IMG/VR virus record: IMGVR_UViG_3300021602_000003
Location: 62,001-126,000 of that record
Source: a virus
Reading direction: 5' to 3' (one strand)
DNA length: 64,000 nucleotides
Shown here: piece after piece, positions 1 through 64,000 of the stretch
Numbering within the stretch: position 1 is the first letter of the stretch
Layout: every line of letters begins with the position of its first letter
Position numbers and translations under genes: made by a program
Notes under the pieces: model-generated
Told to the model about the DNA's origin: nothing
The model's database searches: none
The model's input: the letters and a program-made list of their open reading frames with translations, nothing else

Positions 1-4
1 TATA

Positions 5-649
5 ATGGATAGCATAGAAAATTATTTACATGATGAAGATATGCGCGATAACATGGGTGGTGAACAGGATGATTATGATACGGATCCTCGCGAGCCGGAT
101 GATTATACGAGCGACGGAGAAGCCTTAGCAAGTGCAGGTCACGGTTCAGATGAAGATTATTACAGTGACCCGATGGATGAAAATAATGACGGTATTATTG
201 ATAAAGCAAAGAATGATGTAGGCATAGATGATCTATTTGATGAAGTAGACGAGATAGTTGACGACGAAGACTACGATGATACGTGCAGAACCTGCGATGG
301 TACAGGAGAAGGTATGTATGATGGAGCGAGTTGTAGATCTTGTGGCGGTTCGGGTGTGGAAAAAAGAGAAAGAGATCCTGACGATTTTGATGAACCGGAT
401 GACTATTTTGAGCCATATGATGGCCCTTTTGAAGAGGCAATAGACTTAAATAATGGTTATGGCGGCACTAAGGCAGATGGTCAGGATTATTTCCCTGACG
501 GTGCAGATGGCCCTGTTGTGAAAAATGCCGGTCCGTCGGGTGCCCGTTATGGTGATAATCCGGAACAGAAAAAAATGCAGGTAGCAGAAGTTCACAAAGA
601 ACTGGTATATGGCTATAGAGATTATTTAAAAGAGTCGTCTAAGAAATAA
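5..649 (+). CDS. Acidic protein with DnaJ-type zinc motif
   Basis: Unknown function. The 214-residue product is very rich in Asp, Glu and Tyr. It carries one pair of CxxCxGxG-like motifs (Cys94, Cys97, Cys110, Cys113), as in DnaJ zinc repeats, so it probably binds one zinc ion. The ATG lies four bases from the window edge and the frame is open upstream, so a longer N-terminus is possible. It ends one base before the terminase gene and is probably co-transcribed with it. The acidic, zinc-motif style resembles the large protein at 47004-49850. A virion or scaffold role is only a guess. Confidence 0.65.
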   Translation: MDSIENYLHDEDMRDNMGGEQDDYDTDPREPDDYTSDGEALASAGHGSDEDYYSDPMDENNDGIIDKAKNDVGIDDLFDEVDEIVDDEDYDDTCRTCDGTGEGMYDGASCRSCGGSGVEKRERDPDDFDEPDDYFEPYDGPFEEAIDLNNGYGGTKADGQDYFPDGADGPVVKNAGPSGARYGDNPEQKKMQVAEVHKELVYGYRDYLKESSKK

Positions 650-650
650 T

Positions 651-2225
651 ATGGCAATTTATCAAGACGACTCACTTGTAAAACGAGCAAATAAAAAGAC
701 AGATTACACACAGCAACAATTAGATGAGTTAGCGGCATGTTTGCACCCCGAAACAGGCCCCATCTATTTCATGAGCAACTTCATGTATATACAGCATCCT
801 ACACAAGGACGCCAGAAGTTATCGCTGTACTCTTTTCAAGTAGATCTAATAAACACATATCATAAGTATAGAAAATCTGTTAATATGGTATCCAGACAGA
901 TGGGTAAAACCACTGTTGCAGCAGGTTATCTGTTATGGTATGCGATGTTTAACGAAGATTCTACAATACTGATTGCATCAAACAAATATGACGGCGCACA
1001 GGAAATTATGCATAGAGTACGGTATGCATACGAATCCATACCGGATCATATTCGGGCAGGTGTAAAGACTTATAATAAACGTTCCATCGATTTTGATAAT
1101 AATTCACGTATTGTGGCAACTACCACCACGGAAAATACAGGTCGAGGTATGTCATTATCATTAGTTTATTTAGACGAATTTGCATTCGTAGAACCAAACA
1201 TAGCTAAAGAATTTTGGACATCATTATCTCCTACCTTGTCTACAGGTGGTAAGTGTATTATTACATCGACACCTAATACTGACGAAGATCAGTTTGCAGA
1301 TATATGGTTCGGAGCAAATAAATTAGTTGATGCAAACGGAAATGAAACAAACATTGGCGTAAATGGGTTCAGACCTTATATGTCTACGTGGGAAGTTCAC
1401 CCTGATAGAGATCAGGCCTGGGCAGATGCGGAACTTGCTGCTTTAGGAGAAGATAGATTCTTGCGTGAACATAAGTGTCAGTTCATTACTTTTGAAGAAA
1501 CACTTATTAATCCCGTTAAGCTTGCTCAGTTGGAACCTACGCAACCTATACGTAAATCAGGACAAGTTAGGTGGTATGCCGATATTAAGCCACATATGAC
1601 ATATGTTGTTTCCTTAGACCCGTCTATGGGGACAGGTGGCGACAATGCAGCAATTCAGGTGTTAGAATTACCTACCCTAGTACAAGTAGCAGAGTGGAGT
1701 AGCAATAAAACACCTATTGAAGAACAAGTAAGAACAATGAAGAAAATCTTACAAGAACTATATGATTTAGCCAAGCCTGAAATGTATTGGTCTGTAGAAA
1801 GCAATTCTTTAGGTGAAGCCGCATTAGTTGTTATCAGGGATACAGGCGAAGAAAACTTCCGCGGTACTATGCTGCACGATCCTAAAAATAGATTACAAGG
1901 TAGATCTGGCCGCAGAGCAGGATTTGTAACTACGAATAAATCAAAATTAGAAGCCTGTGCTAAATTGAAATTCTTAATTGAGTCTGGTAAGTTAACTATA
2001 AATTCGCGTGGACTATTATCAGAACTTAAAGTATTTGTTTCTAGAGGTAATACATATGAGGCCAGAATAGGTCAGACAGACGACTTAATTATGGCAATGA
2101 TTCTTGCAATAAGAATGACAGATTATATTTCTACATGGGACGATAAATCTCAGGCAGCGATTAATAGCAATGTAGGCTCCAGTGAAGAATCAGATTCTTC
2201 GGCACCAATGCCTATGTGTATTTGA
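651..2225 (+). CDS. terL: Terminase large subunit (gp17-like)
   Basis: ATPase-nuclease motor that packages DNA into the prohead and cuts concatemers. The N-terminal ATPase has a Walker A-like SRQMGKTT at about residues 81-88 and a Walker B LVYLDE at about 171-176. The RNase H-like nuclease begins with SLDPSMGTGGD (Asp323) and ends with a DDLIMA segment near residue 485. At 524 residues it is somewhat shorter than T4 gp17 (610). The start is the ATG one base after the previous stop. No small terminase gene was recognised next to it. Confidence 0.95.
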   Translation: MAIYQDDSLVKRANKKTDYTQQQLDELAACLHPETGPIYFMSNFMYIQHPTQGRQKLSLYSFQVDLINTYHKYRKSVNMVSRQMGKTTVAAGYLLWYAMFNEDSTILIASNKYDGAQEIMHRVRYAYESIPDHIRAGVKTYNKRSIDFDNNSRIVATTTTENTGRGMSLSLVYLDEFAFVEPNIAKEFWTSLSPTLSTGGKCIITSTPNTDEDQFADIWFGANKLVDANGNETNIGVNGFRPYMSTWEVHPDRDQAWADAELAALGEDRFLREHKCQFITFEETLINPVKLAQLEPTQPIRKSGQVRWYADIKPHMTYVVSLDPSMGTGGDNAAIQVLELPTLVQVAEWSSNKTPIEEQVRTMKKILQELYDLAKPEMYWSVESNSLGEAALVVIRDTGEENFRGTMLHDPKNRLQGRSGRRAGFVTTNKSKLEACAKLKFLIESGKLTINSRGLLSELKVFVSRGNTYEARIGQTDDLIMAMILAIRMTDYISTWDDKSQAAINSNVGSSEESDSSAPMPMCI

Positions 2226-2235
2226 CCCTTACATA

Positions 2236-2243
2236 GATAAATA
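2236..2243 (+). promoter_or_regulatory. Late promoter motif GATAAATA
   Basis: Matches the T4-type late -10 octamer (TATAAATA) at seven of eight positions. It lies about 20 bases before the next ATG, with an AAGGA-type ribosome site between. It is one of a recurring family in this window. Confidence 0.6.
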
Positions 2244-2262
2244 AGAGAACAAGGAAGTTATC

Positions 2263-3777
2263 ATGGAAGAAATGAATGATTTAGCAGGCAAAATATTTTC
2301 TCTGCTAAAAGGGAATGGTTTAAAGATAAAAATTTTCGATGTTGAAGGAGCGGATACAACTGATCCAGAAACTGGACGCCGATTCTTCGTACTTAATCCT
2401 AATGTAATGATTACTATCAATGAGCCTTCTGATAAAAATAATGGTAACGTAGAATTTAGCAAAGGTGCTACAGTGGGCGATTCAACGAAGTCTATAGAAG
2501 GACTAGTAAGAGATCTAGCAGATACCAATGTACCTCCTTTGAATTTTAGATTAACCGTATTTGGCAAGACAATTCAGCCAAGAGATTATGCATATCAGGC
2601 AAAAATAAAAAAAGGCGAGGCAATGATGGAAAATAACTTAGTTCAACCATACAATCATCAATTAATGGGCAAGGTATCCCATAGAGTTAAATATTTTGGC
2701 ACCGCTGCTGCACATACATTAGCTGACGACCTAGGAATAGACCTTAGTGAAATTCAGCCTATATTGAACAGATTAGTTCAGAATGGTAAAATAACAGCAC
2801 AGCCTGATGACCATGGAGATATTATGTATTCGATGACAGTCGACGAAGCAATAGTAGAAAGTTTCAGTAAGATGTTCGGCTCGATGAAAACATCGCAGCA
2901 GACTTTAGAGAATGTCAGAATTTTGGTAAGACATAAAACCCCTGTCGACGAAAATGTTCGCGGATCTCGTTCACGCCACATTAGCGCAATTTTCTTAGAA
3001 TGCAATGGTGAAAGAGTTCGTTTTCAATCTAATTATCTCCCCGGTGCCCGCGCTATGGCCCAACATATGTCACACGGTGGAACAATGCACGATAAAGTCG
3101 GGCAATATATTAGCGAAAGCACAACTAATTTATTAAAATTGCAGTCTTTTAACAGATATGTAACGACAAATAAGTTAATAAATGAGGATAGTTCCGGTAT
3201 TATTGAAACAGTTAAGGAAAACATCGAAACTATCCGTACTGAATTGAAGAAACTGACAGGTTCTAAGACATATGAAACAGTAAAAGCTCGTTTAGAAACA
3301 TTTGAAAGAGAACCTTTAGCAGAAGATGATACTACTCAGTTGAAAGATTTGTTCACCATTCGAAGATTCGACGAAAAGTTCGAAGAAGTTTTGCCTATCG
3401 TTAAACAACTGGTGCAAGAAAAGGACACTTTCCATAAAAGAATCGAGGAAGCAGCAGCAACAACAATTATTTTACGCAGAGAATCGCTGAGTACCACACC
3501 TATATTCGAGTTTGCAAGCGAAAATGCTCGTTTAGGATTTAAATTAAACGAGTTTGCATTGCGTATCATGGAAAACGACGAATTATCTTCTTTTGTTAAT
3601 AAAATTGGCACAAAATTATGTAAAGAAGGTACAGTAAACGACTTCGAGCGTGCTGTACTCAAACAAGTTTTAGAAAACGCTAAGGTAGAAGAAAAAGTTG
3701 CTAAAGATAAGCAAGAAATTAAAGAATCTTCCGATTTCGAACTGTATTATGAAAGATTCAACAATATATTCTTTTGA
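2263..3777 (+). CDS. Conserved T4-like phage protein, unknown function
   Basis: The 504-residue protein follows the terminase and has its own late promoter motif, which suggests a virion or assembly role. Residues around 145-185 (AAHTLADDLGIDLSEI and following) read like a winged-helix segment. The C-terminal half is helical and rich in Lys and Glu, with likely coiled coils. No catalytic motif was recognised. I recall similar proteins in marine T4-like phages but cannot name a function. Confidence 0.7.
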   Translation: MEEMNDLAGKIFSLLKGNGLKIKIFDVEGADTTDPETGRRFFVLNPNVMITINEPSDKNNGNVEFSKGATVGDSTKSIEGLVRDLADTNVPPLNFRLTVFGKTIQPRDYAYQAKIKKGEAMMENNLVQPYNHQLMGKVSHRVKYFGTAAAHTLADDLGIDLSEIQPILNRLVQNGKITAQPDDHGDIMYSMTVDEAIVESFSKMFGSMKTSQQTLENVRILVRHKTPVDENVRGSRSRHISAIFLECNGERVRFQSNYLPGARAMAQHMSHGGTMHDKVGQYISESTTNLLKLQSFNRYVTTNKLINEDSSGIIETVKENIETIRTELKKLTGSKTYETVKARLETFEREPLAEDDTTQLKDLFTIRRFDEKFEEVLPIVKQLVQEKDTFHKRIEEAAATTIILRRESLSTTPIFEFASENARLGFKLNEFALRIMENDELSSFVNKIGTKLCKEGTVNDFERAVLKQVLENAKVEEKVAKDKQEIKESSDFELYYERFNNIFF

Positions 3778-3787
3778 TTTAGAAACA

Positions 3788-3795
3788 GATAAATA
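3788..3795 (+). promoter_or_regulatory. Late promoter motif GATAAATA before the gp32 leader
   Basis: Same octamer as the other late motifs. It lies about 170 bases before the gp32 ATG and upstream of the sigma-70 promoter, so gp32 may have an early and a late transcript with different leaders. Confidence 0.45.
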
Positions 3796-3801
3796 ACATA
3801 C

Positions 3802-3849
3802 AAGAACTTCATAGGAGTTCTTGACAAACACACAAGAATTTCGTATACT
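3802..3849 (+). promoter_or_regulatory. Sigma-70 promoter of gp32 with hairpin at the -35
   Basis: Consensus TTGACA at 3821-3826, 17-base spacer, TATACT at 3844-3849. A perfect 7-bp inverted repeat (AAGAACT at 3802-3808, AGTTCTT at 3816-3822) overlaps the first two bases of the -35. It could be an operator or a terminator for upstream transcription. Confidence 0.8.
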
Positions 3850-3963
3850 AACTGCATACGAAGACATTCACAGAAGACGCGAAAAGGCATAACGCTGCCT
3901 TAGTAGGTTGCAGTTCAATTAATAAGCGTTCAATTTAACTTTAAAGCATAGGAAATAAAAATC
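3850..3963 (+). promoter_or_regulatory. Structured 5' leader of gp32
   Basis: A 114-base untranslated leader with a hairpin (AAGGCA at 3884-3889, TGCCTT at 3896-3901) followed by an AT-rich, unstructured ribosome-site region. T4 gene 32 represses its own translation through a leader pseudoknot next to an unstructured tract. This layout is compatible with that, but a pseudoknot was not demonstrated. Confidence 0.35.
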
Positions 3964-4986
3964 ATGTCAAAGACACTCGAAGAAATCCGTAAGAAATTAC
4001 AAGCATTAGATAACCGCAAGGGCGGTACAGGAGATAAGGCAACTTATCCACACTGGAATATTCCAGAAGGCACTTCAACAACACTCCGCTTTTTACCAGA
4101 CGCAAACGAAGATAACACTTTCTTTTGGGTAGAACGTCAACTTATTAAACTCCCATTCGCAGGTATCAAAGGACAAGACGAGCGTAAGCCAGTTGTTGTT
4201 CAAGTACCTTGTATCGAAATGTGGGACGGTAAGATGACTTGCCCTATCTTAAACGAAGTTCGCCCATGGTGGAAGGATAAGTCGTTGGAAGATAGAGCAC
4301 GTAAATATTGGGCAAAGCGCACATATTACATGCAAGGTTTTGTTAAGCAAGATCCGATGAATGAAAGCGAACCGCCTGAAAATCCGATTCGTAAGTTTAT
4401 TATCGGTCCGCAACTTTTTGCAATCATTAAGGCTGCATTAATGGATCCCGATATGGCATATAGTCCAGTTGACTTTGTCAACGGTACAGACTTTATTGTA
4501 TCTAAGACAAGCAAGGGCGGATATGCAGATTATGGCACATCTAAATGGGCTAGAAAAGAATCTAGTTTGACGGAAGACATGCAAGACGCAATTGCACAAT
4601 TCAGTCCGGTTGATTTGTCAACATATTTGCCTAAGCGTCCAACGCCCGAACAATTGTCAATCATCTTTGAAATGTTCCAGGAATCGTTAGACGGTGAACT
4701 GTATGATCCAGCTCGTTGGGGTCAGCATTACAAGCCGTTTGGCTTTGATGCAGGCCCGGATGATGCAGATGGCGGTGAAGGTAAGTCAGTAACACGTACT
4801 ACTTTCACTCAACGCCCAACAGCACCGGTTGTGACACCAAAGGCAGCGCCCATCGTTGTGCCCGAAGACAACGAAGAAGACTTTGAAGCAGATCCTCCAA
4901 AGGCCGAAGTCAAAGAAACCGTTTCTGCTACAGCAGGCAAGTCTCCCCAAGAGATTCTAGCCATGCTCAGAAACAGAAATAAATGA
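3964..4986 (+). CDS. Single-stranded DNA-binding protein (gp32-like)
   Basis: Coats single-stranded DNA at the replication fork and during recombination. The 340-residue protein has a basic N-terminal segment (MSKTLEEIRKKL), as used for gp32 cooperativity. An aromatic-rich core follows with CPILNE and a KYWAKRTYYMQGFV stretch typical of the T4-like family. The C-terminal tail is acidic and Pro/Ala-rich, as in gp32 tails that recruit partners. Codons include more CGT, CGC and CTC than the neighbours, consistent with high expression. It has a strong promoter upstream and a hairpin terminator just after the stop. Confidence 0.9.
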   Translation: MSKTLEEIRKKLQALDNRKGGTGDKATYPHWNIPEGTSTTLRFLPDANEDNTFFWVERQLIKLPFAGIKGQDERKPVVVQVPCIEMWDGKMTCPILNEVRPWWKDKSLEDRARKYWAKRTYYMQGFVKQDPMNESEPPENPIRKFIIGPQLFAIIKAALMDPDMAYSPVDFVNGTDFIVSKTSKGGYADYGTSKWARKESSLTEDMQDAIAQFSPVDLSTYLPKRPTPEQLSIIFEMFQESLDGELYDPARWGQHYKPFGFDAGPDDADGGEGKSVTRTTFTQRPTAPVVTPKAAPIVVPEDNEEDFEADPPKAEVKETVSATAGKSPQEILAMLRNRNK

Positions 4987-4990
4987 GATA

Positions 4991-5010
4991 AGTGGGGAGA
5001 AATCCCCACT
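4991..5010 (+). terminator. Hairpin terminator after gp32
   Basis: Perfect 8-bp stem (AGTGGGGA / TCCCCACT) with a GAAA tetraloop, five bases after the gp32 stop, followed by a weak T-rich stretch. Its position shows that the GTG at 4992 is not a natural start for the next gene. Confidence 0.7.
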
Positions 5011-5018
5011 TACGATTT

Positions 5019-5519
5019 ATGAAGAAGATTACACCAAGGCAATTTGCATTGCAAAATAATCTGCCTACCTACGTCTCTGATAAACCATGTAAAAACGGAC
5101 ATTTTTCTGAGAGGAGTATAAAAGATTCTGCGTGCAAGGTGTGTGAAAAAGAACGAAGGGCATCTAGTTATTATGATACATACAAAACAGACGAAGCAGC
5201 GTTTCGAAAACAATTCACAGATCTTCGTGGACGAGCAAGGAAGAATAAAATTCCGTTTGAGATTAGGCTCGAGGATATAGAGCAGCCGGAGTTTTGTCCA
5301 GTGCTAGGAGTTAGACTTCAATACGGTATAAATCATAACACGGAAGAAACAAAATGGAAAAAGCATCCCGATAGAGCAAGTTTTGATAAGCTTGTTCCTA
5401 AATTGGGATATATTCCGGGGAATGTTTTTATAATCAGTCTTGAGGCAAACAGGTTAAAGAGTAACGCAACTGTTGAACAGATAGAATCGTTACTCAAATA
5501 TATGAAGAGGGAAAAATAA
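5019..5519 (+). CDS. HNH-type (His-Me finger) endonuclease
   Basis: Probable free-standing endonuclease between gp32 and uvsX. The N-terminus has a Cys pair in CKNGH and a CKVCEKER zinc knuckle. The C-terminus has CPVLGVRL followed by RASFDKLVPKLGYIPGNV and EANRLKS, the layout of phage HNH/endonuclease VII-like proteins. The ATG at 5019 is chosen because the upstream GTG lies inside the terminator hairpin. The gene stops two bases before uvsX. It is probably a homing-type insertion into the recombination operon. Confidence 0.7.
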   Translation: MKKITPRQFALQNNLPTYVSDKPCKNGHFSERSIKDSACKVCEKERRASSYYDTYKTDEAAFRKQFTDLRGRARKNKIPFEIRLEDIEQPEFCPVLGVRLQYGINHNTEETKWKKHPDRASFDKLVPKLGYIPGNVFIISLEANRLKSNATVEQIESLLKYMKREK

Positions 5520-5521
5520 AT

Positions 5522-6616
5522 ATGGCTAAGCCATTCGATATATCAAAGTTTCGTAAAAACTTAACAAAAAACATTACAGGTATTTCAACAGGATTCAATG
5601 ATCCGGACACATGGATCAGCACAGGATCTTATGGGTTAAACTATCTTATTAGTGGAGACTTCTATAAAGGAGTACCTATGGGTAAGGTGACAGTATTTGC
5701 AGGCGAATCCGGTGCCGGTAAATCTTATATTGTTTCCGGGAATATTGCGAAAGCAGCACAAGAACAAAACATTTTTGTGGTTATGATTGACACGGAAAAT
5801 GCTTTAGATGAAAAATGGCTAAAGAATTTAAGTGTAGAAACATCTGAAGATAAGATGCTTCGCATTAGCGCATCTATGATAGATGAAGTAGCAAAGATTG
5901 TACATGACTTTGTTACAGAGTATAAAACAAACTATCTAGATATTCCAAAAGACCAACGTCCTAAAATTCTATTCATTGTAGACTCTTTAGGTATGTTATT
6001 AACACCTACCGAAGTAAATCAATTCCAGGCAGGAGATATGAAGGGCGATATGGGTCGTAAAGCTAAACAGCTTAAGGCGTTCGTATCAAACTGCGTTAAT
6101 ATGTTTGGCGATTTGAATATAGGTATGGTTGTAACTAATCACACATATGCAAGTCAGGATATGTTTGATCCAGATGATAAAATTTCTGGAGGATCTGGAT
6201 TTATGTTTGCTTCTAGCATTATTGTTGCTATGAAGAAATATAAGTTAAAGGAAGATGAGGACGGTAACAAGGTTACAGATGTAAAAGGTATTCGTGCAAC
6301 TTGTAAAGTTGTTAAAACACGATATTCTAAGCCGTTCGAGTCTATCAAATTAGATATACCGTGGGAATCAGGTATGAATCCAATTTCCGGATTGTTTGAC
6401 TTATTTGAAAAGTCTGGTGTGTTAATAAAAGAGGGTAATAGATATAAATATGTTTCCAAGAAAACTAAAGAAGAGATGAAATACTTCAGAAAAGACTGGA
6501 ATGATATTAATAAAATGAAAGTAATCATGGATGAATTCACACAGGATGATCTGCGTGTTGTTATTCCTGATAGCGAAGAAGAGAAAATTGCAATTGTTGT
6601 ACAAACAGGAGAATAA
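5522..6616 (+). CDS. uvsX: RecA-like recombinase UvsX
   Basis: Catalyses strand exchange for recombination-dependent replication and repair. Walker A GESGAGKS lies at residues 61-68. The Walker B strand ILFIVDSLGMLL and the conserved VVTNHTYAS segment follow in the usual order. At 364 residues it is close to T4 UvsX (391). Small genes and UvsW follow in a nearly gapless cluster, matching the T4 recombination set. Confidence 0.93.
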   Translation: MAKPFDISKFRKNLTKNITGISTGFNDPDTWISTGSYGLNYLISGDFYKGVPMGKVTVFAGESGAGKSYIVSGNIAKAAQEQNIFVVMIDTENALDEKWLKNLSVETSEDKMLRISASMIDEVAKIVHDFVTEYKTNYLDIPKDQRPKILFIVDSLGMLLTPTEVNQFQAGDMKGDMGRKAKQLKAFVSNCVNMFGDLNIGMVVTNHTYASQDMFDPDDKISGGSGFMFASSIIVAMKKYKLKEDEDGNKVTDVKGIRATCKVVKTRYSKPFESIKLDIPWESGMNPISGLFDLFEKSGVLIKEGNRYKYVSKKTKEEMKYFRKDWNDINKMKVIMDEFTQDDLRVVIPDSEEEKIAIVVQTGE

Positions 6617-6618
6617 TT

Positions 6619-6858
6619 ATGGTTAATGAAAATCATGAATTGATTATGGAATTATGGGCCCGTATCAAATCCCATATTCAGCCTAAAGAAAGATTGGAAG
6701 TAGCAGACATTCTGATGGTAGTATTTGACGAATTCAGTTTAGTTGATGAAGAACTATTAGACGAAGACCTTGATAAAGAACTCAGGGCCGCTGCAAGAAG
6801 TCACTTATCGGAATATACAGAAGACGAAGATGACGAAGATGACTACTCCAGCGATTGA
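6619..6858 (+). CDS. Small acidic protein of the uvsX cluster
   Basis: Unknown. The 79-residue protein is helical and ends in a strongly acidic tail (EDEDDEDDYSSD). The start is two bases after the uvsX stop, so translation is probably coupled. An acidic tail could contact a single-strand binding protein, but this is conjecture. Confidence 0.6.
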   Translation: MVNENHELIMELWARIKSHIQPKERLEVADILMVVFDEFSLVDEELLDEDLDKELRAAARSHLSEYTEDEDDEDDYSSD

Positions 6859-7147
6859 GTTCGGCGAGGCCATGCTCTCGACCATTAATAGTAAGGATGT
6901 TCTGAAATCCGTAACGCAGATCCAACAGTTTAGAGAAAGTATGAAAGATCCTGCTGTAGGTGCGGATTACGTTGTGTGGATTTCAGAACCAGTGAATTTG
7001 ACTAGGGTACATAAGGCCCTAGCAGAAGACTTGAATGTCCCTCCCAGAGCTATGATGATAAAAAGAGTATTGATGTCAAGAACGCAAAAAGCTGTATTAT
7101 TAGTGCAGGCAATGGAAATAGCTGTGAAAAGGGTACATGGATTATGA
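6839..7147 (+). CDS. Small conserved protein of the uvsX cluster
   Basis: Unknown function; about 102 residues from the ATG at 6839. An ATG at 6830 is also possible, and a longer frame from 6770 would lie deep in the previous gene. It overlaps the upstream stop by 20 bases and the next start by four (ATGA), so it is translationally coupled. No motif was recognised. Confidence 0.6.
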   Translation: MTTPAIEFGEAMLSTINSKDVLKSVTQIQQFRESMKDPAVGADYVVWISEPVNLTRVHKALAEDLNVPPRAMMIKRVLMSRTQKAVLLVQAMEIAVKRVHGL

Positions 7148-7323
7148 GCAAAGAAATACTTTTAGAAATTGAAGCACGCAGAGACGAGATAAATGCATCT
7201 ATTAAAGAAATTTTTAAATTAGGTCCGTCAGCCGATAATCAACTCCTTATTTCTGGTTTAATGAAACAAGTAGTTATATTAAATGCAGAATGGGCATCTA
7301 CATTCAAGCAAATGACACAATGA
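7144..7323 (+). CDS. 59-residue helical protein
   Basis: A short frame (begins MSKEILLEIEARRDEINAS) linked by ATGA overlaps to both neighbours: its ATG overlaps the previous stop, and its stop at 7321-7323 overlaps the next ATG at 7320. That chain of overlaps is the main support. It is predicted all-helical. Function unknown. Confidence 0.55.
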   Translation: MSKEILLEIEARRDEINASIKEIFKLGPSADNQLLISGLMKQVVILNAEWASTFKQMTQ

Positions 7324-7781
7324 GCCTCTGGTACCACAAAGTAACAAAAGATCTTAGCGTAATACCCGACTTTATTGATCACTTCGAAAAAGAATTAGAA
7401 GATGCACGTACAGAATTATCTTTAAAGGGTAAATCGTTGGAAAAACATGCAGCCGAGTTACCCGGGCTTGTTGAACAACGGTTTACCCAATTACAAGAGA
7501 TAGAAGCAGTACTGGAGTATCTCAACATTCAATTGCGTAAAGATAGGTCGGCAGAATTTAAGAAGTTTCTAGAAGCATATCAGAAAAGTCTTAGTTCTCG
7601 AGATGCAGAAAAATATGTAGATGGTGTGGCAAGTATAGTGGATACCACATTACTAATAAACGAAGTAGCATTATTAAGAAACAAGTATTTGTCTATTAGT
7701 AAAGGTTTTGAAGCTAAAAACTTCATGACAGGGCATATTATTAAATTACGGGTTGCAGGACTCGACGATGCGAGTATTTAA
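7320..7781 (+). CDS. Possible UvsY-like recombination mediator
   Basis: The 153-residue helical protein lies directly before uvsW. In T4-like phages uvsY, which loads UvsX onto gp32-coated DNA, lies near uvsW, and its length (137 in T4) is similar. The sequence (RDAEKYVDGV, LLINEVALLRNKYLSISKG) is typical of a conserved T4-like family, but I see no signature proving UvsY. The start is the ATG overlapping the previous stop; the ATG at 7290 lies inside the upstream gene. Identity rests mainly on synteny. Confidence 0.4.
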   Translation: MSLWYHKVTKDLSVIPDFIDHFEKELEDARTELSLKGKSLEKHAAELPGLVEQRFTQLQEIEAVLEYLNIQLRKDRSAEFKKFLEAYQKSLSSRDAEKYVDGVASIVDTTLLINEVALLRNKYLSISKGFEAKNFMTGHIIKLRVAGLDDASI

Positions 7782-9241
7782 TGGCAACAACAACATTACA
7801 AATATTAGATGAAGTAAACATAAAGTTTACGGACTTATCTCCCGAATGTCGCCGTAAGATGACATCGTCTCTCGAATTTTATGTACCGGGCGCCCAATAT
7901 ACTCCCGCAGTCAGATTGGGCAGATGGAATGGTAAGATGAGTTACTGTGATATAGGCGCACGATCATATCTGAATTTATTAGATAAACTGCTACCTATCG
8001 TTCAGCACTTTGGATATGATGTAGAAATCGACGATCAACGTCAGGTAAATGAGAATTTTGAATTTGAATTAGTTAAAGAAGATAGTTATAGTCATTTATG
8101 CTGGCCGCACGGGCATACATATGCAGGCGACCCTATCTTAATTAAGGAACATCAGTTAGAAGTAATCAATTCCTATCTAACTAACATAACCGGGATTAAT
8201 ATCGCCCCAACAGGCTCGGGAAAAACCCTAATAACGGCGATTCTTAGCCACAAAGTGCAGCCATATGGTCGCAGCATAGTAATTGTGCCAACTAAGGATT
8301 TAGTAACACAAACTGAAGAAGATTATATTAATATGGGATTAGATGTGGGTGTATTCTTCGGTGATAGGAAAGAGTATTTAAAGACCCACACAATATGCAC
8401 ATGGCAAAGCTTAGAAAGCCTGGCAAAGAAATCAAAAGAACACAATTTAGAGATAGATATAAACGCTTTCTTCAAAGGAGTAGTCTGCGTTATCGTAGAC
8501 GAAGTACACAAAGCAAAAGCCGATGTATTGAGACGTTTATTATCGACCTATTTAAATAATGCACCTATTAGGTGGGGATTAACTGGCACAATGCCCGAAG
8601 AAGAGGGCGATAAAGTTGGTGTGGTTGCATGTATTGGGCCACTACTAGGCAAGATCAACACCAAAGATCTGCAGGATAAAGGAATACTGGCTCAGTTACA
8701 CGTAAATGTGTTACAAATGCAAGATGTCGGAGCCGCTGCATCAGGTAACTACCAAACAGAACTTAAATGGCTGACAACAAATGAGCCAAGATTAAAATTT
8801 GTGGCTGGTAAAGTACAAGAGATATCAGAAACCGGCAATACTCTTATATTGGTTGATCGCATAGAGACGGGAGAGATGTTACAATCACTTATACCGGATT
8901 CAATATTTGTTTCTGGCAGAATGAAGTCGAAAGATCGAAAAGCAGAGTATAAAGAAGTTCAAGAAGTTGACGGAAAAGTTATTATAGCAACATATGGCGT
9001 AGCATCGACCGGTATTAATATTGTTAGAATATATAATTTAATACTATTTGAAGCAGGAAAGAGTTTTGTTCGTGTTATTCAGAGTATTGGACGCGGCATC
9101 CGTGTAGCACCCGACAAAGATTTTGTTAATGTGTATGATATATGTTCTAATTGTAAGTTTTCTAAGAGACATTTGACAAAAAGAAAGAAGTTTTACACAG
9201 AACAGGAGTATCCGTTCTCTGTTGCAAAGATAATATATTAA
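7781..9241 (+). CDS. uvsW: DNA/RNA helicase UvsW
   Basis: Superfamily 2 helicase that remodels branched DNA and R-loops and shifts T4 from origin-dependent to recombination-dependent replication. An N-terminal double-stranded-DNA-binding-type domain precedes motif I APTGSGKT (residues 142-149), the DEVH box (240-243), LTGTMPE (motif III) and motif VI QSIGRGIR near residue 431. The 486-residue length matches T4 UvsW (about 503). The ATG shares one base with the upstream stop. Confidence 0.93.
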   Translation: MATTTLQILDEVNIKFTDLSPECRRKMTSSLEFYVPGAQYTPAVRLGRWNGKMSYCDIGARSYLNLLDKLLPIVQHFGYDVEIDDQRQVNENFEFELVKEDSYSHLCWPHGHTYAGDPILIKEHQLEVINSYLTNITGINIAPTGSGKTLITAILSHKVQPYGRSIVIVPTKDLVTQTEEDYINMGLDVGVFFGDRKEYLKTHTICTWQSLESLAKKSKEHNLEIDINAFFKGVVCVIVDEVHKAKADVLRRLLSTYLNNAPIRWGLTGTMPEEEGDKVGVVACIGPLLGKINTKDLQDKGILAQLHVNVLQMQDVGAAASGNYQTELKWLTTNEPRLKFVAGKVQEISETGNTLILVDRIETGEMLQSLIPDSIFVSGRMKSKDRKAEYKEVQEVDGKVIIATYGVASTGINIVRIYNLILFEAGKSFVRVIQSIGRGIRVAPDKDFVNVYDICSNCKFSKRHLTKRKKFYTEQEYPFSVAKIIY

Positions 9242-9251
9242 AAGGTGTCTA

Positions 9252-9614
9252 ATGAAAACATTATTAGTGGATATATCCGAAGGATATATGTCTTTAATTA
9301 AGACATTCTGTGAAGCCAATGAATTAGATATAGAATTAGGATCTGTAAAGACAGATAAATTTTCAAATCCCTCTATACCTAAGATAACACTATCATATGA
9401 CGAGACTACAGACACAGCATCTGCCTTAGCATTTTTGGCAATACGACATAGTGGTATCGATAATATGTTATCTGACTACTTAATGAGATGCGGGATAAAT
9501 CCCGATGCTATTACTATCGGTAAGACGCCGACAAGGTCTGCCACCGATGCAGATTACGAAGAATATAAAAAGTTGAAGAGAGCTGAAAAAGGCTGGACAG
9601 GAATATTGAATTAA
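9252..9614 (+). CDS. Hypothetical protein after uvsW
   Basis: Unknown; 120 residues, with no membrane segment or recognised motif. It ends with charged residues (EEYKKLKRAEKGW). It lies 10 bases after uvsW and its last codons overlap the convergent HNH gene by four bases. Confidence 0.6.
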   Translation: MKTLLVDISEGYMSLIKTFCEANELDIELGSVKTDKFSNPSIPKITLSYDETTDTASALAFLAIRHSGIDNMLSDYLMRCGINPDAITIGKTPTRSATDADYEEYKKLKRAEKGWTGILN

Positions 9615-10459
9615 TTGTGCATTAATTTGCAATTATTTCCGTGCCATCTTTTATAATTCGATGGAGAACATTCTTTCCCGCATTTGCATTTTAATTTAGT
9701 TCTATTTTTTGCAGACATGGACATTTTTATTCTGGTTTCGTCTTCATTCTTATAATAGCCATTTTCTTTTCTAGAAGATATTCTTTTAGAAATATGTTCT
9801 TGTGACTGGGTTGTGCCGATAAATTGCGCCGATATTTGTAATTTTCTCCCTTCAGTCATCGATGGTTTCTTTATGCCCATATTACTTTCTGAAATTTTTA
9901 ATTTTGTTTCTTCGGAGTGCGTTTTATTTTGCATACCGCCGATTCGACCAATTTGTCCTTTAGAGATCTTTTCTTTTGTTTCGGCAGATAGGATTCTACC
10001 GACCGGATTTATTCTTGCTTTATGTTCTTCGGATAATTTTTTACCTGTGTGAGCGAAGGATAGTTTATCTTTTGTTTCTTGTGATAATATTTTTCCTTTA
10101 TGCAGTATCGACATCTCCGTAGAAAAGTTTTCTTTAGCAAGTTCATAGAACCGAGAATTTACAACAAAATCATAGGCATCCGGGTTGTTTGTATGTTTCA
10201 TTTTATTAGATAGAGCCCAGAATGCAAAATGCATATTTCTCTTATATTTTCCATATGTCATTTTTGTAAGTAGTAAATGGCAAACAAAATGCTCTCGGGC
10301 AGTTAATTTAGCTAAATTATTTTTATCGTTATTTCCGCCCATTGATTTAGGAACAATATGATGAATTTCTATATAATCTTCGCCCGTCGAAGCTCTTGAC
10401 TTAGCATTAGCAATTATCTTATAATAGCATTTAGTATATTTGTTATCAATAAATACCAT
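9611..10459 (-). CDS. HNH homing endonuclease with NUMOD3 repeats
   Basis: Free-standing homing endonuclease, opposite to its neighbours. The N-terminus has an HNH core (IEIHHIVPKSMGG and NNLAKLTAREHFVCH). About four NUMOD3-type DNA-binding repeats of the form SxETKxKISxxxxG follow, and a C-terminal CKCGKECSPSNYKRWHGNNC zinc-like segment. That last segment resembles the end of the GIY-YIG protein at 13302, so the two may share a DNA-recognition tail. It interrupts the replication cluster after uvsW. A late-type promoter motif lies 23 bases upstream. Confidence 0.85.
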   Translation of the reverse strand: MVFIDNKYTKCYYKIIANAKSRASTGEDYIEIHHIVPKSMGGNNDKNNLAKLTAREHFVCHLLLTKMTYGKYKRNMHFAFWALSNKMKHTNNPDAYDFVVNSRFYELAKENFSTEMSILHKGKILSQETKDKLSFAHTGKKLSEEHKARINPVGRILSAETKEKISKGQIGRIGGMQNKTHSEETKLKISESNMGIKKPSMTEGRKLQISAQFIGTTQSQEHISKRISSRKENGYYKNEDETRIKMSMSAKNRTKLKCKCGKECSPSNYKRWHGNNCKLMHN

Positions 10460-10481
10460 ATAGATCCTTAGACATTATGTT

Positions 10482-10489
10482 TATTTATC
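10482..10489 (-). promoter_or_regulatory. Late promoter motif for the HNH gene
   Basis: On the minus strand this reads GATAAATA and lies 23 bases before the HNH start codon. Confidence 0.5.
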
Positions 10490-10517
10490 TAATTCGTAAG
10501 TAAACTGGAGAAATAAT

Positions 10518-11021
10518 CTGAACATCCTAACCAACGACAATGTAGCATACAATTTAGACAGAATCCCACCAGAGGATCAAGATATCAGATACTGTGTATT
10601 AGACTATTCGGATCCTAAAAATCCTGATTACTTTTTTATACCACTTATCTTTTTAGAAAGTTTCTATGCACCTGCTGTAGTTCTTAATATAGGAAAATTT
10701 ACAGTACAAATGCCTTTGGATTGGTCTATACTTGTTTGTGACTCAGACTATAGTGACTTAGAGATTATGCCATTAACGAGTTTAAATGATAGAGGTTTTC
10801 ATACCATGGCATTTAATCCTTTGCGTCATATGGTGCCCAGACCGCAGGAAGTCGTCATTACAAATGTGTATGCAGAATTAAAATGGTTCTTTCCTAAATT
10901 AAAAAACGGAAATATCCTTGTTGTACCCGTAGAAGATAAACCATTTCCAAACTGTGTACTATTTGTTAAAGAAGTAAGTAAATTACCGGATGTTATAGAT
11001 ATTGGAGCACTCTTTGAGTAA
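10518..11021 (+). CDS. Conserved T4-like protein, apparent CTG start
   Basis: Unknown function. The first ATG of the frame is at 10710, but the protein-like sequence continues upstream without a stop to 10518 (LTNDNVAYNLDRIPPEDQ). A GGAG site at 10507-10510 sits seven bases before an in-frame CTG at 10518, and there is no ATG, GTG or TTG between the upstream stop and there. Conserved T4-like phage relatives, as I recall them, begin with this same segment, so the CTG start giving 167 residues is preferred over the truncated 103-residue form. Its last bases overlap the next gene. Confidence 0.6.
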   Translation: MNILTNDNVAYNLDRIPPEDQDIRYCVLDYSDPKNPDYFFIPLIFLESFYAPAVVLNIGKFTVQMPLDWSILVCDSDYSDLEIMPLTSLNDRGFHTMAFNPLRHMVPRPQEVVITNVYAELKWFFPKLKNGNILVVPVEDKPFPNCVLFVKEVSKLPDVIDIGALFE

Positions 11022-11610
11022 CGAAATAGGAGATTGGTTATCGGGATTTCATGAATTAAATCCCGATGCTGCACCAATCGAGGAAGAAGTTACAATAAAA
11101 GAATACAAGAACGATTTATTCGCGGATGTATTGCCTGCGCTCGACAGAAATAATAAGAACTATTATTCGACCTTAACAGATGTCCAAAAGAAAGAAATAT
11201 CTATTTGGCAATTGACGAGATGGATGAGTTCTGTATCGAGTTGCTATGCAGACCAAATATATACGGTAAATGAGACTGTGAATAAACGTTCCAGTCTGTT
11301 TAGTTCTAAGAAAACAGAGAATTCTTTAGAGACAGGCAAACATAAAGAACTGGAATGGATGCTTCTTGCTATTACAGGTACAGGTAGAAAAGAACGACAT
11401 GAATGGCCTGGCGCACCAAAGGGTGTAAAGAAAAGTCCGTTAATAGCAGCTCTTATTTCTCATTTCCCTTTAATGAAAGATGACGATATAGAACTCTTGT
11501 TACACTTGAATACTCAAGTCGACCTTAAGATGTTTTTTAAGGATCACGGGTACGACGATAAGACTATAAAAGAAATGTTTAAAGGTGAGACTAAGAGTAA
11601 AGCGAAATGA
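11014..11610 (+). CDS. Probable clamp-loader small subunit (gp62-like)
   Basis: About 198 residues. The layout (LFADVLPALDRNNK, then WQLTRWMSS, then a C-terminal helical LLLHLNTQVDL region) resembles the gp62 family, which pairs with gp44 to load the sliding clamp. The gp44 gene is in the window but far away (63466), unlike the T4 44-62 order. The likely start is TTG at 11014, six bases after GGAG at 11004-11007, overlapping the previous stop; TTG at 11002 is the alternative. No ATG is available. Family assignment is from remembered resemblance and is moderately sure. Confidence 0.5.
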   Translation: MSNEIGDWLSGFHELNPDAAPIEEEVTIKEYKNDLFADVLPALDRNNKNYYSTLTDVQKKEISIWQLTRWMSSVSSCYADQIYTVNETVNKRSSLFSSKKTENSLETGKHKELEWMLLAITGTGRKERHEWPGAPKGVKKSPLIAALISHFPLMKDDDIELLLHLNTQVDLKMFFKDHGYDDKTIKEMFKGETKSKAK

Positions 11611-12278
11611 ATATTTGTAAATATTGCAGCAAATCATTCCTTCATATGAAGACTTTGTCGACACATGTCTGCGTGAAAAAACAAAGATTTATGGATATAG
11701 AGACCGCAGGTTCTCGTTTTGGTCTAAGAGCATTTCAACGATTCTACGAATTAACAACACAATGCAAAAAAGTAAAATCTGTAGAAGATTTTATCAACAG
11801 TCCATATTATATAGATTTTGCTAAGTTTGGAAACCATTTGGCATTATTAAAACCTATCTATATTGAAAAATATATAGATTTTGTTATCTCAAATGGTATA
11901 AAGCTGAAAGACTGGTCTAAAGATTTTGTATATGAAACGTATGTAATAGATCTTATAAAGAAAGAGCCTGCTGTAAGTGCTACAGAGAGAACAATCATCG
12001 AAATAATGGATTGGAGTAGTAAGAATAATGTGCAGTTTGAAGATTTCTTCCGAGATGTACCTGCAAACGAGGCGGCTTATCTTATAAAGACTGGTAGAAT
12101 TAGCCCGTGGGTACTATACCTTGCCAATAAAGGTGACGATCTGTTATCCCGTTTCAATGAAGATCATTCAAAAATAATAGGTGACATAATCGATCCAGGC
12201 GGTTGGATGAAGAAATTTAAGAAGTCCGGAGACGATGTCGAATATATCAGAGAATTATTAGAGCAGGCAAGGTTATGA
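11607..12278 (+). CDS. C2H2 zinc-finger conserved phage protein
   Basis: The N-terminus has one zinc finger (CKYCSKSFLHMKTLSTHVC, residues 4-22). A helical body follows with SPYYIDFAKFGNHL and ISPWVLYL motifs that recur in T4-like cyanophages. Likely nucleic-acid binding; role unknown. It is coupled by ATGA overlaps to both neighbours, the gp62-like gene and the Pol III alpha-like gene, which suggests a replication-related job. Confidence 0.7.
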   Translation: MNICKYCSKSFLHMKTLSTHVCVKKQRFMDIETAGSRFGLRAFQRFYELTTQCKKVKSVEDFINSPYYIDFAKFGNHLALLKPIYIEKYIDFVISNGIKLKDWSKDFVYETYVIDLIKKEPAVSATERTIIEIMDWSSKNNVQFEDFFRDVPANEAAYLIKTGRISPWVLYLANKGDDLLSRFNEDHSKIIGDIIDPGGWMKKFKKSGDDVEYIRELLEQARL

Positions 12279-12865
12279 AGTCAGTTTCGACAGACGTAGA
12301 CATCGATGTATTTGGACGCGAAGATATATTACGCGGCTTAGAATGTATATACGGCTCTATCAGTCGTGCAGACAATAAGGTGGAAAAACATCCTACCGGT
12401 GTATATTTCCAAAATATACCGAGAGATCCGACAACAAATATGTCGACTGTGGATCACAGGGTAGCCAACGAGTACGGATACTTTAAGGTAGACTTTCTCA
12501 ATGTCAATATGTATGAGTCTGTGCGTGATGAAGACCACTTATTAGAACTTATTGATAAAGAGCCGCCGTGGGACTTCTTCGAATATGAAGAAATAACTGA
12601 GCAGTTATTCCATTTAAAAGGACATAGTGACTTATTACAGAAATATAAACCTAAGTCTATAGAAGATTTAGCAACGATACTTGCTATCATCAGACCAGCC
12701 AAGGCTTATTTACAGCATAGTTCCTGGGATAAGATTAAAGCAGAGGTGTGGATTAAGGTACCGGGTGATGAAACCTATCAATTCAAACGCTGTCACTCTC
12801 TTAGCTATGCGTTAGCTATTATAGTAAATTTAAATTTATTGATTGAGAAAATATCGAAAGATTAA
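12275..12865 (+). CDS. Pol III alpha-like fragment (fingers region)
   Basis: The 196-residue protein follows the order of landmarks in bacterial C-family polymerase (DnaE) after the catalytic palm: HPTGVYF at about 39-45 (DnaE HAGGVV), YFKVDFL at 69-75 (DnaE LVKFDFLGL), KSIEDLATILAIIRPAK at 127-143 (DnaE EDMIALVALFRPGP), and FKRCHSLSYAL at 170-180 (DnaE FNKSHSAAYAL). It lacks any catalytic aspartate segment, PHP domain or tau-binding region, so it is not a polymerase by itself. A second gene at 61981 matches the adjoining upstream part. Function unknown; a structural relic or a replication accessory is possible. Confidence 0.6.
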   Translation: MKSVSTDVDIDVFGREDILRGLECIYGSISRADNKVEKHPTGVYFQNIPRDPTTNMSTVDHRVANEYGYFKVDFLNVNMYESVRDEDHLLELIDKEPPWDFFEYEEITEQLFHLKGHSDLLQKYKPKSIEDLATILAIIRPAKAYLQHSSWDKIKAEVWIKVPGDETYQFKRCHSLSYALAIIVNLNLLIEKISKD

Positions 12866-13233
12866 TCAGCATTTCTGATTAACTGTATCTGACGCTTCTT
12901 AATGCGTTTCTTCATTATATTATTTAGACTAGTCAATGTGCCAAACATAACTTCTATGTCTTTATTAACTACAGTCTTCATACAATAACGAAACGGGTTC
13001 ATTTGGCCTTGTAAGAATATATTAATAGGTAGCAACCTATTACTTTCCCACCACCATATTTCGCCTAACTCTAAGAAAAGTATCTTTTCTTGCGGAGTAT
13101 GTATGGCTTCATAATCATAGAAGCTTATTATTCTGTCATCGGAGTTTTGAATAATACCTATATATTCATAGGTAGGCGATTTTAGTCCACTTAAGAACGG
13201 AAATTTATCTTTTATCTCTAGAATATTTGTCAT
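12862..13233 (-). CDS. Conserved hypothetical protein, minus strand
   Basis: Unknown. The 123-residue protein has GEIWWWESNRLLPINIFL and a basic C-terminus (KKRIKKRQIQLIRNAD). I recall related proteins in T4-like marine phages, without function. It is convergent with the previous gene, sharing four bases. A canonical TATAAATA lies only six bases before its ATG, so its mRNA would start at the start codon. Confidence 0.6.
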   Translation of the reverse strand: MTNILEIKDKFPFLSGLKSPTYEYIGIIQNSDDRIISFYDYEAIHTPQEKILFLELGEIWWWESNRLLPINIFLQGQMNPFRYCMKTVVNKDIEVMFGTLTSLNNIMKKRIKKRQIQLIRNAD

Positions 13234-13239
13234 ACCAGT

Positions 13240-13247
13240 TATTTATA
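13240..13247 (-). promoter_or_regulatory. Late promoter TATAAATA, minus strand
   Basis: An exact match to the T4 late octamer on the minus strand, ending six bases before the ATG at 13233. The expected mRNA start is at the start codon. Confidence 0.55.
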
Positions 13248-13287
13248 CGTTTTAGAATCAGCTGAAACTTTTTTCGATGTTCTTACT

Positions 13288-13295
13288 GATAAATA
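13288..13295 (+). promoter_or_regulatory. Late promoter motif GATAAATA
   Basis: Ends six bases before the ATG at 13302. It is divergent from the minus-strand late motif 40 bases away. Confidence 0.5.
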
Positions 13296-13301
13296 TATAA
13301 T

Positions 13302-13970
13302 ATGTTCTACGTTTACGCTTATTTAAGAAAATCCGATAATACACCTTATTATATCGGTAAGGGCAAGGATGGCAGAGTATATGAAAAACATAAAGTTAAT
13401 GTGCCGAAGAATCGGTCAAGAATAGTTTTTTTAGAGACTAACTTGTCTGATGTGGGTGCATTGGCGTTGGAGAGAAGAATGATCCGGTGGTACGGTAGAA
13501 AAGACCTTGGTACAGGTATTCTACGAAACAGGACAGATGGTGGAGAAGGTTCGGCAGGTCGTGTTGTTTCTGAAGAATCTAAGAAGAAGCAAGTAGCTAC
13601 TCGCCGTGCCAATGGTAATTATATTATGTCAGACGAACAAAAATTAAAGATTTCCGAAGGATTAAAGGGTCTTAATAAAGGCAAACCATTATCGGATAAG
13701 CAAAAGCATGATTTGAGTGTCGGCAGGATGGGCGACAAGAATCCTATGTTTGGTAGACCGGCATGGAACAAAGGATTAAGATATGAGATGCCTTCACGAA
13801 GAAAAGAAAAAATTATTCCAGAGAAGAAGCCACACGCAGGTTTAGGTAAAGAATCTCACTTCAAAGGTAAGCGAAAAGAGGTAATGATTTGTCCACACTG
13901 TGATAAATCTGGTGGAAAAGGTGCTATGCAACGATGGCACTTTAACAATTGTAAATTAAAGGAAGCCTAA
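13302..13970 (+). CDS. GIY-YIG homing endonuclease with NUMOD3 repeats
   Basis: The N-terminus carries the GIY-YIG fold ([18 protein letters not shown], then an [12 protein letters not shown] helix with the catalytic-type Glu, and NRTDGGEGS). NUMOD3-type repeats follow ([14 protein letters not shown] and similar), then a zinc-like tail [21 protein letters not shown]. The stop abuts the next ATG. It is a free-standing mobile gene between a virion-type gene and the replication accessory cluster. Confidence 0.88.
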
Positions 13971-14849
13971 ATGGATATAAGTTATCACAAAGTGTATCTA
14001 TATTCGCATATCCGTCAATTATTGGCGGTTGATGGTAATTCTTGTTTTAGTAAAGGGGACAATGGTCCAATGTCAAAAAATACAATTTTAGCACACAGGG
14101 GGATAGATAATCGGATTATCTTTAGAGCATTAGGGCCCGATAGAATACCTGCCGATGTTTCCTGTAATCAGCAAGTATATGCAAGAATAATTAACACTGA
14201 TAATAATACGATTGTGTTAGAAAAATTATGCCGATTAGGTCCGGCAAAAGGATTAATCACGTTAGAATTGGATAGCGGCGACATATCCGATGTGGCACCT
14301 GCAATATATAACATGGTTCTGATAAGGACGGAAAATTTTGTGGAAAATTTTCCCGGATATTACGTAGAGAAACCTTTGTATAGCGATATGTACGATAACA
14401 TTTCTATGCAGATAGAAATTACAAATCAGGCATTTAAGTCGCCACAACCAGGCATAACATTAAATACTGAAGATTGGACACCTGATATATTGGTTTCAGT
14501 AAATGGGGGTGGTGCGCCGCGCCCTTGTTTCTATAGTAGCAGAATACCGGGTGGAAGAGTATTAAATCATAAAGACTCTGTTCAATCATTCTCGACCTAT
14601 ACAGAAAACTTCACAGGTATTCTCGAAATATGGGGAACACTAGAAGAAACGCCCGATCCATACCTGCAAGATACAAGATGGTTCAAGATTTATCCGTCAA
14701 CTATGTCGGTCGATATAGAATATATGCAATATACAGGAACGCAGGCCTGGACATTTCAGGCTAACGTACTATTTCTGAAGTTTAGATACTTTCCGAGCAC
14801 ACAAGTATTAGATCCGGGTATCTTTAAGAAGCTGATTGTAAGAACATAA
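13971..14849 (+). CDS. Probable virion protein, unknown
   Basis: The 292-residue, beta-rich protein has no enzymatic motif. The N-terminal part (VYLYSHIRQLLAVDG, VYARIINTDNNTIVLEK) resembles immunoglobulin-like phage structural domains. It has no ribosome site of its own beyond the end of the upstream endonuclease gene, whose stop it abuts, so the endonuclease probably inserted ahead of it. Confidence 0.5.
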   Translation: MDISYHKVYLYSHIRQLLAVDGNSCFSKGDNGPMSKNTILAHRGIDNRIIFRALGPDRIPADVSCNQQVYARIINTDNNTIVLEKLCRLGPAKGLITLELDSGDISDVAPAIYNMVLIRTENFVENFPGYYVEKPLYSDMYDNISMQIEITNQAFKSPQPGITLNTEDWTPDILVSVNGGGAPRPCFYSSRIPGGRVLNHKDSVQSFSTYTENFTGILEIWGTLEETPDPYLQDTRWFKIYPSTMSVDIEYMQYTGTQAWTFQANVLFLKFRYFPSTQVLDPGIFKKLIVRT

Positions 14850-14854
14850 CTACA

Positions 14855-14897
14855 TAACCTAATTGACTTTCGTTAGGTTATCTGTTATACTTACTGA
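14855..14897 (+). promoter_or_regulatory. Sigma-70 promoter of the primase gene, within an inverted repeat
   Basis: TTGACT at 14863-14868, 17-base spacer, TATACT at 14886-14891. A perfect 8-bp inverted repeat (TAACCTAA at 14855-14862, TTAGGTTA at 14873-14880) brackets the -35. The ATG begins at 14898, six bases after the -10, so a leaderless mRNA is expected. Confidence 0.8.
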
Positions 14898-15959
14898 ATG
14901 ATTATAGATGTCTTAAAAGACGCAATACTTTCGAATATAGGCCCGCTCAAACAAGCACCTAAGGGCTGGAATAAGCGCAATTGCCCACTCTGTCACACAC
15001 AGGGCCACGGTAGAGATACTCGTTTCCGTTTCGGAATACAATTTAATCCTAATTCCATTGCTATGAATTGCTTTAACTGTGGATTCTCGTCGGGATATAC
15101 GGAAGGTAAGGAGTTATCTAAGTCTTTTAAGTTTTTCTTGAATCAACTACATATAGATGAAAAATTTATCGAGCAAATGGAGTTTGAAATATTCAAGCAA
15201 AAGAATCAAATCCATTCCGTTAGAGAAGGTGCAGTAGTAGAAGATCCTGAGAGTAAATTTAAAGCATTATTCCAGAAATGGAAGCCCATGGAGTTACCCG
15301 AAGATGCTTGCACTGTATCTACCTGGTTAGAAAACGGATTAACAGACAGAAATTTCTTAAGAGTAGTCAATTATGCGATAGATAGGAAGATATTTGATTT
15401 ACAGAATTTTTATTGGTCACCTTCTAAGATGCATAATATGCATCAACGACTTATCATACCATATTTCTATAAGGATAACATAGTAGGATATACGGGCAGG
15501 TTATGTTACGATGTACCCGATAAATCAATACCTAAATACTTTCAACAGTCTCCTACGGACTTTGTCTATAACTTGGATCATCAGCAAGGGTGGTCACGTA
15601 AATACACTATAGCCACTGAGGGTGTACTGGATGCCTGGGTAACAGATGGCATAAGTATATTAGGCGAGATAGGACAATCTAAAGTTGATATAATCAACAG
15701 ATTACAGAAGAATATTATAGTATGCCCCGACAGAGATAAGAAAGGTGGCGATCTAGTCGACGCCGCTATCGAAAATAATTGGGCAGTATCCTTCCCTAAG
15801 TGGGAGGTAGATATAAAAGATGCCGCAGCCGCAGCGGCAAGATATGGTAGATTATTAACTACACATTCCATAATTTCTTCAGCAGTATCCGGTAAAGTCA
15901 AGATTAAAGTGGCATGGGAATTAGAACAAAACGAGAGACAACGAAAATATGAGCGATGA
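14898..15959 (+). CDS. DNA primase (gp61-like)
   Basis: Makes RNA primers for lagging-strand synthesis with the gp41 helicase. A zinc-binding domain uses Cys29, Cys32, Cys58 and Cys61 (CPLC, CFNC). The TOPRIM core has ATEGVLDAW and CPDRDKKGGD, the conserved acidic motifs. The 353-residue length fits the T4 family (342). The stop overlaps the helicase start, so the two are coupled. The promoter layout implies a transcript starting at the ATG. Confidence 0.92.
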   Translation: MIIDVLKDAILSNIGPLKQAPKGWNKRNCPLCHTQGHGRDTRFRFGIQFNPNSIAMNCFNCGFSSGYTEGKELSKSFKFFLNQLHIDEKFIEQMEFEIFKQKNQIHSVREGAVVEDPESKFKALFQKWKPMELPEDACTVSTWLENGLTDRNFLRVVNYAIDRKIFDLQNFYWSPSKMHNMHQRLIIPYFYKDNIVGYTGRLCYDVPDKSIPKYFQQSPTDFVYNLDHQQGWSRKYTIATEGVLDAWVTDGISILGEIGQSKVDIINRLQKNIIVCPDRDKKGGDLVDAAIENNWAVSFPKWEVDIKDAAAAAARYGRLLTTHSIISSAVSGKVKIKVAWELEQNERQRKYER

Positions 15960-17388
15960 TGCCAGCGAAATTAATGACTATAGTAAAGATATAGAGGATA
16001 TATTCATCAGTTTTATGATGAGTAATAAAGATCTGTTTGTTAGATGTAAGGGAATTATAAAATCTGCTTATTTTGACGATAGGCAGAACCGTGACACAGT
16101 TGCATTCATAGAAGGATATAGCAGTTCCTTCTCTATTATACCGTCCTTAGATGAAATCCGGGCAGTAACAAAAAAAGAAATCAAAATAATGGAAGAAGAA
16201 GCAGCCGTACACGATGGCTGGTTCTTAAGAGAGTTTGAAAAGTTCTGCCAACACAAAGCATTGCGTGATGCAATTCTGGCATCACCGGAAAGATTAGATG
16301 AGGGCAGATATGGTGAGGTATTGGCCGATATTAAAGCTGCGGTGGAAATTGCATTGGTTAAGGACCTCGGACTCGATTATTATGCTGACCCGAGGGCACG
16401 ATTAGAAGCTTTAAGAGAAAATAAGGGACAAGTATCTACCGGATGGAAAACAGTCGATGATAAATTGTTCGGCGGACTGAACAAGGGTGAATTAACTATT
16501 TTTGCAGGACAATCCGGTGCAGGTAAGTCTTTATTCTTACAGAATTTAGCAGTTAATTGGGCACAAGCGGGATTTAACGTAGTATATCTATCTTTAGAGT
16601 TAAGTGAAAAGCTTAGTGCTATGCGTATCGATGCAATGCACACGAATTATGAAACAAGAGAAGTTATGCGTAATATTGATGATGTACATATGCGTATTCG
16701 TGCATCTCAACAGAAAAGTCAAGGCTCGTTACGTATTAAACAAATGCCGAATGGTTGTACGACCAATGATATTAGAGCATATATTAAAGAATATGAAATT
16801 AGTTGTGGTAAAAAAGTAGATGCAATCTTAGTTGACTACTTAGATCTTATGTCTCCTATGAGCAAGAAGATTTCTGCAGAGAATTTATTCGTTAAAGACA
16901 AGTATGTTACAGAAGAATTACGAAATTTAGCGGTAGAACTTGATATAGTGACAGTATCTGCATCGCAATTGAATCGCGGTTCGTATGAAGAGATAGAATA
17001 TGACCCTAGTCATATTGCAGGAGGTATTTCTAAGGTGAACACAGCTGATAATGTTATAGGCATTTTTACAAGTGCTGCTATGAAGGAAAGCGGCCGTTAT
17101 CAGATTCAATTTATTAAGACACGATCGAGTTCGGGTGTTGGATCTAAGATAGATTTAGCATTCAATAATAAGAGTTTGCGTATATCAGACTTAGAAGAGG
17201 GTGATGAAGGTGCAGTTGCAGCAACTTCTAAGAGTGTGATGGAGCAATTGAAGCGGAACAGTGTTGTCAGATCGAGTGAAAAAGTTGATGCAAAAACGGG
17301 CGAGATTACTAGTTTCACACAAAATAAATCTACAGTAGACCCATTAGAAGGTGCAGCTGGTGTTCGAGCATTTCTTAAGAAAAGATAA
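15949..17388 (+). CDS. Replicative DNA helicase (gp41/DnaB-like)
   Basis: Hexameric helicase that unwinds the fork and partners the primase. A RecA-type core has Walker A GQSGAGKS at residues 187-194, Walker B AILVDYLDLM and the SASQLNRGSYEE segment. The N-terminal helical domain is about 140 residues. Length 479 against 475 in T4. It overlaps the primase gene by 11 bases. Confidence 0.94.
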   Translation: MSDDASEINDYSKDIEDIFISFMMSNKDLFVRCKGIIKSAYFDDRQNRDTVAFIEGYSSSFSIIPSLDEIRAVTKKEIKIMEEEAAVHDGWFLREFEKFCQHKALRDAILASPERLDEGRYGEVLADIKAAVEIALVKDLGLDYYADPRARLEALRENKGQVSTGWKTVDDKLFGGLNKGELTIFAGQSGAGKSLFLQNLAVNWAQAGFNVVYLSLELSEKLSAMRIDAMHTNYETREVMRNIDDVHMRIRASQQKSQGSLRIKQMPNGCTTNDIRAYIKEYEISCGKKVDAILVDYLDLMSPMSKKISAENLFVKDKYVTEELRNLAVELDIVTVSASQLNRGSYEEIEYDPSHIAGGISKVNTADNVIGIFTSAAMKESGRYQIQFIKTRSSSGVGSKIDLAFNNKSLRISDLEEGDEGAVAATSKSVMEQLKRNSVVRSSEKVDAKTGEITSFTQNKSTVDPLEGAAGVRAFLKKR

Positions 17389-17393
17389 AAGAC

Positions 17394-17401
17394 GATAAAT
17401 A
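17394..17401 (+). promoter_or_regulatory. Late promoter motif GATAAATA
   Basis: Lies 25 bases before the TTG start at 17427 and begins the virion-type gene block. Confidence 0.55.
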
Positions 17402-17426
17402 ATTAAAAGTTATTGGAGACTATAAA

Positions 17427-17696
17427 TTGTCTATTAATCGCAGAAGCAGATCTATTTTAGAAGAAATTAGCGCCTATGTACCTCAGAAGAGTAAAGAAGA
17501 TCTGATTGAGGCACGAGCGCAACATATTATAGTATCAGCAATAAATTTACTTGAATCGATAGATGATTCATTCTCGCCCGCCGCGGCTGAAGCATTAAAG
17601 AAACGCTTTGTCTCGAGTATCAGAGGATCAGATCCAGCCAGATTTACTCGAATGGTAAATCGAATAAAAGATGGTGATGAGATCGACAGAGATTAG
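17427..17696 (+). CDS. Small virion-block protein, TTG start
   Basis: Unknown; 89 residues, helical and basic. The start is TTG, supported by TGGAG at 17414-17418 eight bases upstream and by the absence of an earlier ATG. It is the first gene after a late promoter motif, which points to late expression. Confidence 0.6.
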   Translation: MSINRRSRSILEEISAYVPQKSKEDLIEARAQHIIVSAINLLESIDDSFSPAAAEALKKRFVSSIRGSDPARFTRMVNRIKDGDEIDRD

Positions 17697-17704
17697 TTAA
17701 TAAT

Positions 17705-19309
17705 ATGAACTTAACTGAATTATCCCGTTCACCTAAACGTCCATCGGGCGGTGCTAACGCATTTGGACAGATGAGTAACACACTAAGTGGCGAAAATAAG
17801 TCTAAATCTAGTACGGGCGGTACAATTACGAAGACTCCGACTGGATTAGTACATACAGCCAAGCCAAAAGCAGCAAAGCCAAAAGCAGCCAATCCGGCAG
17901 CACCTGCTCCAAAAGCAGCCAATCCGGCAGCACCTGCTCCAAAAGCATCGAACCCGGCAGCACCTGCCGCAGGTGCGCCATCTAAAGAATTAACAAAAGC
18001 ATGGATTCAGTTCTTAAAAAATAATCAAGTAGTTGCTACTCAATCTGACCCAAAGACTGGTAAACTTTCGTATAAGAAGAAAGTAACTACTGATATGCTC
18101 ACAAAATTCTTAAAGACTAATACTCATTTAGATGATGAAACTATTAATAGTGCAATAGAGTCCGTTATTTCTAAAAAATCGGGTAACGTACCCGATGCAC
18201 AAAAAGCGCACGGCGGAAAGAAGCCTGGAGAAATTAGTCAGACACCCAACGCTATAAGAAAACGTAATGCAAGAGCAAAACCAGGCGATCAGATGCAACT
18301 GGTCGAGGAATTTATAGATAAACCGACAGAAATAGATGAAAAAGGTGTCGAAAAAGTCTTTACTTTATTACAATCAAAGATATCTGACGCAGAGATTAAT
18401 ACGGGAACAGATGTGGCACCTACGGCAGAAGTAGAACCGGAAGAACAGTTAGATAAGATAAAGAATATAATTAAACGTATGTCACCCGAACAAAGAAAGT
18501 CGTTGTGGCAAGCATTAAATGATACCACTTTAACGGAACAGGCATTAGATAAGGATGATATAAGAGACGTATTTATACAGGCATCTAAGCCGGGATTTTC
18601 TAGGAAAAGAGTAGATATAAAAGATCTTCAACAGGCTTGGAAAGATACGGGTTATACAGATGATTCGGAAAAGATAGTTAGAATTCTGAAAAGCTTCGGG
18701 TATGATAGCGATGCCCGTGATAAAGTCTTTTCTACCGTCTTTGGTAGTGGCGAAAATGATAGAGATTCCGGTGAATCAAATTCGGGGTCTGCGAGTAAAG
18801 CTATCGATATTATAATGGATCATGTTAATAAGAGCGGTCTAAAGAAAGATTTAATTGCATTTATGCAAAAAGAATATGGGGAAGAATTAAGTAAAGAAGA
18901 AGAACCGGAAGACCGGGGCTGGCTAGGCAAAGCAGCCGATTTAGGTAAGAAGATATTTGGTAGGAAAGTTACTACTGAAGAAGTAAGACAAATCTTCTCA
19001 GCTATAGTTTTAGAAAAGAGAACTATGCAGAATGAGGTTATTAGAGAGCACGAATATAACTCTTTGGGTCGTAACAAGAAAGTCAACGATGCCATTATAG
19101 ATGAAAGTGTAACATTAAGCGATGTACTAAAATCAGATCAATACATTAAAATATTACGTCACATGAAAACAAAAACTGGTACTGATATAAATGTAACTCG
19201 TATAAAGAACCAGATTATACAGTCGTGGAAGAGCGGTAAAAAGCATAGTAAACATTATGCAGGACTATTATCTCAAATTCATTTAAATATACACGATTTA
19301 ATTAAATAA
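17705..19309 (+). CDS. Probable virion protein with Pro/Ala repeat linker
   Basis: The 534-residue protein carries a low-complexity linker of KAANPAAPAP repeats at about residues 58-90, followed by helical and charged regions. The DNA behind the linker is a 30-base tandem repeat. No enzymatic motif was recognised. It follows a late promoter by one gene, consistent with a structural or internal head protein. Confidence 0.6.
   Translation: MNLTELSRSPKRPSGGANAFGQMSNTLSGENKSKSSTGGTITKTPTGLVHTAKPKAAKPKAANPAAPAPKAANPAAPAPKASNPAAPAAGAPSKELTKAWIQFLKNNQVVATQSDPKTGKLSYKKKVTTDMLTKFLKTNTHLDDETINSAIESVISKKSGNVPDAQKAHGGKKPGEISQTPNAIRKRNARAKPGDQMQLVEEFIDKPTEIDEKGVEKVFTLLQSKISDAEINTGTDVAPTAEVEPEEQLDKIKNIIKRMSPEQRKSLWQALNDTTLTEQALDKDDIRDVFIQASKPGFSRKRVDIKDLQQAWKDTGYTDDSEKIVRILKSFGYDSDARDKVFSTVFGSGENDRDSGESNSGSASKAIDIIMDHVNKSGLKKDLIAFMQKEYGEELSKEEEPEDRGWLGKAADLGKKIFGRKVTTEEVRQIFSAIVLEKRTMQNEVIREHEYNSLGRNKKVNDAIIDESVTLSDVLKSDQYIKILRHMKTKTGTDINVTRIKNQIIQSWKSGKKHSKHYAGLLSQIHLNIHDLIK
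17881..17970 (+). repeat. 30-bp tandem repeat, three copies
   Basis: Copies at 17881-17910 and 17911-17940 are identical; 17941-17970 differs at a few bases. The unit keeps the reading frame and encodes ten residues (KAANPAAPAP). Copy number could vary by slippage or recombination. Confidence 0.9.
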
Positions 19310-19331
19310 GGAAACTATTTTATCTCAAAAT

Positions 19332-19363
19332 GATAAATAAGTTTATGTATAGGACTATCCTAT
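19332..19363 (+). promoter_or_regulatory. Late promoter and 5' stem-loop of the 19386 gene
   Basis: GATAAATA at 19332-19339, with an expected start near 19345. A perfect hairpin (ATAGGA, CTA loop, TCCTAT) at 19349-19363 lies near the expected 5' end, followed by a strong AAGGAG site. A 5'-terminal stem-loop is a known mRNA stabiliser. Confidence 0.55.
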
Positions 19364-19385
19364 CAAAAAATAAGGAGATTTTATT

Positions 19386-19979
19386 ATGACACAAAAAATT
19401 AATGGCGCAGCCTATCCAGGTATCTGGGTTGAAAAACAAGTAGCTTTCATCAAGCTTACATTTAATCACAGTCTTCTGGCTATTCCTGCAGCAAGCATGT
19501 TTTTAACTGGAACAAATACAGCAACAACAACAACTTCCGAAGGTGATACTTCTTTTGGTGTGGTTGAGTCTGCAGTTGTTCAGGCTTTGAAGAACTTAGA
19601 GTTGAAGGCAACAGTATTAGGTATTTCTGCTTTGAGCGCAGCAGGTACAGTAGTTGACGTGATGGTTGGATGTTCGGAAGGTTACTTCTCAGATAACGTC
19701 GGCGCTATTTCTACTGGCAATACAGTGGTTGGTGCTAAAGCAGTTATTACAACAGCAGGCGGAAACACTGTGCTTGGACAATTAGTTGATGTTAGCGATT
19801 CGTATTTGACATACACTATGTATTTCGCAGCGTTCGACGGCACAATGCCAGTTGCTACAGTGGCTAACGGTGATTTGGAAACTGGCGTGGGTTCAACACC
19901 TGGTTCTACAACATATCCAAACGGAGCCCCAATTGGCTCTGCAAACAGCTACCAACCAGTAGCTTTAATTACAACTTAA
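19386..19979 (+). CDS. Abundant-type virion protein
   Basis: The 197-residue protein is Thr/Ser/Gly/Val-rich and probably all-beta, without charged clusters. The N-terminus MTQKINGAA is echoed by MVQKIHGAA in the protein at 20362, so the two are probably related paralogues. A late promoter, 5' stem-loop, strong ribosome site and a perfect terminator make it a single-gene late transcript, as expected for an abundant structural protein. The exact virion location is unknown. Confidence 0.65.
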   Translation: MTQKINGAAYPGIWVEKQVAFIKLTFNHSLLAIPAASMFLTGTNTATTTTSEGDTSFGVVESAVVQALKNLELKATVLGISALSAAGTVVDVMVGCSEGYFSDNVGAISTGNTVVGAKAVITTAGGNTVLGQLVDVSDSYLTYTMYFAAFDGTMPVATVANGDLETGVGSTPGSTTYPNGAPIGSANSYQPVALITT

Positions 19980-19996
19980 TTGTTGTTTTTAAAATG

Positions 19997-20020
19997 AAAA
20001 GGCTCTTCGGAGCCTTTTTT
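19997..20020 (+). terminator. Rho-independent terminator with TTCG tetraloop
   Basis: Stem AAAAGGCTC / GAGCCTTTT around a TTCG loop, ending in a run of six T. The clearest terminator in the window. Confidence 0.95.
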
Positions 20021-20070
20021 AACGAATAAAATTTCTTTATATCAAAATTTCTACATATAACACAATACTA

Positions 20071-20078
20071 GATAAATA
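20071..20078 (+). promoter_or_regulatory. Late promoter motif GATAAATA
   Basis: Lies 23 bases before the ATG at 20102, with AAGGAAT between. Confidence 0.6.
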
Positions 20079-20101
20079 ATGTAAAATGATAAGGAATAGA
20101 A

Positions 20102-20341
20102 ATGTCTACACCGCCACCAGTACCGCCGGGATATACAAGTTGGAATGATTATATAGATTATCAAGGCAGTATATCGCCCGACCCAGCCTTGACTAAGAGA
20201 AATATTAAGTTGGGTATGATAGCACAAGTGGAACGTCAAGCCGGCGGTGATACTTCGAGTCCTAGTTATCGTCCATATAATGTATATACGTCACCGGGTA
20301 CAGTTAGCCCCGCTGAAGGCCATCCCTGGACTTTAACATAA
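20102..20341 (+). CDS. Small Pro-rich virion-block protein
   Basis: Unknown; 79 residues, starting MSTPPPVPPGYTSWNDY and rich in Pro, Tyr and Ser. It lies between late-type genes and was probably co-expressed with them. No motif was recognised. Confidence 0.55.
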   Translation: MSTPPPVPPGYTSWNDYIDYQGSISPDPALTKRNIKLGMIAQVERQAGGDTSSPSYRPYNVYTSPGTVSPAEGHPWTLT

Positions 20342-20344
20342 ATA
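20337..20344 (+). promoter_or_regulatory. Weak late motif CATAAATA
   Basis: One mismatch from the GATAAATA family, overlapping the end of the previous gene and 17 bases before the next ATG, which has its own AAGGAT-type site. Confidence 0.3.
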
Positions 20345-20361
20345 ACGGATAAGGATAAGAA

Positions 20362-20862
20362 ATGGTACAAAAAATACATGGCGCGGCCACAGCAATGCAA
20401 AATCTGACAGCAGATTTGGCATTCTATGTTTGCTATGCGTCTTCTCCAGGTGCCTTTACTGATCCTAATCCCAATCCGCCTCCATCTGAAGAATTAGCAC
20501 GTTTAATAAACATTCAAGTTACAGGTAGTCCTTTAGATCAGAGTCAAAAGAATTTCGAAGTATTTTTGATGAGCATTGGACTAAGAGCCATGCCTGTTGT
20601 TCTATCAGATCCTGCAGCAGTCTTACAATTAGCCGATTATACTCCGGAATTATCTGGAGAAGGTTTTGTATGGAAATTTGCTGTAGAACGAGGTGTTCAA
20701 TTTTATAATTTTACTCCCTATGGTACACCCGGCCCGGTCGGTTTACTGGTAGACGATTTAAATGGTGTCATTATTCCGAGTGGTGTCAGAATTACTACAG
20801 TAACAGGAAGCCCGTCGGGTTGGTTAAAGAATATAGCATTTTCAAGGATGGCTACGATATGA
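20362..20862 (+). CDS. Virion-block protein, paralogue of the 19386 product
   Basis: The 166-residue beta-type protein begins MVQKIHGAATAMQ, like the MTQKINGAAYPG of the 19386 product. No enzymatic motif was seen. Its stop overlaps the next ATG (ATGA). Confidence 0.55.
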   Translation: MVQKIHGAATAMQNLTADLAFYVCYASSPGAFTDPNPNPPPSEELARLINIQVTGSPLDQSQKNFEVFLMSIGLRAMPVVLSDPAAVLQLADYTPELSGEGFVWKFAVERGVQFYNFTPYGTPGPVGLLVDDLNGVIIPSGVRITTVTGSPSGWLKNIAFSRMATI

Positions 20863-21461
20863 TTAAACATGATAAAATTATTAATTCGCTTATGCATGGT
20901 GAACCAAGAGAAATGATTTCGAGTATGTCATTTAAAGACTACTATGCGTTAGATGAAGCAAGTGCCGATATTGTGCCACCATCGGGGAAACCAATATCAC
21001 CTACAGCACCAGCCGCGACACAGCCAGCGGCAGGCCAACAAAGTCGACCTGCCGCTACAGCACCTGCACCATTGAAACCGGAAGCTGACCCGCGTGGTGT
21101 TCAAGTTAAAAATCCGCAGACAGGTAAAATGGAATGGATGAAACCGTCTGTTGATCAATCTGGAAAACCTGTGGTCGAAGATAAGGCCCTTGCTAGAATG
21201 AAACAATTGGCCGGTATTGTAGAAGATGGTAGCTGTGGTGGCATAAGCGCCAGCGGTATCGCTGTAGCACCTAAGTCGATGGGCTCTATGAATCGTCGTC
21301 AACCAACTGACGAAAAAATAAAGAAAGAATATACTCCGAAAGTAGCAAAAACTGTTGTGGGTGACACTAAACCAGCACAAGCATCGGGCGAATTGTCCGC
21401 TACCCTCGCAGCAAACAATAAAAAGACGGCAAGTAGAACAAATAATGGGTTTAAAAGGTGA
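20859..21461 (+). CDS. Low-complexity Pro/Ala virion-block protein
   Basis: The 200-residue protein has a helical start (MIKHDKIINSLMHGEP) and a Pro/Ala-rich centre. The C-terminal half is charged and includes a PQTGKMEWMKPS segment. The ATG overlapping the previous stop is preferred to the TTG at 20820. The linker style resembles the 17705 product. Confidence 0.55.
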   Translation: MIKHDKIINSLMHGEPREMISSMSFKDYYALDEASADIVPPSGKPISPTAPAATQPAAGQQSRPAATAPAPLKPEADPRGVQVKNPQTGKMEWMKPSVDQSGKPVVEDKALARMKQLAGIVEDGSCGGISASGIAVAPKSMGSMNRRQPTDEKIKKEYTPKVAKTVVGDTKPAQASGELSATLAANNKKTASRTNNGFKR

Positions 21462-21913
21462 AAACTAGTAGATCTGCTTTAATAGATAAGCTAGATAAGG
21501 CTACAACTCGTGGTGCTCGTCTGGCCTTTACTAAAGGGTACCCTATGAAAATGTCTAATAGTATTACTCTTGTCGGTAATACATTAGTAGAAAAGAATTC
21601 ATCGGGATTATACAATGTTGTAACCACCGATAAAGAGATAATTTATGAAAATATATCTATATTTGATATCGCGGTAATAATTGCTCAGAGATATAATTCG
21701 GGTGAATCCGGTATTATAAAGAAAGTATTATCTTTAGAGGAAAAATTCTCAAAATACCATACAGATATGATTCATTATTTAAATTGTCTTAAAGGTGCCA
21801 AGCAAAAGCATGATATAGAGCGAATGGCCATATTAGAAGACAAATTTCAAGTTGCAGAGACTTACGCTAAAGGAACTAAGGACAGTATCTTTATTTTCAA
21901 GAGAGTAAAATAG
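21458..21913 (+). CDS. Conserved T4-like hypothetical protein, GTG start
   Basis: The 151-residue product has ARLAFTKGYPMKMSN, EKNSSGLYNV and HYLNCLKGAKQKHDIE, a pattern I recall as a conserved protein of T4-like cyanophages without known role. The GTG start overlaps the previous stop (GTGA). Confidence 0.6.
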   Translation: MKTSRSALIDKLDKATTRGARLAFTKGYPMKMSNSITLVGNTLVEKNSSGLYNVVTTDKEIIYENISIFDIAVIIAQRYNSGESGIIKKVLSLEEKFSKYHTDMIHYLNCLKGAKQKHDIERMAILEDKFQVAETYAKGTKDSIFIFKRVK

Positions 21914-21923
21914 TAAGTAGAAT

Positions 21924-21931
21924 GATAAATA
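21924..21931 (+). promoter_or_regulatory. Late promoter motif GATAAATA
   Basis: Lies 31 bases before the ATG at 21963, in an otherwise empty 49-base gap. Confidence 0.6.
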
Positions 21932-21962
21932 ATACAAATAAAACTTAACAGGAACGGTTTAT

Positions 21963-23222
21963 ATGCTTTTAAACGATATTGGTAAATCACCAGACACCAC
22001 ATTCAGAAGGATAAATCAGTACCTCGAAACTAACTACGGTTTTAAGATTTCTGAGAATATTAGCGATAAAGATTTAGTCTTTATAACAGAACAGATAGAA
22101 GAAGAAATTGCCGACTTAAAGGTTAAGGGTGATGATGCAAGAAGCTCTTCAGAAGTATCTAAGAGATTATTAGTTTTGGAAGGTATAAGAAGTCTTAAAG
22201 AATATGGAATGATTCAGAAGCAATTTCAGTCGAGTCAGTTAAAACCTCTTATCGACGGCATGGTATCTGCGGTGGTTGATCATTTCGAAGGCGCCGGAGT
22301 GAGTATGTCCGACTTCGAGAAGGCTATCGAACACACTATGAGAGAATATCGTAAAAGTGATAAAGATTTTCCTAACGACCTCATCGAGGAAAAAGTTCGG
22401 GCTGGTGCAATGTCTGCACTTATAGCATTATCTCAACTTAATGCAGATTCTGCACATGTAGAATCGCAAATTTCTGTAATGGAAGAGACAGACGGCGAAG
22501 CAGCCCAAGAAGACAGCGAAGCAACTGTAGGAATTGAAGAAGAGGAAGAACAGACGCCAATGATTCGCGATAAGAGCGGTCGTATGGTACCAGACCCATT
22601 TGCTGCACAAGCAGACGCAAGAAGTAAAGGAATAGCAATGAAAGAACACGCAAATTTAGTAAAAAACCTAAGACGTCTTTTGGAAACAGAAGTTAGTCAA
22701 GCAGAGGTTATGATGGCAGCTAAAGGCTTCTCAGGCGAGCTGCAAGAAATGGTAGAAAAGATCGGTCGCTTACAAAACGAAGATCTGCCTCCTGTTACTG
22801 ATCAGATGAGAGAAACATATGGTATGGAATCAGCTTCGGCCTTCCAAACACAAATATATGGTGCACTACAAAGTGTTATGGATGCTCTTTATACAGCCAA
22901 AGGACAAGTCGATGATGCAGTCGGTAACATGGCCGCAACTGGACAAGTGGGTGCCGAGACTGATATGGATAAAGATATTGGCATGGATACTGGGATGGAC
23001 GGCATGGACGGCATGGACGGCGTACCTCCGGAAGATGACGGCATGGGGGACGATGCCGATTTAGATAATATTGGTGCTGAACTTGGCGAACCCGAAGACG
23101 ATTTCGGCAGTGAAGAAGCATTGGGTCGTTCTAAGAAAATGGAATCAGTATTACAGCATAAAGTTATGGAAATGAAGAAGCTTATTGCTAAAGCTAAGAA
23201 GCTTAAAGAAGCAAAGAAGTAA
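21963..23222 (+). CDS. Large acidic helical virion-block protein
   Basis: The 419-residue protein has a helical N-terminal half (IEEEIADLKVKG, SSEVSKRLLVLEGIRSLKEYG) and an acidic middle. Asp/Gly/Met repeats at about residues 345-353 (DGMDGMDG) follow, and a Lys-rich end. The profile fits a scaffold or internal head component, but there is no specific signature. The DNA has three 9-bp repeats near 22993-23021. Confidence 0.55.
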   Translation: MLLNDIGKSPDTTFRRINQYLETNYGFKISENISDKDLVFITEQIEEEIADLKVKGDDARSSSEVSKRLLVLEGIRSLKEYGMIQKQFQSSQLKPLIDGMVSAVVDHFEGAGVSMSDFEKAIEHTMREYRKSDKDFPNDLIEEKVRAGAMSALIALSQLNADSAHVESQISVMEETDGEAAQEDSEATVGIEEEEEQTPMIRDKSGRMVPDPFAAQADARSKGIAMKEHANLVKNLRRLLETEVSQAEVMMAAKGFSGELQEMVEKIGRLQNEDLPPVTDQMRETYGMESASAFQTQIYGALQSVMDALYTAKGQVDDAVGNMAATGQVGAETDMDKDIGMDTGMDGMDGMDGVPPEDDGMGDDADLDNIGAELGEPEDDFGSEEALGRSKKMESVLQHKVMEMKKLIAKAKKLKEAKK

Positions 23223-23226
23223 TTTA

Positions 23227-23550
23227 ATGAGAGCAAGAGAAATACTTGAAGAAGATTATAATGAGAACTTAGAATCGGATCTCAGTAATCTCCTTATCGG
23301 GGCTAAAGGTTCCGGATCTTTGGAAATCAATACTCAGGATCTTGTTTCACAATTACAGGGTATGGGTTATTCAGTAGACGAGAATAGTTTAATGTTATTG
23401 TTAAGTCGAAATCCTGCAGTGCTTAATGCAACACCCACACTTGTTCGCATGACAGATGCAGAAGGTTCGGCACAGGGCGGTAGTGACCCTGGAGAGGACG
23501 CAGCAGCCAGAGTTGGCGATATGGCACAAAAAGCCACAAAAATAAAATAG
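23227..23550 (+). CDS. Small virion-block protein
   Basis: Unknown; 107 residues from the ATG at 23227 (MRAREILEEDYNEN). The TTG at 23185 would lie in the previous gene and is not preferred. The C-terminus is Gly/Ala/Asp-rich. Confidence 0.5.
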   Translation: MRAREILEEDYNENLESDLSNLLIGAKGSGSLEINTQDLVSQLQGMGYSVDENSLMLLLSRNPAVLNATPTLVRMTDAEGSAQGGSDPGEDAAARVGDMAQKATKIK

Positions 23551-23560
23551 GATAATAGAG

Positions 23561-24727
23561 ATGTCTTGTGATACAACTACTGGTTTCCCGAATGCCGCCC
23601 AAATGGAAGGCCTTGCAACAAATCTACCAGTAGTCTGGGAAGAAATATGTGCAATTCAACAAGCTGTTCTTGCAGCATCTAGTCAGTGCCAACCCGGCGG
23701 CGGCCAAATGTGCACCACAGTGGTAGGAAATACTCCTATGACATTTGTTACTGGTATAACATCAATAACAGTGGTAGATGGTGGCGCCGATTATTATGAG
23801 GATAGCCCAGCAGTTGTTTTTATACCACCTGTTGGGTCCACACCTTCGTCGACAGCATCGGCAACAGTTACAACAAATGGTGGAAGTATCTTATCTATCA
23901 ATATGGTATCGGGTGGATTAGATTATCAACCCGTACCAGCAACTATGGACGTAAGTTCTTTAGCTGGCATAAACGCAAATTTAACACCTCTTGTTAACGC
24001 AACAGGTAATATAGTAGGTATCAGTATTGTTTCAGGAGGTAGTGGCTACACAACACTCGATTCAGTTGTTGCTACCCGCGCAGTGTTACCAAATGCCGGG
24101 TATGTTGATGCAAGATTTGCGATTACAGCAGTCAGTATAACAGGTGAAATTCTATCGATTGCTATTTTAAATCCAGGATCAGGTTATCAGCCTAGCCTTG
24201 CGGAAGTACAGATTGTTTCCTCTATAAATCCTTTATTGCCTTACCCATTAGGCGCAGGTTTCTCAGCATATGTGAATACTAATATACTAGGAACAATTAC
24301 ACAAGTAATCATAGAAAATATAGGAGCAGGATACGCTGTATTTCCGCCTTATGTAATTATAACAGACCCTGGTACCGGCGCTACCACATCTGTTGTATTA
24401 ACTGCTGACGCCGTTTCGGCAATTAATGTACTTACACCCGGATCACAATACACCAGTTCTGCCACAGGTGCTGTATTAAATCCTGTCACAGCACCTTTGC
24501 CTAATCCACCCGCATCGCCGGCTGTAATTACCATAAATTCGGCGAATAATACGTTCGGAACGGACCCTCACTTATATTGGGAAGTCTGGGCCGGCACAAC
24601 TACTAATAAACCGATTCAAATGCAATTAAATGCCGTATTGTCTTATTTTGCTGGGTTAGGATATACTATTTTAATACAAGTAAATCCTCAAACCGGCAGT
24701 ACGATACAGTGGAAAATCTGCTGGTAA
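23561..24727 (+). CDS. Repeat-containing tail fibre or adhesin-like protein
   Basis: The 388-residue protein has about six repeats of the form (I/V)xxxGxGYxxxP, for example SGGSGYTT, NPGSGYQPS and NIGAGYAVFPP, spaced roughly 40-50 residues apart. This is typical of beta-structured phage fibre or baseplate proteins. Cys residues cluster in the first 55 residues. Receptor binding is an inference from the repeat type. Confidence 0.55.
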   Translation: MSCDTTTGFPNAAQMEGLATNLPVVWEEICAIQQAVLAASSQCQPGGGQMCTTVVGNTPMTFVTGITSITVVDGGADYYEDSPAVVFIPPVGSTPSSTASATVTTNGGSILSINMVSGGLDYQPVPATMDVSSLAGINANLTPLVNATGNIVGISIVSGGSGYTTLDSVVATRAVLPNAGYVDARFAITAVSITGEILSIAILNPGSGYQPSLAEVQIVSSINPLLPYPLGAGFSAYVNTNILGTITQVIIENIGAGYAVFPPYVIITDPGTGATTSVVLTADAVSAINVLTPGSQYTSSATGAVLNPVTAPLPNPPASPAVITINSANNTFGTDPHLYWEVWAGTTTNKPIQMQLNAVLSYFAGLGYTILIQVNPQTGSTIQWKICW

Positions 24728-24731
24728 AACA

Positions 24732-24767
24732 TTGACTTAGTGATACTCTTTGTGTTACACTTTATCA
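24732..24767 (+). promoter_or_regulatory. Sigma-70 promoter of the nuclease gene, leaderless layout
   Basis: TTGACT at 24732-24737, 18-base spacer, TACACT at 24756-24761. The ATG at 24768 is six bases after the -10. Confidence 0.6.
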
Positions 24768-25433
24768 ATGATAATAACAAATAAATTCGACTATAAACCC
24801 TTAAAACGAGTAGATACAGGAAACGGTAGACGATATATAGTCGGTGAAGGCAGACCACTCCCGTCTGTAACAGCAATCCTTAGCAAAACGCAAGATATGA
24901 CACACCTATTAGAGTGGCGTGCTAACGTGGGCGAAAAGGAAGCCACAAGAATTACCACAGAAGCCAGCGGTCTTGGTACAGGCATGCATAATAATATAGA
25001 AAATTACATATTAGACAAGCCTATGACCGGATCTTTCATGGCAAAATCTTTAGCAAATTTGATAATTAAAAAAGGTATCTCTAAAGTAAGTGAAGTCTGG
25101 GGTACAGAAGTATCTTTATATTCGACGGGTCTTTATGCAGGAACAACAGACTTGGTAGGCTTGCACGACGGTATACCATCTATTATGGATTATAAGAATA
25201 GCTTGAAGGAAAAGAAGAGGGAATGGATTGAGGGGTATTTTATGCAATTATGTGCTTATGCCCTTTCCCATAATGAGATGTTTGGCACAGATATTCATCG
25301 TGGTGTCATAATGATTGCCACACGGGACGCTAAATACCAGGAATTTGTGATAGAAGGTGACGAATTTACCCACTACGAAACTAAGTGGGCGAACACCGTG
25401 TGTGATTATTATGATCGGTTCGGTATCTGCTAA
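24768..25433 (+). CDS. RecB-like PD-(D/E)XK nuclease
   Basis: Probable exonuclease or endonuclease of the RecB/Cas4-like fold. The core motifs are seen in order: LYAGTTDLVG (acidic residue), SIMDYKNS (D-x-K) and EGYFMQLCAYAL (QxxxY-type motif). It is an early-type gene embedded among late genes, with its own sigma-70 promoter placed so that the transcript starts at the ATG; the start at 24750 would lie inside the promoter. Likely a DNA recombination or host-DNA degradation enzyme. Confidence 0.75.
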   Translation: MIITNKFDYKPLKRVDTGNGRRYIVGEGRPLPSVTAILSKTQDMTHLLEWRANVGEKEATRITTEASGLGTGMHNNIENYILDKPMTGSFMAKSLANLIIKKGISKVSEVWGTEVSLYSTGLYAGTTDLVGLHDGIPSIMDYKNSLKEKKREWIEGYFMQLCAYALSHNEMFGTDIHRGVIMIATRDAKYQEFVIEGDEFTHYETKWANTVCDYYDRFGIC

Positions 25434-25460
25434 ATACATCACACAAAGGAATTTATAAAA

Positions 25461-26180
25461 ATGGCAACACCTGTAATAGTTTCAAGAATACAAAATAGAC
25501 GTGGTACGCAAGACCAGTTCGATGGTTATGTCTATAATCCCGCTGGGCCGAATAGTGTATACCCTTTTGGGTATACTGGTACAGGAGGATATGGTAGCTA
25601 CCCTGACTTTAATTCGATAAATTATCCTAATGTACTTTTAGCTGGAGAATTAGCACTATGTACTGATTCCGGTAATGTCTATATGGGGAACTCGAACGGC
25701 GAATACATAATAGTTGACACTGGTGCAAATGGTGCGACAGTACTTGATAGATTAGAACCCTATATGTGGGTTTTACCACCATCGGGTACTTATGTCAATA
25801 TAACAAGAGTAGGACCTGGACCTAACACATTAGAGTATCCATCGACACCGTTCATTAATATATTGTATGGAGTCACTAATTCATCATTAGAAGAGAGTAA
25901 TGTGGTAGGTACCACGTTTTCTAGAAATGGCCAGTTACAGATTACTGCCGTAGAGTATTTTTCTCCCGATATTCCTAATCCTCCATATCCAGATACTACT
26001 CCTGCATCACTAAGTGATGTACATACAGAAATTAATTTATCACCCACAGATGTATGCAATTTGAGTCTTATTGCACAATATGATACCGTTACCAATACAA
26101 TGATACAGATATTATATAAACACGATTTTCCTACTGATTTGATGTTTAGCACAAGCACAATCAAGTGGGTTTCTCTTTAA
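25461..26180 (+). CDS. Tail fibre or baseplate-associated protein
   Basis: The 239-residue protein has an N-terminal SRIQNRRGTQDQFDG, then VLLAGELALCTDSGNVYMGN. This IQxRRGT / GExALxTDTGxVFxG pattern is frequent at the start of marine phage fibre-type proteins. The rest is beta-rich. Confidence 0.55.
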   Translation: MATPVIVSRIQNRRGTQDQFDGYVYNPAGPNSVYPFGYTGTGGYGSYPDFNSINYPNVLLAGELALCTDSGNVYMGNSNGEYIIVDTGANGATVLDRLEPYMWVLPPSGTYVNITRVGPGPNTLEYPSTPFINILYGVTNSSLEESNVVGTTFSRNGQLQITAVEYFSPDIPNPPYPDTTPASLSDVHTEINLSPTDVCNLSLIAQYDTVTNTMIQILYKHDFPTDLMFSTSTIKWVSL

Positions 26181-26190
26181 ATAATTAATC

Positions 26191-26628
26191 ATGATTTGGC
26201 ACACAATCTCTAATGACGAGCGACTCCGTCTTTGGAAAAATTTAAGAGTAGAAATACAAGAGAAATCTTTAGAGGAACAATTAGAACAAATTGCAAAATT
26301 TTGTTCTACAATCCCTTTTGGAGCCAGGACACTGGACTATTATAGTCCTATGGAATGGCCGACGCCATGGGAAATATTATTTCATGGTTCTTTCTGCACA
26401 AGTTCCATTAGTTTACTAATGTTTTATACATTAGATCTCTTAAATATACAAAATACAGTAGAATTATATCTTGTAGAAGATAACGAAGGCATTTATTTGT
26501 TGCCTGTGATCGATAATCAATTTGTTTTAAATTTTGAACTTTCTGCGGTAAATAATTACTCAGAAATTGAAGAAAAATTTAAGATATTAGACAAATATCG
26601 AAAAGAACAAATCAAAAAAATAAAATAA
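26191..26628 (+). CDS. Conserved T4-like hypothetical protein
   Basis: The 145-residue protein has WHTISNDERLRLWKNLR, TLDYYSPMEWPTPWEILFHG and SSISLLMFYTL, a conserved pattern I recall from T4-like marine phages. Function unknown. Confidence 0.6.
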   Translation: MIWHTISNDERLRLWKNLRVEIQEKSLEEQLEQIAKFCSTIPFGARTLDYYSPMEWPTPWEILFHGSFCTSSISLLMFYTLDLLNIQNTVELYLVEDNEGIYLLPVIDNQFVLNFELSAVNNYSEIEEKFKILDKYRKEQIKKIK

Positions 26629-26687
26629 TACAACAACTAAAAAGATAATCGCCACAGATTAATCATTATACAATCACCGGAGAAAAC

Positions 26688-28580
26688 ATGATATACGAAA
26701 CCTATATTGCAAAAAGTCGCTACGCCAGATACATCGATTCTAAGAAACGTCGAGAGAATTGGGATGAAACTGTAGTACGATATTTTGACTTTATGACAGA
26801 CCATTTGAAAGAACAATGTAACTATACTCTAACAAAAGAATTAAGATCGGAATTACAGAGTGCAGTTACTAATTTCGAAGTCATGCCTTCTATGCGAGCC
26901 TTAATGACAGCAGGTAAAGCATTAGGTAGAGATAATACTTCCGGTTATAACTGTTCTTACTTGCCTATCGACGATCCAAAAGCATTCGATGAAGCGATGT
27001 TTATTTTATTATGTGGCACCGGTGTGGGATTTAGTGTAGAAAGACAATATATAGCAAAATTACCAGAAGTACCAGAAAGAATTTTTGATAGTGAATCTGT
27101 TATCGTTGTATCAGATAGTAAAGAAGGTTGGGCAAAGTCTTTGCGTCAGGTCATTGCAATGTTATATTCGGGTGAAGCACCTAGATGGGACACAAGTAAG
27201 GTTCGCCCAGCAGGCGCTAGATTAAAAACTTTTGGCGGTCGAGCATCTGGCCCGGAACCATTGGTAGAATTATTCAAGTTTGTTGTTAAGATTTTTAAGA
27301 ATGCTCAAGGACGTAAATTAAATAGTATCGAATGTCACGATATTATGTGTAAGGTAGGTGAAGTGGTTGTTGTAGGCGGTGTACGTAGATCGGCAATGAT
27401 TTCTTTATCGAATCTTTCTGATGACCGTATGCGTAATGCTAAGACAGGTTCTTGGTGGGAGACACAAGGCCAGCGTGCCTTAGCTAATAATAGTGCTTGC
27501 CATACAGAACGACCTGATGTGGGTATTTTTATGCAAGAGTGGTTATCACTATATGAATCTAAATCGGGCGAGCGTGGGATATTTAATAGAGAAGCAGCAA
27601 AGAATATTGTTAAGATGAACGGTCGTCGTAACCCGGACTTCGAGTTTGGTACAAATCCATGTGCAGAGATCATTTTACGTCCATACCAATTCTGTAATTT
27701 GACCGAAATTATTGTTCGATCTACAGATACATTAGATGATTTATTGAGAAAAGCCCGTATTGCAACAATAATGGGTACATTCCAGTCGACAATGACTCAT
27801 TTTCCTTACCTTCGTAAGATTTGGCGCGACAATACCGAACAAGAACGCTTATTAGGTGTGTCTATGACCGGTATATTAGATAATCATCTGTTAAATGACC
27901 CGTCCGATAAAGAATTACCTGCACGTCTTGAAGCAATTAAGGCATTAACGGTAGATGTAAATACTAAATTAGCATCATCGTTGGGAATACAGGCAGCAGC
28001 AGCCATTACCGCAGTTAAGCCTTCCGGTACAGTATCTCAATTAACAAATACTGCAAGTGGTATTCATCCACGTCATGCTGCTTATTACTATAGACGTATC
28101 CGTGGTGATATTAAAGATCCTCTTACGAAGGCTATGATGGCAGCAGGAGTACCTTGCGAGCCTGATGTAATGAAACCAGGTAGTACGATGGTATTTACTT
28201 TCCCGAAGAAAGCACCTGACGGGGCAGTATTACGTTGCCAATTAGATGCTATAAAGCATTTGAATCTGTGGCTTGTTTATCAGCGACACTATTGCGAGCA
28301 TAAACCGTCAGTAACTATCTCCGTTAGTGAAAAAGAATGGCCGGCAGTGGGTGCATTTGTCTGGGATCATTTTGATGAGATGTCAGGTGTCTCTTTCTTG
28401 CCATATGACGGTGGCAATTATAAACAAGCACCATACGAAGATTGTACTAAAGAAGAATTCGAAGCATTATCGGCTAAGATGCCTAAGGATATTGATTGGG
28501 ATAATATTGTAGAATTAGATGATAATGTGGAAGGTGCACAAATGTTGGCTTGCACTGCAGGAGGCGGGTGCGAGATCTAA
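26688..28580 (+). CDS. nrdJ: Class II (B12-dependent) ribonucleotide reductase
   Basis: Reduces ribonucleotides to deoxyribonucleotides with adenosylcobalamin, supplying phage DNA synthesis. Seen are the N-terminal active-site Cys in SGYNCSYLP, the finger-loop NPCAEIILRP carrying the radical Cys and Glu, the KPSGTVSQLTN phosphate-binding loop, and a redox Cys pair at the end (ACTAGGGCEI). At 630 residues it is shorter than Lactobacillus RTPR (about 740). It depends on host or environmental cobalamin. A homing endonuclease gene follows within two bases. Confidence 0.92.
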   Translation: MIYETYIAKSRYARYIDSKKRRENWDETVVRYFDFMTDHLKEQCNYTLTKELRSELQSAVTNFEVMPSMRALMTAGKALGRDNTSGYNCSYLPIDDPKAFDEAMFILLCGTGVGFSVERQYIAKLPEVPERIFDSESVIVVSDSKEGWAKSLRQVIAMLYSGEAPRWDTSKVRPAGARLKTFGGRASGPEPLVELFKFVVKIFKNAQGRKLNSIECHDIMCKVGEVVVVGGVRRSAMISLSNLSDDRMRNAKTGSWWETQGQRALANNSACHTERPDVGIFMQEWLSLYESKSGERGIFNREAAKNIVKMNGRRNPDFEFGTNPCAEIILRPYQFCNLTEIIVRSTDTLDDLLRKARIATIMGTFQSTMTHFPYLRKIWRDNTEQERLLGVSMTGILDNHLLNDPSDKELPARLEAIKALTVDVNTKLASSLGIQAAAAITAVKPSGTVSQLTNTASGIHPRHAAYYYRRIRGDIKDPLTKAMMAAGVPCEPDVMKPGSTMVFTFPKKAPDGAVLRCQLDAIKHLNLWLVYQRHYCEHKPSVTISVSEKEWPAVGAFVWDHFDEMSGVSFLPYDGGNYKQAPYEDCTKEEFEALSAKMPKDIDWDNIVELDDNVEGAQMLACTAGGGCEI

Positions 28581-28581
28581 T

Positions 28582-29268
28582 ATGAATTATTATCTTTATA
28601 AGATAATTAACACGATTTCCGGCAAGATATACATAGGTGTACGCAAAAGTGTCGTTCTGCCGGAAATCGATTCATACATGGGTTCGGGTATAGCCATAAA
28701 ATCTGCCATAAAGAAACACGGATTAAAAAATTTTACAAAAAATATATTAGAAGTATTTGAAACAGAATTACAGATGTATGGCAGGGAGGCAGATATAGTA
28801 AATACAGATTTTATACTCAGGGAAGATACATATAATATAGCATTAGGCGGCCAAGGCGGTGACCGATGGACAAACGACCCTAACAGAGATATTAGGAGTA
28901 AGAATTTATCCAAATCGTTATTGGCTAGATATGAATCTATGACCGCCGAAGATCGTAAATTAATATATGGTTTAAAAGGTACAAAAAATCCGTTTAGTGC
29001 ATATAATAAGACTCTTACCAGAGAAGATAGGCAGGCCAAAACTGCAAAATATAATTATACATTAATATCCCCAAACAGAGAGTTATTTAATACAAATAGT
29101 CTTAAGGATTTCTGTTTAACACACGGATTAAATAGAGACACATTTATATATTTTATGGATAAGGGATTGATACCGGAGTACAGCAGAACTGGGAAGAAAG
29201 ATTCGGGAAATATATCAAGGATACGGACAACCGGATGGTCTGTAACACGGTTACTCATATTAAGATAG
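28582..29268 (+). CDS. GIY-YIG homing endonuclease
   Basis: Free-standing GIY-YIG nuclease directly after nrdJ, a frequent homing target in phages. The N-terminus YLYKIINTISGKIYIGVRKS carries the GIY-YIG motif; SYMGSG, the GREADIVN helix with Glu, and YNIALGGQGG follow. The C-terminal segment (LKDFCLTHGLNRDTFIYFM) is a DNA-binding-type helix-turn-helix. The ATG at 28582 is used; an upstream ATG lies inside nrdJ. Confidence 0.88.
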   Translation: MNYYLYKIINTISGKIYIGVRKSVVLPEIDSYMGSGIAIKSAIKKHGLKNFTKNILEVFETELQMYGREADIVNTDFILREDTYNIALGGQGGDRWTNDPNRDIRSKNLSKSLLARYESMTAEDRKLIYGLKGTKNPFSAYNKTLTREDRQAKTAKYNYTLISPNRELFNTNSLKDFCLTHGLNRDTFIYFMDKGLIPEYSRTGKKDSGNISRIRTTGWSVTRLLILR

Positions 29269-29338
29269 AAATATTAACCGAATGTTTGCTTTTTAAACAC
29301 ATAACATATACAATAACACAATAATATTAAGGGATAAT

Positions 29339-29638
29339 ATGCTAAAAGACACATCATACATAAAAGTATTTAAATTATCGACAGGGGAAGAAATTATAGC
29401 AAGTGTTGCTGAAGAAACAACGACTGCTATTATGATTAAGAATCCTTTGCAAATGGTAATGGGTCAACGTGGTCCACAATTTGGCCCATTTATGGTGATG
29501 GCAGATCCGGGAAAAACAATTTCGTTGAACAGATCGCTAATTGTTGCTACGACTACACCTTTGGTAGAGTTGGAAGGTCAATATGAAAGTATTACAACAG
29601 GAATTGCATTGCCACAAAAAAGCTCTATCATCACCTAA
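29339..29638 (+). CDS. Small protein, possibly Sm-like fold
   Basis: The 99-residue beta-rich protein begins YIKVFKLSTGEEIIASV and continues with MIKNPLQMV, a pattern seen in short Sm/LSm-like proteins (LxTGExIxG...V.NPL). If so it could bind RNA as a ring. Conserved in marine T4-like phages as far as I recall. Assignment is tentative. Confidence 0.45.
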   Translation: MLKDTSYIKVFKLSTGEEIIASVAEETTTAIMIKNPLQMVMGQRGPQFGPFMVMADPGKTISLNRSLIVATTTPLVELEGQYESITTGIALPQKSSIIT

Positions 29639-29647
29639 AGGATAATC

Positions 29648-29860
29648 ATGAACATGAGAACTACACCCAAGACACCGTATGAAATTAGATTAGAGCTATT
29701 GCAACTCGCCCAGATAATTCTCAACGGGAAACATGCAGCAGATGCTGCCGCAGCAAATTCGACCAGACCTGCAGCTACAACAGCACCTACCACAGAAGAA
29801 ATTATTACAGAAGCCGAAAAAATGAATGCATTTATTTCTAAAGCTAATCTATCGCATTAA
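29648..29860 (+). CDS. Small conserved helical protein
   Basis: The 70-residue protein has PYEIRLELLQLAQIIL and an Ala/Thr linker, then TTEEIITEAEKMNAFISK. This N- and C-terminal pairing recurs in T4-like cyanophage proteins of unknown function. Confidence 0.55.
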   Translation: MNMRTTPKTPYEIRLELLQLAQIILNGKHAADAAAANSTRPAATTAPTTEEIITEAEKMNAFISKANLSH

Positions 29861-29862
29861 AT

Positions 29863-29898
29863 TTGACAACATGGGGAAAATACTGTATTATATTCTCT
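29863..29898 (+). promoter_or_regulatory. Sigma-70 promoter, leaderless layout
   Basis: TTGACA at 29863-29868, 17-base spacer, TATTAT at 29886-29891, ATG at 29899 (seven bases after the -10). Confidence 0.75.
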
Positions 29899-30678
29899 AT
29901 GTACAAAAATATTAAATTAGCTATAAGGAAATTTAAACATTGGTTTAAATTTCAACCTCCTGGGTCAATGACTTCGAAAGGGTGGCGTCTTTTTGAAAAA
30001 GAATTTAGCGAAAAGGCGCCAATCCGATATTGGTTTAAAACAAAGTTTAGAAGAAATATCGTACTACCAATAATATGGAAGTATGAAGCTATCGATCAAT
30101 GGATCCGACATCGTACATATGACAAATATCATGTCGTTAAAACAGGACTGAAGCCTGGATATTACGATATAGATACACTAATGTTACATTCTAACTTCAA
30201 CATGTTGAAAGACTTTGTTGAAGTCGAGCAAGCAATACACACATATTGGTGGTCGGATGAGTGTAAGAATGCAAGTTGGTTTGAAAAGCATATGCCATTT
30301 TATCGAACATTTTATCCTTTCCGACGACCCGAGTTAGGTATCAAACATCTAGAATGGGCGGCTACACTCGACGATCCATCTTTACCAGTGCATGAAAGGT
30401 GTGACAGCCAGGCCGTTTTTGCTAGAGAAACTCTATTATTGTATAGATGGTGGGTGAATGAACGACCAGCAAGAGAAAAAGAAAAATATGTCGAATATAA
30501 TGATCAAGGTCTGGGTTCATTGGGTTGTTTTGATGATGATTTCGACAGAGAAGCCGATGACTATAAAGATCATATAAAATCTATGACATCACGTCAGAAT
30601 AAAGAAGAAGAGTGGCAACAAGAAGACGACGACATGCTTGTTCGCCTTGTTAAGGTGCGCCGCGGATTATGGACTTAA
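29899..30678 (+). CDS. Conserved phage hypothetical protein
   Basis: The 259-residue protein is rich in Trp, Arg and Lys with conserved blocks APIRYWFKTKFRRN, TYDKYHVVKTGLKPGYYD and LLLYRWWVNERP, seen in many large tailed phages without a function. The C-terminus is acidic. The ATG at 29899 is preferred because the in-frame TTG at 29863 is the -35 box of the promoter. It overlaps the next gene by ten bases. Confidence 0.65.
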   Translation: MYKNIKLAIRKFKHWFKFQPPGSMTSKGWRLFEKEFSEKAPIRYWFKTKFRRNIVLPIIWKYEAIDQWIRHRTYDKYHVVKTGLKPGYYDIDTLMLHSNFNMLKDFVEVEQAIHTYWWSDECKNASWFEKHMPFYRTFYPFRRPELGIKHLEWAATLDDPSLPVHERCDSQAVFARETLLLYRWWVNERPAREKEKYVEYNDQGLGSLGCFDDDFDREADDYKDHIKSMTSRQNKEEEWQQEDDDMLVRLVKVRRGLWT

Positions 30679-31040
30679 TGCCTGATTTAGAGCGTGATAT
30701 GATTGCCGACCCAATCATAATTACACATTTGGAAAATAAAGAACTTGCGAGAGAATTCTATGCCGCAATGTGTAATATGAGATGGGAAAAGATAGATGAG
30801 CGCGATCGCGATCAACAAATTATCGATAAGCTAAAGGGCATAAATCCCAATATATGGTCGATTTCGTGGAGAGGCTCCGGCGGAGTTATTGCGGGCCTAC
30901 GTAATATGTTTTATAATACAACAGAAGATTACATAGACTTTTATTGCGGTGGTAATGAAGGTTTAGTAAGTCCCTTAGTAGAAGAATGTTTTAATAGATT
31001 AGGATGGAAACAGTGTCCTTGGGAAGAAGAAATTGTATAA
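30669..31040 (+). CDS. Conserved phage hypothetical protein
   Basis: Unknown; 123 residues with SISWRGSGGVIAGLRNMFYN and DYIDFYCGGNEG. It overlaps both neighbours, so the three genes 29899-31800 form one translationally coupled unit under the 29863 promoter. Confidence 0.6.
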   Translation: MDLMPDLERDMIADPIIITHLENKELAREFYAAMCNMRWEKIDERDRDQQIIDKLKGINPNIWSISWRGSGGVIAGLRNMFYNTTEDYIDFYCGGNEGLVSPLVEECFNRLGWKQCPWEEEIV

Positions 31041-31800
31041 TAGTTTAGAAAATTATGTGAAGAATAGTTTTGATGGAATGTTAGTATTCGGAGATACCCA
31101 CGGAGATTACAATTTATTCGAAAAAGCATATAATTTTGCTAAGAGTGAAAACTTTTTCTTTATGTCTATGGGAGACTTAGTAGACCGTGGCCATCAACCG
31201 TTTGAAGTAGTAAAAGCAATGTACGAAGCAATGTACGAAGGTCGTGCAGGTTTGGTGATAGGAAATCACGATGATAAATTTCGTAGATATGCTGATGGTG
31301 CAAAAGTAAGCTTTTCTACAGATGCCAAGCGTACATTAGACGATGTCGGCCCAGATAAAATGGAAGATTTCTTAAAAATGTATGTCTCTATGATAGATGA
31401 CAAGATGTTTTCTGGATTCTTTCATAAATTCGACGAGTTTACCTTAGTACATGCAGGATGCCACAAGCGTATGTGGGAATCCGGTTTCGTTATGAGTAAG
31501 ACAGAGAAGGCTAGGTTCTTAGTAGGCGAAACAAACGGTCAAAAATATGATGATGGATATCCTGTTAGGCTATATAACTGGATAGAGGATGTTCCTATGG
31601 GGAAGACGGTTATGGTAGGGCATGATAAAATGCCTATTCATAATGTTAATATAACTGAGCCGATGACCGTTTCTAATAAGAATGGTGGCAAGGTGATATT
31701 TTTAGATACTGGTTGCGGTAAAGGCGGATTCTTATCTGGTGCAGTAATGTTATCGGGTAAGAAGGGCTTTGTAGTTGACAGATTTGTCGAGTTTAAATGA
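31033..31800 (+). CDS. PPP-family serine/threonine phosphatase
   Basis: Metal-dependent phosphatase related to lambda phosphatase. Motifs GDTHGD (20-25), GDLVDRG (47-53) and GNHD (77-80) are complete; later metal ligands are likely in VHAGCHKRMW and VMVGHDKMP. The 255-residue length fits bacteriophage PPP enzymes (lambda about 221). The start is probably the TTG at 31033, overlapping the upstream stop; the first ATG (31078) would leave only four residues before the first motif. The substrate is unknown; reversal of host kinase signalling or 2',3'-cyclic nucleotide cleavage are possibilities. Confidence 0.85.
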   Translation: MYNSLENYVKNSFDGMLVFGDTHGDYNLFEKAYNFAKSENFFFMSMGDLVDRGHQPFEVVKAMYEAMYEGRAGLVIGNHDDKFRRYADGAKVSFSTDAKRTLDDVGPDKMEDFLKMYVSMIDDKMFSGFFHKFDEFTLVHAGCHKRMWESGFVMSKTEKARFLVGETNGQKYDDGYPVRLYNWIEDVPMGKTVMVGHDKMPIHNVNITEPMTVSNKNGGKVIFLDTGCGKGGFLSGAVMLSGKKGFVVDRFVEFK

Positions 31801-31805
31801 AAAAT

Positions 31806-31834
31806 TTGACAAAAGCGCCGCAGACTAGTAATAT
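31806..31834 (+). promoter_or_regulatory. Sigma-70 promoter of the KTSC gene
   Basis: TTGACA, 17-base spacer, TAATAT. It is followed by a 51-base leader with an AGCC/GGCT hairpin and a TTGGAGAA ribosome site. Confidence 0.75.
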
Positions 31835-31885
31835 TACAACTGTTGCAGCCATACTGGCTTAACAAAATTTTAACTTGGAGAATTT

Positions 31886-32140
31886 ATGACAAACACAAAC
31901 GCAAAGAAATTGGTAAAGATTGATAAAGCTGCAAAATTTGTTCCCGTTGAAGGAAGTTCGCTTGTTGCTTCTTATGCACGTACAGGTAATGATCTTGCAT
32001 TGAAGTTTAATAACGGCGGTACTTATTTGTATAAGGCTGTTGACGAAAAGACAATGGAGAGCTTTGTTGCAGCGGCTTCTAAAGGCAAGTTCTTTGCTTC
32101 GAGCATCAGAAATAAGTTTATTGCTGAACAAGCAGAATAA
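31886..32140 (+). CDS. KTSC-domain protein
   Basis: The 84-residue protein matches the short KTSC family: VEGSSLVASYARTGNDLALKF, then GGTYLYKAV and a Ser-Lys-Gly-Lys-Phe-Phe block near the end. KTSC domains occur alone or fused to lysyl-tRNA synthetase-like and phage proteins; their role is not settled. It has its own promoter. Confidence 0.7.
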   Translation: MTNTNAKKLVKIDKAAKFVPVEGSSLVASYARTGNDLALKFNNGGTYLYKAVDEKTMESFVAAASKGKFFASSIRNKFIAEQAE

Positions 32141-32142
32141 TT

Positions 32143-32150
32143 TATAAATA
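32143..32150 (+). promoter_or_regulatory. Late promoter TATAAATA
   Basis: Canonical octamer ending eight bases before the ATG at 32159, so the leader would be very short. Confidence 0.5.
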
Positions 32151-32158
32151 GGTCCACA

Positions 32159-32419
32159 ATGGCAGAATTATTAAAATGGAATATAAGTGTCGAATGCGGA
32201 CCTACTGCATCAGATGTACATCATATCATAATTAATGCAACTTCTTCGGAAGATGCATTGGTTAAAGCTAAACAGTGGGCGGAAGACAATAATGTAAAAA
32301 ACCCTACGTTTAGCGAACCGTATGAAGACATATACGATGAGTTTTTAGAATGGACACCCGAAGAAGAGGAAGAGTTCCTGCACATAGTTAATAACTCGGG
32401 TAATATTGGCGAAGATTGA
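32159..32419 (+). CDS. Small acidic protein
   Basis: Unknown; 86 residues, beginning MAELLKWNISVECGP, with a DALVKAKQWAEDN helix like those of small alpha/beta phage proteins, and a Glu-rich end. Its tail overlaps the next -35 box. Confidence 0.5.
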   Translation: MAELLKWNISVECGPTASDVHHIIINATSSEDALVKAKQWAEDNNVKNPTFSEPYEDIYDEFLEWTPEEEEEFLHIVNNSGNIGED

Positions 32420-32445
32420 CCAAGATTATGCCGTTATTGTATAAT
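32416..32445 (+). promoter_or_regulatory. Sigma-70 promoter of the NMNAT-Nudix gene
   Basis: TTGACC, 18-base spacer, consensus TATAAT at 32440-32445. A leader of about 60 bases follows. Confidence 0.8.
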
Positions 32446-32510
32446 AAAGGCTAAATAACAATAGTAGAGATAGACTTTACTATATCATTAAACAACATAG
32501 GATTTATGTT

Positions 32511-33542
32511 ATGACAAAACAGTATCATACACTCGTATTCATCGGTCGGTTTCAACCGGTGCACAATGCTCACACAGAAATCATCCGTAGAGCAAGTAAA
32601 CTTTCCAAACAAATTATTATCATTGTCGGCAGTGCTAATCAACCACGGACCTATAAGAATCCGTGGACAAGCAAAGACCGCCAAAACATGCTCGAAAATA
32701 TTCTGAACTATATAGTTCCAGAGACAGAGTGTGCGGTTCGTATCGAGCACAATACAGACACAATCTATAATGATACAGCATGGGCCGGCCGTGTCCAGTC
32801 TATTGTAGCAAAACATACACAACCGGGTGATAAGATTGGTGTAATCGGGCATAAGAAAGATAGCACCTGCTTTTATCTTGATATGTTTCCGCAATGGGAA
32901 CAAGTTGAAGTTCCACTACTGGAACCTCTCAACGCTACGAATATTCGTGATCTTTATTTTCGCCGAGATGCTAATATGCACTTTATTCATGGTGTTGTTC
33001 CACAACCTGTATTTAGATTGCTAGAAGGTTGGAAAGATACACCAGAATACGAACAAATTATTCGTGAACGAGAATTTGTTGAAATGTATAAAAAACAATA
33101 TTCGAGTTTACCATATGAACCAGTATTTGTAACAACCGATGCTGTAGTAATATGCTCTGGACATGTGGCAATGATCAAACGCCGCAGCGAACCAGGTAAA
33201 GGTCTGTGGGCATTACCCGGCGGATTCTTAAATGCTGCTACAGATAAGAGTGTTGTAGATGCAATGATTCGCGAATTACGTGAAGAGACAGGTATTAAGG
33301 TACCTGCCCCTGTACTTTTAGGTAGCATTAAGGATTCGCGTGTTTTTGACGCAATAAACCGTAGTGCCAGAGGCAGAACAATAACGCACGCCTTTAAGAT
33401 TCTATTGCCAGATGGTCCACTACCGAAAATTAAAGGTATGGATGATGCAGTTAAGGCAGAATGGATCCCGATTAGCGAAATAGACAGTAATGTATGTTTT
33501 GAAGATCATTTCGAAATTATTAATCACTTTTTGGGGAACTAA
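32511..33542 (+). CDS. NMN adenylyltransferase-Nudix bifunctional protein
   Basis: The N-terminal domain is a nucleotidyltransferase (GRFQPVHNAH at 12-21 with the HxGH-type site, and later NATNIRDLYFRR), expected to convert NMN plus ATP to NAD. The C-terminal Nudix domain (ALPGGFLNAATDKS then MIRELREETGI at about 230-262) is expected to hydrolyse ADP-ribose or related compounds. The fusion is known in bacteria and some phages. The nicotinamide phosphoribosyltransferase one gene away makes its substrate, so the pair forms a two-step NAD salvage route from nicotinamide. It uses more CGC, CTC and GGT codons than its neighbours, suggesting transfer. Confidence 0.9.
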   Translation: MTKQYHTLVFIGRFQPVHNAHTEIIRRASKLSKQIIIIVGSANQPRTYKNPWTSKDRQNMLENILNYIVPETECAVRIEHNTDTIYNDTAWAGRVQSIVAKHTQPGDKIGVIGHKKDSTCFYLDMFPQWEQVEVPLLEPLNATNIRDLYFRRDANMHFIHGVVPQPVFRLLEGWKDTPEYEQIIREREFVEMYKKQYSSLPYEPVFVTTDAVVICSGHVAMIKRRSEPGKGLWALPGGFLNAATDKSVVDAMIRELREETGIKVPAPVLLGSIKDSRVFDAINRSARGRTITHAFKILLPDGPLPKIKGMDDAVKAEWIPISEIDSNVCFEDHFEIINHFLGN

Positions 33543-33543
33543 A

Positions 33544-34527
33544 ATGAGAAATAAGATACCAACTGGCTACCTCTTTACAGTCGATGGATTACGTGGCGAA
33601 CTCGAAACATTATCTATCGGAGACTACGGAAAATCACGAAACATAAAAGCTGATTTTCTCGGATTTCCAAATGAAATCAACGGAGTTGCAAATGGCAATT
33701 GTTTGCCCTTATCTGAAAAATGGGTGATCACACTCTCAACGCAATATGGTTGTATCCAAAACTGCCGATTTTGCGATGTGCCAAAGATTCCATTTAAGGG
33801 TAATGCATCCTTCGACGATCTTAAGTTACAGTTTTATGAGGCAGTAAAATGTTTTCCCGAAGTTCATTATACTGACCGGTTGAATATTCATTTTGCTCGG
33901 ATGGGCGAACCTATTGTTAATGATCATGTTTTCAACTTCGCAAGATGGTTATTTACTAACAAACATATTATTCAGCAAGAGTTAAATCTCCGTACCGAAG
34001 TTATTCATCCTGTTCTAACTACTTCGTTACCGAATAAGTTTAAGCACAATGAAGCGAGATTAAATGAATGGTGCCAGATTAAAAATGAGCTATATAATGG
34101 CCAGGCAGGATTACAGTTGAGCATAAATTCAACTAGTGAGGAACAACGAAATGATATGTTCGCGTGTGGGCAGCTAACCCTTAAAGAAATATCCGATATT
34201 GGAAATCGACTGCCTGATCCTATCGGCAGAAAATATTGTTTGAATTTTGCTTATAGCACTAACTACGAAATAGATGCTAATAAGCTATTGGGTCTTTTTG
34301 ATCCGAATAAATTTATGGTGAAGATTACTCCGATCCACAATAATGACGCATGTAGGAAAAACAACATTAAAACTGTTGGCGGATATGACTCCTATCTACC
34401 GTATAAGACGGTAGAGGAATCACTTAAACTGGCAGGCTACGATGTGTTAGTTTTTGTTCCTTCGATGGACGAGGAACAAGGATTAGTTACGTGCGGGAAT
34501 TTGGTATTGTCCAAAAAATTGACCTAA
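33544..34527 (+). CDS. RlmN/Cfr-like radical SAM enzyme
   Basis: The 327-residue protein has the radical SAM cluster motif CIQNCRFC (Cys70, Cys74, Cys77) preceded by STQYG, the RMGEPIVN block at 119-126, LTTSLP, LSINSTSEEQRND and a late VTCGNLVL with Cys317. This is the RlmN/Cfr order, where the late Cys carries the methyl group. The second RlmN catalytic Cys, seven residues before the first cluster Cys, is Thr63 here, so the chemistry may differ. It starts two bases after the NMNAT-Nudix stop; an in-frame ATG at 33490 lies inside that gene. The role next to NAD salvage genes is unknown. Confidence 0.75.
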   Translation: MRNKIPTGYLFTVDGLRGELETLSIGDYGKSRNIKADFLGFPNEINGVANGNCLPLSEKWVITLSTQYGCIQNCRFCDVPKIPFKGNASFDDLKLQFYEAVKCFPEVHYTDRLNIHFARMGEPIVNDHVFNFARWLFTNKHIIQQELNLRTEVIHPVLTTSLPNKFKHNEARLNEWCQIKNELYNGQAGLQLSINSTSEEQRNDMFACGQLTLKEISDIGNRLPDPIGRKYCLNFAYSTNYEIDANKLLGLFDPNKFMVKITPIHNNDACRKNNIKTVGGYDSYLPYKTVEESLKLAGYDVLVFVPSMDEEQGLVTCGNLVLSKKLT

Positions 34528-34547
34528 TATAGTAATAGTGCTATAAT
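34519..34547 (+). promoter_or_regulatory. Sigma-70 promoter of the NAMPT gene
   Basis: TTGACC, 17-base spacer, consensus TATAAT. The 60-base leader holds a six-pair hairpin (CCCGAC / GTTGGG) and a 12-codon frame starting with ATG at 34553, at about the expected transcript start. Confidence 0.8.
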
Positions 34548-34607
34548 AAGTCATGGTAAGAAAAGTCCCGACGATAGAGTTGGGCATTTAAATAAAGGAA
34601 CTTTATT

Positions 34608-36032
34608 ATGAAACTCTCAAAAAATATTATTTTAAATTCTGACTCGTATAAATATAGTCAGTTCAATCAGTACCCTAAAAATACCGAATATGTGTATTCT
34701 TACATTGAATCGCGTGGCGGTCAGTGGAACAAAACAGTCTTTTTCGGATTGCAGGCATTCATCAAGGAGTATTTGACTACTCCGATCACCAAGGAAGATA
34801 TCGATGTTGCTGAAGCCATTATCACTGCTCACGGTGAACCGTTTTATCGGGAAGGGTGGGAATATATTCTTACGGCGCACGAAGGTCGTCTTCCAGTCGT
34901 CATTAAAGCGGCCCCAGAAGGTTGTCTCATACCAACTAAGAACGTATTAGCCACAATTGAAAACACTGACCCGAAGTGCGGGTGGCTAACATCGTTTCTT
35001 GAGACTGCAATTCTTCGCGCAATTTGGTATCCGACTACTGTAGCAACAAATAGTTACGAATCGAAGAAAATTATACTCAACGCATTGGAGAAAACAGGTG
35101 ACCCCACTCTTATTGATTTTAAGCTACATGATTTTGGTGCTCGTGGTGTATCGAGCATGGAAAGTGCTGGTCTCGGGGCAGCAGCTCACCTCATTAATTT
35201 TATGGGCACTGATACTATTACTGGTCTACTCTACGCTCGGGAGTATTATGGTGCTGACATGGCAGGATTCAGTATCCCCGCAATGGAACACTCCACTGTT
35301 ACAAGTTGGGGACGCGAAGGTGAAGTAGATTCATATCGCAACATGTTGAAAACACATGGTAAGAAAGGTTCACCAATTGCGTTTGTTTCAGACTCGTACG
35401 ATATTTTTAATGCCTGCAAGCTGTGGGGCACTGAGTTGAAACAAGATGTAATTGATTCCGGTGCAGTAGTTGTAGTTCGCCCAGATTCGGGTGACCCGAG
35501 TGATGTGGTTGTCAAGTGCCTCTACATTTTAGAAAAATATTATGGTTCTGTGAAGAACGACAAGGGATTCCGTGTATTAAACAATGTCCGTGTTATCCAA
35601 GGTGATGGTATTGATCATGCTACAATTCGCAGCATTTTGTTCTGTATGGAAATTGCTGGATTCAGTGCAGACAATGTGGCATTCGGCCAAGGTGGTGCTC
35701 TGCTACAGCAAGTCAACCGTGACACCCTGAAGTTCGCCATGAAGTGTTCCGCAATCGGTATCAAAGAATGGTCGGAAAAATACGAACAAAATATTACAGT
35801 TTGGCGCGATGTGTTCAAGGATCCGATCACCGATCACGGCAAGGTCTCTAAGAAGGGTCGCGTGACTCTTTGGGAAAGTGGGGGCGAGTATGCTTCTGCC
35901 ATTGATGAACCACGCGGTTGGACTGACAGAGGGGTTGGCCCGTGGGTCGAAGCTCTTTCTGAAGTCTATCGTGACGGTGCCTTAATAAAAGAAATTACTT
36001 TTGACGAAGTTCGCGCTAACGCCAGGAGATAA
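34608..36032 (+). CDS. nadV: Nicotinamide phosphoribosyltransferase (NAMPT/NadV)
   Basis: Joins nicotinamide to PRPP to make NMN. The 474-residue protein has the family blocks SDSYKYSQFNQYP, YSYIESRGG, DFGARGVSSMESAGLG, MAGFSIPAMEHSTV and VVVRPDSGDP, which line the active site. Length matches human and bacterial NAMPT (about 490). Codon choice (CTC, CGC, GGT) is unlike the TTA/AGA-rich surroundings, which suggests acquisition. With the NMNAT-Nudix gene it forms a complete nicotinamide-to-NAD route, like that reported in phages that restore NAD after depletion by host defences. Confidence 0.95.
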   Translation: MKLSKNIILNSDSYKYSQFNQYPKNTEYVYSYIESRGGQWNKTVFFGLQAFIKEYLTTPITKEDIDVAEAIITAHGEPFYREGWEYILTAHEGRLPVVIKAAPEGCLIPTKNVLATIENTDPKCGWLTSFLETAILRAIWYPTTVATNSYESKKIILNALEKTGDPTLIDFKLHDFGARGVSSMESAGLGAAAHLINFMGTDTITGLLYAREYYGADMAGFSIPAMEHSTVTSWGREGEVDSYRNMLKTHGKKGSPIAFVSDSYDIFNACKLWGTELKQDVIDSGAVVVVRPDSGDPSDVVVKCLYILEKYYGSVKNDKGFRVLNNVRVIQGDGIDHATIRSILFCMEIAGFSADNVAFGQGGALLQQVNRDTLKFAMKCSAIGIKEWSEKYEQNITVWRDVFKDPITDHGKVSKKGRVTLWESGGEYASAIDEPRGWTDRGVGPWVEALSEVYRDGALIKEITFDEVRANARR

Positions 36033-36033
36033 T

Positions 36034-36219
36034 ATGAAAACATCACATCACCAGTTTGATCTTACACCGCAACTTAAGGAAGAGATGGAATTCTGGAAAA
36101 TGTGGCAGGAGAAGTTTGGTAAAGACTCAGCTATCGAACTTTCTTCTGGTTTGATTAGATATCTATGCGACCGCTGTAAAGAATATCGCAAGAAGATTGC
36201 TGAACTGGAGTCAGTATGA
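36034..36219 (+). CDS. Small protein after NAMPT
   Basis: A 61-residue charged helical protein (MKTSHHQFDLTPQLKEEMEF) from the ATG two bases after the NAMPT stop, with AGGAGA as ribosome site. Probably in the same transcript; function unknown. Confidence 0.6.
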   Translation: MKTSHHQFDLTPQLKEEMEFWKMWQEKFGKDSAIELSSGLIRYLCDRCKEYRKKIAELESV

Positions 36220-36309
36220 AGTATTCTGGATGAGTTGCACGGAATGTTCTCTTACAAGACTTCATCAACCCTGTGAAGCCTGTCCAAATTGGTCAGCGCA
36301 AAAACGAAG

Positions 36310-38109
36310 TTAACTTAGTTCGTCGTCCTCTAAGAATTTACTTAATTTACTTTCATATGTATCGACTAGATTCGATGCCTCGGCCTGTTGTCTTAATTGG
36401 GCTATCTTTTTAGCTAGTTCTTTCTTCATTAGAGGACTTCTGGAAGTCTCGGGATCCATTTGTATCCGTTGTAATTCTTTTTGGCGCGAGCGTAATGCCT
36501 CTCTGGTTAGCGGTTGTGCAACATCTTCTACCTTTACAGTATCCCCTCTCCACTCGTCTGTGGAGTCATCTAACACATCTTGATAACTCACATCGTTGGA
36601 AGGTGCTGAACGGTTTATGCCACCCATACCACCTTCGTTTACATCACCTATCATAGTTGCATAGTCGTCCATAGTAAGTGTTCTGCCTTCCTGGCTTAAC
36701 TCGATTAACTTCTCGGCCGCATTGTGCAGATCTAGGTCGGTTTTTGCGTCTTCTTTGGCATATTCCATGATCCGAATCAATAAAGGCACATCTACTGTTA
36801 CTGTGTCAGCGGGATTATTAATTTCATCGCCTTCCGCCACACCTTGCTCCGAGGGTAACACTTGTATGTCGCCACCTGGGAATACACAAACCATTTCACT
36901 GTCAGTCACCGTTTGTAGAGCCTTGTACCCTTTTGATTGCAGTAACCTGACATATTTGGCCAGTTTACGATAATCTCTGTCAAACAATGCGTCAATAATA
37001 TCTTCGTCTATATCCTCATCGTAGTCAACGAGGTATACGGGACTGGCATTAACTTTAGCGCGTGTTATCGCATCGCCGTATACCTCGGCGTGTTCTTTAT
37101 GAGGACTGAAAAATACACCGAATGGTGGTATTTTGAATTTGCTAATTAAATGTTCGCCACCGTGATACAGAACATCGGGTAGACTTGATGATGAGTCCTC
37201 AGTTAATCCATCTGCTTCCGCCACGCCTTGCTCGCCGAATCGTTGACGATAGTCATTAGACTTCATCGAAGATCTTGTACCTATAACCGAATTACCTTCG
37301 CCACTTAATAATAGGTCGTACATTAATTTAATAACTTTTGTCGGGCTATTCATTCTTTCTAACGAATTTTTGAACCATTCGATCTTCTCCGGCTTCATCG
37401 GCTTAATGCTAGGTTTACTAATTAAGTTCATCGCTTGAACTTTTAATGTATGAAGATCTCTAATTTGTTCGAGGCGTTTTAAGTCTTCTATGCTAAAATT
37501 ATAATCTACCTTCCCTTCCTCAACATCTTGCTGTGCTGCCACATTCTGCGCTGACCTTCTTTCGAAGTTATCACCCATATGTTTTGTAGATTTTATAATC
37601 TTACCATAAACTCGATCTTCCTCCCCTGTGTCGCCTCTTGCTTTTGCAGCATCCATCTGCGGTCCAAGTTTTTCCTTCTGCCATTTATTGATAACTGTAT
37701 CTGATATCTCGTTTAACTCGTCTTCCATAATTTCGTCATCCTCGTCGGCAAGTTTTTCTATCACTATAACATTTCCAATAGATGTCTTCATCATTCTACC
37801 ATCGACCAATTGAAATAAGACTATATCACCACTAACTTTCTTAACCTTACCTTCCATCTTTGTTTTTCTAGTTCGAATATTATCGCCCGGCTCAGGCATA
37901 TCAGGAGATTCTTCTATAGATGATAGTTCGTCCCTTCGTCTTTGCTCTGACCGATCCTGCTCTCTGTGCCACTCGTCGTTACCGGGATTCTTTCTTGGTG
38001 CAGGCGGCGCAGCCTTTAGATGTTTCTTCGATTGTAAGTACTTAGTGACTCTTTCGGCAGCTTCATCTCCCGTTGGAATACTATTTTCTGTGACATGTGA
38101 TAACTTCAT
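36310..38109 (-). CDS. Modular virion-type protein with ADP-ribosyltransferase-like segment
   Basis: The 599-residue protein is built of modules. A KOW/SH3-like segment (EPGDNIRTRKTK to VIVIEKL, about 73-120) is followed by helical regions. An ADP-ribosyltransferase-like block covers residues 311-415 (DVLYHGGEHLISKF, FGVFFSP, HAEVYGD, then SPVYLVDYDED and SEMVCVF). It is framed by two EQGVAE peptides at 293-298 and 421-426. A third module at 430-490 and a Lys/Glu-rich tail complete it. The start is the ATG at 38109, with a late motif 24 bases upstream; the longer frame to 38163 reads through the promoter region. Likely an internal or injected head protein; the enzymatic role is inferred from motif order only. 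Confidence 0.6.
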   Translation of the reverse strand: MKLSHVTENSIPTGDEAAERVTKYLQSKKHLKAAPPAPRKNPGNDEWHREQDRSEQRRRDELSSIEESPDMPEPGDNIRTRKTKMEGKVKKVSGDIVLFQLVDGRMMKTSIGNVIVIEKLADEDDEIMEDELNEISDTVINKWQKEKLGPQMDAAKARGDTGEEDRVYGKIIKSTKHMGDNFERRSAQNVAAQQDVEEGKVDYNFSIEDLKRLEQIRDLHTLKVQAMNLISKPSIKPMKPEKIEWFKNSLERMNSPTKVIKLMYDLLLSGEGNSVIGTRSSMKSNDYRQRFGEQGVAEADGLTEDSSSSLPDVLYHGGEHLISKFKIPPFGVFFSPHKEHAEVYGDAITRAKVNASPVYLVDYDEDIDEDIIDALFDRDYRKLAKYVRLLQSKGYKALQTVTDSEMVCVFPGGDIQVLPSEQGVAEGDEINNPADTVTVDVPLLIRIMEYAKEDAKTDLDLHNAAEKLIELSQEGRTLTMDDYATMIGDVNEGGMGGINRSAPSNDVSYQDVLDDSTDEWRGDTVKVEDVAQPLTREALRSRQKELQRIQMDPETSRSPLMKKELAKKIAQLRQQAEASNLVDTYESKLSKFLEDDELS

Positions 38110-38132
38110 AAGAAACCCTTTTTCATTTACAT

Positions 38133-38140
38133 TATTTATC
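38133..38140 (-). promoter_or_regulatory. Late promoter motif for the minus-strand gene
   Basis: Reads GATAAATA on the minus strand, 24 bases before the ATG at 38109. It is divergent from the sigma-70 promoter at 38154. Confidence 0.6.
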
Positions 38141-38153
38141 CGTAATTTTTGAT

Positions 38154-38183
38154 TTGACTTCACAATGTACTTTATGCTATAAT
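38154..38183 (+). promoter_or_regulatory. Sigma-70 promoter of the lysin gene
   Basis: TTGACT, 18-base spacer, consensus TATAAT. A leader of about 50 bases ends in AGGAGAGA before the ATG at 38239. Confidence 0.8.
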
Positions 38184-38238
38184 ATTATTGCTAAATAACT
38201 ATCCCTTGTGAGTTTAGAGGGAGCATTAGGAGAGAAGA

Positions 38239-38778
38239 ATGATAACAGCAAAGTTACTTCTCGCTTATCTCATTAGTACAGCTAACATCGTCGGTATAGA
38301 CGTTGACACATCTAAGGTAGACCCCGAACAAGCGTATTGCTTGGCAGAGAATATCTATTATGAAGCAAGAAATGAAGATATCCGAGGTCAATTTGCAGTT
38401 GCTTCTGTTACCTTAAATCGCGCCAATGATGGGCGATTTCCGGATACTGTTTGTGCAGTGGTTAAACAAACCGCTGTATCAAGAATCAGTAAACGACTTG
38501 TCTGTGCGTTTTCCTGGTATTGCGAAAATGACAAGAAAGGTAGAGAAATACCTGTGAGAAATAAAGATGGAACAGTTAATCAACGAGTAGTAGATCAATT
38601 CCAAGTTGCCAGTATTGTAGCGATTACTGTGCTTGGAGGTAATGTGGATGATAATACAAATGGGGCAACTCATTTCCATAATCCACATACAAGTAATCCT
38701 GCTTGGAAACACGAGTTGATTAAAACAATGTCAGTTGGAAATCACGATTTTTATAAATTATATCCAGCAAAAGAATAG
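38239..38778 (+). CDS. SleB-type cell-wall hydrolase (putative endolysin)
   Basis: The 179-residue protein matches the SleB/CwlJ hydrolase domain: CLAENIYYEARNED with the catalytic-type Glu, GQFAVASVTLNRA, FPDTVCAVV, AFSWYCEN, and NGATHFHNPHTSNPAWK near the end. The first 18 residues (MITAKLLLAYLISTANIV) are hydrophobic and could be a signal or signal-anchor, allowing export without a holin. It probably degrades host peptidoglycan at lysis. The sigma-70 promoter is unusual for a purely late function. Confidence 0.85.
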   Translation: MITAKLLLAYLISTANIVGIDVDTSKVDPEQAYCLAENIYYEARNEDIRGQFAVASVTLNRANDGRFPDTVCAVVKQTAVSRISKRLVCAFSWYCENDKKGREIPVRNKDGTVNQRVVDQFQVASIVAITVLGGNVDDNTNGATHFHNPHTSNPAWKHELIKTMSVGNHDFYKLYPAKE

Positions 38779-38802
38779 GAAAGGGGCTTCCCCTTATTTA
38801 AC

Positions 38803-39048
38803 ATGTCGTTTAGTAGTAATTGGCGTCTTGAACCGGGATTAAAAGCTTATATAGCATATAAGAAGAGATTTGCATTCTTGCCAACTAAATGTGTGGAAGG
38901 CGAACATGTGTGGTTCAAGAATTATTATAAAAAATATGAAATATGGGGTTCCGACGGCCCGGCCGAATTAGGTATGGGTCACATCGATTTCATAGAGAAC
39001 ATAACCGAAGCAGATTATATTGTTAGAAGATTAACCGAAGGCTTTTGA
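38803..39048 (+). CDS. Small hypothetical protein
   Basis: Unknown; 81 residues, rich in aromatic and basic residues (FKNYYKKYEIWGSDGPAELG). The frame ends inside the -35 box of the thyX promoter. Confidence 0.5.
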   Translation: MSFSSNWRLEPGLKAYIAYKKRFAFLPTKCVEGEHVWFKNYYKKYEIWGSDGPAELGMGHIDFIENITEADYIVRRLTEGF

Positions 39049-39073
39049 CTTTCGATAGATTTTCGTATACAAT
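39045..39073 (+). promoter_or_regulatory. Sigma-70 promoter of thyX
   Basis: TTGACT, 17-base spacer, TACAAT at 39068-39073. AGGAGAAG precedes the ATG at 39093. Confidence 0.7.
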
Positions 39074-39092
39074 TTGCATATCAGGAGAAGAT

Positions 39093-39779
39093 ATGCAAGA
39101 TAATATTATTAAAGTTTTAGATCATGGCCATGTACGATTGGTCGAAAGCATGGGTAGCGACTTATCCATTGTGCGTAATGCTAGAGTATCCTACGATGCA
39201 GAATGGCGAGCAGGTGATGACGATGGCAAAGATGCCAAATTGCTCCATTACTTGTTAAAAAATAAACATACTAGCCCGTTTGAATCTTGTGTTTTTACAT
39301 TTGACGTAAAAGCACCCATCTTTGTATTTAGACAATGGCATAGACATCGTACTTGGAGTTTTAATGAAATTTCTGCTCGTTATGCAGAGCTGCCAGAAGA
39401 ATTCTACGTTCCGGAACTGGCTCAAATTACCACTCAGTCATCATCTAATAAGCAGATGCGTACAGAAGAACAACACCGGGATGCAGAAGGCGTGGCTGAA
39501 ATCATTAGATCATCTAGCGAGGCTTCTTTCAGTCATTATCACAAGCTAATATTAAATGGTTGCCCTCGTGAGTTAGCACGTTCGGTACTACCGGTAGGAA
39601 CATATAGTCATATGTTTGCTACTTGCGATTTACATAACTTATTTCACTTCCTTAAACTTAGATTACATTCACACGCACAATACGAAATTCGTGTTTATGC
39701 TGAAGCAATGTTAAAATTAATCGAACCTGTCGTTCCAATTTCTACTGCCGCTTTTAGAGAACACATCTTAGGTGTTTAG
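39093..39779 (+). CDS. thyX: Flavin-dependent thymidylate synthase
   Basis: Makes dTMP from dUMP using FAD and methylene-tetrahydrofolate. The signature RHRTWSFNEISARY matches RHRxxSxNExSxRY. The C-terminal LKLRLHSHAQYEIRVYAEAM carries the conserved substrate-binding residues. The ATG at 39093 after AGGAG gives 228 residues; the longer frame begins in the promoter. It works with NrdJ and dCMP deaminase in dTTP supply. Confidence 0.95.
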   Translation: MQDNIIKVLDHGHVRLVESMGSDLSIVRNARVSYDAEWRAGDDDGKDAKLLHYLLKNKHTSPFESCVFTFDVKAPIFVFRQWHRHRTWSFNEISARYAELPEEFYVPELAQITTQSSSNKQMRTEEQHRDAEGVAEIIRSSSEASFSHYHKLILNGCPRELARSVLPVGTYSHMFATCDLHNLFHFLKLRLHSHAQYEIRVYAEAMLKLIEPVVPISTAAFREHILGV

Positions 39780-39786
39780 ATAAATA
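39779..39786 (+). promoter_or_regulatory. Late promoter motif GATAAATA
   Basis: Overlaps the thyX stop and lies 59 bases before folE. folE is not a virion gene, so its use is uncertain. Confidence 0.4.
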
Positions 39787-39845
39787 ACTATGCTACACAA
39801 TGGTAGCACAAATCAAAAACAAACCATCACAAAGGAAGGTTATCA

Positions 39846-40529
39846 ATGTCATATAATAAAACAAAATGCGACCCGGGATTGGGTCAGGAAGTACACGAGC
39901 ATCTAGTTAGAATGGGTGTCGAAACACCCTGCGAATCTGATTTTATGGATCGTAAAGAAAAAATAGAAAAGATCGAACATCATTTCGCTGCTATCATGGA
40001 AACGCTAGGGCTAGACCTGAGCGATGATAGTTTAGAAGAAACACCTAAGCGTGTCGCTAAAATGTATGTAAACGAAATCTTCTGGGGTCTTGACTACGAA
40101 GCATTTCCTAAATGCACCACTGTAGATAATAAAATGAAATACGACGAAATGGTCGTTGAAAGGAATATCAATGTACAATCTAACTGCGAACATCACTTTG
40201 TTGTTATTGATGGTGTTGCAACGGTCGGTTATATTCCTAAGCAAAAGGTACTGGGCCTTAGTAAGATTAATCGGATCGTTGAGTACTTTAGTAAGAGGCC
40301 GCAAATCCAAGAGCGACTAACTGAGCAGATTTATCATGCACTACAATATATTCTTGAAACAGATAATATCGGAGTAGTTATTCATGCTCAACATTTTTGT
40401 GTTAAGAGTCGTGGCGTGGAAGATGTGGGATCGAGTACTGTAACAAGTAAATTGGGCGGGTGTTTTAAAGATGAATCGCACGTTCGTTCTGAATTTATGA
40501 GATTAGTGCCGGTAGATTCACGGAGATAA
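39846..40529 (+). CDS. folE: GTP cyclohydrolase I
   Basis: Opens GTP to dihydroneopterin triphosphate, the first step of folate and of 7-deazaguanine synthesis. Zinc ligands are seen in SNCEHHFVV and HAQHFCVKSRG; the SSTVTSKLGGCF block is typical. Residues 1-35 form a family-atypical N-terminal extension. QueD two genes downstream uses its product, which points to the 7-deazaguanine (preQ0) branch; QueE, QueC and a DNA transglycosylase were not seen in this window. Confidence 0.93.
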   Translation: MSYNKTKCDPGLGQEVHEHLVRMGVETPCESDFMDRKEKIEKIEHHFAAIMETLGLDLSDDSLEETPKRVAKMYVNEIFWGLDYEAFPKCTTVDNKMKYDEMVVERNINVQSNCEHHFVVIDGVATVGYIPKQKVLGLSKINRIVEYFSKRPQIQERLTEQIYHALQYILETDNIGVVIHAQHFCVKSRGVEDVGSSTVTSKLGGCFKDESHVRSEFMRLVPVDSRR

Positions 40530-40540
40530 GGATATCTTAT

Positions 40541-41008
40541 ATGATCTTTAATAAAAGTAAAGAACTAAAAGGTATGAAGGTAGGGATTGTTTTCTCTACC
40601 TTCGATTTACTACATGCTGGACATATAGCAATGTTGAGCGAAGCTAAAAATCATTGCGACTATTTAATAGCAGGATTGCAGACAGATCCGACAATCGACA
40701 GGCCAGGAATTAAGAACAAGCCTGTCCAGAGTATTGTAGAAAGACAAATACAACTTGCCACAAATAGAAATGTAGACGAAGTAGTTGTATATGAAACTGA
40801 AAAAGATCTAGAAGACTTATTGTTAATTTTACCAGTTAATGTAAGAATACTAGGTGTAGAGTATAAAGATATATCCTTTACTGGAAAAGATATATGTCGT
40901 AACCGAAATATTGAAATAGTATATAACGGACGCGATCATAGTTTTAGTTCCAGTAATCTACGAAAGCGTGTGGCAGATTCTGAAAATTGTAAGGAGAAAC
41001 TACTATGA
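40541..41008 (+). CDS. Cytidylyltransferase-like nucleotidyltransferase
   Basis: The 155-residue enzyme has the nucleotidyltransferase site STFDLLHAGHIAML (HxGH) and the late SSSNLRKRV motif, as in glycerol-3-phosphate cytidylyltransferases. It activates a phosphorylated small molecule, whose identity cannot be read from sequence. Between folE and queD it may belong to a nucleotide or envelope modification pathway. Confidence 0.75.
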   Translation: MIFNKSKELKGMKVGIVFSTFDLLHAGHIAMLSEAKNHCDYLIAGLQTDPTIDRPGIKNKPVQSIVERQIQLATNRNVDEVVVYETEKDLEDLLLILPVNVRILGVEYKDISFTGKDICRNRNIEIVYNGRDHSFSSSNLRKRVADSENCKEKLL

Positions 41009-41163
41009 TTGCATTACTCTTAATAATACTCGCATTAAATCTGTGCATTGTTCTCAGATTAGCAATAGTATATGGAAGAATCATTGAATCGAATTGTACA
41101 CACGATTGTGATCAAGGCAGGAATTGTACCTGCTGTAATAAAGACGAAAAAGAGGCATTATGA
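41005..41163 (+). CDS. 52-residue membrane protein with Cys-rich tail
   Basis: The short frame is tied by ATGA overlaps to the gene before and to queD after it. One hydrophobic segment (MIALLLIILALNLCIVLRLA) is followed by a tail with CTHDCDQGRNCTCC, five cysteines and one histidine that could hold a metal. A GGAG site precedes the ATG. Function unknown. Confidence 0.6.
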   Translation: MIALLLIILALNLCIVLRLAIVYGRIIESNCTHDCDQGRNCTCCNKDEKEAL

Positions 41164-41636
41164 CAAAATATATTTCAACTAAAACATATAAACAAATTGG
41201 GCCAGTAGCTTATAGACAATGGCGATCAGATTCCCATTGCAATCTTATTCATGGATATGCACTATCTTTTCATTTAGAATTTGAATCAGACACTCTAGAT
41301 GCTCGTAATTGGGTATTTGATTTCGGCGGATTAAAACCACTTAAGGGTGTATTGGAAGATTGGTTTGATCATACATTACTTGTAGCGCAGGATGACCCGA
41401 TGAAAGAAGAATTGCTTCATCTTGGTCAATTAAGATTGGCAAAGATTACTGTAGTAGAAAAAACAGGCTGCGAAGGTCTTGCCGATTTTATTTATGAGTA
41501 CATAAACACAATTTTTCTGCCCAATTGCGGTTCAGCAGAGGCAGAACGAGTTTGGTGCTGTAAGGTGGAAGTAAGAGAAACAGATGCTAATATGGCTATG
41601 AGAGTAGGACACAGGGAAGACAAGGAGTTCGAATAA
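41160..41636 (+). CDS. queD: 6-carboxytetrahydropterin synthase-like (QueD/PTPS)
   Basis: Belongs to the QueD/6-pyruvoyl-tetrahydropterin synthase family acting on the FolE product. His26 and His31 in SHCNLIHGYAL correspond to zinc ligands, WVFDFGGLK and FDHTLLV carry the substrate and His motifs, and KVEVRETDAN the terminal Glu. The usual HGH zinc motif is HGY here, so one ligand may be replaced. With FolE it suggests part of a 7-deazaguanine pathway for base modification. Confidence 0.8.
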   Translation: MTKYISTKTYKQIGPVAYRQWRSDSHCNLIHGYALSFHLEFESDTLDARNWVFDFGGLKPLKGVLEDWFDHTLLVAQDDPMKEELLHLGQLRLAKITVVEKTGCEGLADFIYEYINTIFLPNCGSAEAERVWCCKVEVRETDANMAMRVGHREDKEFE

Positions 41637-41657
41637 TAATATATGTGATTATTTAGT

Positions 41658-41665
41658 GATAAATA
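41658..41665 (+). promoter_or_regulatory. Late promoter motif GATAAATA
   Basis: Ends four bases before the ATG at 41670; no ribosome site fits between. Confidence 0.45.
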
Positions 41666-41669
41666 TTAG

Positions 41670-42737
41670 ATGATATTTGCACTATTAACTTTATTCTCTG
41701 CTTTATCGCTTGCAGCGGTAGCTGGCTGGTTCTCTATAGTAGGTATTATGTCTATTTATGCAGGTGCGCCAATGCACGCCGCATTTGTAATGGGTGTAGT
41801 TTTAGAGTTCGCTAAATTAGTTACAGTAAGTTGGATATATAGGAATTGGCCCGAAGCTAAATGGAAATTGCGAGGCCCCCTTATATATTCCATCGCTGCA
41901 CTAATGCTAATAACAAGCATTTCCGTATTTGGCTTTTTAACGAAAAGCCATTTAGAACAAGGTGCTGCTACCATAGATAATTCTGCTAAGGTAGAAAGAT
42001 TAGACCAGCAGATAGCAAGAGAAAAATCTGTTATAGCGGATGATGAAAAAGTTATCACACAGTTAGATACAACAGTTAATTCTTATCTAGGTAAAGATAA
42101 TGCAGATAGGGCGGTAGTAATACGCCGTTCACAAGCTTCGCAGCGTAAACAATTGCGCGGAGATATAGAATCTGCTCACAAAAAGATAGATGGATATAGT
42201 GACGAGAAGTTTAAATTACAATCCGAAGTTAGAGCACTTAAATTAGAAGTTGGCCCCATTAGGTATATTGCCGAGTTATTTTATAGTAGCAGTGGCGATG
42301 AAACTAAAAATATTGAAGCGGCAGTAAAATTATTTACATTACTGATTGTATCGACATTAGATCCTTTAGCAGTTATACTATTAATTGCCGCTAACCATAC
42401 CTTACTGCGACTCCAAAATGAGAAAAGTAAAAAGAAAGAAACGGATCCGGTTGATGGGCCGCAAATTACTATCCCCGATGACAAAGAGCAAGTTGAAGAC
42501 TCTCCGCATATCGAAGAAAGCAGGAGCAGCGAACCCGACCAGCGTGTGGATTTTTCTGGAATACCTCTTCATGCAGTCGAAGAAGAAGCCAAGATACATG
42601 ATTCAGTACCTGAAGAAATTGTGGAATTATTAGATAATAGAATAGAAAAATCAGACGAAGTTAAACATACTCCAAAAAAGTATCCCACCGCGTTGAGTTG
42701 GTTGGCAGAATTTAGAAAGTCAAAAAATAATGGATAA
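41670..42737 (+). CDS. Polytopic membrane protein with coiled coil
   Basis: The 355-residue protein has hydrophobic segments near 1-25, 30-50, 70-92 and 215-245. A long charged coiled coil lies between the last two (KVERLDQQIAREKSVIADDEK onward), and a Glu-rich cytoplasmic-type tail follows. It may act in the inner membrane, for example in superinfection exclusion or lysis timing, but nothing in the sequence proves it. It overlaps clpX by eight bases. Confidence 0.6.
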   Translation: MIFALLTLFSALSLAAVAGWFSIVGIMSIYAGAPMHAAFVMGVVLEFAKLVTVSWIYRNWPEAKWKLRGPLIYSIAALMLITSISVFGFLTKSHLEQGAATIDNSAKVERLDQQIAREKSVIADDEKVITQLDTTVNSYLGKDNADRAVVIRRSQASQRKQLRGDIESAHKKIDGYSDEKFKLQSEVRALKLEVGPIRYIAELFYSSSGDETKNIEAAVKLFTLLIVSTLDPLAVILLIAANHTLLRLQNEKSKKKETDPVDGPQITIPDDKEQVEDSPHIEESRSSEPDQRVDFSGIPLHAVEEEAKIHDSVPEEIVELLDNRIEKSDEVKHTPKKYPTALSWLAEFRKSKNNG

Positions 42738-43965
42738 TATCGAAAATAAAATAATTAGGAAGATCGTCAATTGTTCTTATTGTGGAAAGGGGAGACACGA
42801 AGTAGAACAAATGGTAGAAGGACCGGAGTTCGGTGGAAAGATTATTTATATATGCAACGAATGCGTAGATGTTACATATAATACAATACATACCGAAGAA
42901 GTAGATGTTATAAAGAAGAAAAAAGAAAAAATATTAATTCCTGAAGAAATTAAAAAATTCTTGGATGAATATATTATAGGTCAAGATAATGCCAAGATTG
43001 CTATATCTGTGGCTGTCTATAATCATTATAAACGAATCAATAATAAATCTAAGACAGAATTAGAAAAATCCAATCTACTAATGATTGGTGAATCGGGATG
43101 CGGGAAGACACTTCTTGTAAAAACAGTAGCCAAATTATTCGACTTACCTTGCGTTATAGCAGATGCCACAACATTAACCGAAGCAGGATACGTAGGTGAG
43201 GATGTTCAAAATTTAATAAGCCTCCTTATACAAAACGCCGGGGATGATGTAGACAGGGCTCGTACAGGCATTATATTCATAGACGAAATAGATAAAAAGA
43301 GTCGTAAGAGCGAATCTGCTGTAACTGGACGAGATGTATCCGGCGAAGGCGTGCAACAGGCATTGTTAAAATTAATAGAAGGCTCAGTTATAAAGATAGA
43401 AGATGGGTATGACGAACCTATCGATTTCGATACGAAAGATATATTGTTTGTATGTAGCGGAGCATTTGTAGGGTTAGACGAAGTTGTTCGAAAGAATAGA
43501 TCCAAGACAGGAATAGGTATCGGTGCAAACATAAGTACAAGATCATCTTTTTCTGAAACAATTAAAGATATACGATCCGATGACCTAATTAAATATGGCC
43601 TTATTCCTGAATTTGTAGGCAGATGTCCTGTTACTGTTGTTTTTGATGATCTTACCGCAGATATATTGGTTAAGATATTGAAAGAGCCTAAGAACAGTAT
43701 AGTTGAACAATTTAAGGCGTTATTCAAATACGAAGGGGTTTCTTTAGACTTCGATGATAAATACCTACAGAATGTAGCTGATAATTCTTTGAAGCAAAAG
43801 ATAGGTGCACGTGGGTTACGAGCAATAATGGAGAAGGATCTTCAGGCTACACAATTTGTACTTCCGAAATTAGCAAAAAACGGCGTCAACAAAATATTTG
43901 TAGATGCGAATGGAACAATTAAACATGTATACAAGGCAGCAAAAAGAGCAAAAAATGAGCAGTAA
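42730..43965 (+). CDS. clpX: ClpX-type AAA+ unfoldase
   Basis: ATP-driven unfoldase that feeds proteins to ClpP. The N-terminal zinc domain has Cys15, Cys18, Cys42 and Cys45. The AAA+ core has Walker A GESGCGKT (120-127), pore loop GYVG (153-156), Walker B IIFIDEID (181-188) and the GARGLR sensor-2 block. Length 411 against 424 in E. coli. The ClpP-docking tripeptide IGF appears as IGI (262-264), which may tune docking to the phage ClpP encoded at 53708. It overlaps the bS21 gene by 11 bases. Confidence 0.93.
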   Translation: MDNIENKIIRKIVNCSYCGKGRHEVEQMVEGPEFGGKIIYICNECVDVTYNTIHTEEVDVIKKKKEKILIPEEIKKFLDEYIIGQDNAKIAISVAVYNHYKRINNKSKTELEKSNLLMIGESGCGKTLLVKTVAKLFDLPCVIADATTLTEAGYVGEDVQNLISLLIQNAGDDVDRARTGIIFIDEIDKKSRKSESAVTGRDVSGEGVQQALLKLIEGSVIKIEDGYDEPIDFDTKDILFVCSGAFVGLDEVVRKNRSKTGIGIGANISTRSSFSETIKDIRSDDLIKYGLIPEFVGRCPVTVVFDDLTADILVKILKEPKNSIVEQFKALFKYEGVSLDFDDKYLQNVADNSLKQKIGARGLRAIMEKDLQATQFVLPKLAKNGVNKIFVDANGTIKHVYKAAKRAKNEQ

Positions 43966-44215
43966 ATATAAAGACAGCAAGAGACACAGAGGTATGTTTG
44001 TAGAAGTTAGGAACGACGACTTTGGACGAGCATTAAGGACTTTCTCTAAGAAAGTTCAAGATTCGGGATTAATGCAAGTCCTTAAAGAAAATATGTCTTA
44101 TGAAAAACCTGCGGTCTTAAGACAGCGAATGAAAAAACAAGCTCGTAAGCGTTGGGAAAGAACTGTAGAAGAAATGATAACAAACGGTCATTGGCATAAA
44201 GACAAAAACTATTAA
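43955..44215 (+). CDS. rpsU: Ribosomal protein bS21-like
   Basis: The 86-residue protein matches bS21: a VEVRNDDFGRALRTF segment, a SYEKP motif and a basic QRMKKQARKRWERTVE helix. bS21 sits near the mRNA exit site of the 30S subunit, and phage-encoded copies are known from aquatic phages, where they are thought to bias translation initiation. The ATG at 43955 overlaps the end of clpX. A phage bS21 would fit this window's many short-leader and non-ATG starts, which is inference. Confidence 0.8.
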   Translation: MSSKYKDSKRHRGMFVEVRNDDFGRALRTFSKKVQDSGLMQVLKENMSYEKPAVLRQRMKKQARKRWERTVEEMITNGHWHKDKNY

Positions 44216-44227
44216 TTAGTATATAAT

Positions 44228-44341
44228 GTCAGTGAGGTAAATAATTTTGCAAGATGCCCATAATGGGGTTTTGTAAATTAGCAGTATGGTACTGCAACGT
44301 GTTTTGATATAGCACGATAAACTTGCTTTAAAGGAGTAATT
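44228..44341 (+). promoter_or_regulatory. ROSE-type RNA thermometer in the hsp20 leader
   Basis: Between the bS21 and hsp20 genes are several small hairpins: GCAGTA/TACTGC at 44281-44295, CGTG/CACG at 44298-44316, and a final one pairing ACTTGCT (44321-44327) with AGGAGT (44332-44337) around a TTAA loop. The last hides the ribosome site and leaves one G unpaired, as in the TTGCT/AGGAG pairing of ROSE elements upstream of bacterial ibp genes. TATAAT at 44222-44227 may be the -10, though no good -35 was seen. Confidence 0.65.
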
Positions 44342-44752
44342 ATGTCAAGAAATGATTTCACACGGCTATTCGATCAATTAGATTCTCTTACTGTTGGCTT
44401 TGGTCCAGTGTTTAGAGACTTCCAGGTTCCTACAAATAACTATCCTCCGCACAACATTGTTAAAATTTCTGACAATGAATTTTATCTTGAATTAGCAGTA
44501 GCTGGATTTAAGAAGGATGAAATGAAGATGGAAGAACACCAGGGTCTGTTAACAATTACTGGAGACAAGAATGTCGATCCAGATTCGGCCTACCAGTATA
44601 GAGGTATTGCAGGTCGTTCATTCTCGAAGAGCTTCCGTATCGCTGAATATTTTGAAGTAAATGCAGCATCTATGGAAGATGGCATCTTAACAGTTAACTT
44701 TGTTAAGAATGCACCAGAAGAAGCCAAACCTAAGTTGATTGCAATCAAATAA
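44342..44752 (+). CDS. Small heat-shock protein Hsp20 (IbpA-like)
   Basis: ATP-independent holdase. The 136-residue protein has the alpha-crystallin domain: YPPHNIVKISDNEFYLELAVAGFKKDEM, an LLTITGDK strand, and DGILTVNF with the family's GxLxxxx motif. The end (PKLIAIK) resembles the C-terminal I-x-I anchor. Its expression is probably temperature-controlled by the leader. It could protect virion proteins during heat stress and hand clients to the phage Clp system. Confidence 0.92.
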   Translation: MSRNDFTRLFDQLDSLTVGFGPVFRDFQVPTNNYPPHNIVKISDNEFYLELAVAGFKKDEMKMEEHQGLLTITGDKNVDPDSAYQYRGIAGRSFSKSFRIAEYFEVNAASMEDGILTVNFVKNAPEEAKPKLIAIK

Positions 44753-44758
44753 GATTGA

Positions 44759-44787
44759 TTGACTTATTTGCCCCGGATATGTAATAA
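44759..44787 (+). promoter_or_regulatory. Sigma-70 promoter of clpS
   Basis: TTGACT, 17-base spacer, TAATAA. The -10 lies inside the left arm and loop of the clpS hairpin. Confidence 0.7.
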
Positions 44788-44805
44788 TATATTACATATT
44801 TGGGG
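44771..44805 (+). promoter_or_regulatory. 15-bp hairpin covering the clpS ribosome site
   Basis: The arm at 44771-44785 pairs fully (two G-U pairs) with 44791-44805 around a five-base loop. The right arm ends in GGGG, the probable ribosome site of clpS (ATG at 44812). Transcripts reading through from hsp20 would hide the site. Transcripts from the clpS promoter start near 44794 and lack the left arm. Confidence 0.65.
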
Positions 44806-44811
44806 TCACAT

Positions 44812-45117
44812 ATGACAGAAACAGACGTTATTGAAAAAATCGAGGAATCTACCGATATAAAGATTCCTAAGATGTACAAAGTGTTATTGCATAATGACAA
44901 TACCACTACGGCGGATTTTGTTGTTGCTGTCCTTCTACGTATCTTTCATAGAACGTTAGAAGATTCTATGCTTGTAACACAAGAAGTTCATGAGAATGGT
45001 ATAGGTATTGCCGGCTCGCCCTACACACACGAAGTGGCTAATGAGAAGGTTGTAGAAACTACTAGTTTCTCCAGATTAAATAATTTTCCTCTAGTAACCA
45101 CATTAGAAGAAATTTAA
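44812..45117 (+). CDS. clpS: ClpS-like N-end rule adaptor
   Basis: The 101-residue protein has the ClpS core: KMYKVLLHNDNTTTADFVVAV, then LRIFHRTLEDSM and a VHENGIGIAGSPYTHEVANEKV segment. The HNDNTT block corresponds to the site that binds N-terminal residues. ClpS normally delivers substrates to ClpAP; no ClpA is seen here, so it may use host ClpA or work with the phage ClpX. The start is the ATG at 44812; the frame from 44800 starts inside the hairpin. Confidence 0.85.
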   Translation: MTETDVIEKIEESTDIKIPKMYKVLLHNDNTTTADFVVAVLLRIFHRTLEDSMLVTQEVHENGIGIAGSPYTHEVANEKVVETTSFSRLNNFPLVTTLEEI

Positions 45118-45143
45118 AATAAATACAATATTAGAATACATGA

Positions 45144-46181
45144 ATGTTAGACAAATTAATTCCCGTTAAATCCTTTCTAGGTAAGTATCACCAGGAATTA
45201 TTATCTCTGTCAAAACAAGACAAATATAAAAATACTGACCTAGGTAGATTCTTCGAACAACGATTTCATATACAGAATAATAAAGTTCGAATGATCGTTG
45301 ATCCGTTAATTACAGATTTAACATTAGTAATTAGTGGTAATGAAATTTATATAAGTAAGAAATTGTACGATCATCCAAATGTTATTGTTAATAACTCTTT
45401 GGAGTCTAGTCAGCAGGTAGATATAAAAGAATTATATGATTCCGAAATATTTTCTACTATCGCCTATCTTCTATGTCAGAACCAAACTACTCTGCAGATT
45501 GTAGGAGAGATAGACGAGCCCATTTATATAACATATAAAGCCGATTACGAAACATTTTATAATTCCTTATTAGTCTTTGATATACTAGACGGTATCGAAG
45601 TAGAAGTTATTGAGGAAATAGAAAGTTTCGGTGCTCTTAATGCAGTAACGAATTATATTTTAAGTCCCGAATCTACTTTGAATTTAAGAAGTTTTTATAA
45701 GAATCATATATCATCACTGTCATTTTTTTATAGAAATATAATTGTGCGTGATGGCGCCGCCTTTAACCATATATTATTTGGAAAGGGATCGACCACAGTG
45801 ATAGACGAAAACAGAATTCAGATCTCTCCAAAAGCCATTGTAGAATTATTCGGTATAGTAAATTCTTTAGGTAAGAATTTTCATACTATATTGGGCGTTC
45901 AATCCGAAACAAATAATTATTCAGTTTCTGTAGATTATAAAGGCATACTATTTAAGAATTCTAATGTGTCTTTTTACCCAACTATATTGGGAGAATTACC
46001 TACAGAAGATTCAGCAACAATAGATATTTCAAATATTACAACAGATGATATTCCGTCGGACGAAGTATCGTCAAAGATATCTGAATTTATATCAGGTATA
46101 GTTAATGATGCTATTTTGGTAAGAATGAGTGGGGTTAAGAGATTCTATGATAATAAATCTAAGTATCTCTTTTCTTTATAA
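45144..46181 (+). CDS. Large hypothetical protein, possibly SufB/SufD-like fold
   Basis: The 345-residue beta-rich protein has IDEPIYITYKADYETFYNSL, ALNAVTNYILSPESTLNLRS, DGAAFNHILFGKG and YKGILFKNSNVSFYP. The order of short beta strands and the YKGIL segment recall the SufB/SufD beta-helix of Fe-S assembly scaffolds, but none of their catalytic residues was confirmed. A virion structural role is an equal alternative. No promoter was recognised directly upstream. Confidence 0.5.
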   Translation: MLDKLIPVKSFLGKYHQELLSLSKQDKYKNTDLGRFFEQRFHIQNNKVRMIVDPLITDLTLVISGNEIYISKKLYDHPNVIVNNSLESSQQVDIKELYDSEIFSTIAYLLCQNQTTLQIVGEIDEPIYITYKADYETFYNSLLVFDILDGIEVEVIEEIESFGALNAVTNYILSPESTLNLRSFYKNHISSLSFFYRNIIVRDGAAFNHILFGKGSTTVIDENRIQISPKAIVELFGIVNSLGKNFHTILGVQSETNNYSVSVDYKGILFKNSNVSFYPTILGELPTEDSATIDISNITTDDIPSDEVSSKISEFISGIVNDAILVRMSGVKRFYDNKSKYLFSL

Positions 46182-46184
46182 ATA
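46177..46184 (+). promoter_or_regulatory. Late promoter TATAAATA
   Basis: A canonical octamer overlapping the stop of the previous gene and 33 bases before the ATG at 46218, with CAGGAG between. Confidence 0.6.
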
Positions 46185-46217
46185 ACAATAGTTCCTTAAT
46201 AATTTTCAGGAGAAAAC

Positions 46218-46556
46218 ATGTATAAAATAACAGACATTTTATCGTTAGGTACAGAATATACAGTAGCAGACCCAAAGGGAGATGTCATAGGTACAATACA
46301 AATTATACCTTATGATGATATCTTATCTGCTACACAAGGGTCCTATATATTCGAATCTGAAAGCTATCAAGCATATATTGACGAATCGATTTCTATCTTA
46401 TCGGGATTTGAAGAAATAGATCCTACAAAAGTATTATGGTATGCTACAACAGAAGATGAAGTAGTAATAACAGAAATTATAGAGTATGCTTTACTGAATG
46501 GATACGACAAAATTATATTAGAACATTTAGAAGAAAAGATAGATGACAAAGTCTAA
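46218..46556 (+). CDS. Small acidic hypothetical protein
   Basis: Unknown; 112 residues, acidic, with no transmembrane segment. It has a late promoter and a good ribosome site and overlaps the next gene by 14 bases. Confidence 0.55.
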   Translation: MYKITDILSLGTEYTVADPKGDVIGTIQIIPYDDILSATQGSYIFESESYQAYIDESISILSGFEEIDPTKVLWYATTEDEVVITEIIEYALLNGYDKIILEHLEEKIDDKV

Positions 46557-46734
46557 TAAAGTGGAACGCAATGTTTGTTCTTGGGTAGGAGAAGGTGAAG
46601 GATGCCGCCAACCAACAATATATGGTAAGGCATATTGTGAAACACACCTCGATAGGATGTATACAACACTTTCTCCGGAAATAGCGGATTATATTATAGA
46701 GAAAGAATTAAAAAATGATACAAAAATCAAATAG
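46543..46734 (+). CDS. Small putative zinc-binding protein
   Basis: The 63-residue protein has CSWVGEGEGCRQPTIYGKAYC followed by ETHLDRM, giving three Cys and one His in a spacing that could bind zinc. The same pattern occurs in short phage proteins of unknown role. It overlaps both neighbours. Confidence 0.55.
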   Translation: MTKSNKVERNVCSWVGEGEGCRQPTIYGKAYCETHLDRMYTTLSPEIADYIIEKELKNDTKIK

Positions 46735-46912
46735 AACTATGTCTACGGGGCATTGGTTAATGTTAGATGAGAATAAGACACCATCGCTCTCTGTACAAAT
46801 TTTGAGTATGGTAGTTGTATGCACAGTAACCATACCCTTACTATTATTAGTTACGTTAGGTGCAGGAGCCACACAAGCCTATACTAAAATAAAACAATCA
46901 ATTGACTTGTAA
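46715..46912 (+). CDS. Small single-span membrane protein
   Basis: The 65-residue protein has a hydrophobic segment (VQILSMVVVCTVTIPLLLLV) in the middle and short polar ends. It ends just before a terminator. It could be a holin-like or regulatory membrane peptide, but only the topology can be seen. Confidence 0.55.
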   Translation: MIQKSNRTMSTGHWLMLDENKTPSLSVQILSMVVVCTVTIPLLLLVTLGAGATQAYTKIKQSIDL

Positions 46913-46920
46913 TTAAATAG

Positions 46921-46943
46921 AAAGATACTTAGGTATCTTTTTT
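46921..46943 (+). terminator. Rho-independent terminator
   Basis: Stem AAAGATAC / GTATCTTT with a TTAG loop and a T tract. Confidence 0.9.
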
Positions 46944-46968
46944 AATCGCCGGAAACTCTACCATACAT

Positions 46969-46976
46969 GATAAATA
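46969..46976 (+). promoter_or_regulatory. Late promoter motif GATAAATA
   Basis: Lies 27 bases before the ATG at 47004, with AAGGGG at 46992-46997 as ribosome site. Confidence 0.65.
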
Positions 46977-47003
46977 AGTATATTGAGTATAAAGGGGCCA
47001 GCA

Positions 47004-49850
47004 ATGGATCAACGAAACGAATTTTCAAAATGGATATCGGCTGTAGAGGAAGCATTAGCTGACGAAGGTAAGCCACTTGCAGAAGATAAACCTGCTTTAG
47101 ATGAATGCGGTTGCGGAGAATGGTCCTGTAAGACATGTTTTCCAGATGACACCGAAGAAAAACCCAAGGCAACACAGGCACTAGGTGCAGGTAAGGGCGT
47201 TAAGATTGGAAATATTGTAACAAAAACAGAATTCGAACCAACTGGTGGGGAAGATTCCCCAATGACACACGCTGAAGATAATTTGGATGAAAATCCACTT
47301 AATTTTGATGATGAAGATGATTTCGAAGAGTATGACGATAGAGAATATCAAGATGACGACGATCGTTCAATGTTTGCAGATCCGGGTGGCAATAGCGCAT
47401 TAAGAGCAGCAACAGATGATAACCCACGTATATATCCTTGCCCATCCTGCGGAGCAGAAGATGCCCTAACATTGCAAGACAAGCGTCGTGGTTATCAATG
47501 TGACCGTTGTGCCGATGCAGCCGAGGGTGGTTATGATATTGATGAACAGCCACAAAATACATTAGATGTAGAGCAACCACTTTTTGGTGAAGAGCAAAGT
47601 CAATTAGGCGCAAGATCCGGCAATCATAATTATTATGCCGATTTTACAAATATGATGTTTAATACAGATCAAGATGATGCAATGGATTTGAAAAAATCAA
47701 TCGAATATATGCAATCCATGGGATTGAGTAATTCCGATAAAGCATATAATGAAGACGAATTAAATAGAATGACTCCGGAGCAATTAGAGAAGCACCATTC
47801 CGAAGTTATGGGTAATACAACAGGCGGCTCTCCAGACATGGACGAAGCAACGGGCCCGATGCCTTCGCCAAAGCCCAATAAGCCTAAGACAGATACTAAA
47901 CAAGAAGATGATCCATTTTGGAATGACATGAACGATTTGTTTAATCCTAAGCCCGATCAACCATTAGCTAATATACCCGACGAGCAAGGAAATGAACCTG
48001 TAGGTAATGAACCGACAGCATCACTCCCTGTTGCATCTAGACAATCCACACAAGATAGATTAAGTAATATGAATCCGTCCGACGGCATGAGACGTTCGAT
48101 GGACCTTATTAATCGTGCTGCAATAACACCGGATACAGAAGAGCCTGTTATTCCGCAAAATGAATTAGTTGTTAGAACAGCAAGAGATGTTCCCGCAGTG
48201 GTTAGTACAGCAATGCGCGCCGCAGGTGTCCAATCACCCGAATGGCATCATGTACGAGACTTACCGGGGATGAGTGATGCTCATATAAGAGGCATGGGTA
48301 AAGATATATTTGGTATGTTTACATCCACCCCTGTTGGACAAATACAAACAATTGCCAACGTAGAAGGACAAGGTCCAAATACAGATGCAGAACTAAGAGC
48401 AGTCGCCGGATGGTTACGAGACAATGCAGACGATTTAGGTCGAGTAGAAGTAAGTCACGGTATAGTAGTGCCCGGATATGAAGTTGATGTAAAAGAATAT
48501 AAAGCAAATGGTATTAGATTCCATGTGGTAAGAGATGATCACGGACAATACATATATGCTTACCCCGATAATACAGCAAGAATACAAGGACCAGCAGCCA
48601 GAGACCCAGGCACAAGATTAGGTGGCGGAAATACGCCAAGATTACGTGAATCTAACAAAGGAAAAGACATGTCGTTATCACTATTTGAAGAATTAGAATT
48701 AGATCAGGCAATTAAGTCTGCGTTGAAACAGCTAATAATTACAGAATCTGAAGAGATCGAGGAAAGTACACTAAGCAAGGAGATTGCGTGGAAACCGGGA
48801 TCTCCAGGAAAGCAAGAAAAGAACCAGGGCGGTTGGAATTTATTGCAATTATTACATAGAAATCATAAATTAAGTAATGAAGCAGATATGGAACCATTGC
48901 CATTTAATAGAGACGTTCTATACGGTTATTTCAAGAATCATCCGGATCACTTTATTATTGTTAAAGGTACACACGGAGTAGCAGCTATTCGTCCGTCCGA
49001 AGAATATTTTGCACATGAAAGAAATAAACCGTCGACAAGAAAACGTCCTAATCCAAAAGGATTTGCATCGGATCCAAATCAGGATTTGAATGCACCATAT
49101 CTACAATATCAAGTTATTGCTTTCCAAAATGACGGTAAGCAATTAGATTCATCTTTATTCAAGGATGTTGAAGCAAAAGATAAAGAAGACGACGATGAGG
49201 ATAAGTTTACAACGACGGATCCTACAGTGCAAAGACTTAGAATGGGATTATTTCATGGTAAAGATACCCAGTCACAGTATAATGTATTTAAATTATTGTC
49301 TGATGAAATCGGTAGATTAACAACCATGTATATGAGTGGATTCCATGCGCTCAGAAAAGGCCAGTTAGGTGACCAGAAGGGTGCAGAAGCAGAAATACAG
49401 CCACATAAGGGATCGGTTGAGAGAGAAAAGATAAAAGCCAGATCGGATCTTAAGAATCCTGCACCAGCATTAAGTGTATCGGAAGCTAAGACAAGAATAT
49501 TTGATAGAATTCGGCCTATCCTGCAGCCAATAATTTCTAAAGCATATAGTAAAGTATCTTTAGCATTGCAAGATGCTGTACGTGATGATCACCAGGGCGA
49601 TTTAGAAAGACTGACATCTGTACGTAAAGCGATAAATGAAATTAAGGTCGCAGTTGATACAAAGGGTCCGGTTGCTCTATCAGGTACATTGAATAATATC
49701 CTGACAAAGGCAATTGAGAAGGCAACAGGCGCTAATTCCTATGATAAGAATTATCAAACAGCCGTATCGAATTTAGCAAAAGGTCCAGCAATGAAATTAG
49801 AACCGCTTATTCAATCTCTAAGAAAGATATTAATCGGGGCTATAAGATGA
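47004..49850 (+). CDS. Very large acidic virion-type protein with zinc ribbon
   Basis: The product has 948 residues. The N-terminal third is highly acidic with a Cys cluster (ECGCGEWSCKTCF) and a zinc ribbon (YPCPSCGAED then YQCDRC). The middle is low-complexity Asn/Asp/Pro. A folded segment around 400-540 contains AVVSTAMRAAGVQSPEWHHV. The C-terminal half is helical. It is the first gene after a late promoter and is coupled to the next by ATGA. The large size, late signals and disorder suggest a protein packaged in the head or tail. The ATG at 47004 is preferred to the TTG at 46983. No enzymatic motif was proven. Confidence 0.6.
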   Translation: MDQRNEFSKWISAVEEALADEGKPLAEDKPALDECGCGEWSCKTCFPDDTEEKPKATQALGAGKGVKIGNIVTKTEFEPTGGEDSPMTHAEDNLDENPLNFDDEDDFEEYDDREYQDDDDRSMFADPGGNSALRAATDDNPRIYPCPSCGAEDALTLQDKRRGYQCDRCADAAEGGYDIDEQPQNTLDVEQPLFGEEQSQLGARSGNHNYYADFTNMMFNTDQDDAMDLKKSIEYMQSMGLSNSDKAYNEDELNRMTPEQLEKHHSEVMGNTTGGSPDMDEATGPMPSPKPNKPKTDTKQEDDPFWNDMNDLFNPKPDQPLANIPDEQGNEPVGNEPTASLPVASRQSTQDRLSNMNPSDGMRRSMDLINRAAITPDTEEPVIPQNELVVRTARDVPAVVSTAMRAAGVQSPEWHHVRDLPGMSDAHIRGMGKDIFGMFTSTPVGQIQTIANVEGQGPNTDAELRAVAGWLRDNADDLGRVEVSHGIVVPGYEVDVKEYKANGIRFHVVRDDHGQYIYAYPDNTARIQGPAARDPGTRLGGGNTPRLRESNKGKDMSLSLFEELELDQAIKSALKQLIITESEEIEESTLSKEIAWKPGSPGKQEKNQGGWNLLQLLHRNHKLSNEADMEPLPFNRDVLYGYFKNHPDHFIIVKGTHGVAAIRPSEEYFAHERNKPSTRKRPNPKGFASDPNQDLNAPYLQYQVIAFQNDGKQLDSSLFKDVEAKDKEDDDEDKFTTTDPTVQRLRMGLFHGKDTQSQYNVFKLLSDEIGRLTTMYMSGFHALRKGQLGDQKGAEAEIQPHKGSVEREKIKARSDLKNPAPALSVSEAKTRIFDRIRPILQPIISKAYSKVSLALQDAVRDDHQGDLERLTSVRKAINEIKVAVDTKGPVALSGTLNNILTKAIEKATGANSYDKNYQTAVSNLAKGPAMKLEPLIQSLRKILIGAIR

Positions 49851-51625
49851 CATTTGCAAATTATTTGCCAGAAGCATTTCTATTAGAGGACGTTGCACTG
49901 ACTAAAGGTAGTCAGCGTGTTATGAGCGATAAGACTTTAGTAAGCGGCCTGGCAGCAAGAGTGAGAAGAGATGCGGATTTTAATCCGTCTGTCTTTCCAC
50001 CTAATGCAGATAGGAAATTTGAAAAGGCATCCGACGAAGATGTTGCAAAGTGGTTTCTTGAAAATATCGATAAGATAGAAAAAGAAGGGTATGAAGGTAC
50101 TATATATTCTAGAGACGGAATGTATAGCGACTGGATTGTTAGACGATATATTGCAGGTAGTCACAACTGGGAAGATTTGAAGGGTGTGATGAATATGAAT
50201 CTTAGGGATTGGACAATTCTTAAGAATCGTAACGAATTAGACCCCGCTCACAAAGAAGTTTCCAAATTTAAGAGTGTGCGCGAAATCGGTGCATACATGG
50301 TTCATCACTATCAAGATAAGTTAGAGGATGTTCGCAATGCTGCAAAATTTGCCGCCAGGGATAAAATGGCTCGGGCTATTCCGCTTATTAATAATGCAGA
50401 TTATAAAATTACAGTTGCTTTAAACAGAGCAGCAGCATGTAAATTAGGATCCGGAACACAGTGGTGTACTGCAAATTCTACATATGGAGATATGTTTAAG
50501 AGATATGCTGGTGAGGCAATGTTATATCAGATGTATCCTGCTGTGCCGGAAACAATCAGTAAGAAAAGTAGTATGACAGGTAAAGAAATAACAGGTAAAG
50601 AAAAATATCAGTTTGGTCCGGATTCAGGATTATCTTTTAAAGATATAGCAGACGAAAATGTTAAGCCTGAGGATATAAGAACAAAATTTCCTTACTTGTA
50701 TACAGATCTTGTTGCTGCATTAAAACAGAATAAGGCCAAAATTGTAGAATTAGAAAAGACATTTTCAGAAGACCCCGCATTGCAAGATCCCGATATGAGT
50801 AAGATTAGGACATATAATGTAGATGAAGAAATTACAAAATTAAAGAAGTTTATAACTGCCGGATATATGACAGACGAAGTTCGTCCTAAAGAGCACGTAG
50901 AGAAGGATGATGCCGGGCAAGAACAACCGCAACTATCACCGCCGGTTGAGACGCTGCCACAAGCTGCACCTATGGAAAGTATCACAGAATTTGCTCGAAG
51001 AATGTTAGAAGGTAAAACTAATAAAGACGAGTTAGACGAAGAAGATTTAGAAGACACAGATTCAGATTTAGGATCAATGGGCGCCGGCGCTGGCCCAACG
51101 GGAGGCGGAAAATTTCCGCCAGGTACAGCACCAACAATGCCGGAATCATTTAATAATAAAGGAACAGAGATCATGGAAAATGTAGATAAAGATGTAGCAG
51201 CAATGCTTAAGAATTTAAAGAAATATGACAGGTTGGTAGAATCGTGTGCACCAGTGTTAATGGCTCGTCCAAAACCATATATAGCAGAGAAGGAAGAGGT
51301 TGAGGAAGAAGATATCGAAGAAGGGTGGGACGAAGATCAGGCTAAGAAAGAAAAGCTTAAGGCTCCTCCAGAAGAAGTAAATCTCGAAGAAGGCAAGCCG
51401 TGGGAAGCAGACAAGGAAGAAGATAAGAAAGAAGCCAAGACAGGCGATAAGACTAAGACACATAAGGGTGGCGAAGTTACTAAGACAAAAGATGGCCTGA
51501 CCCATAAAGGAACTTATGGTTCTGATAAGGCTAAGGACAAAGTCGACGAAGGCGCTGATCCAGAGGTGCTAGAATGGATGAGTCGTTTCTCTAAACTCGG
51601 TAACATGAAAGGCTACGGTCGTTAA
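49847..51625 (+). CDS. Large virion-type protein with TQWCT motif
   Basis: The 592-residue protein starts MTFANYLPEAFLLED, similar in style to T4 head-targeting sequences. The first 270 residues form a folded domain with AACKLGSGTQWCTANSTYGDM and a later KYQFGPD, a motif set that recurs in phage proteins of unknown function and in PcfJ-like domains. The last third is acidic and lysine-rich with low complexity. The ATGA overlap with the previous gene suggests equal amounts of both. Confidence 0.6.
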   Translation: MTFANYLPEAFLLEDVALTKGSQRVMSDKTLVSGLAARVRRDADFNPSVFPPNADRKFEKASDEDVAKWFLENIDKIEKEGYEGTIYSRDGMYSDWIVRRYIAGSHNWEDLKGVMNMNLRDWTILKNRNELDPAHKEVSKFKSVREIGAYMVHHYQDKLEDVRNAAKFAARDKMARAIPLINNADYKITVALNRAAACKLGSGTQWCTANSTYGDMFKRYAGEAMLYQMYPAVPETISKKSSMTGKEITGKEKYQFGPDSGLSFKDIADENVKPEDIRTKFPYLYTDLVAALKQNKAKIVELEKTFSEDPALQDPDMSKIRTYNVDEEITKLKKFITAGYMTDEVRPKEHVEKDDAGQEQPQLSPPVETLPQAAPMESITEFARRMLEGKTNKDELDEEDLEDTDSDLGSMGAGAGPTGGGKFPPGTAPTMPESFNNKGTEIMENVDKDVAAMLKNLKKYDRLVESCAPVLMARPKPYIAEKEEVEEEDIEEGWDEDQAKKEKLKAPPEEVNLEEGKPWEADKEEDKKEAKTGDKTKTHKGGEVTKTKDGLTHKGTYGSDKAKDKVDEGADPEVLEWMSRFSKLGNMKGYGR

Positions 51626-51626
51626 T

Positions 51627-51890
51627 ATGAACTTAGATGAATTCTCGAGCGGTAAGAAAAAACCGATACCAGAAGCAACGGGCGATGCCAAGTTTGACAG
51701 TATGCTTGGAAAAATTGCCGGCAATACGGAACCGCAAGGATTCGATAGTGCCAGAGCAGAAAGAGTTAAGGCTGGATCGGAAAATCCTACAGCCGAAACA
51801 ATTGATGCGTTAAATGAAATGATGTTCAATATGCATAAATCTATGCAGACTGCTAACGCACTATTACAAAAATTGACTCAAGGTAAATAA
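51627..51890 (+). CDS. Small protein ending the large virion operon
   Basis: Unknown; 87 residues, beginning MNLDEFSSGKKKPIPEATG, with a helical C-terminus. It lies one base after the previous stop and directly before a terminator hairpin. Confidence 0.55.
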   Translation: MNLDEFSSGKKKPIPEATGDAKFDSMLGKIAGNTEPQGFDSARAERVKAGSENPTAETIDALNEMMFNMHKSMQTANALLQKLTQGK

Positions 51891-51900
51891 TATCTCCCCT

Positions 51901-51922
51901 TAATGGCACTTCTGTGCCATTA
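51901..51922 (+). terminator. Hairpin terminator
   Basis: Nine-base-pair stem TAATGGCAC / GTGCCATTA with a TTCT loop, followed by a short T-rich stretch. Confidence 0.7.
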
Positions 51923-51937
51923 TTCTTGGGTGAGTTA

Positions 51938-51966
51938 TTGACTTTCGAGTAAGTAAGTATTATACT
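51938..51966 (+). promoter_or_regulatory. Sigma-70 promoter of the exonuclease gene
   Basis: TTGACT, 17-base spacer, TATACT. A short leader with GGAGAG before the ATG at 51989. Confidence 0.8.
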
Positions 51967-51988
51967 TATGTTTACTGGAGAGAACTGA

Positions 51989-52765
51989 ATGTCGCAAAAA
52001 GAAGATTTTTTACAATCCTGCCTAATCGTAGATACTGAAACCACGAGTAATAATTTCAATACAGCACAGATTATTGAGCTAGGATTTGTTATTAGGGAAG
52101 ATGATAGTTGGACTATTTTCCAAGACTTACATAAGCCCGTTACCGGAATTATACCGCCAAAGATTGAATCCATCTGTTATATAACTAACAAGATGGTTGA
52201 AGATAAAACTACATTTGCAGAATCTTCCGAAGTATTCCAGTCAGTAGTAGACGGATATGTAAATGGGTATATGGTTGCACATAATCATTTATATGATATG
52301 CGTGTTTTAAACAAACACGGTATTGATACATCTAAACATAATTGGCTATGCACCTTTAAATTATCTAAAAAGATATTTAATGAGATGCCAGAGATTGAAG
52401 AAATGAATCTACCCTACTTAAGATTTGCACTCGAGTTAGATGTGCCCATCGAAATGCATTGCCATCGTGCAGGCAATGATTGTTTTATGACAGGCAGATT
52501 GTTAGAAGCACTTGTCGATTTTATGGAATCTATGAACGTATTAGATTTAGATAAACCTTACGGTCCACAGATTCTTAAATGGATGGCCGAACCAACACTT
52601 TATAAATTTATGCCTTTTGGAAAACATAAAGGCGTACCAATGAACGAAATTCCTTCCAGCTACTGGAAGTGGGCGATAGAAAAAACAGACTGGTTCGACG
52701 ATACGGCAGATAACTATGATGCAGACCTTGCAGCAAGTATTAATGCTGTATTAGAAAGAGAATAA
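51989..52765 (+). CDS. DnaQ-type 3'-5' exonuclease with DUF3820-like tail
   Basis: The DEDD exonuclease domain has CLIVDTETTS (Asp15, Glu17), VAHNHLYDMRVL and CHRAGNDCFMTGRLLE with the later acidic and His residues. The C-terminal part (YKFMPFGKHKGVPMNEIP, then YWKWAI) is the FGKHKG-type domain often fused to such exonucleases. It could degrade RNA or DNA, or proofread for the Pol III alpha-like proteins, but no partner is shown. Confidence 0.85.
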   Translation: MSQKEDFLQSCLIVDTETTSNNFNTAQIIELGFVIREDDSWTIFQDLHKPVTGIIPPKIESICYITNKMVEDKTTFAESSEVFQSVVDGYVNGYMVAHNHLYDMRVLNKHGIDTSKHNWLCTFKLSKKIFNEMPEIEEMNLPYLRFALELDVPIEMHCHRAGNDCFMTGRLLEALVDFMESMNVLDLDKPYGPQILKWMAEPTLYKFMPFGKHKGVPMNEIPSSYWKWAIEKTDWFDDTADNYDADLAASINAVLERE

Positions 52766-52826
52766 GACTTACAATTTAGTCGGTGTATAAGACACTAAAA
52801 ATTGAAACACATAATAAGGAAATTGT

Positions 52827-53012
52827 ATGACAACATTGGATCAAATTAGAGAGGCTATGGTAGCCTTGGAAAAAGAAGATGCTAAATTTGTGGGTGGAAA
52901 TGCTTCTGCAGGAACTCGCGCACGTAAGGCATTGGGCGATCTGGCTAAGTTAGCTAAGACACGCCGCGCTGAAATTACAGACGAAAAGAACGCTCGTAAA
53001 GAAGCTAAGTAA
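52827..53012 (+). CDS. Histone H1-like (Hc1-type) small protein
   Basis: The 61-residue protein carries GNASAGTRARKALGDLAKLAKTRRAEIT, close to the GNKAAGTRARKALQELKKLAK-type core of chlamydial Hc1-like proteins, then a Lys/Glu tail. Hc1 proteins bind and compact DNA. Here it could bind phage or host DNA. It is shorter than typical Hc1 and lacks a long Lys/Ala tail. Confidence 0.6.
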   Translation: MTTLDQIREAMVALEKEDAKFVGGNASAGTRARKALGDLAKLAKTRRAEITDEKNARKEAK

Positions 53013-53013
53013 T

Positions 53014-53403
53014 TTATTGCCCGTTATTGTTACGGGCAGCATCCATCGTTTGTGCTGTAAGCATCTTAGATGGATTAGGTTCATATCTTTGAACCTTATG
53101 ATTATAAGGCAAACCTGCAGCAGCAAGAGCATATTGCAATCCGCGGTAACCCGGGGATTGTAGTTTGCTTTCTTTAGGCACGTTTGTATATTCGGGCTGT
53201 GATTTAGTTACAGGTTTCATGAATACAGGAACAACACCTTCGCTGAACCATTCTTTGAAGTACTCGTCGTAATATTTGGCATTCTTTTTCTGATATTTGA
53301 CTACTTCGGGATTGTAGAATTTTTCGTAATCTTTACCAGCTTCTTTATAAAAACGGGCAACAACATCGGTAGGTGATTCTAAGAGTAAGTCTTTAAATTT
53401 CAT
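53014..53403 (-). CDS. Probable internal head protein with targeting-like N-terminus
   Basis: The 129-residue protein starts MKFKDLLLES, similar in style to the T4 capsid-targeting sequence. The rest is basic and aromatic-rich (KYYDEYFKEWF). Start at 53403 because a GATAAATA on the minus strand lies five bases upstream, and a longer frame to 53430 would cross it. Function unknown. Confidence 0.6.
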   Translation of the reverse strand: MKFKDLLLESPTDVVARFYKEAGKDYEKFYNPEVVKYQKKNAKYYDEYFKEWFSEGVVPVFMKPVTKSQPEYTNVPKESKLQSPGYRGLQYALAAAGLPYNHKVQRYEPNPSKMLTAQTMDAARNNNGQ

Positions 53404-53408
53404 ATTAC

Positions 53409-53416
53409 TATTTATC
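53409..53416 (-). promoter_or_regulatory. Late promoter motif, leaderless layout
   Basis: Reads GATAAATA on the minus strand, ending five bases before the ATG at 53403. Confidence 0.55.
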
Positions 53417-53423
53417 AAATAAG

Positions 53424-53642
53424 ATGACACTATACGATGTGCCCATCAATTATACAGGGATAGTAGACCAACTTGTAGAAACTGGCTACCATCATATCAT
53501 TCATCGTCTTGGCGAGTTAGGATTCATTACAGGCGAGCCCGTAATGGTTGTCGCTCGAAATAAAGGCGCTATAGCAGTTCGCATAGGAGATTCTATGTTT
53601 GCATTGAATAAAATAGAAGCAAGTTGCATTCGAGTATCTTGA
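53424..53642 (+). CDS. feoA: FeoA-domain protein
   Basis: The 72-residue protein has the FeoA/SH3-like pattern: HRLGELGFITGEPVMVV, then GAIAVRIGDSMFALNKIEASCIRV. In bacteria FeoA works with the FeoB ferrous-iron transporter or is fused to DtxR regulators. No FeoB is seen here, so it may act on host FeoB. It is close to the A-type Fe-S carrier gene at 54307, suggesting an iron theme. Confidence 0.8.
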   Translation: MTLYDVPINYTGIVDQLVETGYHHIIHRLGELGFITGEPVMVVARNKGAIAVRIGDSMFALNKIEASCIRVS

Positions 53643-53667
53643 CTTATATAGTTAAGTTTTATATACT
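53639..53667 (+). promoter_or_regulatory. Sigma-70 promoter of clpP
   Basis: TTGACT, 17-base spacer, TATACT. It overlaps the stop of the feoA-like gene. Confidence 0.8.
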
Positions 53668-53707
53668 ACTATACAGATTTATCTAATTACATAAAGGAAA
53701 ACAAATT

Positions 53708-54298
53708 ATGGCACATTTTTGGCCGACAGTCGTTGAAACATCATCTAAGGGTGAAAGAGCATATGATCTAGCAAGCAGATTAATGCGAGAACGAGTTATT
53801 TTCCTTAACGGAGAAGTGACAGATCAAATGTCTGAGATAGCAGTAGCGCAATTGTTATTCTTGGAGGCAGAAAACCCGGAGCAAGATATTCATGTATATA
53901 TCAATAGCCCCGGAGGAAGTGTTACAGCAGGTTTAGCAATTACGGACCTATTTGAATATGTAAAACCTGATATTTGTACCTATGTGACAGGTCAGGCAGC
54001 AAGCATGGGTTCTTTGTTTCTTGCAGCCGGCGCCAAAGGTAAACGATACTCATTACCTAATGCTACTATTATGATTCATCAAGTATTATCGGGATATAGT
54101 GGTCAAGCTTCAGATATCGAACTTCATACAAACGAAACACTGTATCTAAAGCGCAAACTCAACAAGATGTTATCAGATTTTACTTACGGTAAAACGGATT
54201 ATGATACAATGGTTACGTTGACAGATCGAGATAATTTCTTAAGGCCGGAGAAGGCATTAGAAATCGGTCTTATCGATCATATTATTTCCAAAAGGTAA
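53708..54298 (+). CDS. clpP: ClpP-type serine protease
   Basis: Proteolytic chamber partner of ClpX. Catalytic Ser99 (GQAASMGS), His124 (TIMIHQ) and an Asp in TDRDNFL (173 or 175) are all present, with INSPGGSV upstream. The 196-residue length and lack of an N-terminal extension suggest a mature-like form. clpX (42730) and clpS (44812) are elsewhere in the window, so the set is complete but not in one operon. Confidence 0.95.
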
Positions 54299-54306
54299 AT
54301 ATAGTA

Positions 54307-54624
54307 ATGAAAATTACAGACGCAGCAAGATTAAAAATGATTGATGTTTTACGTGGCGAAACTACACCACTATTACGATTCGGACTTCAGGGTGGAGGAT
54401 GTGCTGGCATGAACTACTATTTTGCGGTAGAAACCACTAAAGAAGAAGATGACCTCGAATATATCTTGCAGGATGAATATAAACTTTTGGTAGACGCAGC
54501 CAGCAGCATGTATTTAGAAGAAGCAGAGATAGATTACAAAAAGGACCTTATGGGAGAATCCTTCGTGTTCAACAACCCCACGGTAAAATCCAGTTGTGGA
54601 TGTGGTCAAAGTGTCTTATTTTGA
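54307..54624 (+). CDS. A-type Fe-S carrier (HesB/IscA/ErpA-like)
   Basis: Delivers Fe-S clusters to apoproteins. The three conserved cysteines are present: Cys32 in GGGCAGM and Cys97 and Cys99 in SSCGCGQSV. The 105-residue length matches bacterial IscA/ErpA (about 107-114). It could support phage Fe-S enzymes such as the radical SAM protein. It lies eight bases after clpP and is probably in the same transcript. Confidence 0.9.
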   Translation: MKITDAARLKMIDVLRGETTPLLRFGLQGGGCAGMNYYFAVETTKEEDDLEYILQDEYKLLVDAASSMYLEEAEIDYKKDLMGESFVFNNPTVKSSCGCGQSVLF

Positions 54625-54627
54625 TAG

Positions 54628-54891
54628 GGATCAAAAAATCTAAATAATTCAGGTTGGATTAGACAGCATATTTTTGTAATACAAGAAGAATTAGGACATA
54701 TTATACCTGATGGTTATGTAGTTCATCATATAGATGGTGATAAAAGAAACAATAAGCGGGAAAATTTAGCTCTTCTTACAGTACAAGAACACAATAATGC
54801 ACATGCTAAATCAGAATTATTAATTTTTGAATTAGTAAAGAAGGGTATTATTAAATTTGATACCTTGACAAAACTATATGATTTCCTATAA
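54628..54891 (+). pseudogene. HNH endonuclease remnant without a start codon
   Basis: The frame after tandem TGA and TAG stops encodes SGWIRQHIFVIQEELG, VVHHIDGDKRNNKRENL and LLTVQEHNNAHA, an intact HNH core. There is no in-frame ATG, GTG or TTG ahead of the core, and the frame is the same as that of the preceding Fe-S gene. The most likely reading is a decayed homing endonuclease; use of a rare ATT start or stop readthrough is possible but unsupported. Its stop overlaps the late motif of the next gene. Confidence 0.65.
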
Positions 54892-54894
54892 ATA
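54865..54894 (+). promoter_or_regulatory. Dual promoter of the hydrolase gene
   Basis: A late octamer TATAAATA at 54887-54894 coincides with the -10 of a sigma-70-like promoter (TTGACA at 54865-54870, 16-base spacer). It lies about 20 bases before the ATG at 54915. Confidence 0.6.
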
Positions 54895-54914
54895 CGTTAT
54901 TATAAAGGTAACGT

Positions 54915-55637
54915 ATGGCACCATCTAAGGCATTATTGAGTGTAGAGGTATTGAGGGCAATTTACGAATATGGGTTGGGGTGGTTATTAAATGTACCCCT
55001 CCAATTTATTTCGCCCAAAGGTGATAATCACCCTGTAATAATTATACCCGGTCTTGGCACATCAGATGGTTCGACACACTTTATCAGACATTTTTTAACA
55101 AGTTTAGGTTACGACACTCATCCTTGGGGACTAGGTAGAAATCTGGGACCTAAGGATGGTATGGATGTACTTCTAGACAAACTAGTTGAAAGAACCGAGT
55201 ATGTATCAAAGGCATCCGATGGGCAACAAGTCAGTATAATAGGATGGAGTTTGGGTGGTATATACGCACGAGAGATAGCGAAAGTAATTCCCGATACAGT
55301 AAGACAAGTGATCACGCTAGGGACACCGTTCAAAGGTACCGACAGTACAAATGCTACCTTGCTATATGAATTGCTGAGCAAAGACACGAGCCACAAAGAT
55401 CCCGATATATTAAGGAAAATAGCAGAACCGCCACCTGTGCCGTTTACCTCTATATATAGCAGAACAGACGGTGTAGTTCATTGGGAATCTTCTATCGAAA
55501 TATCCGGCGCACAGTACGAAAATATCGAAGTGCCCGGTGCATGCCATCTAGGATTAGGTCATAATCCCATATCTATGTTTATTATTGCAAATAGATTATC
55601 ACAGACAAAAGATAACTGGGCGCCATATAAAATCTAG
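54915..55637 (+). CDS. Alpha/beta hydrolase (lipase-like)
   Basis: The 240-residue protein has VIIIPGLGTSDGSTHF (oxyanion region), a nucleophile elbow GWSLGG with Ser112, an acid residue in SRTDGVVHW and a His in ACHLGLGHNP, giving a full catalytic triad. The pattern is closest to lipases and esterases of the PGAP1-like type. It may cleave host lipids or envelope esters at lysis or entry. A late promoter fits that use. Confidence 0.8.
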   Translation: MAPSKALLSVEVLRAIYEYGLGWLLNVPLQFISPKGDNHPVIIIPGLGTSDGSTHFIRHFLTSLGYDTHPWGLGRNLGPKDGMDVLLDKLVERTEYVSKASDGQQVSIIGWSLGGIYAREIAKVIPDTVRQVITLGTPFKGTDSTNATLLYELLSKDTSHKDPDILRKIAEPPPVPFTSIYSRTDGVVHWESSIEISGAQYENIEVPGACHLGLGHNPISMFIIANRLSQTKDNWAPYKI

Positions 55638-55652
55638 TCCTGTGTCATTAGA

Positions 55653-55681
55653 TTGACAAAACTTACAACTGTTGCTATAAT
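55653..55681 (+). promoter_or_regulatory. Sigma-70 promoter
   Basis: TTGACA, 17-base spacer, TATAAT, with both boxes matching the consensus. The following ATG is at 55706. Confidence 0.88.
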
Positions 55682-55705
55682 ACTACATTAACTAGATAGG
55701 ATAGC

Positions 55706-55936
55706 ATGGAAAAAGATATGTATGTACCCATGAATGAGATGAACCTACATAAAGATATTGTTTGGACTTGTACACATCTGAATATTCCTTATTATGAAAT
55801 TGCCAGAAGAGGCATTGTTATGTGGTGCGTTGATAATTTAGAAGCACACTGGACTATGTTGGGTGGTAATAAATTTGGATTTGAAGATAGTACAGATGCA
55901 TTAATGTTTAAGATACAATTCGGTTTAGGAAGTTAA
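55706..55936 (+). CDS. Small hypothetical protein under a consensus promoter
   Basis: Unknown; 76 residues with WTCTHLNIPYYEIARRGIVMW and a WTMLGGNKFGFED segment. The consensus sigma-70 promoter suggests strong early expression, so it could be a host-takeover protein. Confidence 0.6.
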   Translation: MEKDMYVPMNEMNLHKDIVWTCTHLNIPYYEIARRGIVMWCVDNLEAHWTMLGGNKFGFEDSTDALMFKIQFGLGS

Positions 55937-55942
55937 TTCATA

Positions 55943-57109
55943 ATGATAAATGTTGCAAAGACTATTTATTTCGGATGTGATCCGACAAGTCAGTCACACG
56001 AGCTACCAGAAGCAGAAGTAATTCCGTACGGCGATTCTAACGCTGAAAGAAAGAAACTCGAAGTAATCAGTAATCGATATTCAGATATCAAAGAATATGA
56101 AAATATACCTCTGCCGGGTTTTACACTACATAAAACTAAAAATAAGAATTATTCGACTAGTACAAAATGGTTAGTTATTGATCCACGTGGAATATTAGTT
56201 AGCATAACTACTCAGAACCTAGAAGAGATATTACATGTAACAGGTATCATCGAAGGACTAATACAGCAAAAGTGTGTATGGGCAAGAGAAGATTCTGATA
56301 CAAAGATGAAATTGGTACCTATAAATTCCGATACATATCTTGAAGCAATTAAAAATACAGAACTACTAGATAGTAAAGTAAATATACAAGACGTATCTAT
56401 CGGCGATACTGTTCTTTTACAGAATGGTTTACAAGGCAGATATATGGGTGTAGCATCGTTATATGGCACACTGAATAATTACACAACACCTGCCGACTAT
56501 AAAACACAAACATATTTACGTAGGCAGATCCTAGAAGTAGGGCCGGATAAATTTTATTATAATGCAGATCTGAAAATACTGAAAATTATTGAAAAAGATA
56601 CGACAGGAATGACAAGAGCTCAAGCTATAAAACAATTGAACGAATCTATTCAAAGAAAGAATTCGTATTTTGGTAGCTCATATCAAATGACACTGAATCA
56701 TGCACATTATTTTTCTGGAGACGGCTTAATTAAATATGTATCTGATATTTCTGTGCCTAAGGTAGATATAACTCTAGAAGAAATAGATATCGTTGAAGCA
56801 GCAGAATTGTTTGCTAGTGCAAGAACATGCGAAGATATAGGTGTGCTAATATTGGAGAAAACAAATAAAACTAGATATATAATAGATCTGCCATATATCT
56901 GGGGATCTGCTGTTCTTCCTTCGGGAAAATTTAAAATATGTAATATAGTAGCTAATAAAAATGCAGAAGATATTCATAAGATTACATTAGGGAAGCCTAG
57001 ACGATCTATATTTGCATCCGCCAAACAAACAAATGATGAATACAGTTTGGCAGATTTCAAGAAGTTCTATAAAATGATTAAGTACGTAAGAAAAGAAACA
57101 TACATTTAA
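55943..57109 (+). CDS. Large hypothetical protein
   Basis: The 388-residue product is of mixed alpha/beta character, without recognised motif. Segments such as STKWLVIDPRGILVSITTQNL and VNIQDVSIGDTVLLQNGLQGRYMG suggest a beta-barrel or KOW-like piece in the middle. It is probably co-transcribed with the two flanking genes. Confidence 0.55.
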   Translation: MINVAKTIYFGCDPTSQSHELPEAEVIPYGDSNAERKKLEVISNRYSDIKEYENIPLPGFTLHKTKNKNYSTSTKWLVIDPRGILVSITTQNLEEILHVTGIIEGLIQQKCVWAREDSDTKMKLVPINSDTYLEAIKNTELLDSKVNIQDVSIGDTVLLQNGLQGRYMGVASLYGTLNNYTTPADYKTQTYLRRQILEVGPDKFYYNADLKILKIIEKDTTGMTRAQAIKQLNESIQRKNSYFGSSYQMTLNHAHYFSGDGLIKYVSDISVPKVDITLEEIDIVEAAELFASARTCEDIGVLILEKTNKTRYIIDLPYIWGSAVLPSGKFKICNIVANKNAEDIHKITLGKPRRSIFASAKQTNDEYSLADFKKFYKMIKYVRKETYI

Positions 57110-57117
57110 GGAAAATA

Positions 57118-57582
57118 ATGACAAAGAAAATTACAAATACAGTAGATTTGAATCTATATACCAACTTCGTGGAAGCAATAACTAGTAAGGAGAGTGAAGA
57201 TCTAACAACTTTTATGAATAGTTTGGATAGACTGGATGCTAACTTCGAAGTGTTTGAAGGTGGCGCCACTGCTAAACACGGGCCCGATGTAAATGTTTCG
57301 TTATTGATTACTGGAGCTATGGGTATGTGCGGTGAATCGGGGGAATTTAGCGAGATTGTAAAAAAACTTATATTTCATTCCAAACCGCTAACACCTGAAG
57401 TTCACCAACATTTACAGAAAGAATTGGGTGATATTATTTTTTATTGGACGAATACTTGCCGCAGTCTGGGTGTAGACCCAAATACTATTATCCAGATGAA
57501 TGTTGATAAATTGTCTTCGAGATACCCCGGCGGAGTATTTTCGGTAGAAAGATCGGAAAACCGCGAAGCGGGAGATATCTAA
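57118..57582 (+). CDS. MazG-like nucleotide pyrophosphohydrolase
   Basis: Hydrolyses nucleoside triphosphates, or possibly (p)ppGpp-like alarmones, to monophosphates. The MazG core is seen: MGMCGESGEFSEIVKKLIF, then KELGDIIFYWTNTC and NVDKLSSRYPGGVFS. The E-x-x-E and E-x-x-D metal ligands are present. The 154-residue length fits phage MazG. Confidence 0.88.
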   Translation: MTKKITNTVDLNLYTNFVEAITSKESEDLTTFMNSLDRLDANFEVFEGGATAKHGPDVNVSLLITGAMGMCGESGEFSEIVKKLIFHSKPLTPEVHQHLQKELGDIIFYWTNTCRSLGVDPNTIIQMNVDKLSSRYPGGVFSVERSENREAGDI

Positions 57583-57612
57583 CATATAATATCACCTATT
57601 TCTTTTATTTAT

Positions 57613-57620
57613 GATAAATA
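57613..57620 (+). promoter_or_regulatory. Late promoter motif GATAAATA
   Basis: Lies 15 bases before the ATG at 57636, with AGGAGG in between. Confidence 0.6.
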
Positions 57621-57635
57621 AGTAGGAGGCATATT

Positions 57636-58544
57636 ATGAACAAGACATCTAAATTTTTAGAAATGATAGCAAGAGTTAGGTTGGACAGGGCAACCGTATA
57701 TAATTATGACAATGTGAATTATGTAAATAATTCTACTAAAATTAAAATCGGGTGTCCTGTGCACGGTGAATTCGAACAGCGACCAGCAGATCACAGATCT
57801 AATTCCGGTTGTCCCGAGTGTGGAAGACTTAAGGCTATAGAAACTAATTTAATAAAATATGGAACAACAAATCCAGCATCATCTAAAATCATTAAAGATA
57901 AGATCCGGGCAATATTTATAAAGAAATATGATGGAATAGATAATCCTTCTAAAGTAGCGTCAGTTAAATTACAGAAAGAAGATACTTGTTTAAAGAACTA
58001 CGGTGTTAAACACCCGTGGCAGTCATCGGAGATACAGGATCGTAAGAAATTAACAAATATCAACAGATATGGGTTTGAAAGCCCGATGAAGAATAAAGAT
58101 ATTTCTGCCAAGGCTGTTGCGACTAAAATTGCCAATGGCGGATTTGACCGATCGAATTCGAGTAAAGAAGCAACCGAATATATCAGAAATTATATACGGG
58201 AGAAATCTTATATTATAGATCAGTGCGCGTATGCTGATTTCGAAGCCGGTCTATATGAATGGGGGATTTATAAGAATGGTAGATGGATATTATACGACCT
58301 TGTTGTATTCGAACCAGGATACAGGGGCGATAAGACAAAAATTGTCGAAATACTTGAATATCACGGCCCATTCCATTATAATACAGAGGAAGTCGAGGTC
58401 CGAGGGGAAGATAATGCTTATCCTTGGAAAACAAACAGGACGACAATTAAAGAGAGTTATGATAGAGATGTCGAAAAAGAAACAATAGGCAGAACAATGA
58501 CATCAAATTATAATATAGTATGGTCTAAAGAAGGAGATATTTAA
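57636..58544 (+). CDS. Homing-type endonuclease with zinc ribbon and repeats
   Basis: The 302-residue protein has a zinc ribbon (GCPVHGEFEQ and SGCPECGR). Three YG-type DNA-binding repeats follow (IKYGTTNPASS, LKNYGVKHPWQS, NRYGFESPMKN), then a C-terminal nuclease-like domain with YDLVVFEPGYRGDKTKIVEILEYHG segments resembling the D-x-E-x-K of restriction-type folds. This architecture is known from phage mobile endonucleases. It stands between mazG and the dCMP deaminase genes and is late-type. Confidence 0.7.
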   Translation: MNKTSKFLEMIARVRLDRATVYNYDNVNYVNNSTKIKIGCPVHGEFEQRPADHRSNSGCPECGRLKAIETNLIKYGTTNPASSKIIKDKIRAIFIKKYDGIDNPSKVASVKLQKEDTCLKNYGVKHPWQSSEIQDRKKLTNINRYGFESPMKNKDISAKAVATKIANGGFDRSNSSKEATEYIRNYIREKSYIIDQCAYADFEAGLYEWGIYKNGRWILYDLVVFEPGYRGDKTKIVEILEYHGPFHYNTEEVEVRGEDNAYPWKTNRTTIKESYDRDVEKETIGRTMTSNYNIVWSKEGDI

Positions 58545-58849
58545 TGAGTTTTAAAAAACTGTGTAGGAAATTGCTTAACTGGATACACTCCGATGAGGCA
58601 AATTTGATAGGATCGGACCCGCGGCCATTAAGAAAACACAACGCAATGCTTTCAAACGGTGAATTCGAAGATTCATCTGGTTTGTCGTTTGTTGTATATT
58701 CGGCAAAGGGCGGCGGCAAGATAATTCAAACAGTAAGTTATGATCGATTAATGGATACAAGAAAGACAGGCCTGTACATTATTGCTAACGATGATGATTT
58801 CGGGGAAGAACTTTCGCAAATTATCACAAGAGAGATGTTGTCAAGATAA
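58544..58849 (+). CDS. Small hypothetical protein
   Basis: Unknown; 101 residues with a basic N-terminus (MSFKKLCRKLLNWIH) and a LSFVVYSAKGGGKI segment. One base is shared with each neighbour. Confidence 0.55.
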   Translation: MSFKKLCRKLLNWIHSDEANLIGSDPRPLRKHNAMLSNGEFEDSSGLSFVVYSAKGGGKIIQTVSYDRLMDTRKTGLYIIANDDDFGEELSQIITREMLSR

Positions 58850-59310
58850 TGGATGTACTAAACCCAAAATGGGCCAGCCGCCTATTAGGAATGGCTAAAG
58901 ATGTGTCGACTTGGTCCAAAGACGAATCGACCAAAGTAGGTGCAGTTATTACTACATTAGATGGTTCTCCAGTTTCTTGGGGGTTTAATGGTATGGCTAA
59001 AGGTATAGATGATACTGTAGAGGAACGTAAAGAAAGACCCCTTAAGTATAAATGGATGTGCCATGCCGAACGCAATGCTATGGATTTATCTCCACGTGCT
59101 GACTTAACTGACTGTGTTATGTTTGTTACATTCTCACCGTGTACTAATTGCGCCCAGTCTATTATTCAACGTGGCATTAAGACAGTTGTTATTGATGCAC
59201 AATTCACGGCCGAGAAGTCTCCCGAAAGATGGCAAGAAGATATGCTTGTTGCTTTGGAAATGATGAAAGAATCCGGAGTAAAAGTTTTTGCATATCCGTC
59301 CGAAGGTTGA
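58849..59310 (+). CDS. dCMP deaminase
   Basis: Deaminates dCMP to dUMP, feeding ThyX. Zinc-dependent catalytic motifs are CHAERNAMD (H-A-E) and SPCTNCAQS (PCxxC). The 153-residue length fits the cytidine deaminase superfamily and the start GAVITTLDG is typical. T4-like dCMP deaminases are allosteric; this cannot be read here. Confidence 0.9.
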   Translation: MDVLNPKWASRLLGMAKDVSTWSKDESTKVGAVITTLDGSPVSWGFNGMAKGIDDTVEERKERPLKYKWMCHAERNAMDLSPRADLTDCVMFVTFSPCTNCAQSIIQRGIKTVVIDAQFTAEKSPERWQEDMLVALEMMKESGVKVFAYPSEG

Positions 59311-59335
59311 CCCATCAGTGTATATATAGTAAAAT
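59307..59335 (+). promoter_or_regulatory. Sigma-70 promoter
   Basis: TTGACC, 17-base spacer, TAAAAT. It begins the run of small genes from 59362. Confidence 0.65.
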
Positions 59336-59361
59336 AAACACTTATTTATAGAAAGCGTAAT

Positions 59362-59628
59362 ATGATCAAGCAAATCACAAAGTTAGAAACAGCTAACCTT
59401 AAAGAAAAAAATGCAATTCATTCCTTCCGCGTAACCATCCGTGACCGCGAACATTTTTATAAAATCGTAAACTGGTTGAATACAAATGTTGGGAAAGGTT
59501 CGGATAAGTGGACTATGGAAGGCCGTGTATTGAAAACCATCTCTACAGGCAAGACTGTTAGTCCGAAAATTTATATTTTCCAAGAAGATTTTGACACAGG
59601 ATCGGCACTGTATCTTAGTTTAATCTGA
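59362..59628 (+). CDS. Small basic hypothetical protein
   Basis: Unknown; 88 residues, mixed alpha/beta (FRVTIRDREHFYKIVNWLN). It is the first gene after the promoter and its stop overlaps the next ATG. Confidence 0.6.
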   Translation: MIKQITKLETANLKEKNAIHSFRVTIRDREHFYKIVNWLNTNVGKGSDKWTMEGRVLKTISTGKTVSPKIYIFQEDFDTGSALYLSLI

Positions 59629-59924
59629 TGGCATTATATACACCGGGTTTCGTCGTATCCGACGGCATCATTATAGGTATACCTTTTATCGAAAGTATTG
59701 ATCTTCGCATTGAAGAAGGCGAAGAAATAATTGATAAATTAAAAGGTGATGTCAAGTTTAATATAAGAACAACATCTGGAAAAGAATATACGTTGTCGAT
59801 GTCACAACATTTGGTCACATTGAAAGATTATTCTATTCCTGCCAATGAAAAAGTATTGGGTCAGTCTATTTTAGAAAAATGGTGTCATGTTATGGAGAAT
59901 AAATGTGGTAACCTTACCCGCTGA
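59628..59924 (+). CDS. Small hypothetical protein
   Basis: Unknown; 98 residues, beta-rich (FVVSDGIIIGIPFIESIDL). Coupled to both neighbours. Confidence 0.55.
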   Translation: MALYTPGFVVSDGIIIGIPFIESIDLRIEEGEEIIDKLKGDVKFNIRTTSGKEYTLSMSQHLVTLKDYSIPANEKVLGQSILEKWCHVMENKCGNLTR

Positions 59925-60153
59925 TTTTGTTGCAACCAAATATACGGGATATTTCTGGAATTTAAAAGAACAGAAGCTCTACTCTATTAAGGTAGATGGC
60001 ATTCTTAAGCCAATAAAGAAATATCCGCCCAATCAATGGAATCATTTTGTGGATGCATACAGGGTGTCTGTTAAAGGACATCGGCGTGCATTAATGATAG
60101 ATTATCTAAAGAAACTCGTACCATCGAATTCAGTTATACCATTGGAGAAGTAA
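59905..60153 (+). CDS. Small DNA-binding-type protein, GTG start
   Basis: About 82 residues (MVTLPADFVATKYTGYFW then YSIKVDGILKPIKKY and GHRRALMIDYLKKL). The pattern resembles the N-terminal part of phage HNH/AP2-like proteins but lacks the HNH residues. GTG at 59905 has GGAG seven bases upstream and is preferred over the ATG at 59887. Confidence 0.5.
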   Translation: MVTLPADFVATKYTGYFWNLKEQKLYSIKVDGILKPIKKYPPNQWNHFVDAYRVSVKGHRRALMIDYLKKLVPSNSVIPLEK

Positions 60154-60396
60154 ATGAAGCAAGAAGGCAAATGCATTGTCGGTGACCCAATATCTGTTGA
60201 TAGCTACACAGCAGATTGGATATCAGTAAAATTACATCCTACCATGTTTTACCGCCGGCTAAATGAAATCCAAAAAGGATTCAAATCGGTAAAGGGGCTT
60301 TATGCCGAACTCGACATGGGACAATATGTTGTCCTACGTTTTTCTGAAAAGGATGATGTTACAGCATTCTATAAGCGACATCATATGTATGTATAA
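60154..60396 (+). CDS. Small hypothetical protein
   Basis: Unknown; 80 residues. The start directly follows the previous stop and its own stop overlaps the next ATG, supporting a real gene. Confidence 0.55.
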   Translation: MKQEGKCIVGDPISVDSYTADWISVKLHPTMFYRRLNEIQKGFKSVKGLYAELDMGQYVVLRFSEKDDVTAFYKRHHMYV

Positions 60397-61004
60397 TGGA
60401 CAAATCTCTATACACAGACGAATTTAGGACATTTAAATTCTTACAGTTTTCGCCTAGTGCTGTAGACTATTATAAGAAAACGACAAAAATATTAAATAGT
60501 ATGCGACCGGAAGATCAGGAAGATAATCCCGATTTTGTATGGAAGTGTCGTGTCGAGTTTGTAGAGCAATTAATGGATTTTAGAGATAGCTCGCTGCATA
60601 TAGTCGAGCAACCGAGTCCAAGTAGTAGTCAGGTAACATTTAAGAACGAACTTATACTACAATACGAGGATGCACGCATATACACGTTAGATAATCCCGT
60701 AATCTTCTATGGCCATCCTTTGATGCCTGCCACAAGAAGATTAGCAGAAGGCAGTGATATATCCGAGATAGAGGATGAAGACAGAATACCTAAATATTAT
60801 TTATGTTCCGAAGAATATATGATTTCTGTCAATTTATTAGATAGTAGGATCTTCCCAATTTATCACCCTGGGTTGATAAGATCGGCAACAATAGAAAATT
60901 CTTTATTTACTGCTATATTTTATGATAAGGAATGGGCTTCTAAGTTTCAGAGAGCCATAACGAAATATTTTAAAAAGGATTCTTCTACAAAATCAGCATT
61001 ATAG
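60396..61004 (+). CDS. Hypothetical protein
   Basis: Unknown; 202 residues with YTDEFRTFKFLQFSPSAVDY and an acidic middle. No motif was recognised. Its ATG overlaps the previous stop. Confidence 0.55.
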   Translation: MDKSLYTDEFRTFKFLQFSPSAVDYYKKTTKILNSMRPEDQEDNPDFVWKCRVEFVEQLMDFRDSSLHIVEQPSPSSSQVTFKNELILQYEDARIYTLDNPVIFYGHPLMPATRRLAEGSDISEIEDEDRIPKYYLCSEEYMISVNLLDSRIFPIYHPGLIRSATIENSLFTAIFYDKEWASKFQRAITKYFKKDSSTKSAL

Positions 61005-61047
61005 GGGTTGCAGTAATCTTAACATAAATACATCAATAAGGAGTATC

Positions 61048-61296
61048 ATGCACCCTTTTCTAGATGCAAGTAAATTAACGGACGAAGAAATAATTGAACG
61101 ATTAGGTCGAGCATATACATATATGAACGCTCAAGTAATGTTAGGACATAATCCTACTGTTCATAGTATCAAAGAAGTAATACAGACATTAGAGGATGCT
61201 CGTTTAGAGAGGCAACAAAAGAGTTCAGAAGATGAATTTAATAAGAAGTATCCTGATAAAAATAAGCCACTCGAATTAGGAAAATTAGATGATTAA
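61048..61296 (+). CDS. Small helical protein
   Basis: Unknown; 82 residues, charged and helical, with a good AAGGAG site. A weak CATAAATA lies at 61023-61030. It overlaps the next gene by eight bases. Confidence 0.6.
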   Translation: MHPFLDASKLTDEEIIERLGRAYTYMNAQVMLGHNPTVHSIKEVIQTLEDARLERQQKSSEDEFNKKYPDKNKPLELGKLDD

Positions 61297-62002
61297 AAAA
61301 GGACGCCATCTTATCAAAAGTCATATGACGTTGGAATATGACTTTACAGGTATTAGGATACGAGATAGTGATCTAATACCTGTAGACTGGAAATTAACTA
61401 TTGATCTTGTTGCTACCGGAAAAAAAGGTAAGGCAAAAGAACTCGTAGAATATGACGCAAGCATAACGTATCAAAAGATTTATTTTTGGTTAGATACGAA
61501 TTTACCAAATATTGTAGTAGTGAATGTAAATAATGAAGACGATCTGTATATTGCTAATTTATCGAGCAATATAATGATGTATTGCCCAGATATACCTAAC
61601 GACGATATGCTTATACAGTTGTTACATTCTAAGATATCGGCATTAGCATTTCCTAATTTAATGGTGGGAGAGATACATTTAAAAGCAAGTGATACAGCAC
61701 TCCAATATACATACGATTGCACAGACGGTAATTATATACTTCCTATGACAACATCTGAATACTATGCAGAAGGCACTACACGCGATAAGATGCCATGGTG
61801 GATAAGAGATGACGGGTTTTGTTTTGAATTCGTAAGACCGTTAGATAATAAATTAACAGACGAAGAACTATTCAAGGATATAGTTGATCCAATGAGCGAG
61901 TTTCATCGTATTGTGACAGAAGTAGCAGAAATACCTATGAGCATACTAAATGAGCCTGCTAGAATTGTACAGATAGAAAAATGGAAACCAAAGAAAGTTT
62001 AA
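61289..62002 (+). CDS. Conserved hypothetical protein
   Basis: Unknown; up to 237 residues. The start may be 61289 or the ATG at 61325 (MTLEYDFTG). Segments KMPWWIRDDGFCFEFVRPL and DPMSEFHRIV are conserved-looking. It overlaps the Pol III alpha-like gene by 22 bases, which hints at a functional link. Confidence 0.6.
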   Translation: MIKKGRHLIKSHMTLEYDFTGIRIRDSDLIPVDWKLTIDLVATGKKGKAKELVEYDASITYQKIYFWLDTNLPNIVVVNVNNEDDLYIANLSSNIMMYCPDIPNDDMLIQLLHSKISALAFPNLMVGEIHLKASDTALQYTYDCTDGNYILPMTTSEYYAEGTTRDKMPWWIRDDGFCFEFVRPLDNKLTDEELFKDIVDPMSEFHRIVTEVAEIPMSILNEPARIVQIEKWKPKKV

Positions 62003-62514
62003 GAACTAATCTATACGGACAAGCCATACTCTCTGATACTGACCTCAGAGAGTTGCTACTCCAGGGAAAGAATATAAGTCATTTAAATGTTATATTCAAT
62101 GAAGAGATAGATTTATTCAAACAGTATCAATCAATGTTACTGCCCGAAACTATTACATTTTTAGATGCCCCTGAGGAGAAGTTAACATTTGATGAGTTCC
62201 ATCACAAATGTGCAGACGAATGGATATTTCCAATTATCTATCAGCAAATAGATGTACGTGCGTGGTTATATGATAAATGTACGACACAAGAAGAAATAAA
62301 TAGAGTAGACGAAGAGTATCTACTTTACGAGGAACGAGAATTGATTATGCTATTAAGACTATTCATCTTTCTCATTGATTATATGAGAAAGAATAAATTT
62401 GTTTGGGGTGTTGGCAGAGGTAGTTCTACTAGTTCTTATATATTATATTTGATAGGTACACATCGTATTAATTCGATAAAATATAATTTAGATATAAGAG
62501 ATTTTTTAAAATAG
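61981..62514 (+). CDS. Pol III alpha-like fragment (start of palm)
   Basis: The 177-residue protein matches the DnaE region just before the catalytic aspartates: EYLLYEERELIMLLRLFIFL, then YMRKNKFVWGVGRGSSTSSY (DnaE VGPGRGSGAGSLV), and INSIKYNLDIRDFLK (DnaE LEFDLLFERFLNPER). It stops right there, so the catalytic Asp-x-Asp motif is absent. The product of 12275-12865 continues the similarity after the gap. The two genes are 49 kb apart. Function unknown. Confidence 0.6.
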   Translation: METKESLRTNLYGQAILSDTDLRELLLQGKNISHLNVIFNEEIDLFKQYQSMLLPETITFLDAPEEKLTFDEFHHKCADEWIFPIIYQQIDVRAWLYDKCTTQEEINRVDEEYLLYEERELIMLLRLFIFLIDYMRKNKFVWGVGRGSSTSSYILYLIGTHRINSIKYNLDIRDFLK

Positions 62515-62532
62515 TTTTTATAAGGAAAAGAT

Positions 62533-62877
62533 ATGGCTCGACATGTATCATACAGAGGTGCGACAATAGATATGGAATCTCTAAGTCGCGAAAATGAGAA
62601 GATTCCTGCAATTGGTAATATGAAGGTCAATGCAAGAGGCGACCAAATTAACCGTGGTGTAATAACAAAAACAGCAGATCAAATAGCCAGAGATAATCAC
62701 CGGGTTCAAACTGTTATTACAAATACGGGGTTAAAAGGTAAGCAGCCTATTGTACCCGATATCCAAATGGAAGCACCTAAGGCGCCTAAAGCAGTTAAAG
62801 CACCCAAAGTAGTGCCTAAAGAAACCGAGTTACCTTCTGGTGATATTATTGTTGAAGGGGATAACGATGGAAAATAA
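62533..62877 (+). CDS. Conserved T4-like small protein
   Basis: The 114-residue protein has MARHVSYRGATIDMES, AIGNMKVNARGDQI and ADQIARDNHRVQT, a pattern I recall as conserved among T4-like marine phages. A Pro/Lys/Ala linker (APKAPKAVKAPKVV) precedes the end. Function unknown. Confidence 0.65.
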   Translation: MARHVSYRGATIDMESLSRENEKIPAIGNMKVNARGDQINRGVITKTADQIARDNHRVQTVITNTGLKGKQPIVPDIQMEAPKAPKAVKAPKVVPKETELPSGDIIVEGDNDGK

Positions 62878-63061
62878 TATCACAAAAGTGTGGGAAAAAG
62901 ACGGAAAACTATATGGCAGGACCGCACCAGGTAGGCCCTTTCAAATTTATAATCTTCAGTGTACACTTGAATCTATTTTAGAGTATGATTTCAGCAATGT
63001 GGTAGAAGGTCGTGAATTAGTTAAACAATATATCAAGTCAGAGGATACAAATGCGAATTAA
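62867..63061 (+). CDS. Small hypothetical protein
   Basis: The 64-residue protein (MENNITKVWEKDGKLYG) starts at an ATG after GAAGGGG and overlaps both neighbours. Function unknown. Confidence 0.55.
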   Translation: MENNITKVWEKDGKLYGRTAPGRPFQIYNLQCTLESILEYDFSNVVEGRELVKQYIKSEDTNAN

Positions 63062-63395
63062 AGCATTAAAAGGTAAAGTACTGGTAACAGATTTAGAACG
63101 CGGTTCTAGACTTATAAATGGAATTATTATTCCTGATGATAATGGTAAGAGCGAAGGCATTCGCCCTCGCTGGGGCCGAGTATATTCGATTGGTGAAGGT
63201 ATCGATGAAATTTCTGTTGGACAATGGATATTGGTCGAGAATGGTCGCTGGACTCGCATGTTAAAGATAAGAGAAGACGATGGCACTTATATACAGGTAT
63301 GGGGTGTAGAATGGCCTAAATCTGTTATGCTTGTATCGGACGAAGATCCTGATATGAATATATTTTCTGAATTTACTACATCACACGCATTTTAG
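63051..63395 (+). CDS. GroES-like co-chaperonin
   Basis: The 114-residue protein follows the Cpn10 layout: KALKGKVLVTDLERG strand, a mobile-loop region with GIII (24-27) in place of the GroEL-binding IVL, then GRVYSIGEG, SVGQWILVENG and the final VLPD-like strands. T4 uses gp31, a GroES analogue, to fold its capsid protein with host GroEL. This could serve the same purpose. Sequence identity is weak, so it is an inference from pattern. Confidence 0.6.
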   Translation: MRIKALKGKVLVTDLERGSRLINGIIIPDDNGKSEGIRPRWGRVYSIGEGIDEISVGQWILVENGRWTRMLKIREDDGTYIQVWGVEWPKSVMLVSDEDPDMNIFSEFTTSHAF

Positions 63396-63415
63396 GCCTG
63401 CATTAGCCGAAAGTC

Positions 63416-63444
63416 TTGCATAGCATGTCTTGCTATGCTATTAT
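63416..63444 (+). promoter_or_regulatory. Sigma-70 promoter of gp44 with embedded inverted repeat
   Basis: TTGCAT at 63416-63421, 17-base spacer, TATTAT at 63439-63444. A perfect 8-bp inverted repeat (GCATAGCA at 63418-63425, TGCTATGC at 63431-63438) fills the -35 and spacer, ending at the -10. Confidence 0.7.
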
Positions 63445-63465
63445 TTGTCAATTAAGAAAGAACAT

Positions 63466-64000
63466 ATGAAGAATCTGTGGACAGAAGTATATAGACCCAA
63501 GACGATAGGAGACTATGTCTTCAAAGATCAAAAACAAAAGAAGCAAATAGAGAAGTGGATAGAGAGTGGTGCACTTCCACATATCTTGTTGTCAGGGTCT
63601 CCGGGTACGGGTAAATCAACCTTAGTGAAAGTTCTGTTAAATGAACTAGGCGTAGATCCTTTTGATGTATTAGAAGTAAACGCATCTAGGGATAACGGTG
63701 TAGATTTTATTAGAGATACTATTACTCGATTTTCTGAAACAATGGGTGTGGGAGATATAAAGTATATATTTCTAGATGAAGCAGACGGTCTTTCGGCACC
63801 AGCACAGGGTATTTTGAGAGGCACATTAGAAAAGTATGCAGGGTCTGTAAGATTCTTACTTACATGTAATCATCCACACAAGATTATAGATGCGATTAAA
63901 TCCAGATGTGAAATTGGTCGTATGCATATAGAGAAATTAGATACAAGCGAATTTTATATGCGATTGGTTAATGTGCTGGATAAAGAAAACGTCGAAATTG
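63466..64000 (+). CDS. Clamp loader ATPase (gp44-like), cut by the window edge
   Basis: Large subunit of the sliding-clamp loader, in the RFC small-subunit family. The visible 178 residues include the RFC box WTEVYRPKTIGDYV, Walker A SGSPGTGKS (43-51), Walker B IFLDEADGL, and LLTCNHPHKIIDAIKSRC with the SRC arginine-finger motif. The end lies beyond the window. It works with the gp62-like protein and a clamp gene not seen here. Confidence 0.9.
   Translation, partial: MKNLWTEVYRPKTIGDYVFKDQKQKKQIEKWIESGALPHILLSGSPGTGKSTLVKVLLNELGVDPFDVLEVNASRDNGVDFIRDTITRFSETMGVGDIKYIFLDEADGLSAPAQGILRGTLEKYAGSVRFLLTCNHPHKIIDAIKSRCEIGRMHIEKLDTSEFYMRLVNVLDKENVEI

Follow-up and report, generated by a model that had tools for sequence, protein, structure and literature searches.

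A minus-strand gene in a 64,000-nucleotide stretch of viral DNA (the window; positions 62,001 to 126,000 of IMG/VR record IMGVR_UViG_3300021602_000003) is proposed to encode a late polyprotein of exchangeable effectors that would be packaged in the head and cut by a gp21-type protease, and the NMNAT-Nudix and NAMPT genes nearby would constitute a separate early-type NAD-salvage counter-defence module, apart from this mosaic protein. To the whole of this reading a probability of about 0.6 is assigned. According to it, the late-expressed polyprotein would open with a brief targeting propeptide whose last residues are hydrophobic-x-Glu, as in the propeptides of T4 internal proteins, and small exchangeable modules would follow, separated by hydrophobic-x-Glu/small-residue sites (the slash stands for the cut), most typically EQGVAE/G. 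During head maturation the gp21-type protease of the phage would remove the propeptide and cut the VAE/G seams, and the separate small proteins, with an ADP-ribosyltransferase (ART)-like one among them, would be packaged alongside the DNA and carried into the next host, comparably to T4 IPI and Alt. The junction DNA may also act as a homologous seam for the exchange of cassettes between phages. The gene and its parts are the following.

38133 to 38140, minus strand: late-promoter-like motif GATAAATA, 31 nt upstream of the ATG of the mosaic gene
36310 to 38109, minus strand: mosaic protein gene, 599 aa, ATG at 38109 (ORF list; syntenic relatives L002 and L003)
38086 to 38109, minus strand: capsid-targeting-like N-terminus MKLSHVTE/N, residues 1-8 (N-terminal motif count)
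37516 to 37524, minus strand: VEE/G, residues 196-198, a hydrophobic-x-Glu/Gly site where two modules meet (modelled as a linker of low confidence)
37215 to 37233, minus strand: junction repeat GAGCAAGGCGTGGCGGAAG, read as EQGVAE/A, left seam of the ART cassette (repeat search)
36832 to 37215, minus strand: ART-like cassette, residues 299-426, domain core 36847-37182, with H316, Y344 and E405 (PF18760 4e-4; hhalign 87)
36831 to 36849, minus strand: junction repeat GAGCAAGGTGTGGCGGAAG, read as EQGVAE/G, right seam of the ART cassette (same class in at least 120 viral contigs)
36631 to 36831, minus strand: NPADTVTVDVPLL module, common to several other phage loci and 735-kb huge phages
36634 to 36642, minus strand: VNE/G, hydrophobic-x-Glu/Gly at a module boundary, residues 490-492

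A GTG-started version of the same ORF extends to 38163. The protein holds one recognisable effector-type domain, the ART-like one, and its remaining modules are without assigned function. Among the families listed for its relatives as a set are GNAT, CTP-transferase, GH19 and sigma70 region 4 domains. A peptidase domain was found neither in the window protein nor among the 25 families listed for 116 relatives. For some of the cargo (GH19, endolysin-like) a role as cytoplasmic effector is not evident, which counts against the effector reading.

The modular structure is marked by the seams themselves. The ART-like cassette is flanked by two near-identical in-frame 19-bp repeats, two sites being present in the window against 0.02 expected. 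One exact DNA pattern recovered the EQGVAEG junction from at least 120 viral contigs, and all 136 sites lie in one frame inside long ORFs. At 151 other GVAE junctions valine is written GTG in 85% (background 18%) and alanine GCG in 89% (background 7%), so that conservation of the junction DNA exceeds what the protein code demands, suggesting a homologous seam for cassette swapping between phages. The modules are indeed found in changing company, since 54 of the 61 multi-member module clusters have at least two different left neighbours. A literature search for the GVAEG motif gave as its sole match an unrelated HLA paper.

Conservation at the nucleotide level is also what would be expected of seams that serve recombination only, and it might be supposed that the mosaic protein is packaged uncut, with EQGVAEG acting as a flexible linker and recombination site, in the manner of polyvalent proteins, which can be transferred unprocessed (PMC5512222). 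This alternative is considered unlikely, although it keeps appreciable weight. The natural seam variants (VSE, VEE, VTE, VNE, VGE and MAE) change mainly in the middle residue and keep the hydrophobic-x-Glu form, Glu being lost among close variants in one VAK only, and such variation is what a hydrophobic-x-Glu protease site would allow. Moreover, the N-terminal propeptide ends in the same motif class, and other boundaries of the window protein (VEE/G and VNE/G) carry hydrophobic-x-Glu/small residue in a different sequence. In the known cleavage sites of T4 the hydrophobic position is occupied by I or L rather than V, and this counts against cutting at VAE/G. It is nevertheless probable that a gp21-type protease cuts the mosaic polyprotein at hydrophobic-x-Glu sites.

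The closest parallels can be found in three systems. T4 Alt, an ART, is packaged, freed from its propeptide and injected (PMC9026906). With T4 IPI-IPIII and Alt the present proteins share the propeptide type (MKTYQEFIAE/A), the late-type promoter motif and, in the EQGVAEG contigs with a full gp23, the occurrence in gp21-bearing T4-like phages, and an ART is found among the T4 cargo, as is probably the case here (PMC9026906). The T4 internal proteins, however, have one cleaved propeptide ahead of the mature protein, whereas here many modules follow one another, candidate sites recur inside the chain and the DNA of the seam is conserved. Polyvalent proteins (PMC5512222) are likewise multidomain, predicted to be delivered together with DNA, and mix ART, GNAT and other effectors freely. 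In many members they contain a built-in peptidase (MPTase), or they stay whole, whereas the candidate cutter here is the head protease, and no common repeated seam has been described for them, in contrast to the standard seam of the mosaic proteins. The head protease gp245 of the giant phage SPN3US (A-x-E/; PMC10052503) cuts after a short x-x-Glu, at several sites in gp53, but those sites lie in propeptides and the candidate sites here lie between shuffled effector modules.

A further proposal is put forward tentatively and is held at slightly less than even odds: in T4-like aquatic phages, one in-frame DNA (about GGTGTGGCGGAAGGC) would be both the seam for swapping and the code for the VAE/G head-protease site, and a module dropped between two seams would automatically be packaged, released and injected. 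If true, phages would possess an extensive stock of proteins, for the most part unannotated and spread over at least 120 contigs, that reach the bacterium at time zero, and their assembly from interchangeable parts would account for the mosaic, seemingly meaningless look of these ORFs. The N-terminal MRAxEFITE together with VAE/G seams would then be a signature for finding injected anti-defence or host-takeover proteins.

The assumption of a virion location rests on the N-termini, on late-type motifs and on a cultured phage. The EQGVAEG contigs are full of proteins starting with MRAxEFI[TS]E/A, which resemble T4 ipII and ipIII. The form M[KR]xx[DE]hhxE stands at the N-terminus of 55 of the 727 ORFs of these contigs, against 0.08 in shuffles and none of the 124 ORFs of control loci. 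A slightly looser form was noticed in 58 of these 727; applied to the 31 ORFs of a stretch of T4, it picks out exactly ipII and ipIII. In the window's genome, targeting-type N-termini occur in 7 of 233 ORFs (0.96 in shuffles, maximum 5). The MKLSHVTE of the window protein is a poorer match than MRAxEFITE, which counts against the preferred explanation.

The T4-late-type motif GATAAATA before the mosaic gene is the motif that precedes the sheath, tube and neck genes of this genome. Of 203 ORFs, 54 have NATAAATA in the 120 nt before them, the sheath, tube and neck genes included, where about 9 would be expected. The late motif is enriched at the targeting-type genes of this genome (5 of 7, p 0.015); across the EQGVAEG loci the enrichment is not significant (p 0.09), and it is therefore claimed for this genome only. 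In the cyanophage S-SCSM1, ORF91 (beginning MKSFLQFLKE/A), ORF92 and ORF93 form a cluster annotated as virion proteins, for which detection by mass spectrometry was reported (PMC9602691). Loci L097, L081, L102, L134 and L108 contain modules homologous to ORF91 and ORF93, so that for two cassettes a homologue is a virion protein of a cultured phage.

These observations bear on another possibility, that the mosaic proteins are not virion proteins at all, MRAxEFITE being some other signal and the arrays intracellular accessory genes. In its favour, most modules are without assigned function, and head genes, by which the system could be confirmed within one genome, were not detected in the window's record. 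It is nonetheless regarded as quite improbable, because a form of the N-terminal motif selects precisely ipII and ipIII from the stretch of T4, two cassettes have virion homologues in S-SCSM1, and the window gene shares its late-type motif with other targeting-type genes.

As for the protease, Peptidase_S77 (gp21) was detected in all eight EQGVAEG contigs that have a full gp23, among 20 records tested. In the window's own record gp20, gp21, gp22 and gp23 were not detected, which counts against the preferred explanation. A search of this record with gp21, gp22 and gp23 profiles made from eight relatives found only 29 gp23-like residues within a small ORF, from which it follows that the head block is either missing from the contig or too diverged. 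An intron splitting gp23 in this record was considered and dropped, the ORF being a short separate protein with no Rfam match.

The sequence-only reading had placed an ART-like segment in the minus-strand gene. Pfam ART-PolyVal (PF18760) matches with an E-value of 0.01 on the whole protein and 4e-4 on the segment, covering profile positions 6-58 only, and the score of 21.6 bits falls below the curated cut-off of 31.2. Pairwise alignment with the clear ART-PolyVal domain (4e-23) of contig G009, which lies within a gene array of the mosaic-protein kind, is near chance, and for this reason profile comparison was used. Compared by hhalign with four phage ART-PolyVal proteins, the segment is matched over the whole domain with a probability of 87 (E 4e-6, for a single comparison), and its score exceeds all 5000 shuffles. 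H316, Y344 and E405 align with the ART family motifs, the H-Y-E triad standing in the expected order; the triad of T4 Alt is, in contrast, of the R-S-E type (PMC5512222). Judged by these profiles, the similarity named in the earlier reading is real and of moderate strength, below the Pfam threshold as it is. On the polyprotein reading the cassette would probably be an Alt-like host-modifying effector.

The segment may instead be inactive, a degenerate or non-ART module inside the mosaic protein. The sub-threshold and partial Pfam alignment, the near-chance similarity to G009 and a poor AlphaFold2 model speak for this (the segment alone, as a single sequence without an alignment, gave an uninformative pLDDT of 43.6, and the model was excluded from any fold search). 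Against it stand the profile-profile match across the whole domain, the score above all shuffles and the retention of H, Y and E, so that inactivity is rated as improbable, yet worth keeping in mind. An inactive ART is compatible with the preferred explanation of the whole mosaic protein. By sequence, relatives of the segment were found neither in viral contigs, genome contigs and annotated phages nor in the PDB. Modules of L067, L152, L158 and L039 have an ART-like look (YHGT/YHYT motifs); those scanned had no Pfam match, and the modules are kept as candidates.

The salvage locus consists of the following elements.

32416 to 32445, plus strand: sigma70-type promoter-like TTGACC-18-TATAAT before NMNAT-Nudix (11/12 match)
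32511 to 33542, plus strand: NMNAT-Nudix (NadM-like), 343 aa (Pfam CTP_transf_like 8e-14, NUDIX 5e-16; phrog_395 6e-76)
33490 to 34527, likely start 33544, plus strand: radical-SAM-like gene with a CX3CX2C motif (phrog_24834 1.8e-113)
34519 to 34547, plus strand: sigma70-type promoter-like TTGACC-17-TATAAT upstream of NAMPT, with TG before the second hexamer (11/12 match)
34608 to 36032, plus strand: NAMPT (NadV-like), 474 aa (NAPRTase 1e-50, NAMPT_N 1.5e-28; phrog_448 7e-147)

PDB, Pfam and PHROG matches bear out the enzyme families first read from the letters. The bifunctional NMNAT-Nudix protein aligns with PDB 2qjo at 281 bits over residues 4-341, and NAMPT with PDB 7yqo at 527 bits over residues 5-472, RPDSGDP, EHST, SDSYDI and GTDT being kept. 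The pair is conserved in 17 of 19 NAMPT loci. By these matches the two genes are an ordinary phage NadM plus NadV pair of the NARP2 type, an already known kind that is neither new nor linked to the ART. In KVP40 and relatives (PMC9503650, PMC12028318, PMC11984713) NadV and NadM likewise form a close pair in a T4-like phage; here the radical-SAM-like gene intervenes, and the locus is otherwise ordinary with complete domain matches. Both sigma70-type sites are only suggestive, as the number of promoter-like sites in the region (20) hardly differs from that in shuffles (19.0). A PADLOC search gave no defence-system match of note.

The same reading had joined these genes into a dedicated phage NAD cycle, with the ART as consumer of NAD, the Nudix domain removing ADP-ribose, and NAMPT and NMNAT making NAD anew. 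All the enzyme types do lie within 6 kb, and a packaged ART followed by early salvage could act successively in one infection. Synteny, orientation and promoters, and the cassette structure speak against one local cycle, which is held to be very improbable. None of the 17 loci with the salvage pair shows an ART, and a search for the ART in 47 related records found none beside any other NAMPT. The syntenic relatives L002 and L003 have the same minus-strand gene in the same place with different modules, the ART here being a cassette of a mosaic protein. The mosaic gene is convergent to NAMPT, and their promoter classes differ. Furthermore, the Nudix box keeps RELREETGI but is without its first Glu, the upstream position being Lys in the alignment to 2qjo and Arg in L002. 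A looser link could still exist, the packaged ART acting first and early salvage restoring NAD later. Neighbouring genes that consume and make NAD do not have to belong to one pathway, which corrects the reading of this locus.

The salvage genes had also been called side by side and foreign in codon use. They are close together, but the radical-SAM-like gene sits between them; its protein scores only 0.03 with Pfam Radical_SAM, and L002 keeps a 43-aa C-terminal remnant of this gene in the same place with 97.7% identity. Among 74 ORFs of 250-700 aa, NAMPT is mildly deviant (GC3 0.41, rank 4th), whereas NMNAT-Nudix is average (rank 32nd).

The mosaic gene is best read as encoding a late polyprotein that would be packaged into the head and whose modules would be cut by a gp21-type protease, a reading held at about 60%. 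The features concerned are as follows.

32511-33542, plus strand, NMNAT-Nudix gene
33490-34527, radical-SAM-like gene separating NMNAT-Nudix from NAMPT
34608-36032, plus strand, NAMPT gene
36310-38109, minus strand, mosaic gene (599 aa), convergent with NAMPT
36631-36831, NPADTVTVDVPLLIRIMEYAKEDAKTD module within the mosaic gene
36847-37182, ART-like segment (residues 310-421 of the mosaic protein)
39045-41636, consecutive ThyX, FolE, nucleotidyltransferase and QueD-like genes

The source IMG/VR virus record has 166,256 bases (the window being positions 62001-126000) and belongs to a T4-like phage: it encodes homologues of gp17, gp32, UvsX, UvsY and UvsW and also has genes of head-tail adaptor, tail tube and sheath type; we take the sheath to be the 848-aa ORF that lies at record position 53657. 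The salvage enzymes named in the sequence-only reading were borne out, the first as a bifunctional NMNAT-Nudix (PDB 2qjo, 281 bits) and the second as NAMPT (PDB 7yqo, 527 bits), and the Nudix box retains RELREETGI with Lys replacing the first Glu. Of the foreign codon use ascribed to both, a mild form stood for NAMPT, whereas NMNAT-Nudix is not unusual. NMNAT-Nudix is also present in 17 of 19 NAMPT loci on viral contigs. A survey of viral proteomes has found NadV in every NadM-bearing phage (PMC9503650) and NAD depletion is countered by NARP2-type proteins (PMC11984713; PMC12028318); the NadM and NadV salvage pair is an already established phage system. In the related locus L002 only a 43-aa C-terminal remnant of the radical-SAM-like gene is left (10713-10841, 97.7% identical to the window gene), which points to a recent deletion, and more distant relatives of this gene lie near the salvage locus in L003, L021 and L036.

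It had been proposed that the ART-like protein and the salvage pair form a local NAD cycle. This proposal was not supported: the ART was found in none of the related records tested, and syntenic relatives have other cassettes instead. In these (L002/L020 and L003) the same minus-strand gene occupies the matching place with other modules inside: in L003 '...SYRARFGE' is joined directly to 'EVANEASMGGIN', and it is at this point that an EQGVAEA-ART and an EQGVAEG-NPADT cassette are inserted in the window; L002 has the second of them in common with the window, preceded by different cassettes.

The claim that the segment itself is an ART survives as a likely assignment, made by profile and motif comparison. 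The Pfam ART-PolyVal match (E 4e-4) lies under the curated cut-off, but a small ART profile, built from a clear ART-PolyVal protein of contig G009 (4e-23) and three phage relatives, matched the segment by hhalign with probability 87 over the entire domain. With HMMER the same profile gave 10.9 bits, and 5000 of 5000 segment shuffles scored lower (maximum 8.7). The YHG, SP...A..Y and (S)EMVCVF motifs of the family align with the segment, thus placing H316, Y344 and E405 at the H-Y-E positions. Homologues for a deep alignment were not found in viral contigs, genome contigs, annotated phages or related records, and AlphaFold2, run on the segment without relatives, gave no usable fold.

The ART cassette is flanked by GAGCAAGGCGTGGCGGAAG and GAGCAAGGTGTGGCGGAAG, in frame and 384 nt apart. 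When viral contigs were scanned for GARCARGGYGTGGCGGAAGG (at least 120 stretches), all 136 sites among the matches listed were in the EQGVAEG frame within long ORFs. At 151 further GVAE junctions that differ from the scanned sequence, the Val codon is GTG in 85% of cases, against a background of 18% in these ORFs, and the Ala codon is GCG in 89%, against 7%, so the DNA of the seam is itself conserved. Cutting the ORFs in silico at the seams released 286 internal modules with a median of 77 aa, and 54 of the 61 multi-member module clusters have more than one left neighbour. The protein variants of the seam (VSE, VEE, VTE, VNE, VGE, MAE) differ mostly at the middle residue, the hydrophobic residue and Glu being retained, and VAE|G (the bar marks the putative cut) is a candidate cleavage site. 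The window protein has six hydrophobic-x-Glu sites with A, G, S or N as the next residue: one at the N-terminus (VTE|N), one at each of the two ART seams, and the others at 65-67, 196-198 and 490-492. Its AlphaFold2 model has a beads-on-a-string appearance (mean pLDDT 60.5), and five of the six sites fall in low-confidence linkers, low-confidence residues comprising 39% of the protein (chance probability about 0.04); this position in the model lends slight support to the seam reading. The NPADTVTVDVPLLIRIMEYAKEDAKTD module is common to many aquatic phages, in very different proteins, and occurs also in 735-kb huge phage genomes (LR756501, LR756503).

Packaging is suggested by the N-termini. 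In mechanically called, uncurated ORFs, the start M[KR]xx[DE]hhxE was found in 55 of 727 from EQGVAEG loci (shuffle mean 0.08, maximum 2), with MRAxEFI[TS]E|A as their consensus, and in 0 of 124 from NAMPT loci. T4 ipII and ipIII start with MKTYQEFIAE|A and ipI with MKTFKEF; a looser form permitting the one-residue difference found in T4 gave 58/727 and 0/124, respectively, and among the 31 ORFs of a 25-kb T4 stretch it matched exactly ipII and ipIII. The first ten residues of T4 IPIII are enough for packaging and are then removed by gp21; T4 also packages and ejects Alt, which is an ART (PMC9026906). In the cultured cyanophage S-SCSM1, ORF91, ORF92 and ORF93 lie together in a cluster whose genes carry virion-protein annotations, with detection by mass spectrometry reported (PMC9602691); ORF91 starts with MKSFLQFLKE|A and is homologous to modules in L097, L081, L102 and L134, and ORF93 to one module of L108. 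Cargo domains among 116 such proteins include GNAT, CTP-transferase, GH19, lysozyme and sigma70 region 4, most being unknown. Head genes were sought in 20 records, of which 17 had been selected because of EQGVAEG. A full gp23 is present in eight EQGVAEG records; all eight also have the gp21 peptidase, and their gp23 bears a similar LxE stretch near the T4 gp23 cut position.

The window protein starts with MKLSHVTE, a poorer match to the consensus. With the pattern widened to take it in, targeting-type N-termini occur in 7 of 233 ORFs of its own genome (shuffle 0.96; 0 of 500 shuffles reach 7). Candidates for other packaged proteins, judged by their starts, are five ORFs at record positions 32330, 51223 (a multi-HTH protein), 85227, 115017(-) and 156391(-), with MRLSEIQLTE, MKISEIITE, MRAREILEE, MKFKDLLLE and MKLQELIRE, respectively. 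gp20, gp21, gp22 and gp23 were not found in the window's record, and no full gp23 was found either there or in relative G001, despite gp23-like stretches in small ORFs; such short major-capsid stretches lie at record position 146455-146751 (L018) and in L175.

The T4 late promoter consensus is TATAAATA. GATAAATA is located 31 nt upstream of the mosaic gene and likewise upstream of the sheath (48 nt), tube (36 nt), neck-type (32 nt) and further virion genes, and NATAAATA stands in upstream regions of 54 of 203 ORFs, about 9 being expected from genome-wide density. NMNAT-Nudix and NAMPT are each preceded by TTGACC-N17/18-TATAAT. Because these motifs differ, the mosaic gene is probably late and the salvage genes early. 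The late motif accompanies five of the seven own-genome ORFs with targeting-type N-termini (p 0.015); its enrichment is not significant across other EQGVAEG loci.

The proposed mosaic system resembles the T4 internal proteins and Alt and also the polyvalent proteins of Iyer and colleagues (PMC5512222). Unlike these, it repeatedly uses one standard seam, conserved both as DNA and as protein motif, and no peptidase domain is recognisable in the mosaic protein itself. The seam was not found described in the literature searched.

On contig G009, L182 205-9105 encodes a series of proteins whose N-termini are of the capsid-targeting type, including the clear ART-PolyVal, a GNAT and chitinase-like protein, EQGVAEG mosaics and a YHYT-type protein (MRINEILTE...) that is a possible second ART. 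Another family (L152 5722-6588, L158 275-1168) has MRANEF(I/L)xE at its start and then a (F/Y)HY(T/S)G motif; it had no convincing Pfam match and may be a further ART type that bears a capsid-targeting propeptide. The ThyX to QueD-like genes, together with a QueE-like radical-SAM gene elsewhere in the record (record position 152647-153543), are pieces of a 7-deazaguanine route that may serve DNA modification, and a 479-aa protein with DUF2828 and DUF7788 (von Willebrand-like) is encoded at record position 34377-35813.

What the first reader, a model, noticed from the sequence alone, without database searches (positions are those of the whole stretch)
44228..44341. ROSE-type RNA thermometer upstream of a phage hsp20 gene
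The last leader hairpin pairs ACTTGCT with AGGAGT over a TTAA loop and leaves a single G opposite the ribosome site. The TTGCT/AGGAG pairing with one extra G is the hallmark of ROSE elements that control ibp genes in proteobacteria. Upstream hairpins at 44281-44295 and 44298-44316 fit the multi-hairpin layout. Temperature-gated translation in a lytic phage would mean that heat-shock of the host switches on a phage chaperone.
Basis: partly seen in the sequence, partly recalled or inferred. Interest (0 to 1): 0.85.

Follow-up and report, generated by a model that had tools for sequence, protein, structure and literature searches.

The report
ROSE-like RNA thermometer in phage hsp20 leader
The RNA just ahead of this bacteriophage's small heat-shock chaperone gene folds into conserved hairpins that hide the ribosome-binding site, much like the ROSE temperature sensors of bacteria, and the same element turns out to sit in front of chaperone genes in a very wide range of phages, where only about three temperature-sensing RNAs had been reported.

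Summary
The window lies in a T4-like phage genome fragment (166 kb). The leader of its hsp20 gene folds better than shuffled sequence (z = -3.4). Its ACUUGCU/AGGAGU pairing with one extra G is kept in 18 related phage leaders.

This is one case of a large, apparently undescribed element. Of 125 phage hsp20 leaders chosen by protein similarity, 118 carry the anti-SD motif. Both hairpins covary (94.5% of cells paired against 72% in shuffles). Leaders of several cultured phages give sub-threshold Rfam ROSE_3 matches; most match a model built from other phages. The same element precedes dnaK and groES in other viral contigs.

The window itself has no Rfam ROSE match; extra hairpins split its two ROSE-like halves. 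Energy models prefer another pairing register in the window and show only gradual opening with heat, so temperature control is inferred. The phage Hsp20 keeps the arginine and tyrosine with which E. coli IbpA represses its own mRNA, so autoregulation is a serious partner mechanism. New variant of a known kind, new in setting and breadth.

The parts
44199..44227 (+). sigma-70-like promoter match (AAGACA-17-TATAAT)
   Evidence: 10 of 12 consensus matches, but 4 such sites in the region against 4.8 expected; weak
44236..44243 (+). T4-late-promoter-like box (GGTAAATA; GATAAATA in relatives), which would start the transcript at about hairpin I
   Evidence: TAAATA is invariant in 18 related leaders; GATAAATAA occurs 11 times in the window against 2.4 expected; start site inferred
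44246..44277 (+). hairpin I, with U44255.G44268 pair, bulged G44256 and CCC/GGG inner stem; counterpart of the first hairpin of ROSE_3
   Evidence: 149 of 162 cells paired in 18 relatives, shuffled mean 130.5; independent model R1 hits 44249-44291; same hairpin covaries in 91 diverse leaders
44281..44295 (+). inserted hairpin II, loop UGG; absent from some relatives
   Evidence: outer 4 pairs: 40 of 40 paired in 10 stems, shuffled mean 30.4
44298..44316 (+). inserted hairpin III, present in only part of the clade
   Evidence: fold; present in window, L002, L003, L005, L006, L008
44321..44337 (+). SD-sequestering hairpin: ACUU(G)CU anti-SD with AGGAGU, bulged G44325
   Evidence: ACUYGCU kept in all 18 relatives; outermost pair U-A/A-U/C-G in 148 of 200 wider-family leaders against 94.5 shuffled; R1 hit 44298-44339, 19.7 bits
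44332..44336 (+). Shine-Dalgarno AGGAG of hsp20
   Evidence: sequence; 5 bases before ATG 44342
44342..44752 (+). hsp20 (small heat-shock protein, IbpA-like; keeps the equivalents of IbpA Y34 and R93)
   Evidence: PF00011 55.4 bits; PHROG 432 E 4e-32; motif comparison

Best explanation
The leader is a ROSE-like translational control element, most likely an RNA thermometer. Shown: the mRNA can fold into a stable first hairpin and a weak last hairpin in which CUUGC(U) pairs with the Shine-Dalgarno AGGAG, leaving one G bulged, and both hairpins are under selection as RNA structure across many phages. Inferred: at normal temperature the last hairpin keeps ribosomes off hsp20; heat melts it and switches on phage chaperone synthesis. 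Inferred: the first hairpin stays folded, protects the 5' end and keeps the sensor hairpin from mispairing. In the window's clade up to two further hairpins are inserted between the two ROSE-like halves. Free phage Hsp20 may also bind the leader and repress itself, as E. coli IbpA does, so aggregated protein could open it as well.
For: Fold z -3.4. Leader kept in 18 relatives with differing upstream genes. Compensatory changes in hairpins I and II and in the outermost SD-hairpin pair. Count on a model-fitted alignment: 94.5% paired against 72.3% shuffled, covariation score 0.499 against 0.139, slid versions at most 0.094. Anti-SD motif in 118 of 125 hsp20 leaders picked by protein against 97 of 1034 other SD genes, many of those 97 being dnaK. 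Model R1, built from seven leaders outside the window's clade, has 72 matches at E <= 1 in 199 kb, all on the sense strand at hsp20 leaders; in the whole 166-kb record its two best matches are the two halves of this leader; in 589 kb of other viral DNA nothing exceeds 16.9 bits. Rfam ROSE_3 matches cultured-phage leaders at the right place (34.1, 29.2, 28.0, 26.8, 24.9 bits) and shares the two-hairpin, two-bulged-G layout. Same element before dnaK and groES. In Pseudomonas the two-hairpin form was proven to be a thermometer (PMC3669281).
Against: No Rfam ROSE match for the window or its ten nearest relatives; the cultured-phage matches are below the gathering score. Computed opening of AGGAG is gradual (0.25 unpaired at 20 C, 0.37 at 42 C, 0.54 at 60 C) and no steeper than for other genes; the energy model prefers another register. 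No expression or probing data. Aquatic phages may rarely meet a sharp heat shock.
Confidence: 0.7

Rival explanations
1. The leader is mainly an operator for autoregulation: phage Hsp20 binds its own 5' UTR and represses translation until aggregated protein titrates it away (IbpA-type aggregation sensor), with temperature acting only indirectly.
For: E. coli IbpA represses its own mRNA through the 5' UTR, and this needs R93, Y34 and cationic residues 97 and 98, while R93 is largely dispensable for chaperoning (PMC10474464). The window Hsp20 has the same motif (GIAGRSF..K, and NYPPHN with the Tyr invariant in the clade); 232 of 252 leader-bearing Hsp20s have Arg at the R93 place.
Against: Arg may be kept simply by descent from proteobacterial IbpA; K98 is Ser in the window protein. 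The element also precedes dnaK and groES, where self-binding cannot be the reason (Hsp20 in trans could be). In E. coli autoregulation adds to the thermometer, it does not replace it.
Confidence: 0.17
2. The hairpins only tune or time translation or protect the transcript (constitutive attenuation, 5'-end stability, or a site for a phage regulator such as RegA), without sensing temperature or aggregation.
For: regA lies directly upstream of hsp20 in several cyanophages. Hairpin I would sit at the very 5' end of a late transcript. Computed temperature dependence is shallow.
Against: Among pattern matches placed before a gene, most precede chaperone genes although the patterns say nothing about the gene; a general stability or timing device should appear on many other genes. 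It matches ROSE_3 in layout and in the bulged G.
Confidence: 0.1
3. Chance pairing: U-rich sequence near an AGGAG site without selected structure.
For: AT-rich leaders often pair with SD sequences; the window's own predicted fold is not unique.
Against: Covariation in three hairpins and model specificity.
Confidence: 0.03

Closest known systems
Rfam ROSE_3 (RF02523), short ROSE-like thermometer of Pseudomonas ibpA
   Same: Two-hairpin plan; bulged G in AUGCC/GGGU of hairpin I and in U(U/C)GCU/AGGAG of hairpin II; upstream of a small heat-shock gene. Leaders of phages Melnitz-3, MED4-213, Atu_ph07, C48C1 and S-SM2 match it.
   Different: Matches are below the gathering score and the window has none; the window's clade inserts one or two hairpins between the halves; the phage SD hairpin is shorter and weaker; phage elements also precede dnaK and groES; a bulged-A form (UUACU) is common in phages.
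Rfam ROSE (RF00435, alpha-proteobacteria) and ROSE_2 (RF01832, enterobacterial ibpA)
   Same: Multi-hairpin leader with the SD in the 3'-most hairpin and a U(U/C)GCU anti-SD; several upstream hairpins, as in the window.
   Different: No RF00435 match in the phage record and no ROSE_2 match except in an unverified record that looks like host DNA (L446).
Known phage thermometers: lambda cIII, SPbeta blyA (fourU), gut Caudoviricetes sigma-70 (fourU)
   Same: Temperature-linked leader structures in phage mRNAs (PMC10586365, PMC11182007).
   Different: Different structures and genes; lambda cIII closes with heat (PMC4166951); none controls a chaperone and none is described as widespread.
Cyanobacterial hsp17-type single-hairpin thermometers (Synechocystis)
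   Same: Small heat-shock gene, SD sequestered (PMC4166951).
   Different: Single hairpin; the cyanophage leaders instead have the two-hairpin ROSE_3-like plan.

Membership tests
ROSE-like RNA thermometers (general) | 5' UTR of a small heat-shock protein gene | tested here: met
   hsp20 ORF 44342-44752, PF00011 and PHROG 432
ROSE-like RNA thermometers (general) | Two to four hairpins, 60 to over 100 nt, SD in the 3'-most hairpin | tested here: met
   Four hairpins in about 92 nt; SD hairpin conserved
ROSE-like RNA thermometers (general) | U(U/C)GCU anti-SD pairing imperfectly with the SD, single bulged G | tested here: met
   UUGCU 44323-44327 with AGGAG; the ROSE register is supported by outer-pair covariation, although the energy model prefers another register in the window
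ROSE-like RNA thermometers (general) | SD opens and translation rises with temperature | not testable with these tools
   Computed opening is gradual and inconclusive; needs reporter assay and probing
Rfam ROSE_3 (RF02523) | Covariance-model score at or above the gathering score of 43 | tested here: not met
   Window: no match. Related cultured phages 24.9-34.1 bits
Rfam ROSE (RF00435) | Score at or above the gathering score | tested here: not met
   No match in the whole 166-kb record at E <= 10
Rfam ROSE_2 (RF01832) | Score at or above the gathering score | tested here: not met
   No match in the window
Phage ROSE-like element defined here (model R1) | Match to a model built without the window's clade | tested here: met
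   19.7 bits at 44298-44339, E 0.02 over the whole record, best of 166 kb; second best 44249-44291; negative-control maximum 16.9 bits in 589 kb

The most novel reading that the evidence does not exclude
T4-like and other tailed phages carry their own heat-shock regulon: hsp20, dnaK and groES messages, each preceded by a ROSE-like hairpin pair, so that phage chaperone output is gated by temperature (and possibly by protein aggregation through Hsp20 binding) at the level of translation, without the host's sigma-32. ROSE-type elements would then not be confined to bacterial small heat-shock genes, and phages would be a major reservoir of RNA thermometers.
Probability: 0.5. Interest if true: 0.88.

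Novelty: new variant of a known kind. Interest (0 to 1): 0.8.

Why it matters
[quoted passage not shown] Here a covarying ROSE-like element is found before nearly every phage hsp20 gene examined, in cyanophages, pelagiphages, Methylophilales, Agrobacterium and uncultured phages, and also before dnaK and groES. hsp20 is a core gene of cyanophages whose purpose is unsettled (capsid scaffolding or heat protection, PMC7674155). A temperature- or aggregation-gated switch on it makes that question testable and bears on how infection responds to ocean and lake warming.

Tried and rejected
Rfam at gathering score and at E <= 10 for the window, and E <= 10 for its ten nearest relatives: no ROSE match.

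Temperature scan with ViennaRNA: shallow and not discriminating; even bona fide ROSE_2 and ROSE_3 leaders open only slightly, so it was not used as evidence either way.

MAFFT alignments of whole leaders misplace the SD and the 3' arm by 1-2 bases, so pairs were counted on arms anchored by motif and on a model-fitted alignment.

The loose DNA pattern ACTTGCTTN{0,8}GGAGTA gave mostly matches inside genes.

Considered and set aside: hairpin II as terminator (1 terminator-like site against 0.6 expected); a conserved upstream ORF starting in the hairpin II loop (ATG lost and frame not kept in several relatives); pmoC in this genome as in methanotroph phages (no match, but that search had no positive control). 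dnaK and groEL were not found in this 166-kb record, so the chaperone-regulon claim rests on other contigs.

Full report
What is there. The window is part of a 166,256-base virus record. It encodes a T4-type large terminase, a UvsX-like recombinase and an Hsp20. Upstream of hsp20 lie a ClpX-like gene (42730-43965) and an S21-like gene (43904-44215); downstream lies a ClpS-like gene (about 44800-45117). The intergenic leader 44216-44341 folds better than dinucleotide shuffles (44228-44350: z -3.4).

Close relatives. Phage contigs with Hsp20 51-84% identical keep the leader although the gene upstream often differs. All 18 leaders start with [GA]TAAATA, a T4-late-promoter-like box; GATAAATAA occurs 11 times in the window against 2.4 expected. 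The box is followed by hairpin I, by zero to two inserted hairpins, and by a conserved ACU[UC]GCU...GGAGU segment before the ATG. Hairpin I keeps 149 of 162 pairs against 130.5 when 3' arms are shuffled (maximum 146 in 20,000). Inserted hairpin II keeps 40 of 40 outer pairs against 30.4. Shuffles ignore relatedness, so the p-values are not literal; the compensatory exchanges themselves (GCAG/CUGC, GCGU/ACGC, GUGG/CCAC, GUAU/AUAC) are visible in the sequences.

Wider family. Of 125 distinct hsp20 leaders selected by protein similarity only, 118 have a CU[UC][GA]C anti-SD before the SD; most of the other seven have near variants such as UCGCUU or UUUGCUU. Among 1034 other SD-preceded ORFs on the same DNA 97 have it, many of them dnaK. 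In 91 diverse leaders hairpin I pairs in 564 of 637 cells against 347 when shuffled (maximum 379 in 2000; the best of a few registers was chosen per sequence, which favours the observed value somewhat). The outermost pair of the SD hairpin is U-A 96, A-U 32, C-G 20 of 200 (148 paired; shuffled mean 94.5, maximum 113), while the next pair out shows nothing. This fixes the register with one bulged base: G in 162 leaders, A in 38.

Model test. A covariance model built from seven leaders outside the window's clade (R1) has 72 matches at E <= 1 in 199 kb, all on the sense strand at hsp20 leaders. In the whole phage record its two best matches are 44298-44339 and 44249-44291, the two halves of this leader separated by the inserted hairpins; the second is weak on its own (12.4 bits). 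In 589 kb of viral DNA chosen for chance copies of the anti-SD pattern nothing exceeds 16.9 bits; the window scores 19.7. On the model-fitted alignment of 65 distinct leaders, 94.5% of cells are paired against 72.3% shuffled, the covariation score is 0.499 against 0.139, slid structures reach at most 0.094, and all nine pairs of hairpin I have changes on both sides (this alignment leans towards the structure).

Relation to ROSE. The Rfam ROSE_3 consensus has the same two hairpins, each with a single bulged G. It matches leaders of cultured phages at the correct place: Melnitz-3 34.1 bits (E 3e-4 over all 4227 families), MED4-213 29.2, Atu_ph07 28.0, C48C1 26.8, S-SM2 24.9, all below its cut-off of 43. 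Sixteen annotated phage hsp20 leaders from cyanophages, pelagiphages, a Methylophilales phage, an Agrobacterium phage and a Pseudomonas phage were read directly, and nearly all show the two-hairpin plan. The window and its ten nearest relatives have no ROSE match. I therefore call it ROSE-like and do not file it in any of the three Rfam families.

Not only hsp20. Scans of viral contigs with SD-sequestering patterns that say nothing about the gene returned mostly chaperone genes. For CTTGCTTA..AAGGAG, 116 of about 142 contexts precede hsp20 and several others dnaK. For CTTACTTTATAAGGAG, 42 precede hsp20, about 41 dnaK and 2 groES (counts include loci fetched by other calls). R1 scores dnaK leaders at up to 46 bits, and reaches 25.6 bits at elements on the dnaK-groES-groEL-hsp20 contigs L241 and L295. 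Pfam confirms HSP70 and Cpn60 on these contigs, next to hsp20, heme oxygenase and a 3'-5' exonuclease domain; GroES was recognised from its N-terminus only.

Function. That it senses temperature is inferred, not shown. In Pseudomonas the same two-hairpin form was proven to be a thermometer in which only the second hairpin melts, and perfecting the SD pairing abolishes induction (PMC3669281). For the isolated window SD hairpin the energy model gives -0.5 (ROSE register) or -2.7 kcal/mol (alternative register) at 37 C, with melting near 41 or 55 C, so it is marginally stable as a sensor should be. In the full leader the SD opens only gradually, and bona fide ROSE controls behave no more sharply in this model. 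The alternative register is favoured by energy in the window, but its outer pairs are lost in relatives such as L461-L463, whereas ACU/AGU is kept.

Autoregulation. E. coli IbpA represses its own mRNA through the 5' UTR; R93 and Y34 are needed, R93 hardly for chaperoning (PMC10474464). The window protein keeps both residues and a Lys at position 97, but has Ser at 98. Arg is present at the R93 place in 232 of 252 leader-bearing Hsp20s. A combined temperature and aggregation sensor is therefore plausible.

Novelty. Papers found name lambda cIII, SPbeta blyA and a gut-phage sigma-70 leader as the phage thermometers (PMC10586365, PMC11182007) and describe ROSE as always tied to bacterial small heat-shock genes (PMC4166951). 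The searches found no paper on thermometers of phage hsp20; the library holds only open-licence papers, so prior reports elsewhere cannot be excluded.

Noticed in passing
L416, L334, L061, L323, L339, L209, L241 and about 40 further viral contigs: dnaK genes of viral contigs (and groES in L241 and L295) carry the same ROSE-like leader; L241 and L295 have three elements in a row (dnaK, groES-groEL, hsp20).
   Followed up: partly
L014, L018, L024, L036, L052, L062 and others, hsp20 and dnaK leaders: A common variant anti-SD, UCUUACUUUAUAAGGAGA, in which the bulged base is A instead of G.
   Followed up: partly
L327:2807-2860(-) and L407:3626-3662(-): The element (28.4 and 24.9 bits) precedes short non-chaperone ORFs; the L327 product looks phasin-like to me (not tested).
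   Followed up: no
window 44286-44312: The hairpin II loop contains an ATG that opens an 8-codon ORF (MVLQRVLI) ending before the SD hairpin; similar short ORFs in some relatives, lost in others.
   Followed up: partly
L442 (OQ572409.1) and L446 (MG065686.1): Two 'UNVERIFIED' phage records hold full ROSE_3 (69 bits) and ROSE_2 (100 bits) elements with Pseudomonas- and E. coli-like ibpA genes; probably host DNA in the records.
   Followed up: partly
L533 (CAIOMN010000054.1): The closest hsp20 among bacterial genome contigs (78% identity) is on a 3.9-kb contig of a Methylococcaceae metagenome bin; probably phage DNA, and a hint that the host may be a methanotroph.
   Followed up: no
window 42730-43965, 43904-44215, 44800-45117: ClpX-like, ribosomal S21-like and ClpS-like genes surround hsp20, a possible phage proteostasis cluster.
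   Followed up: no
window 34608-36032: Nicotinamide phosphoribosyltransferase gene (NAD salvage).
   Followed up: no
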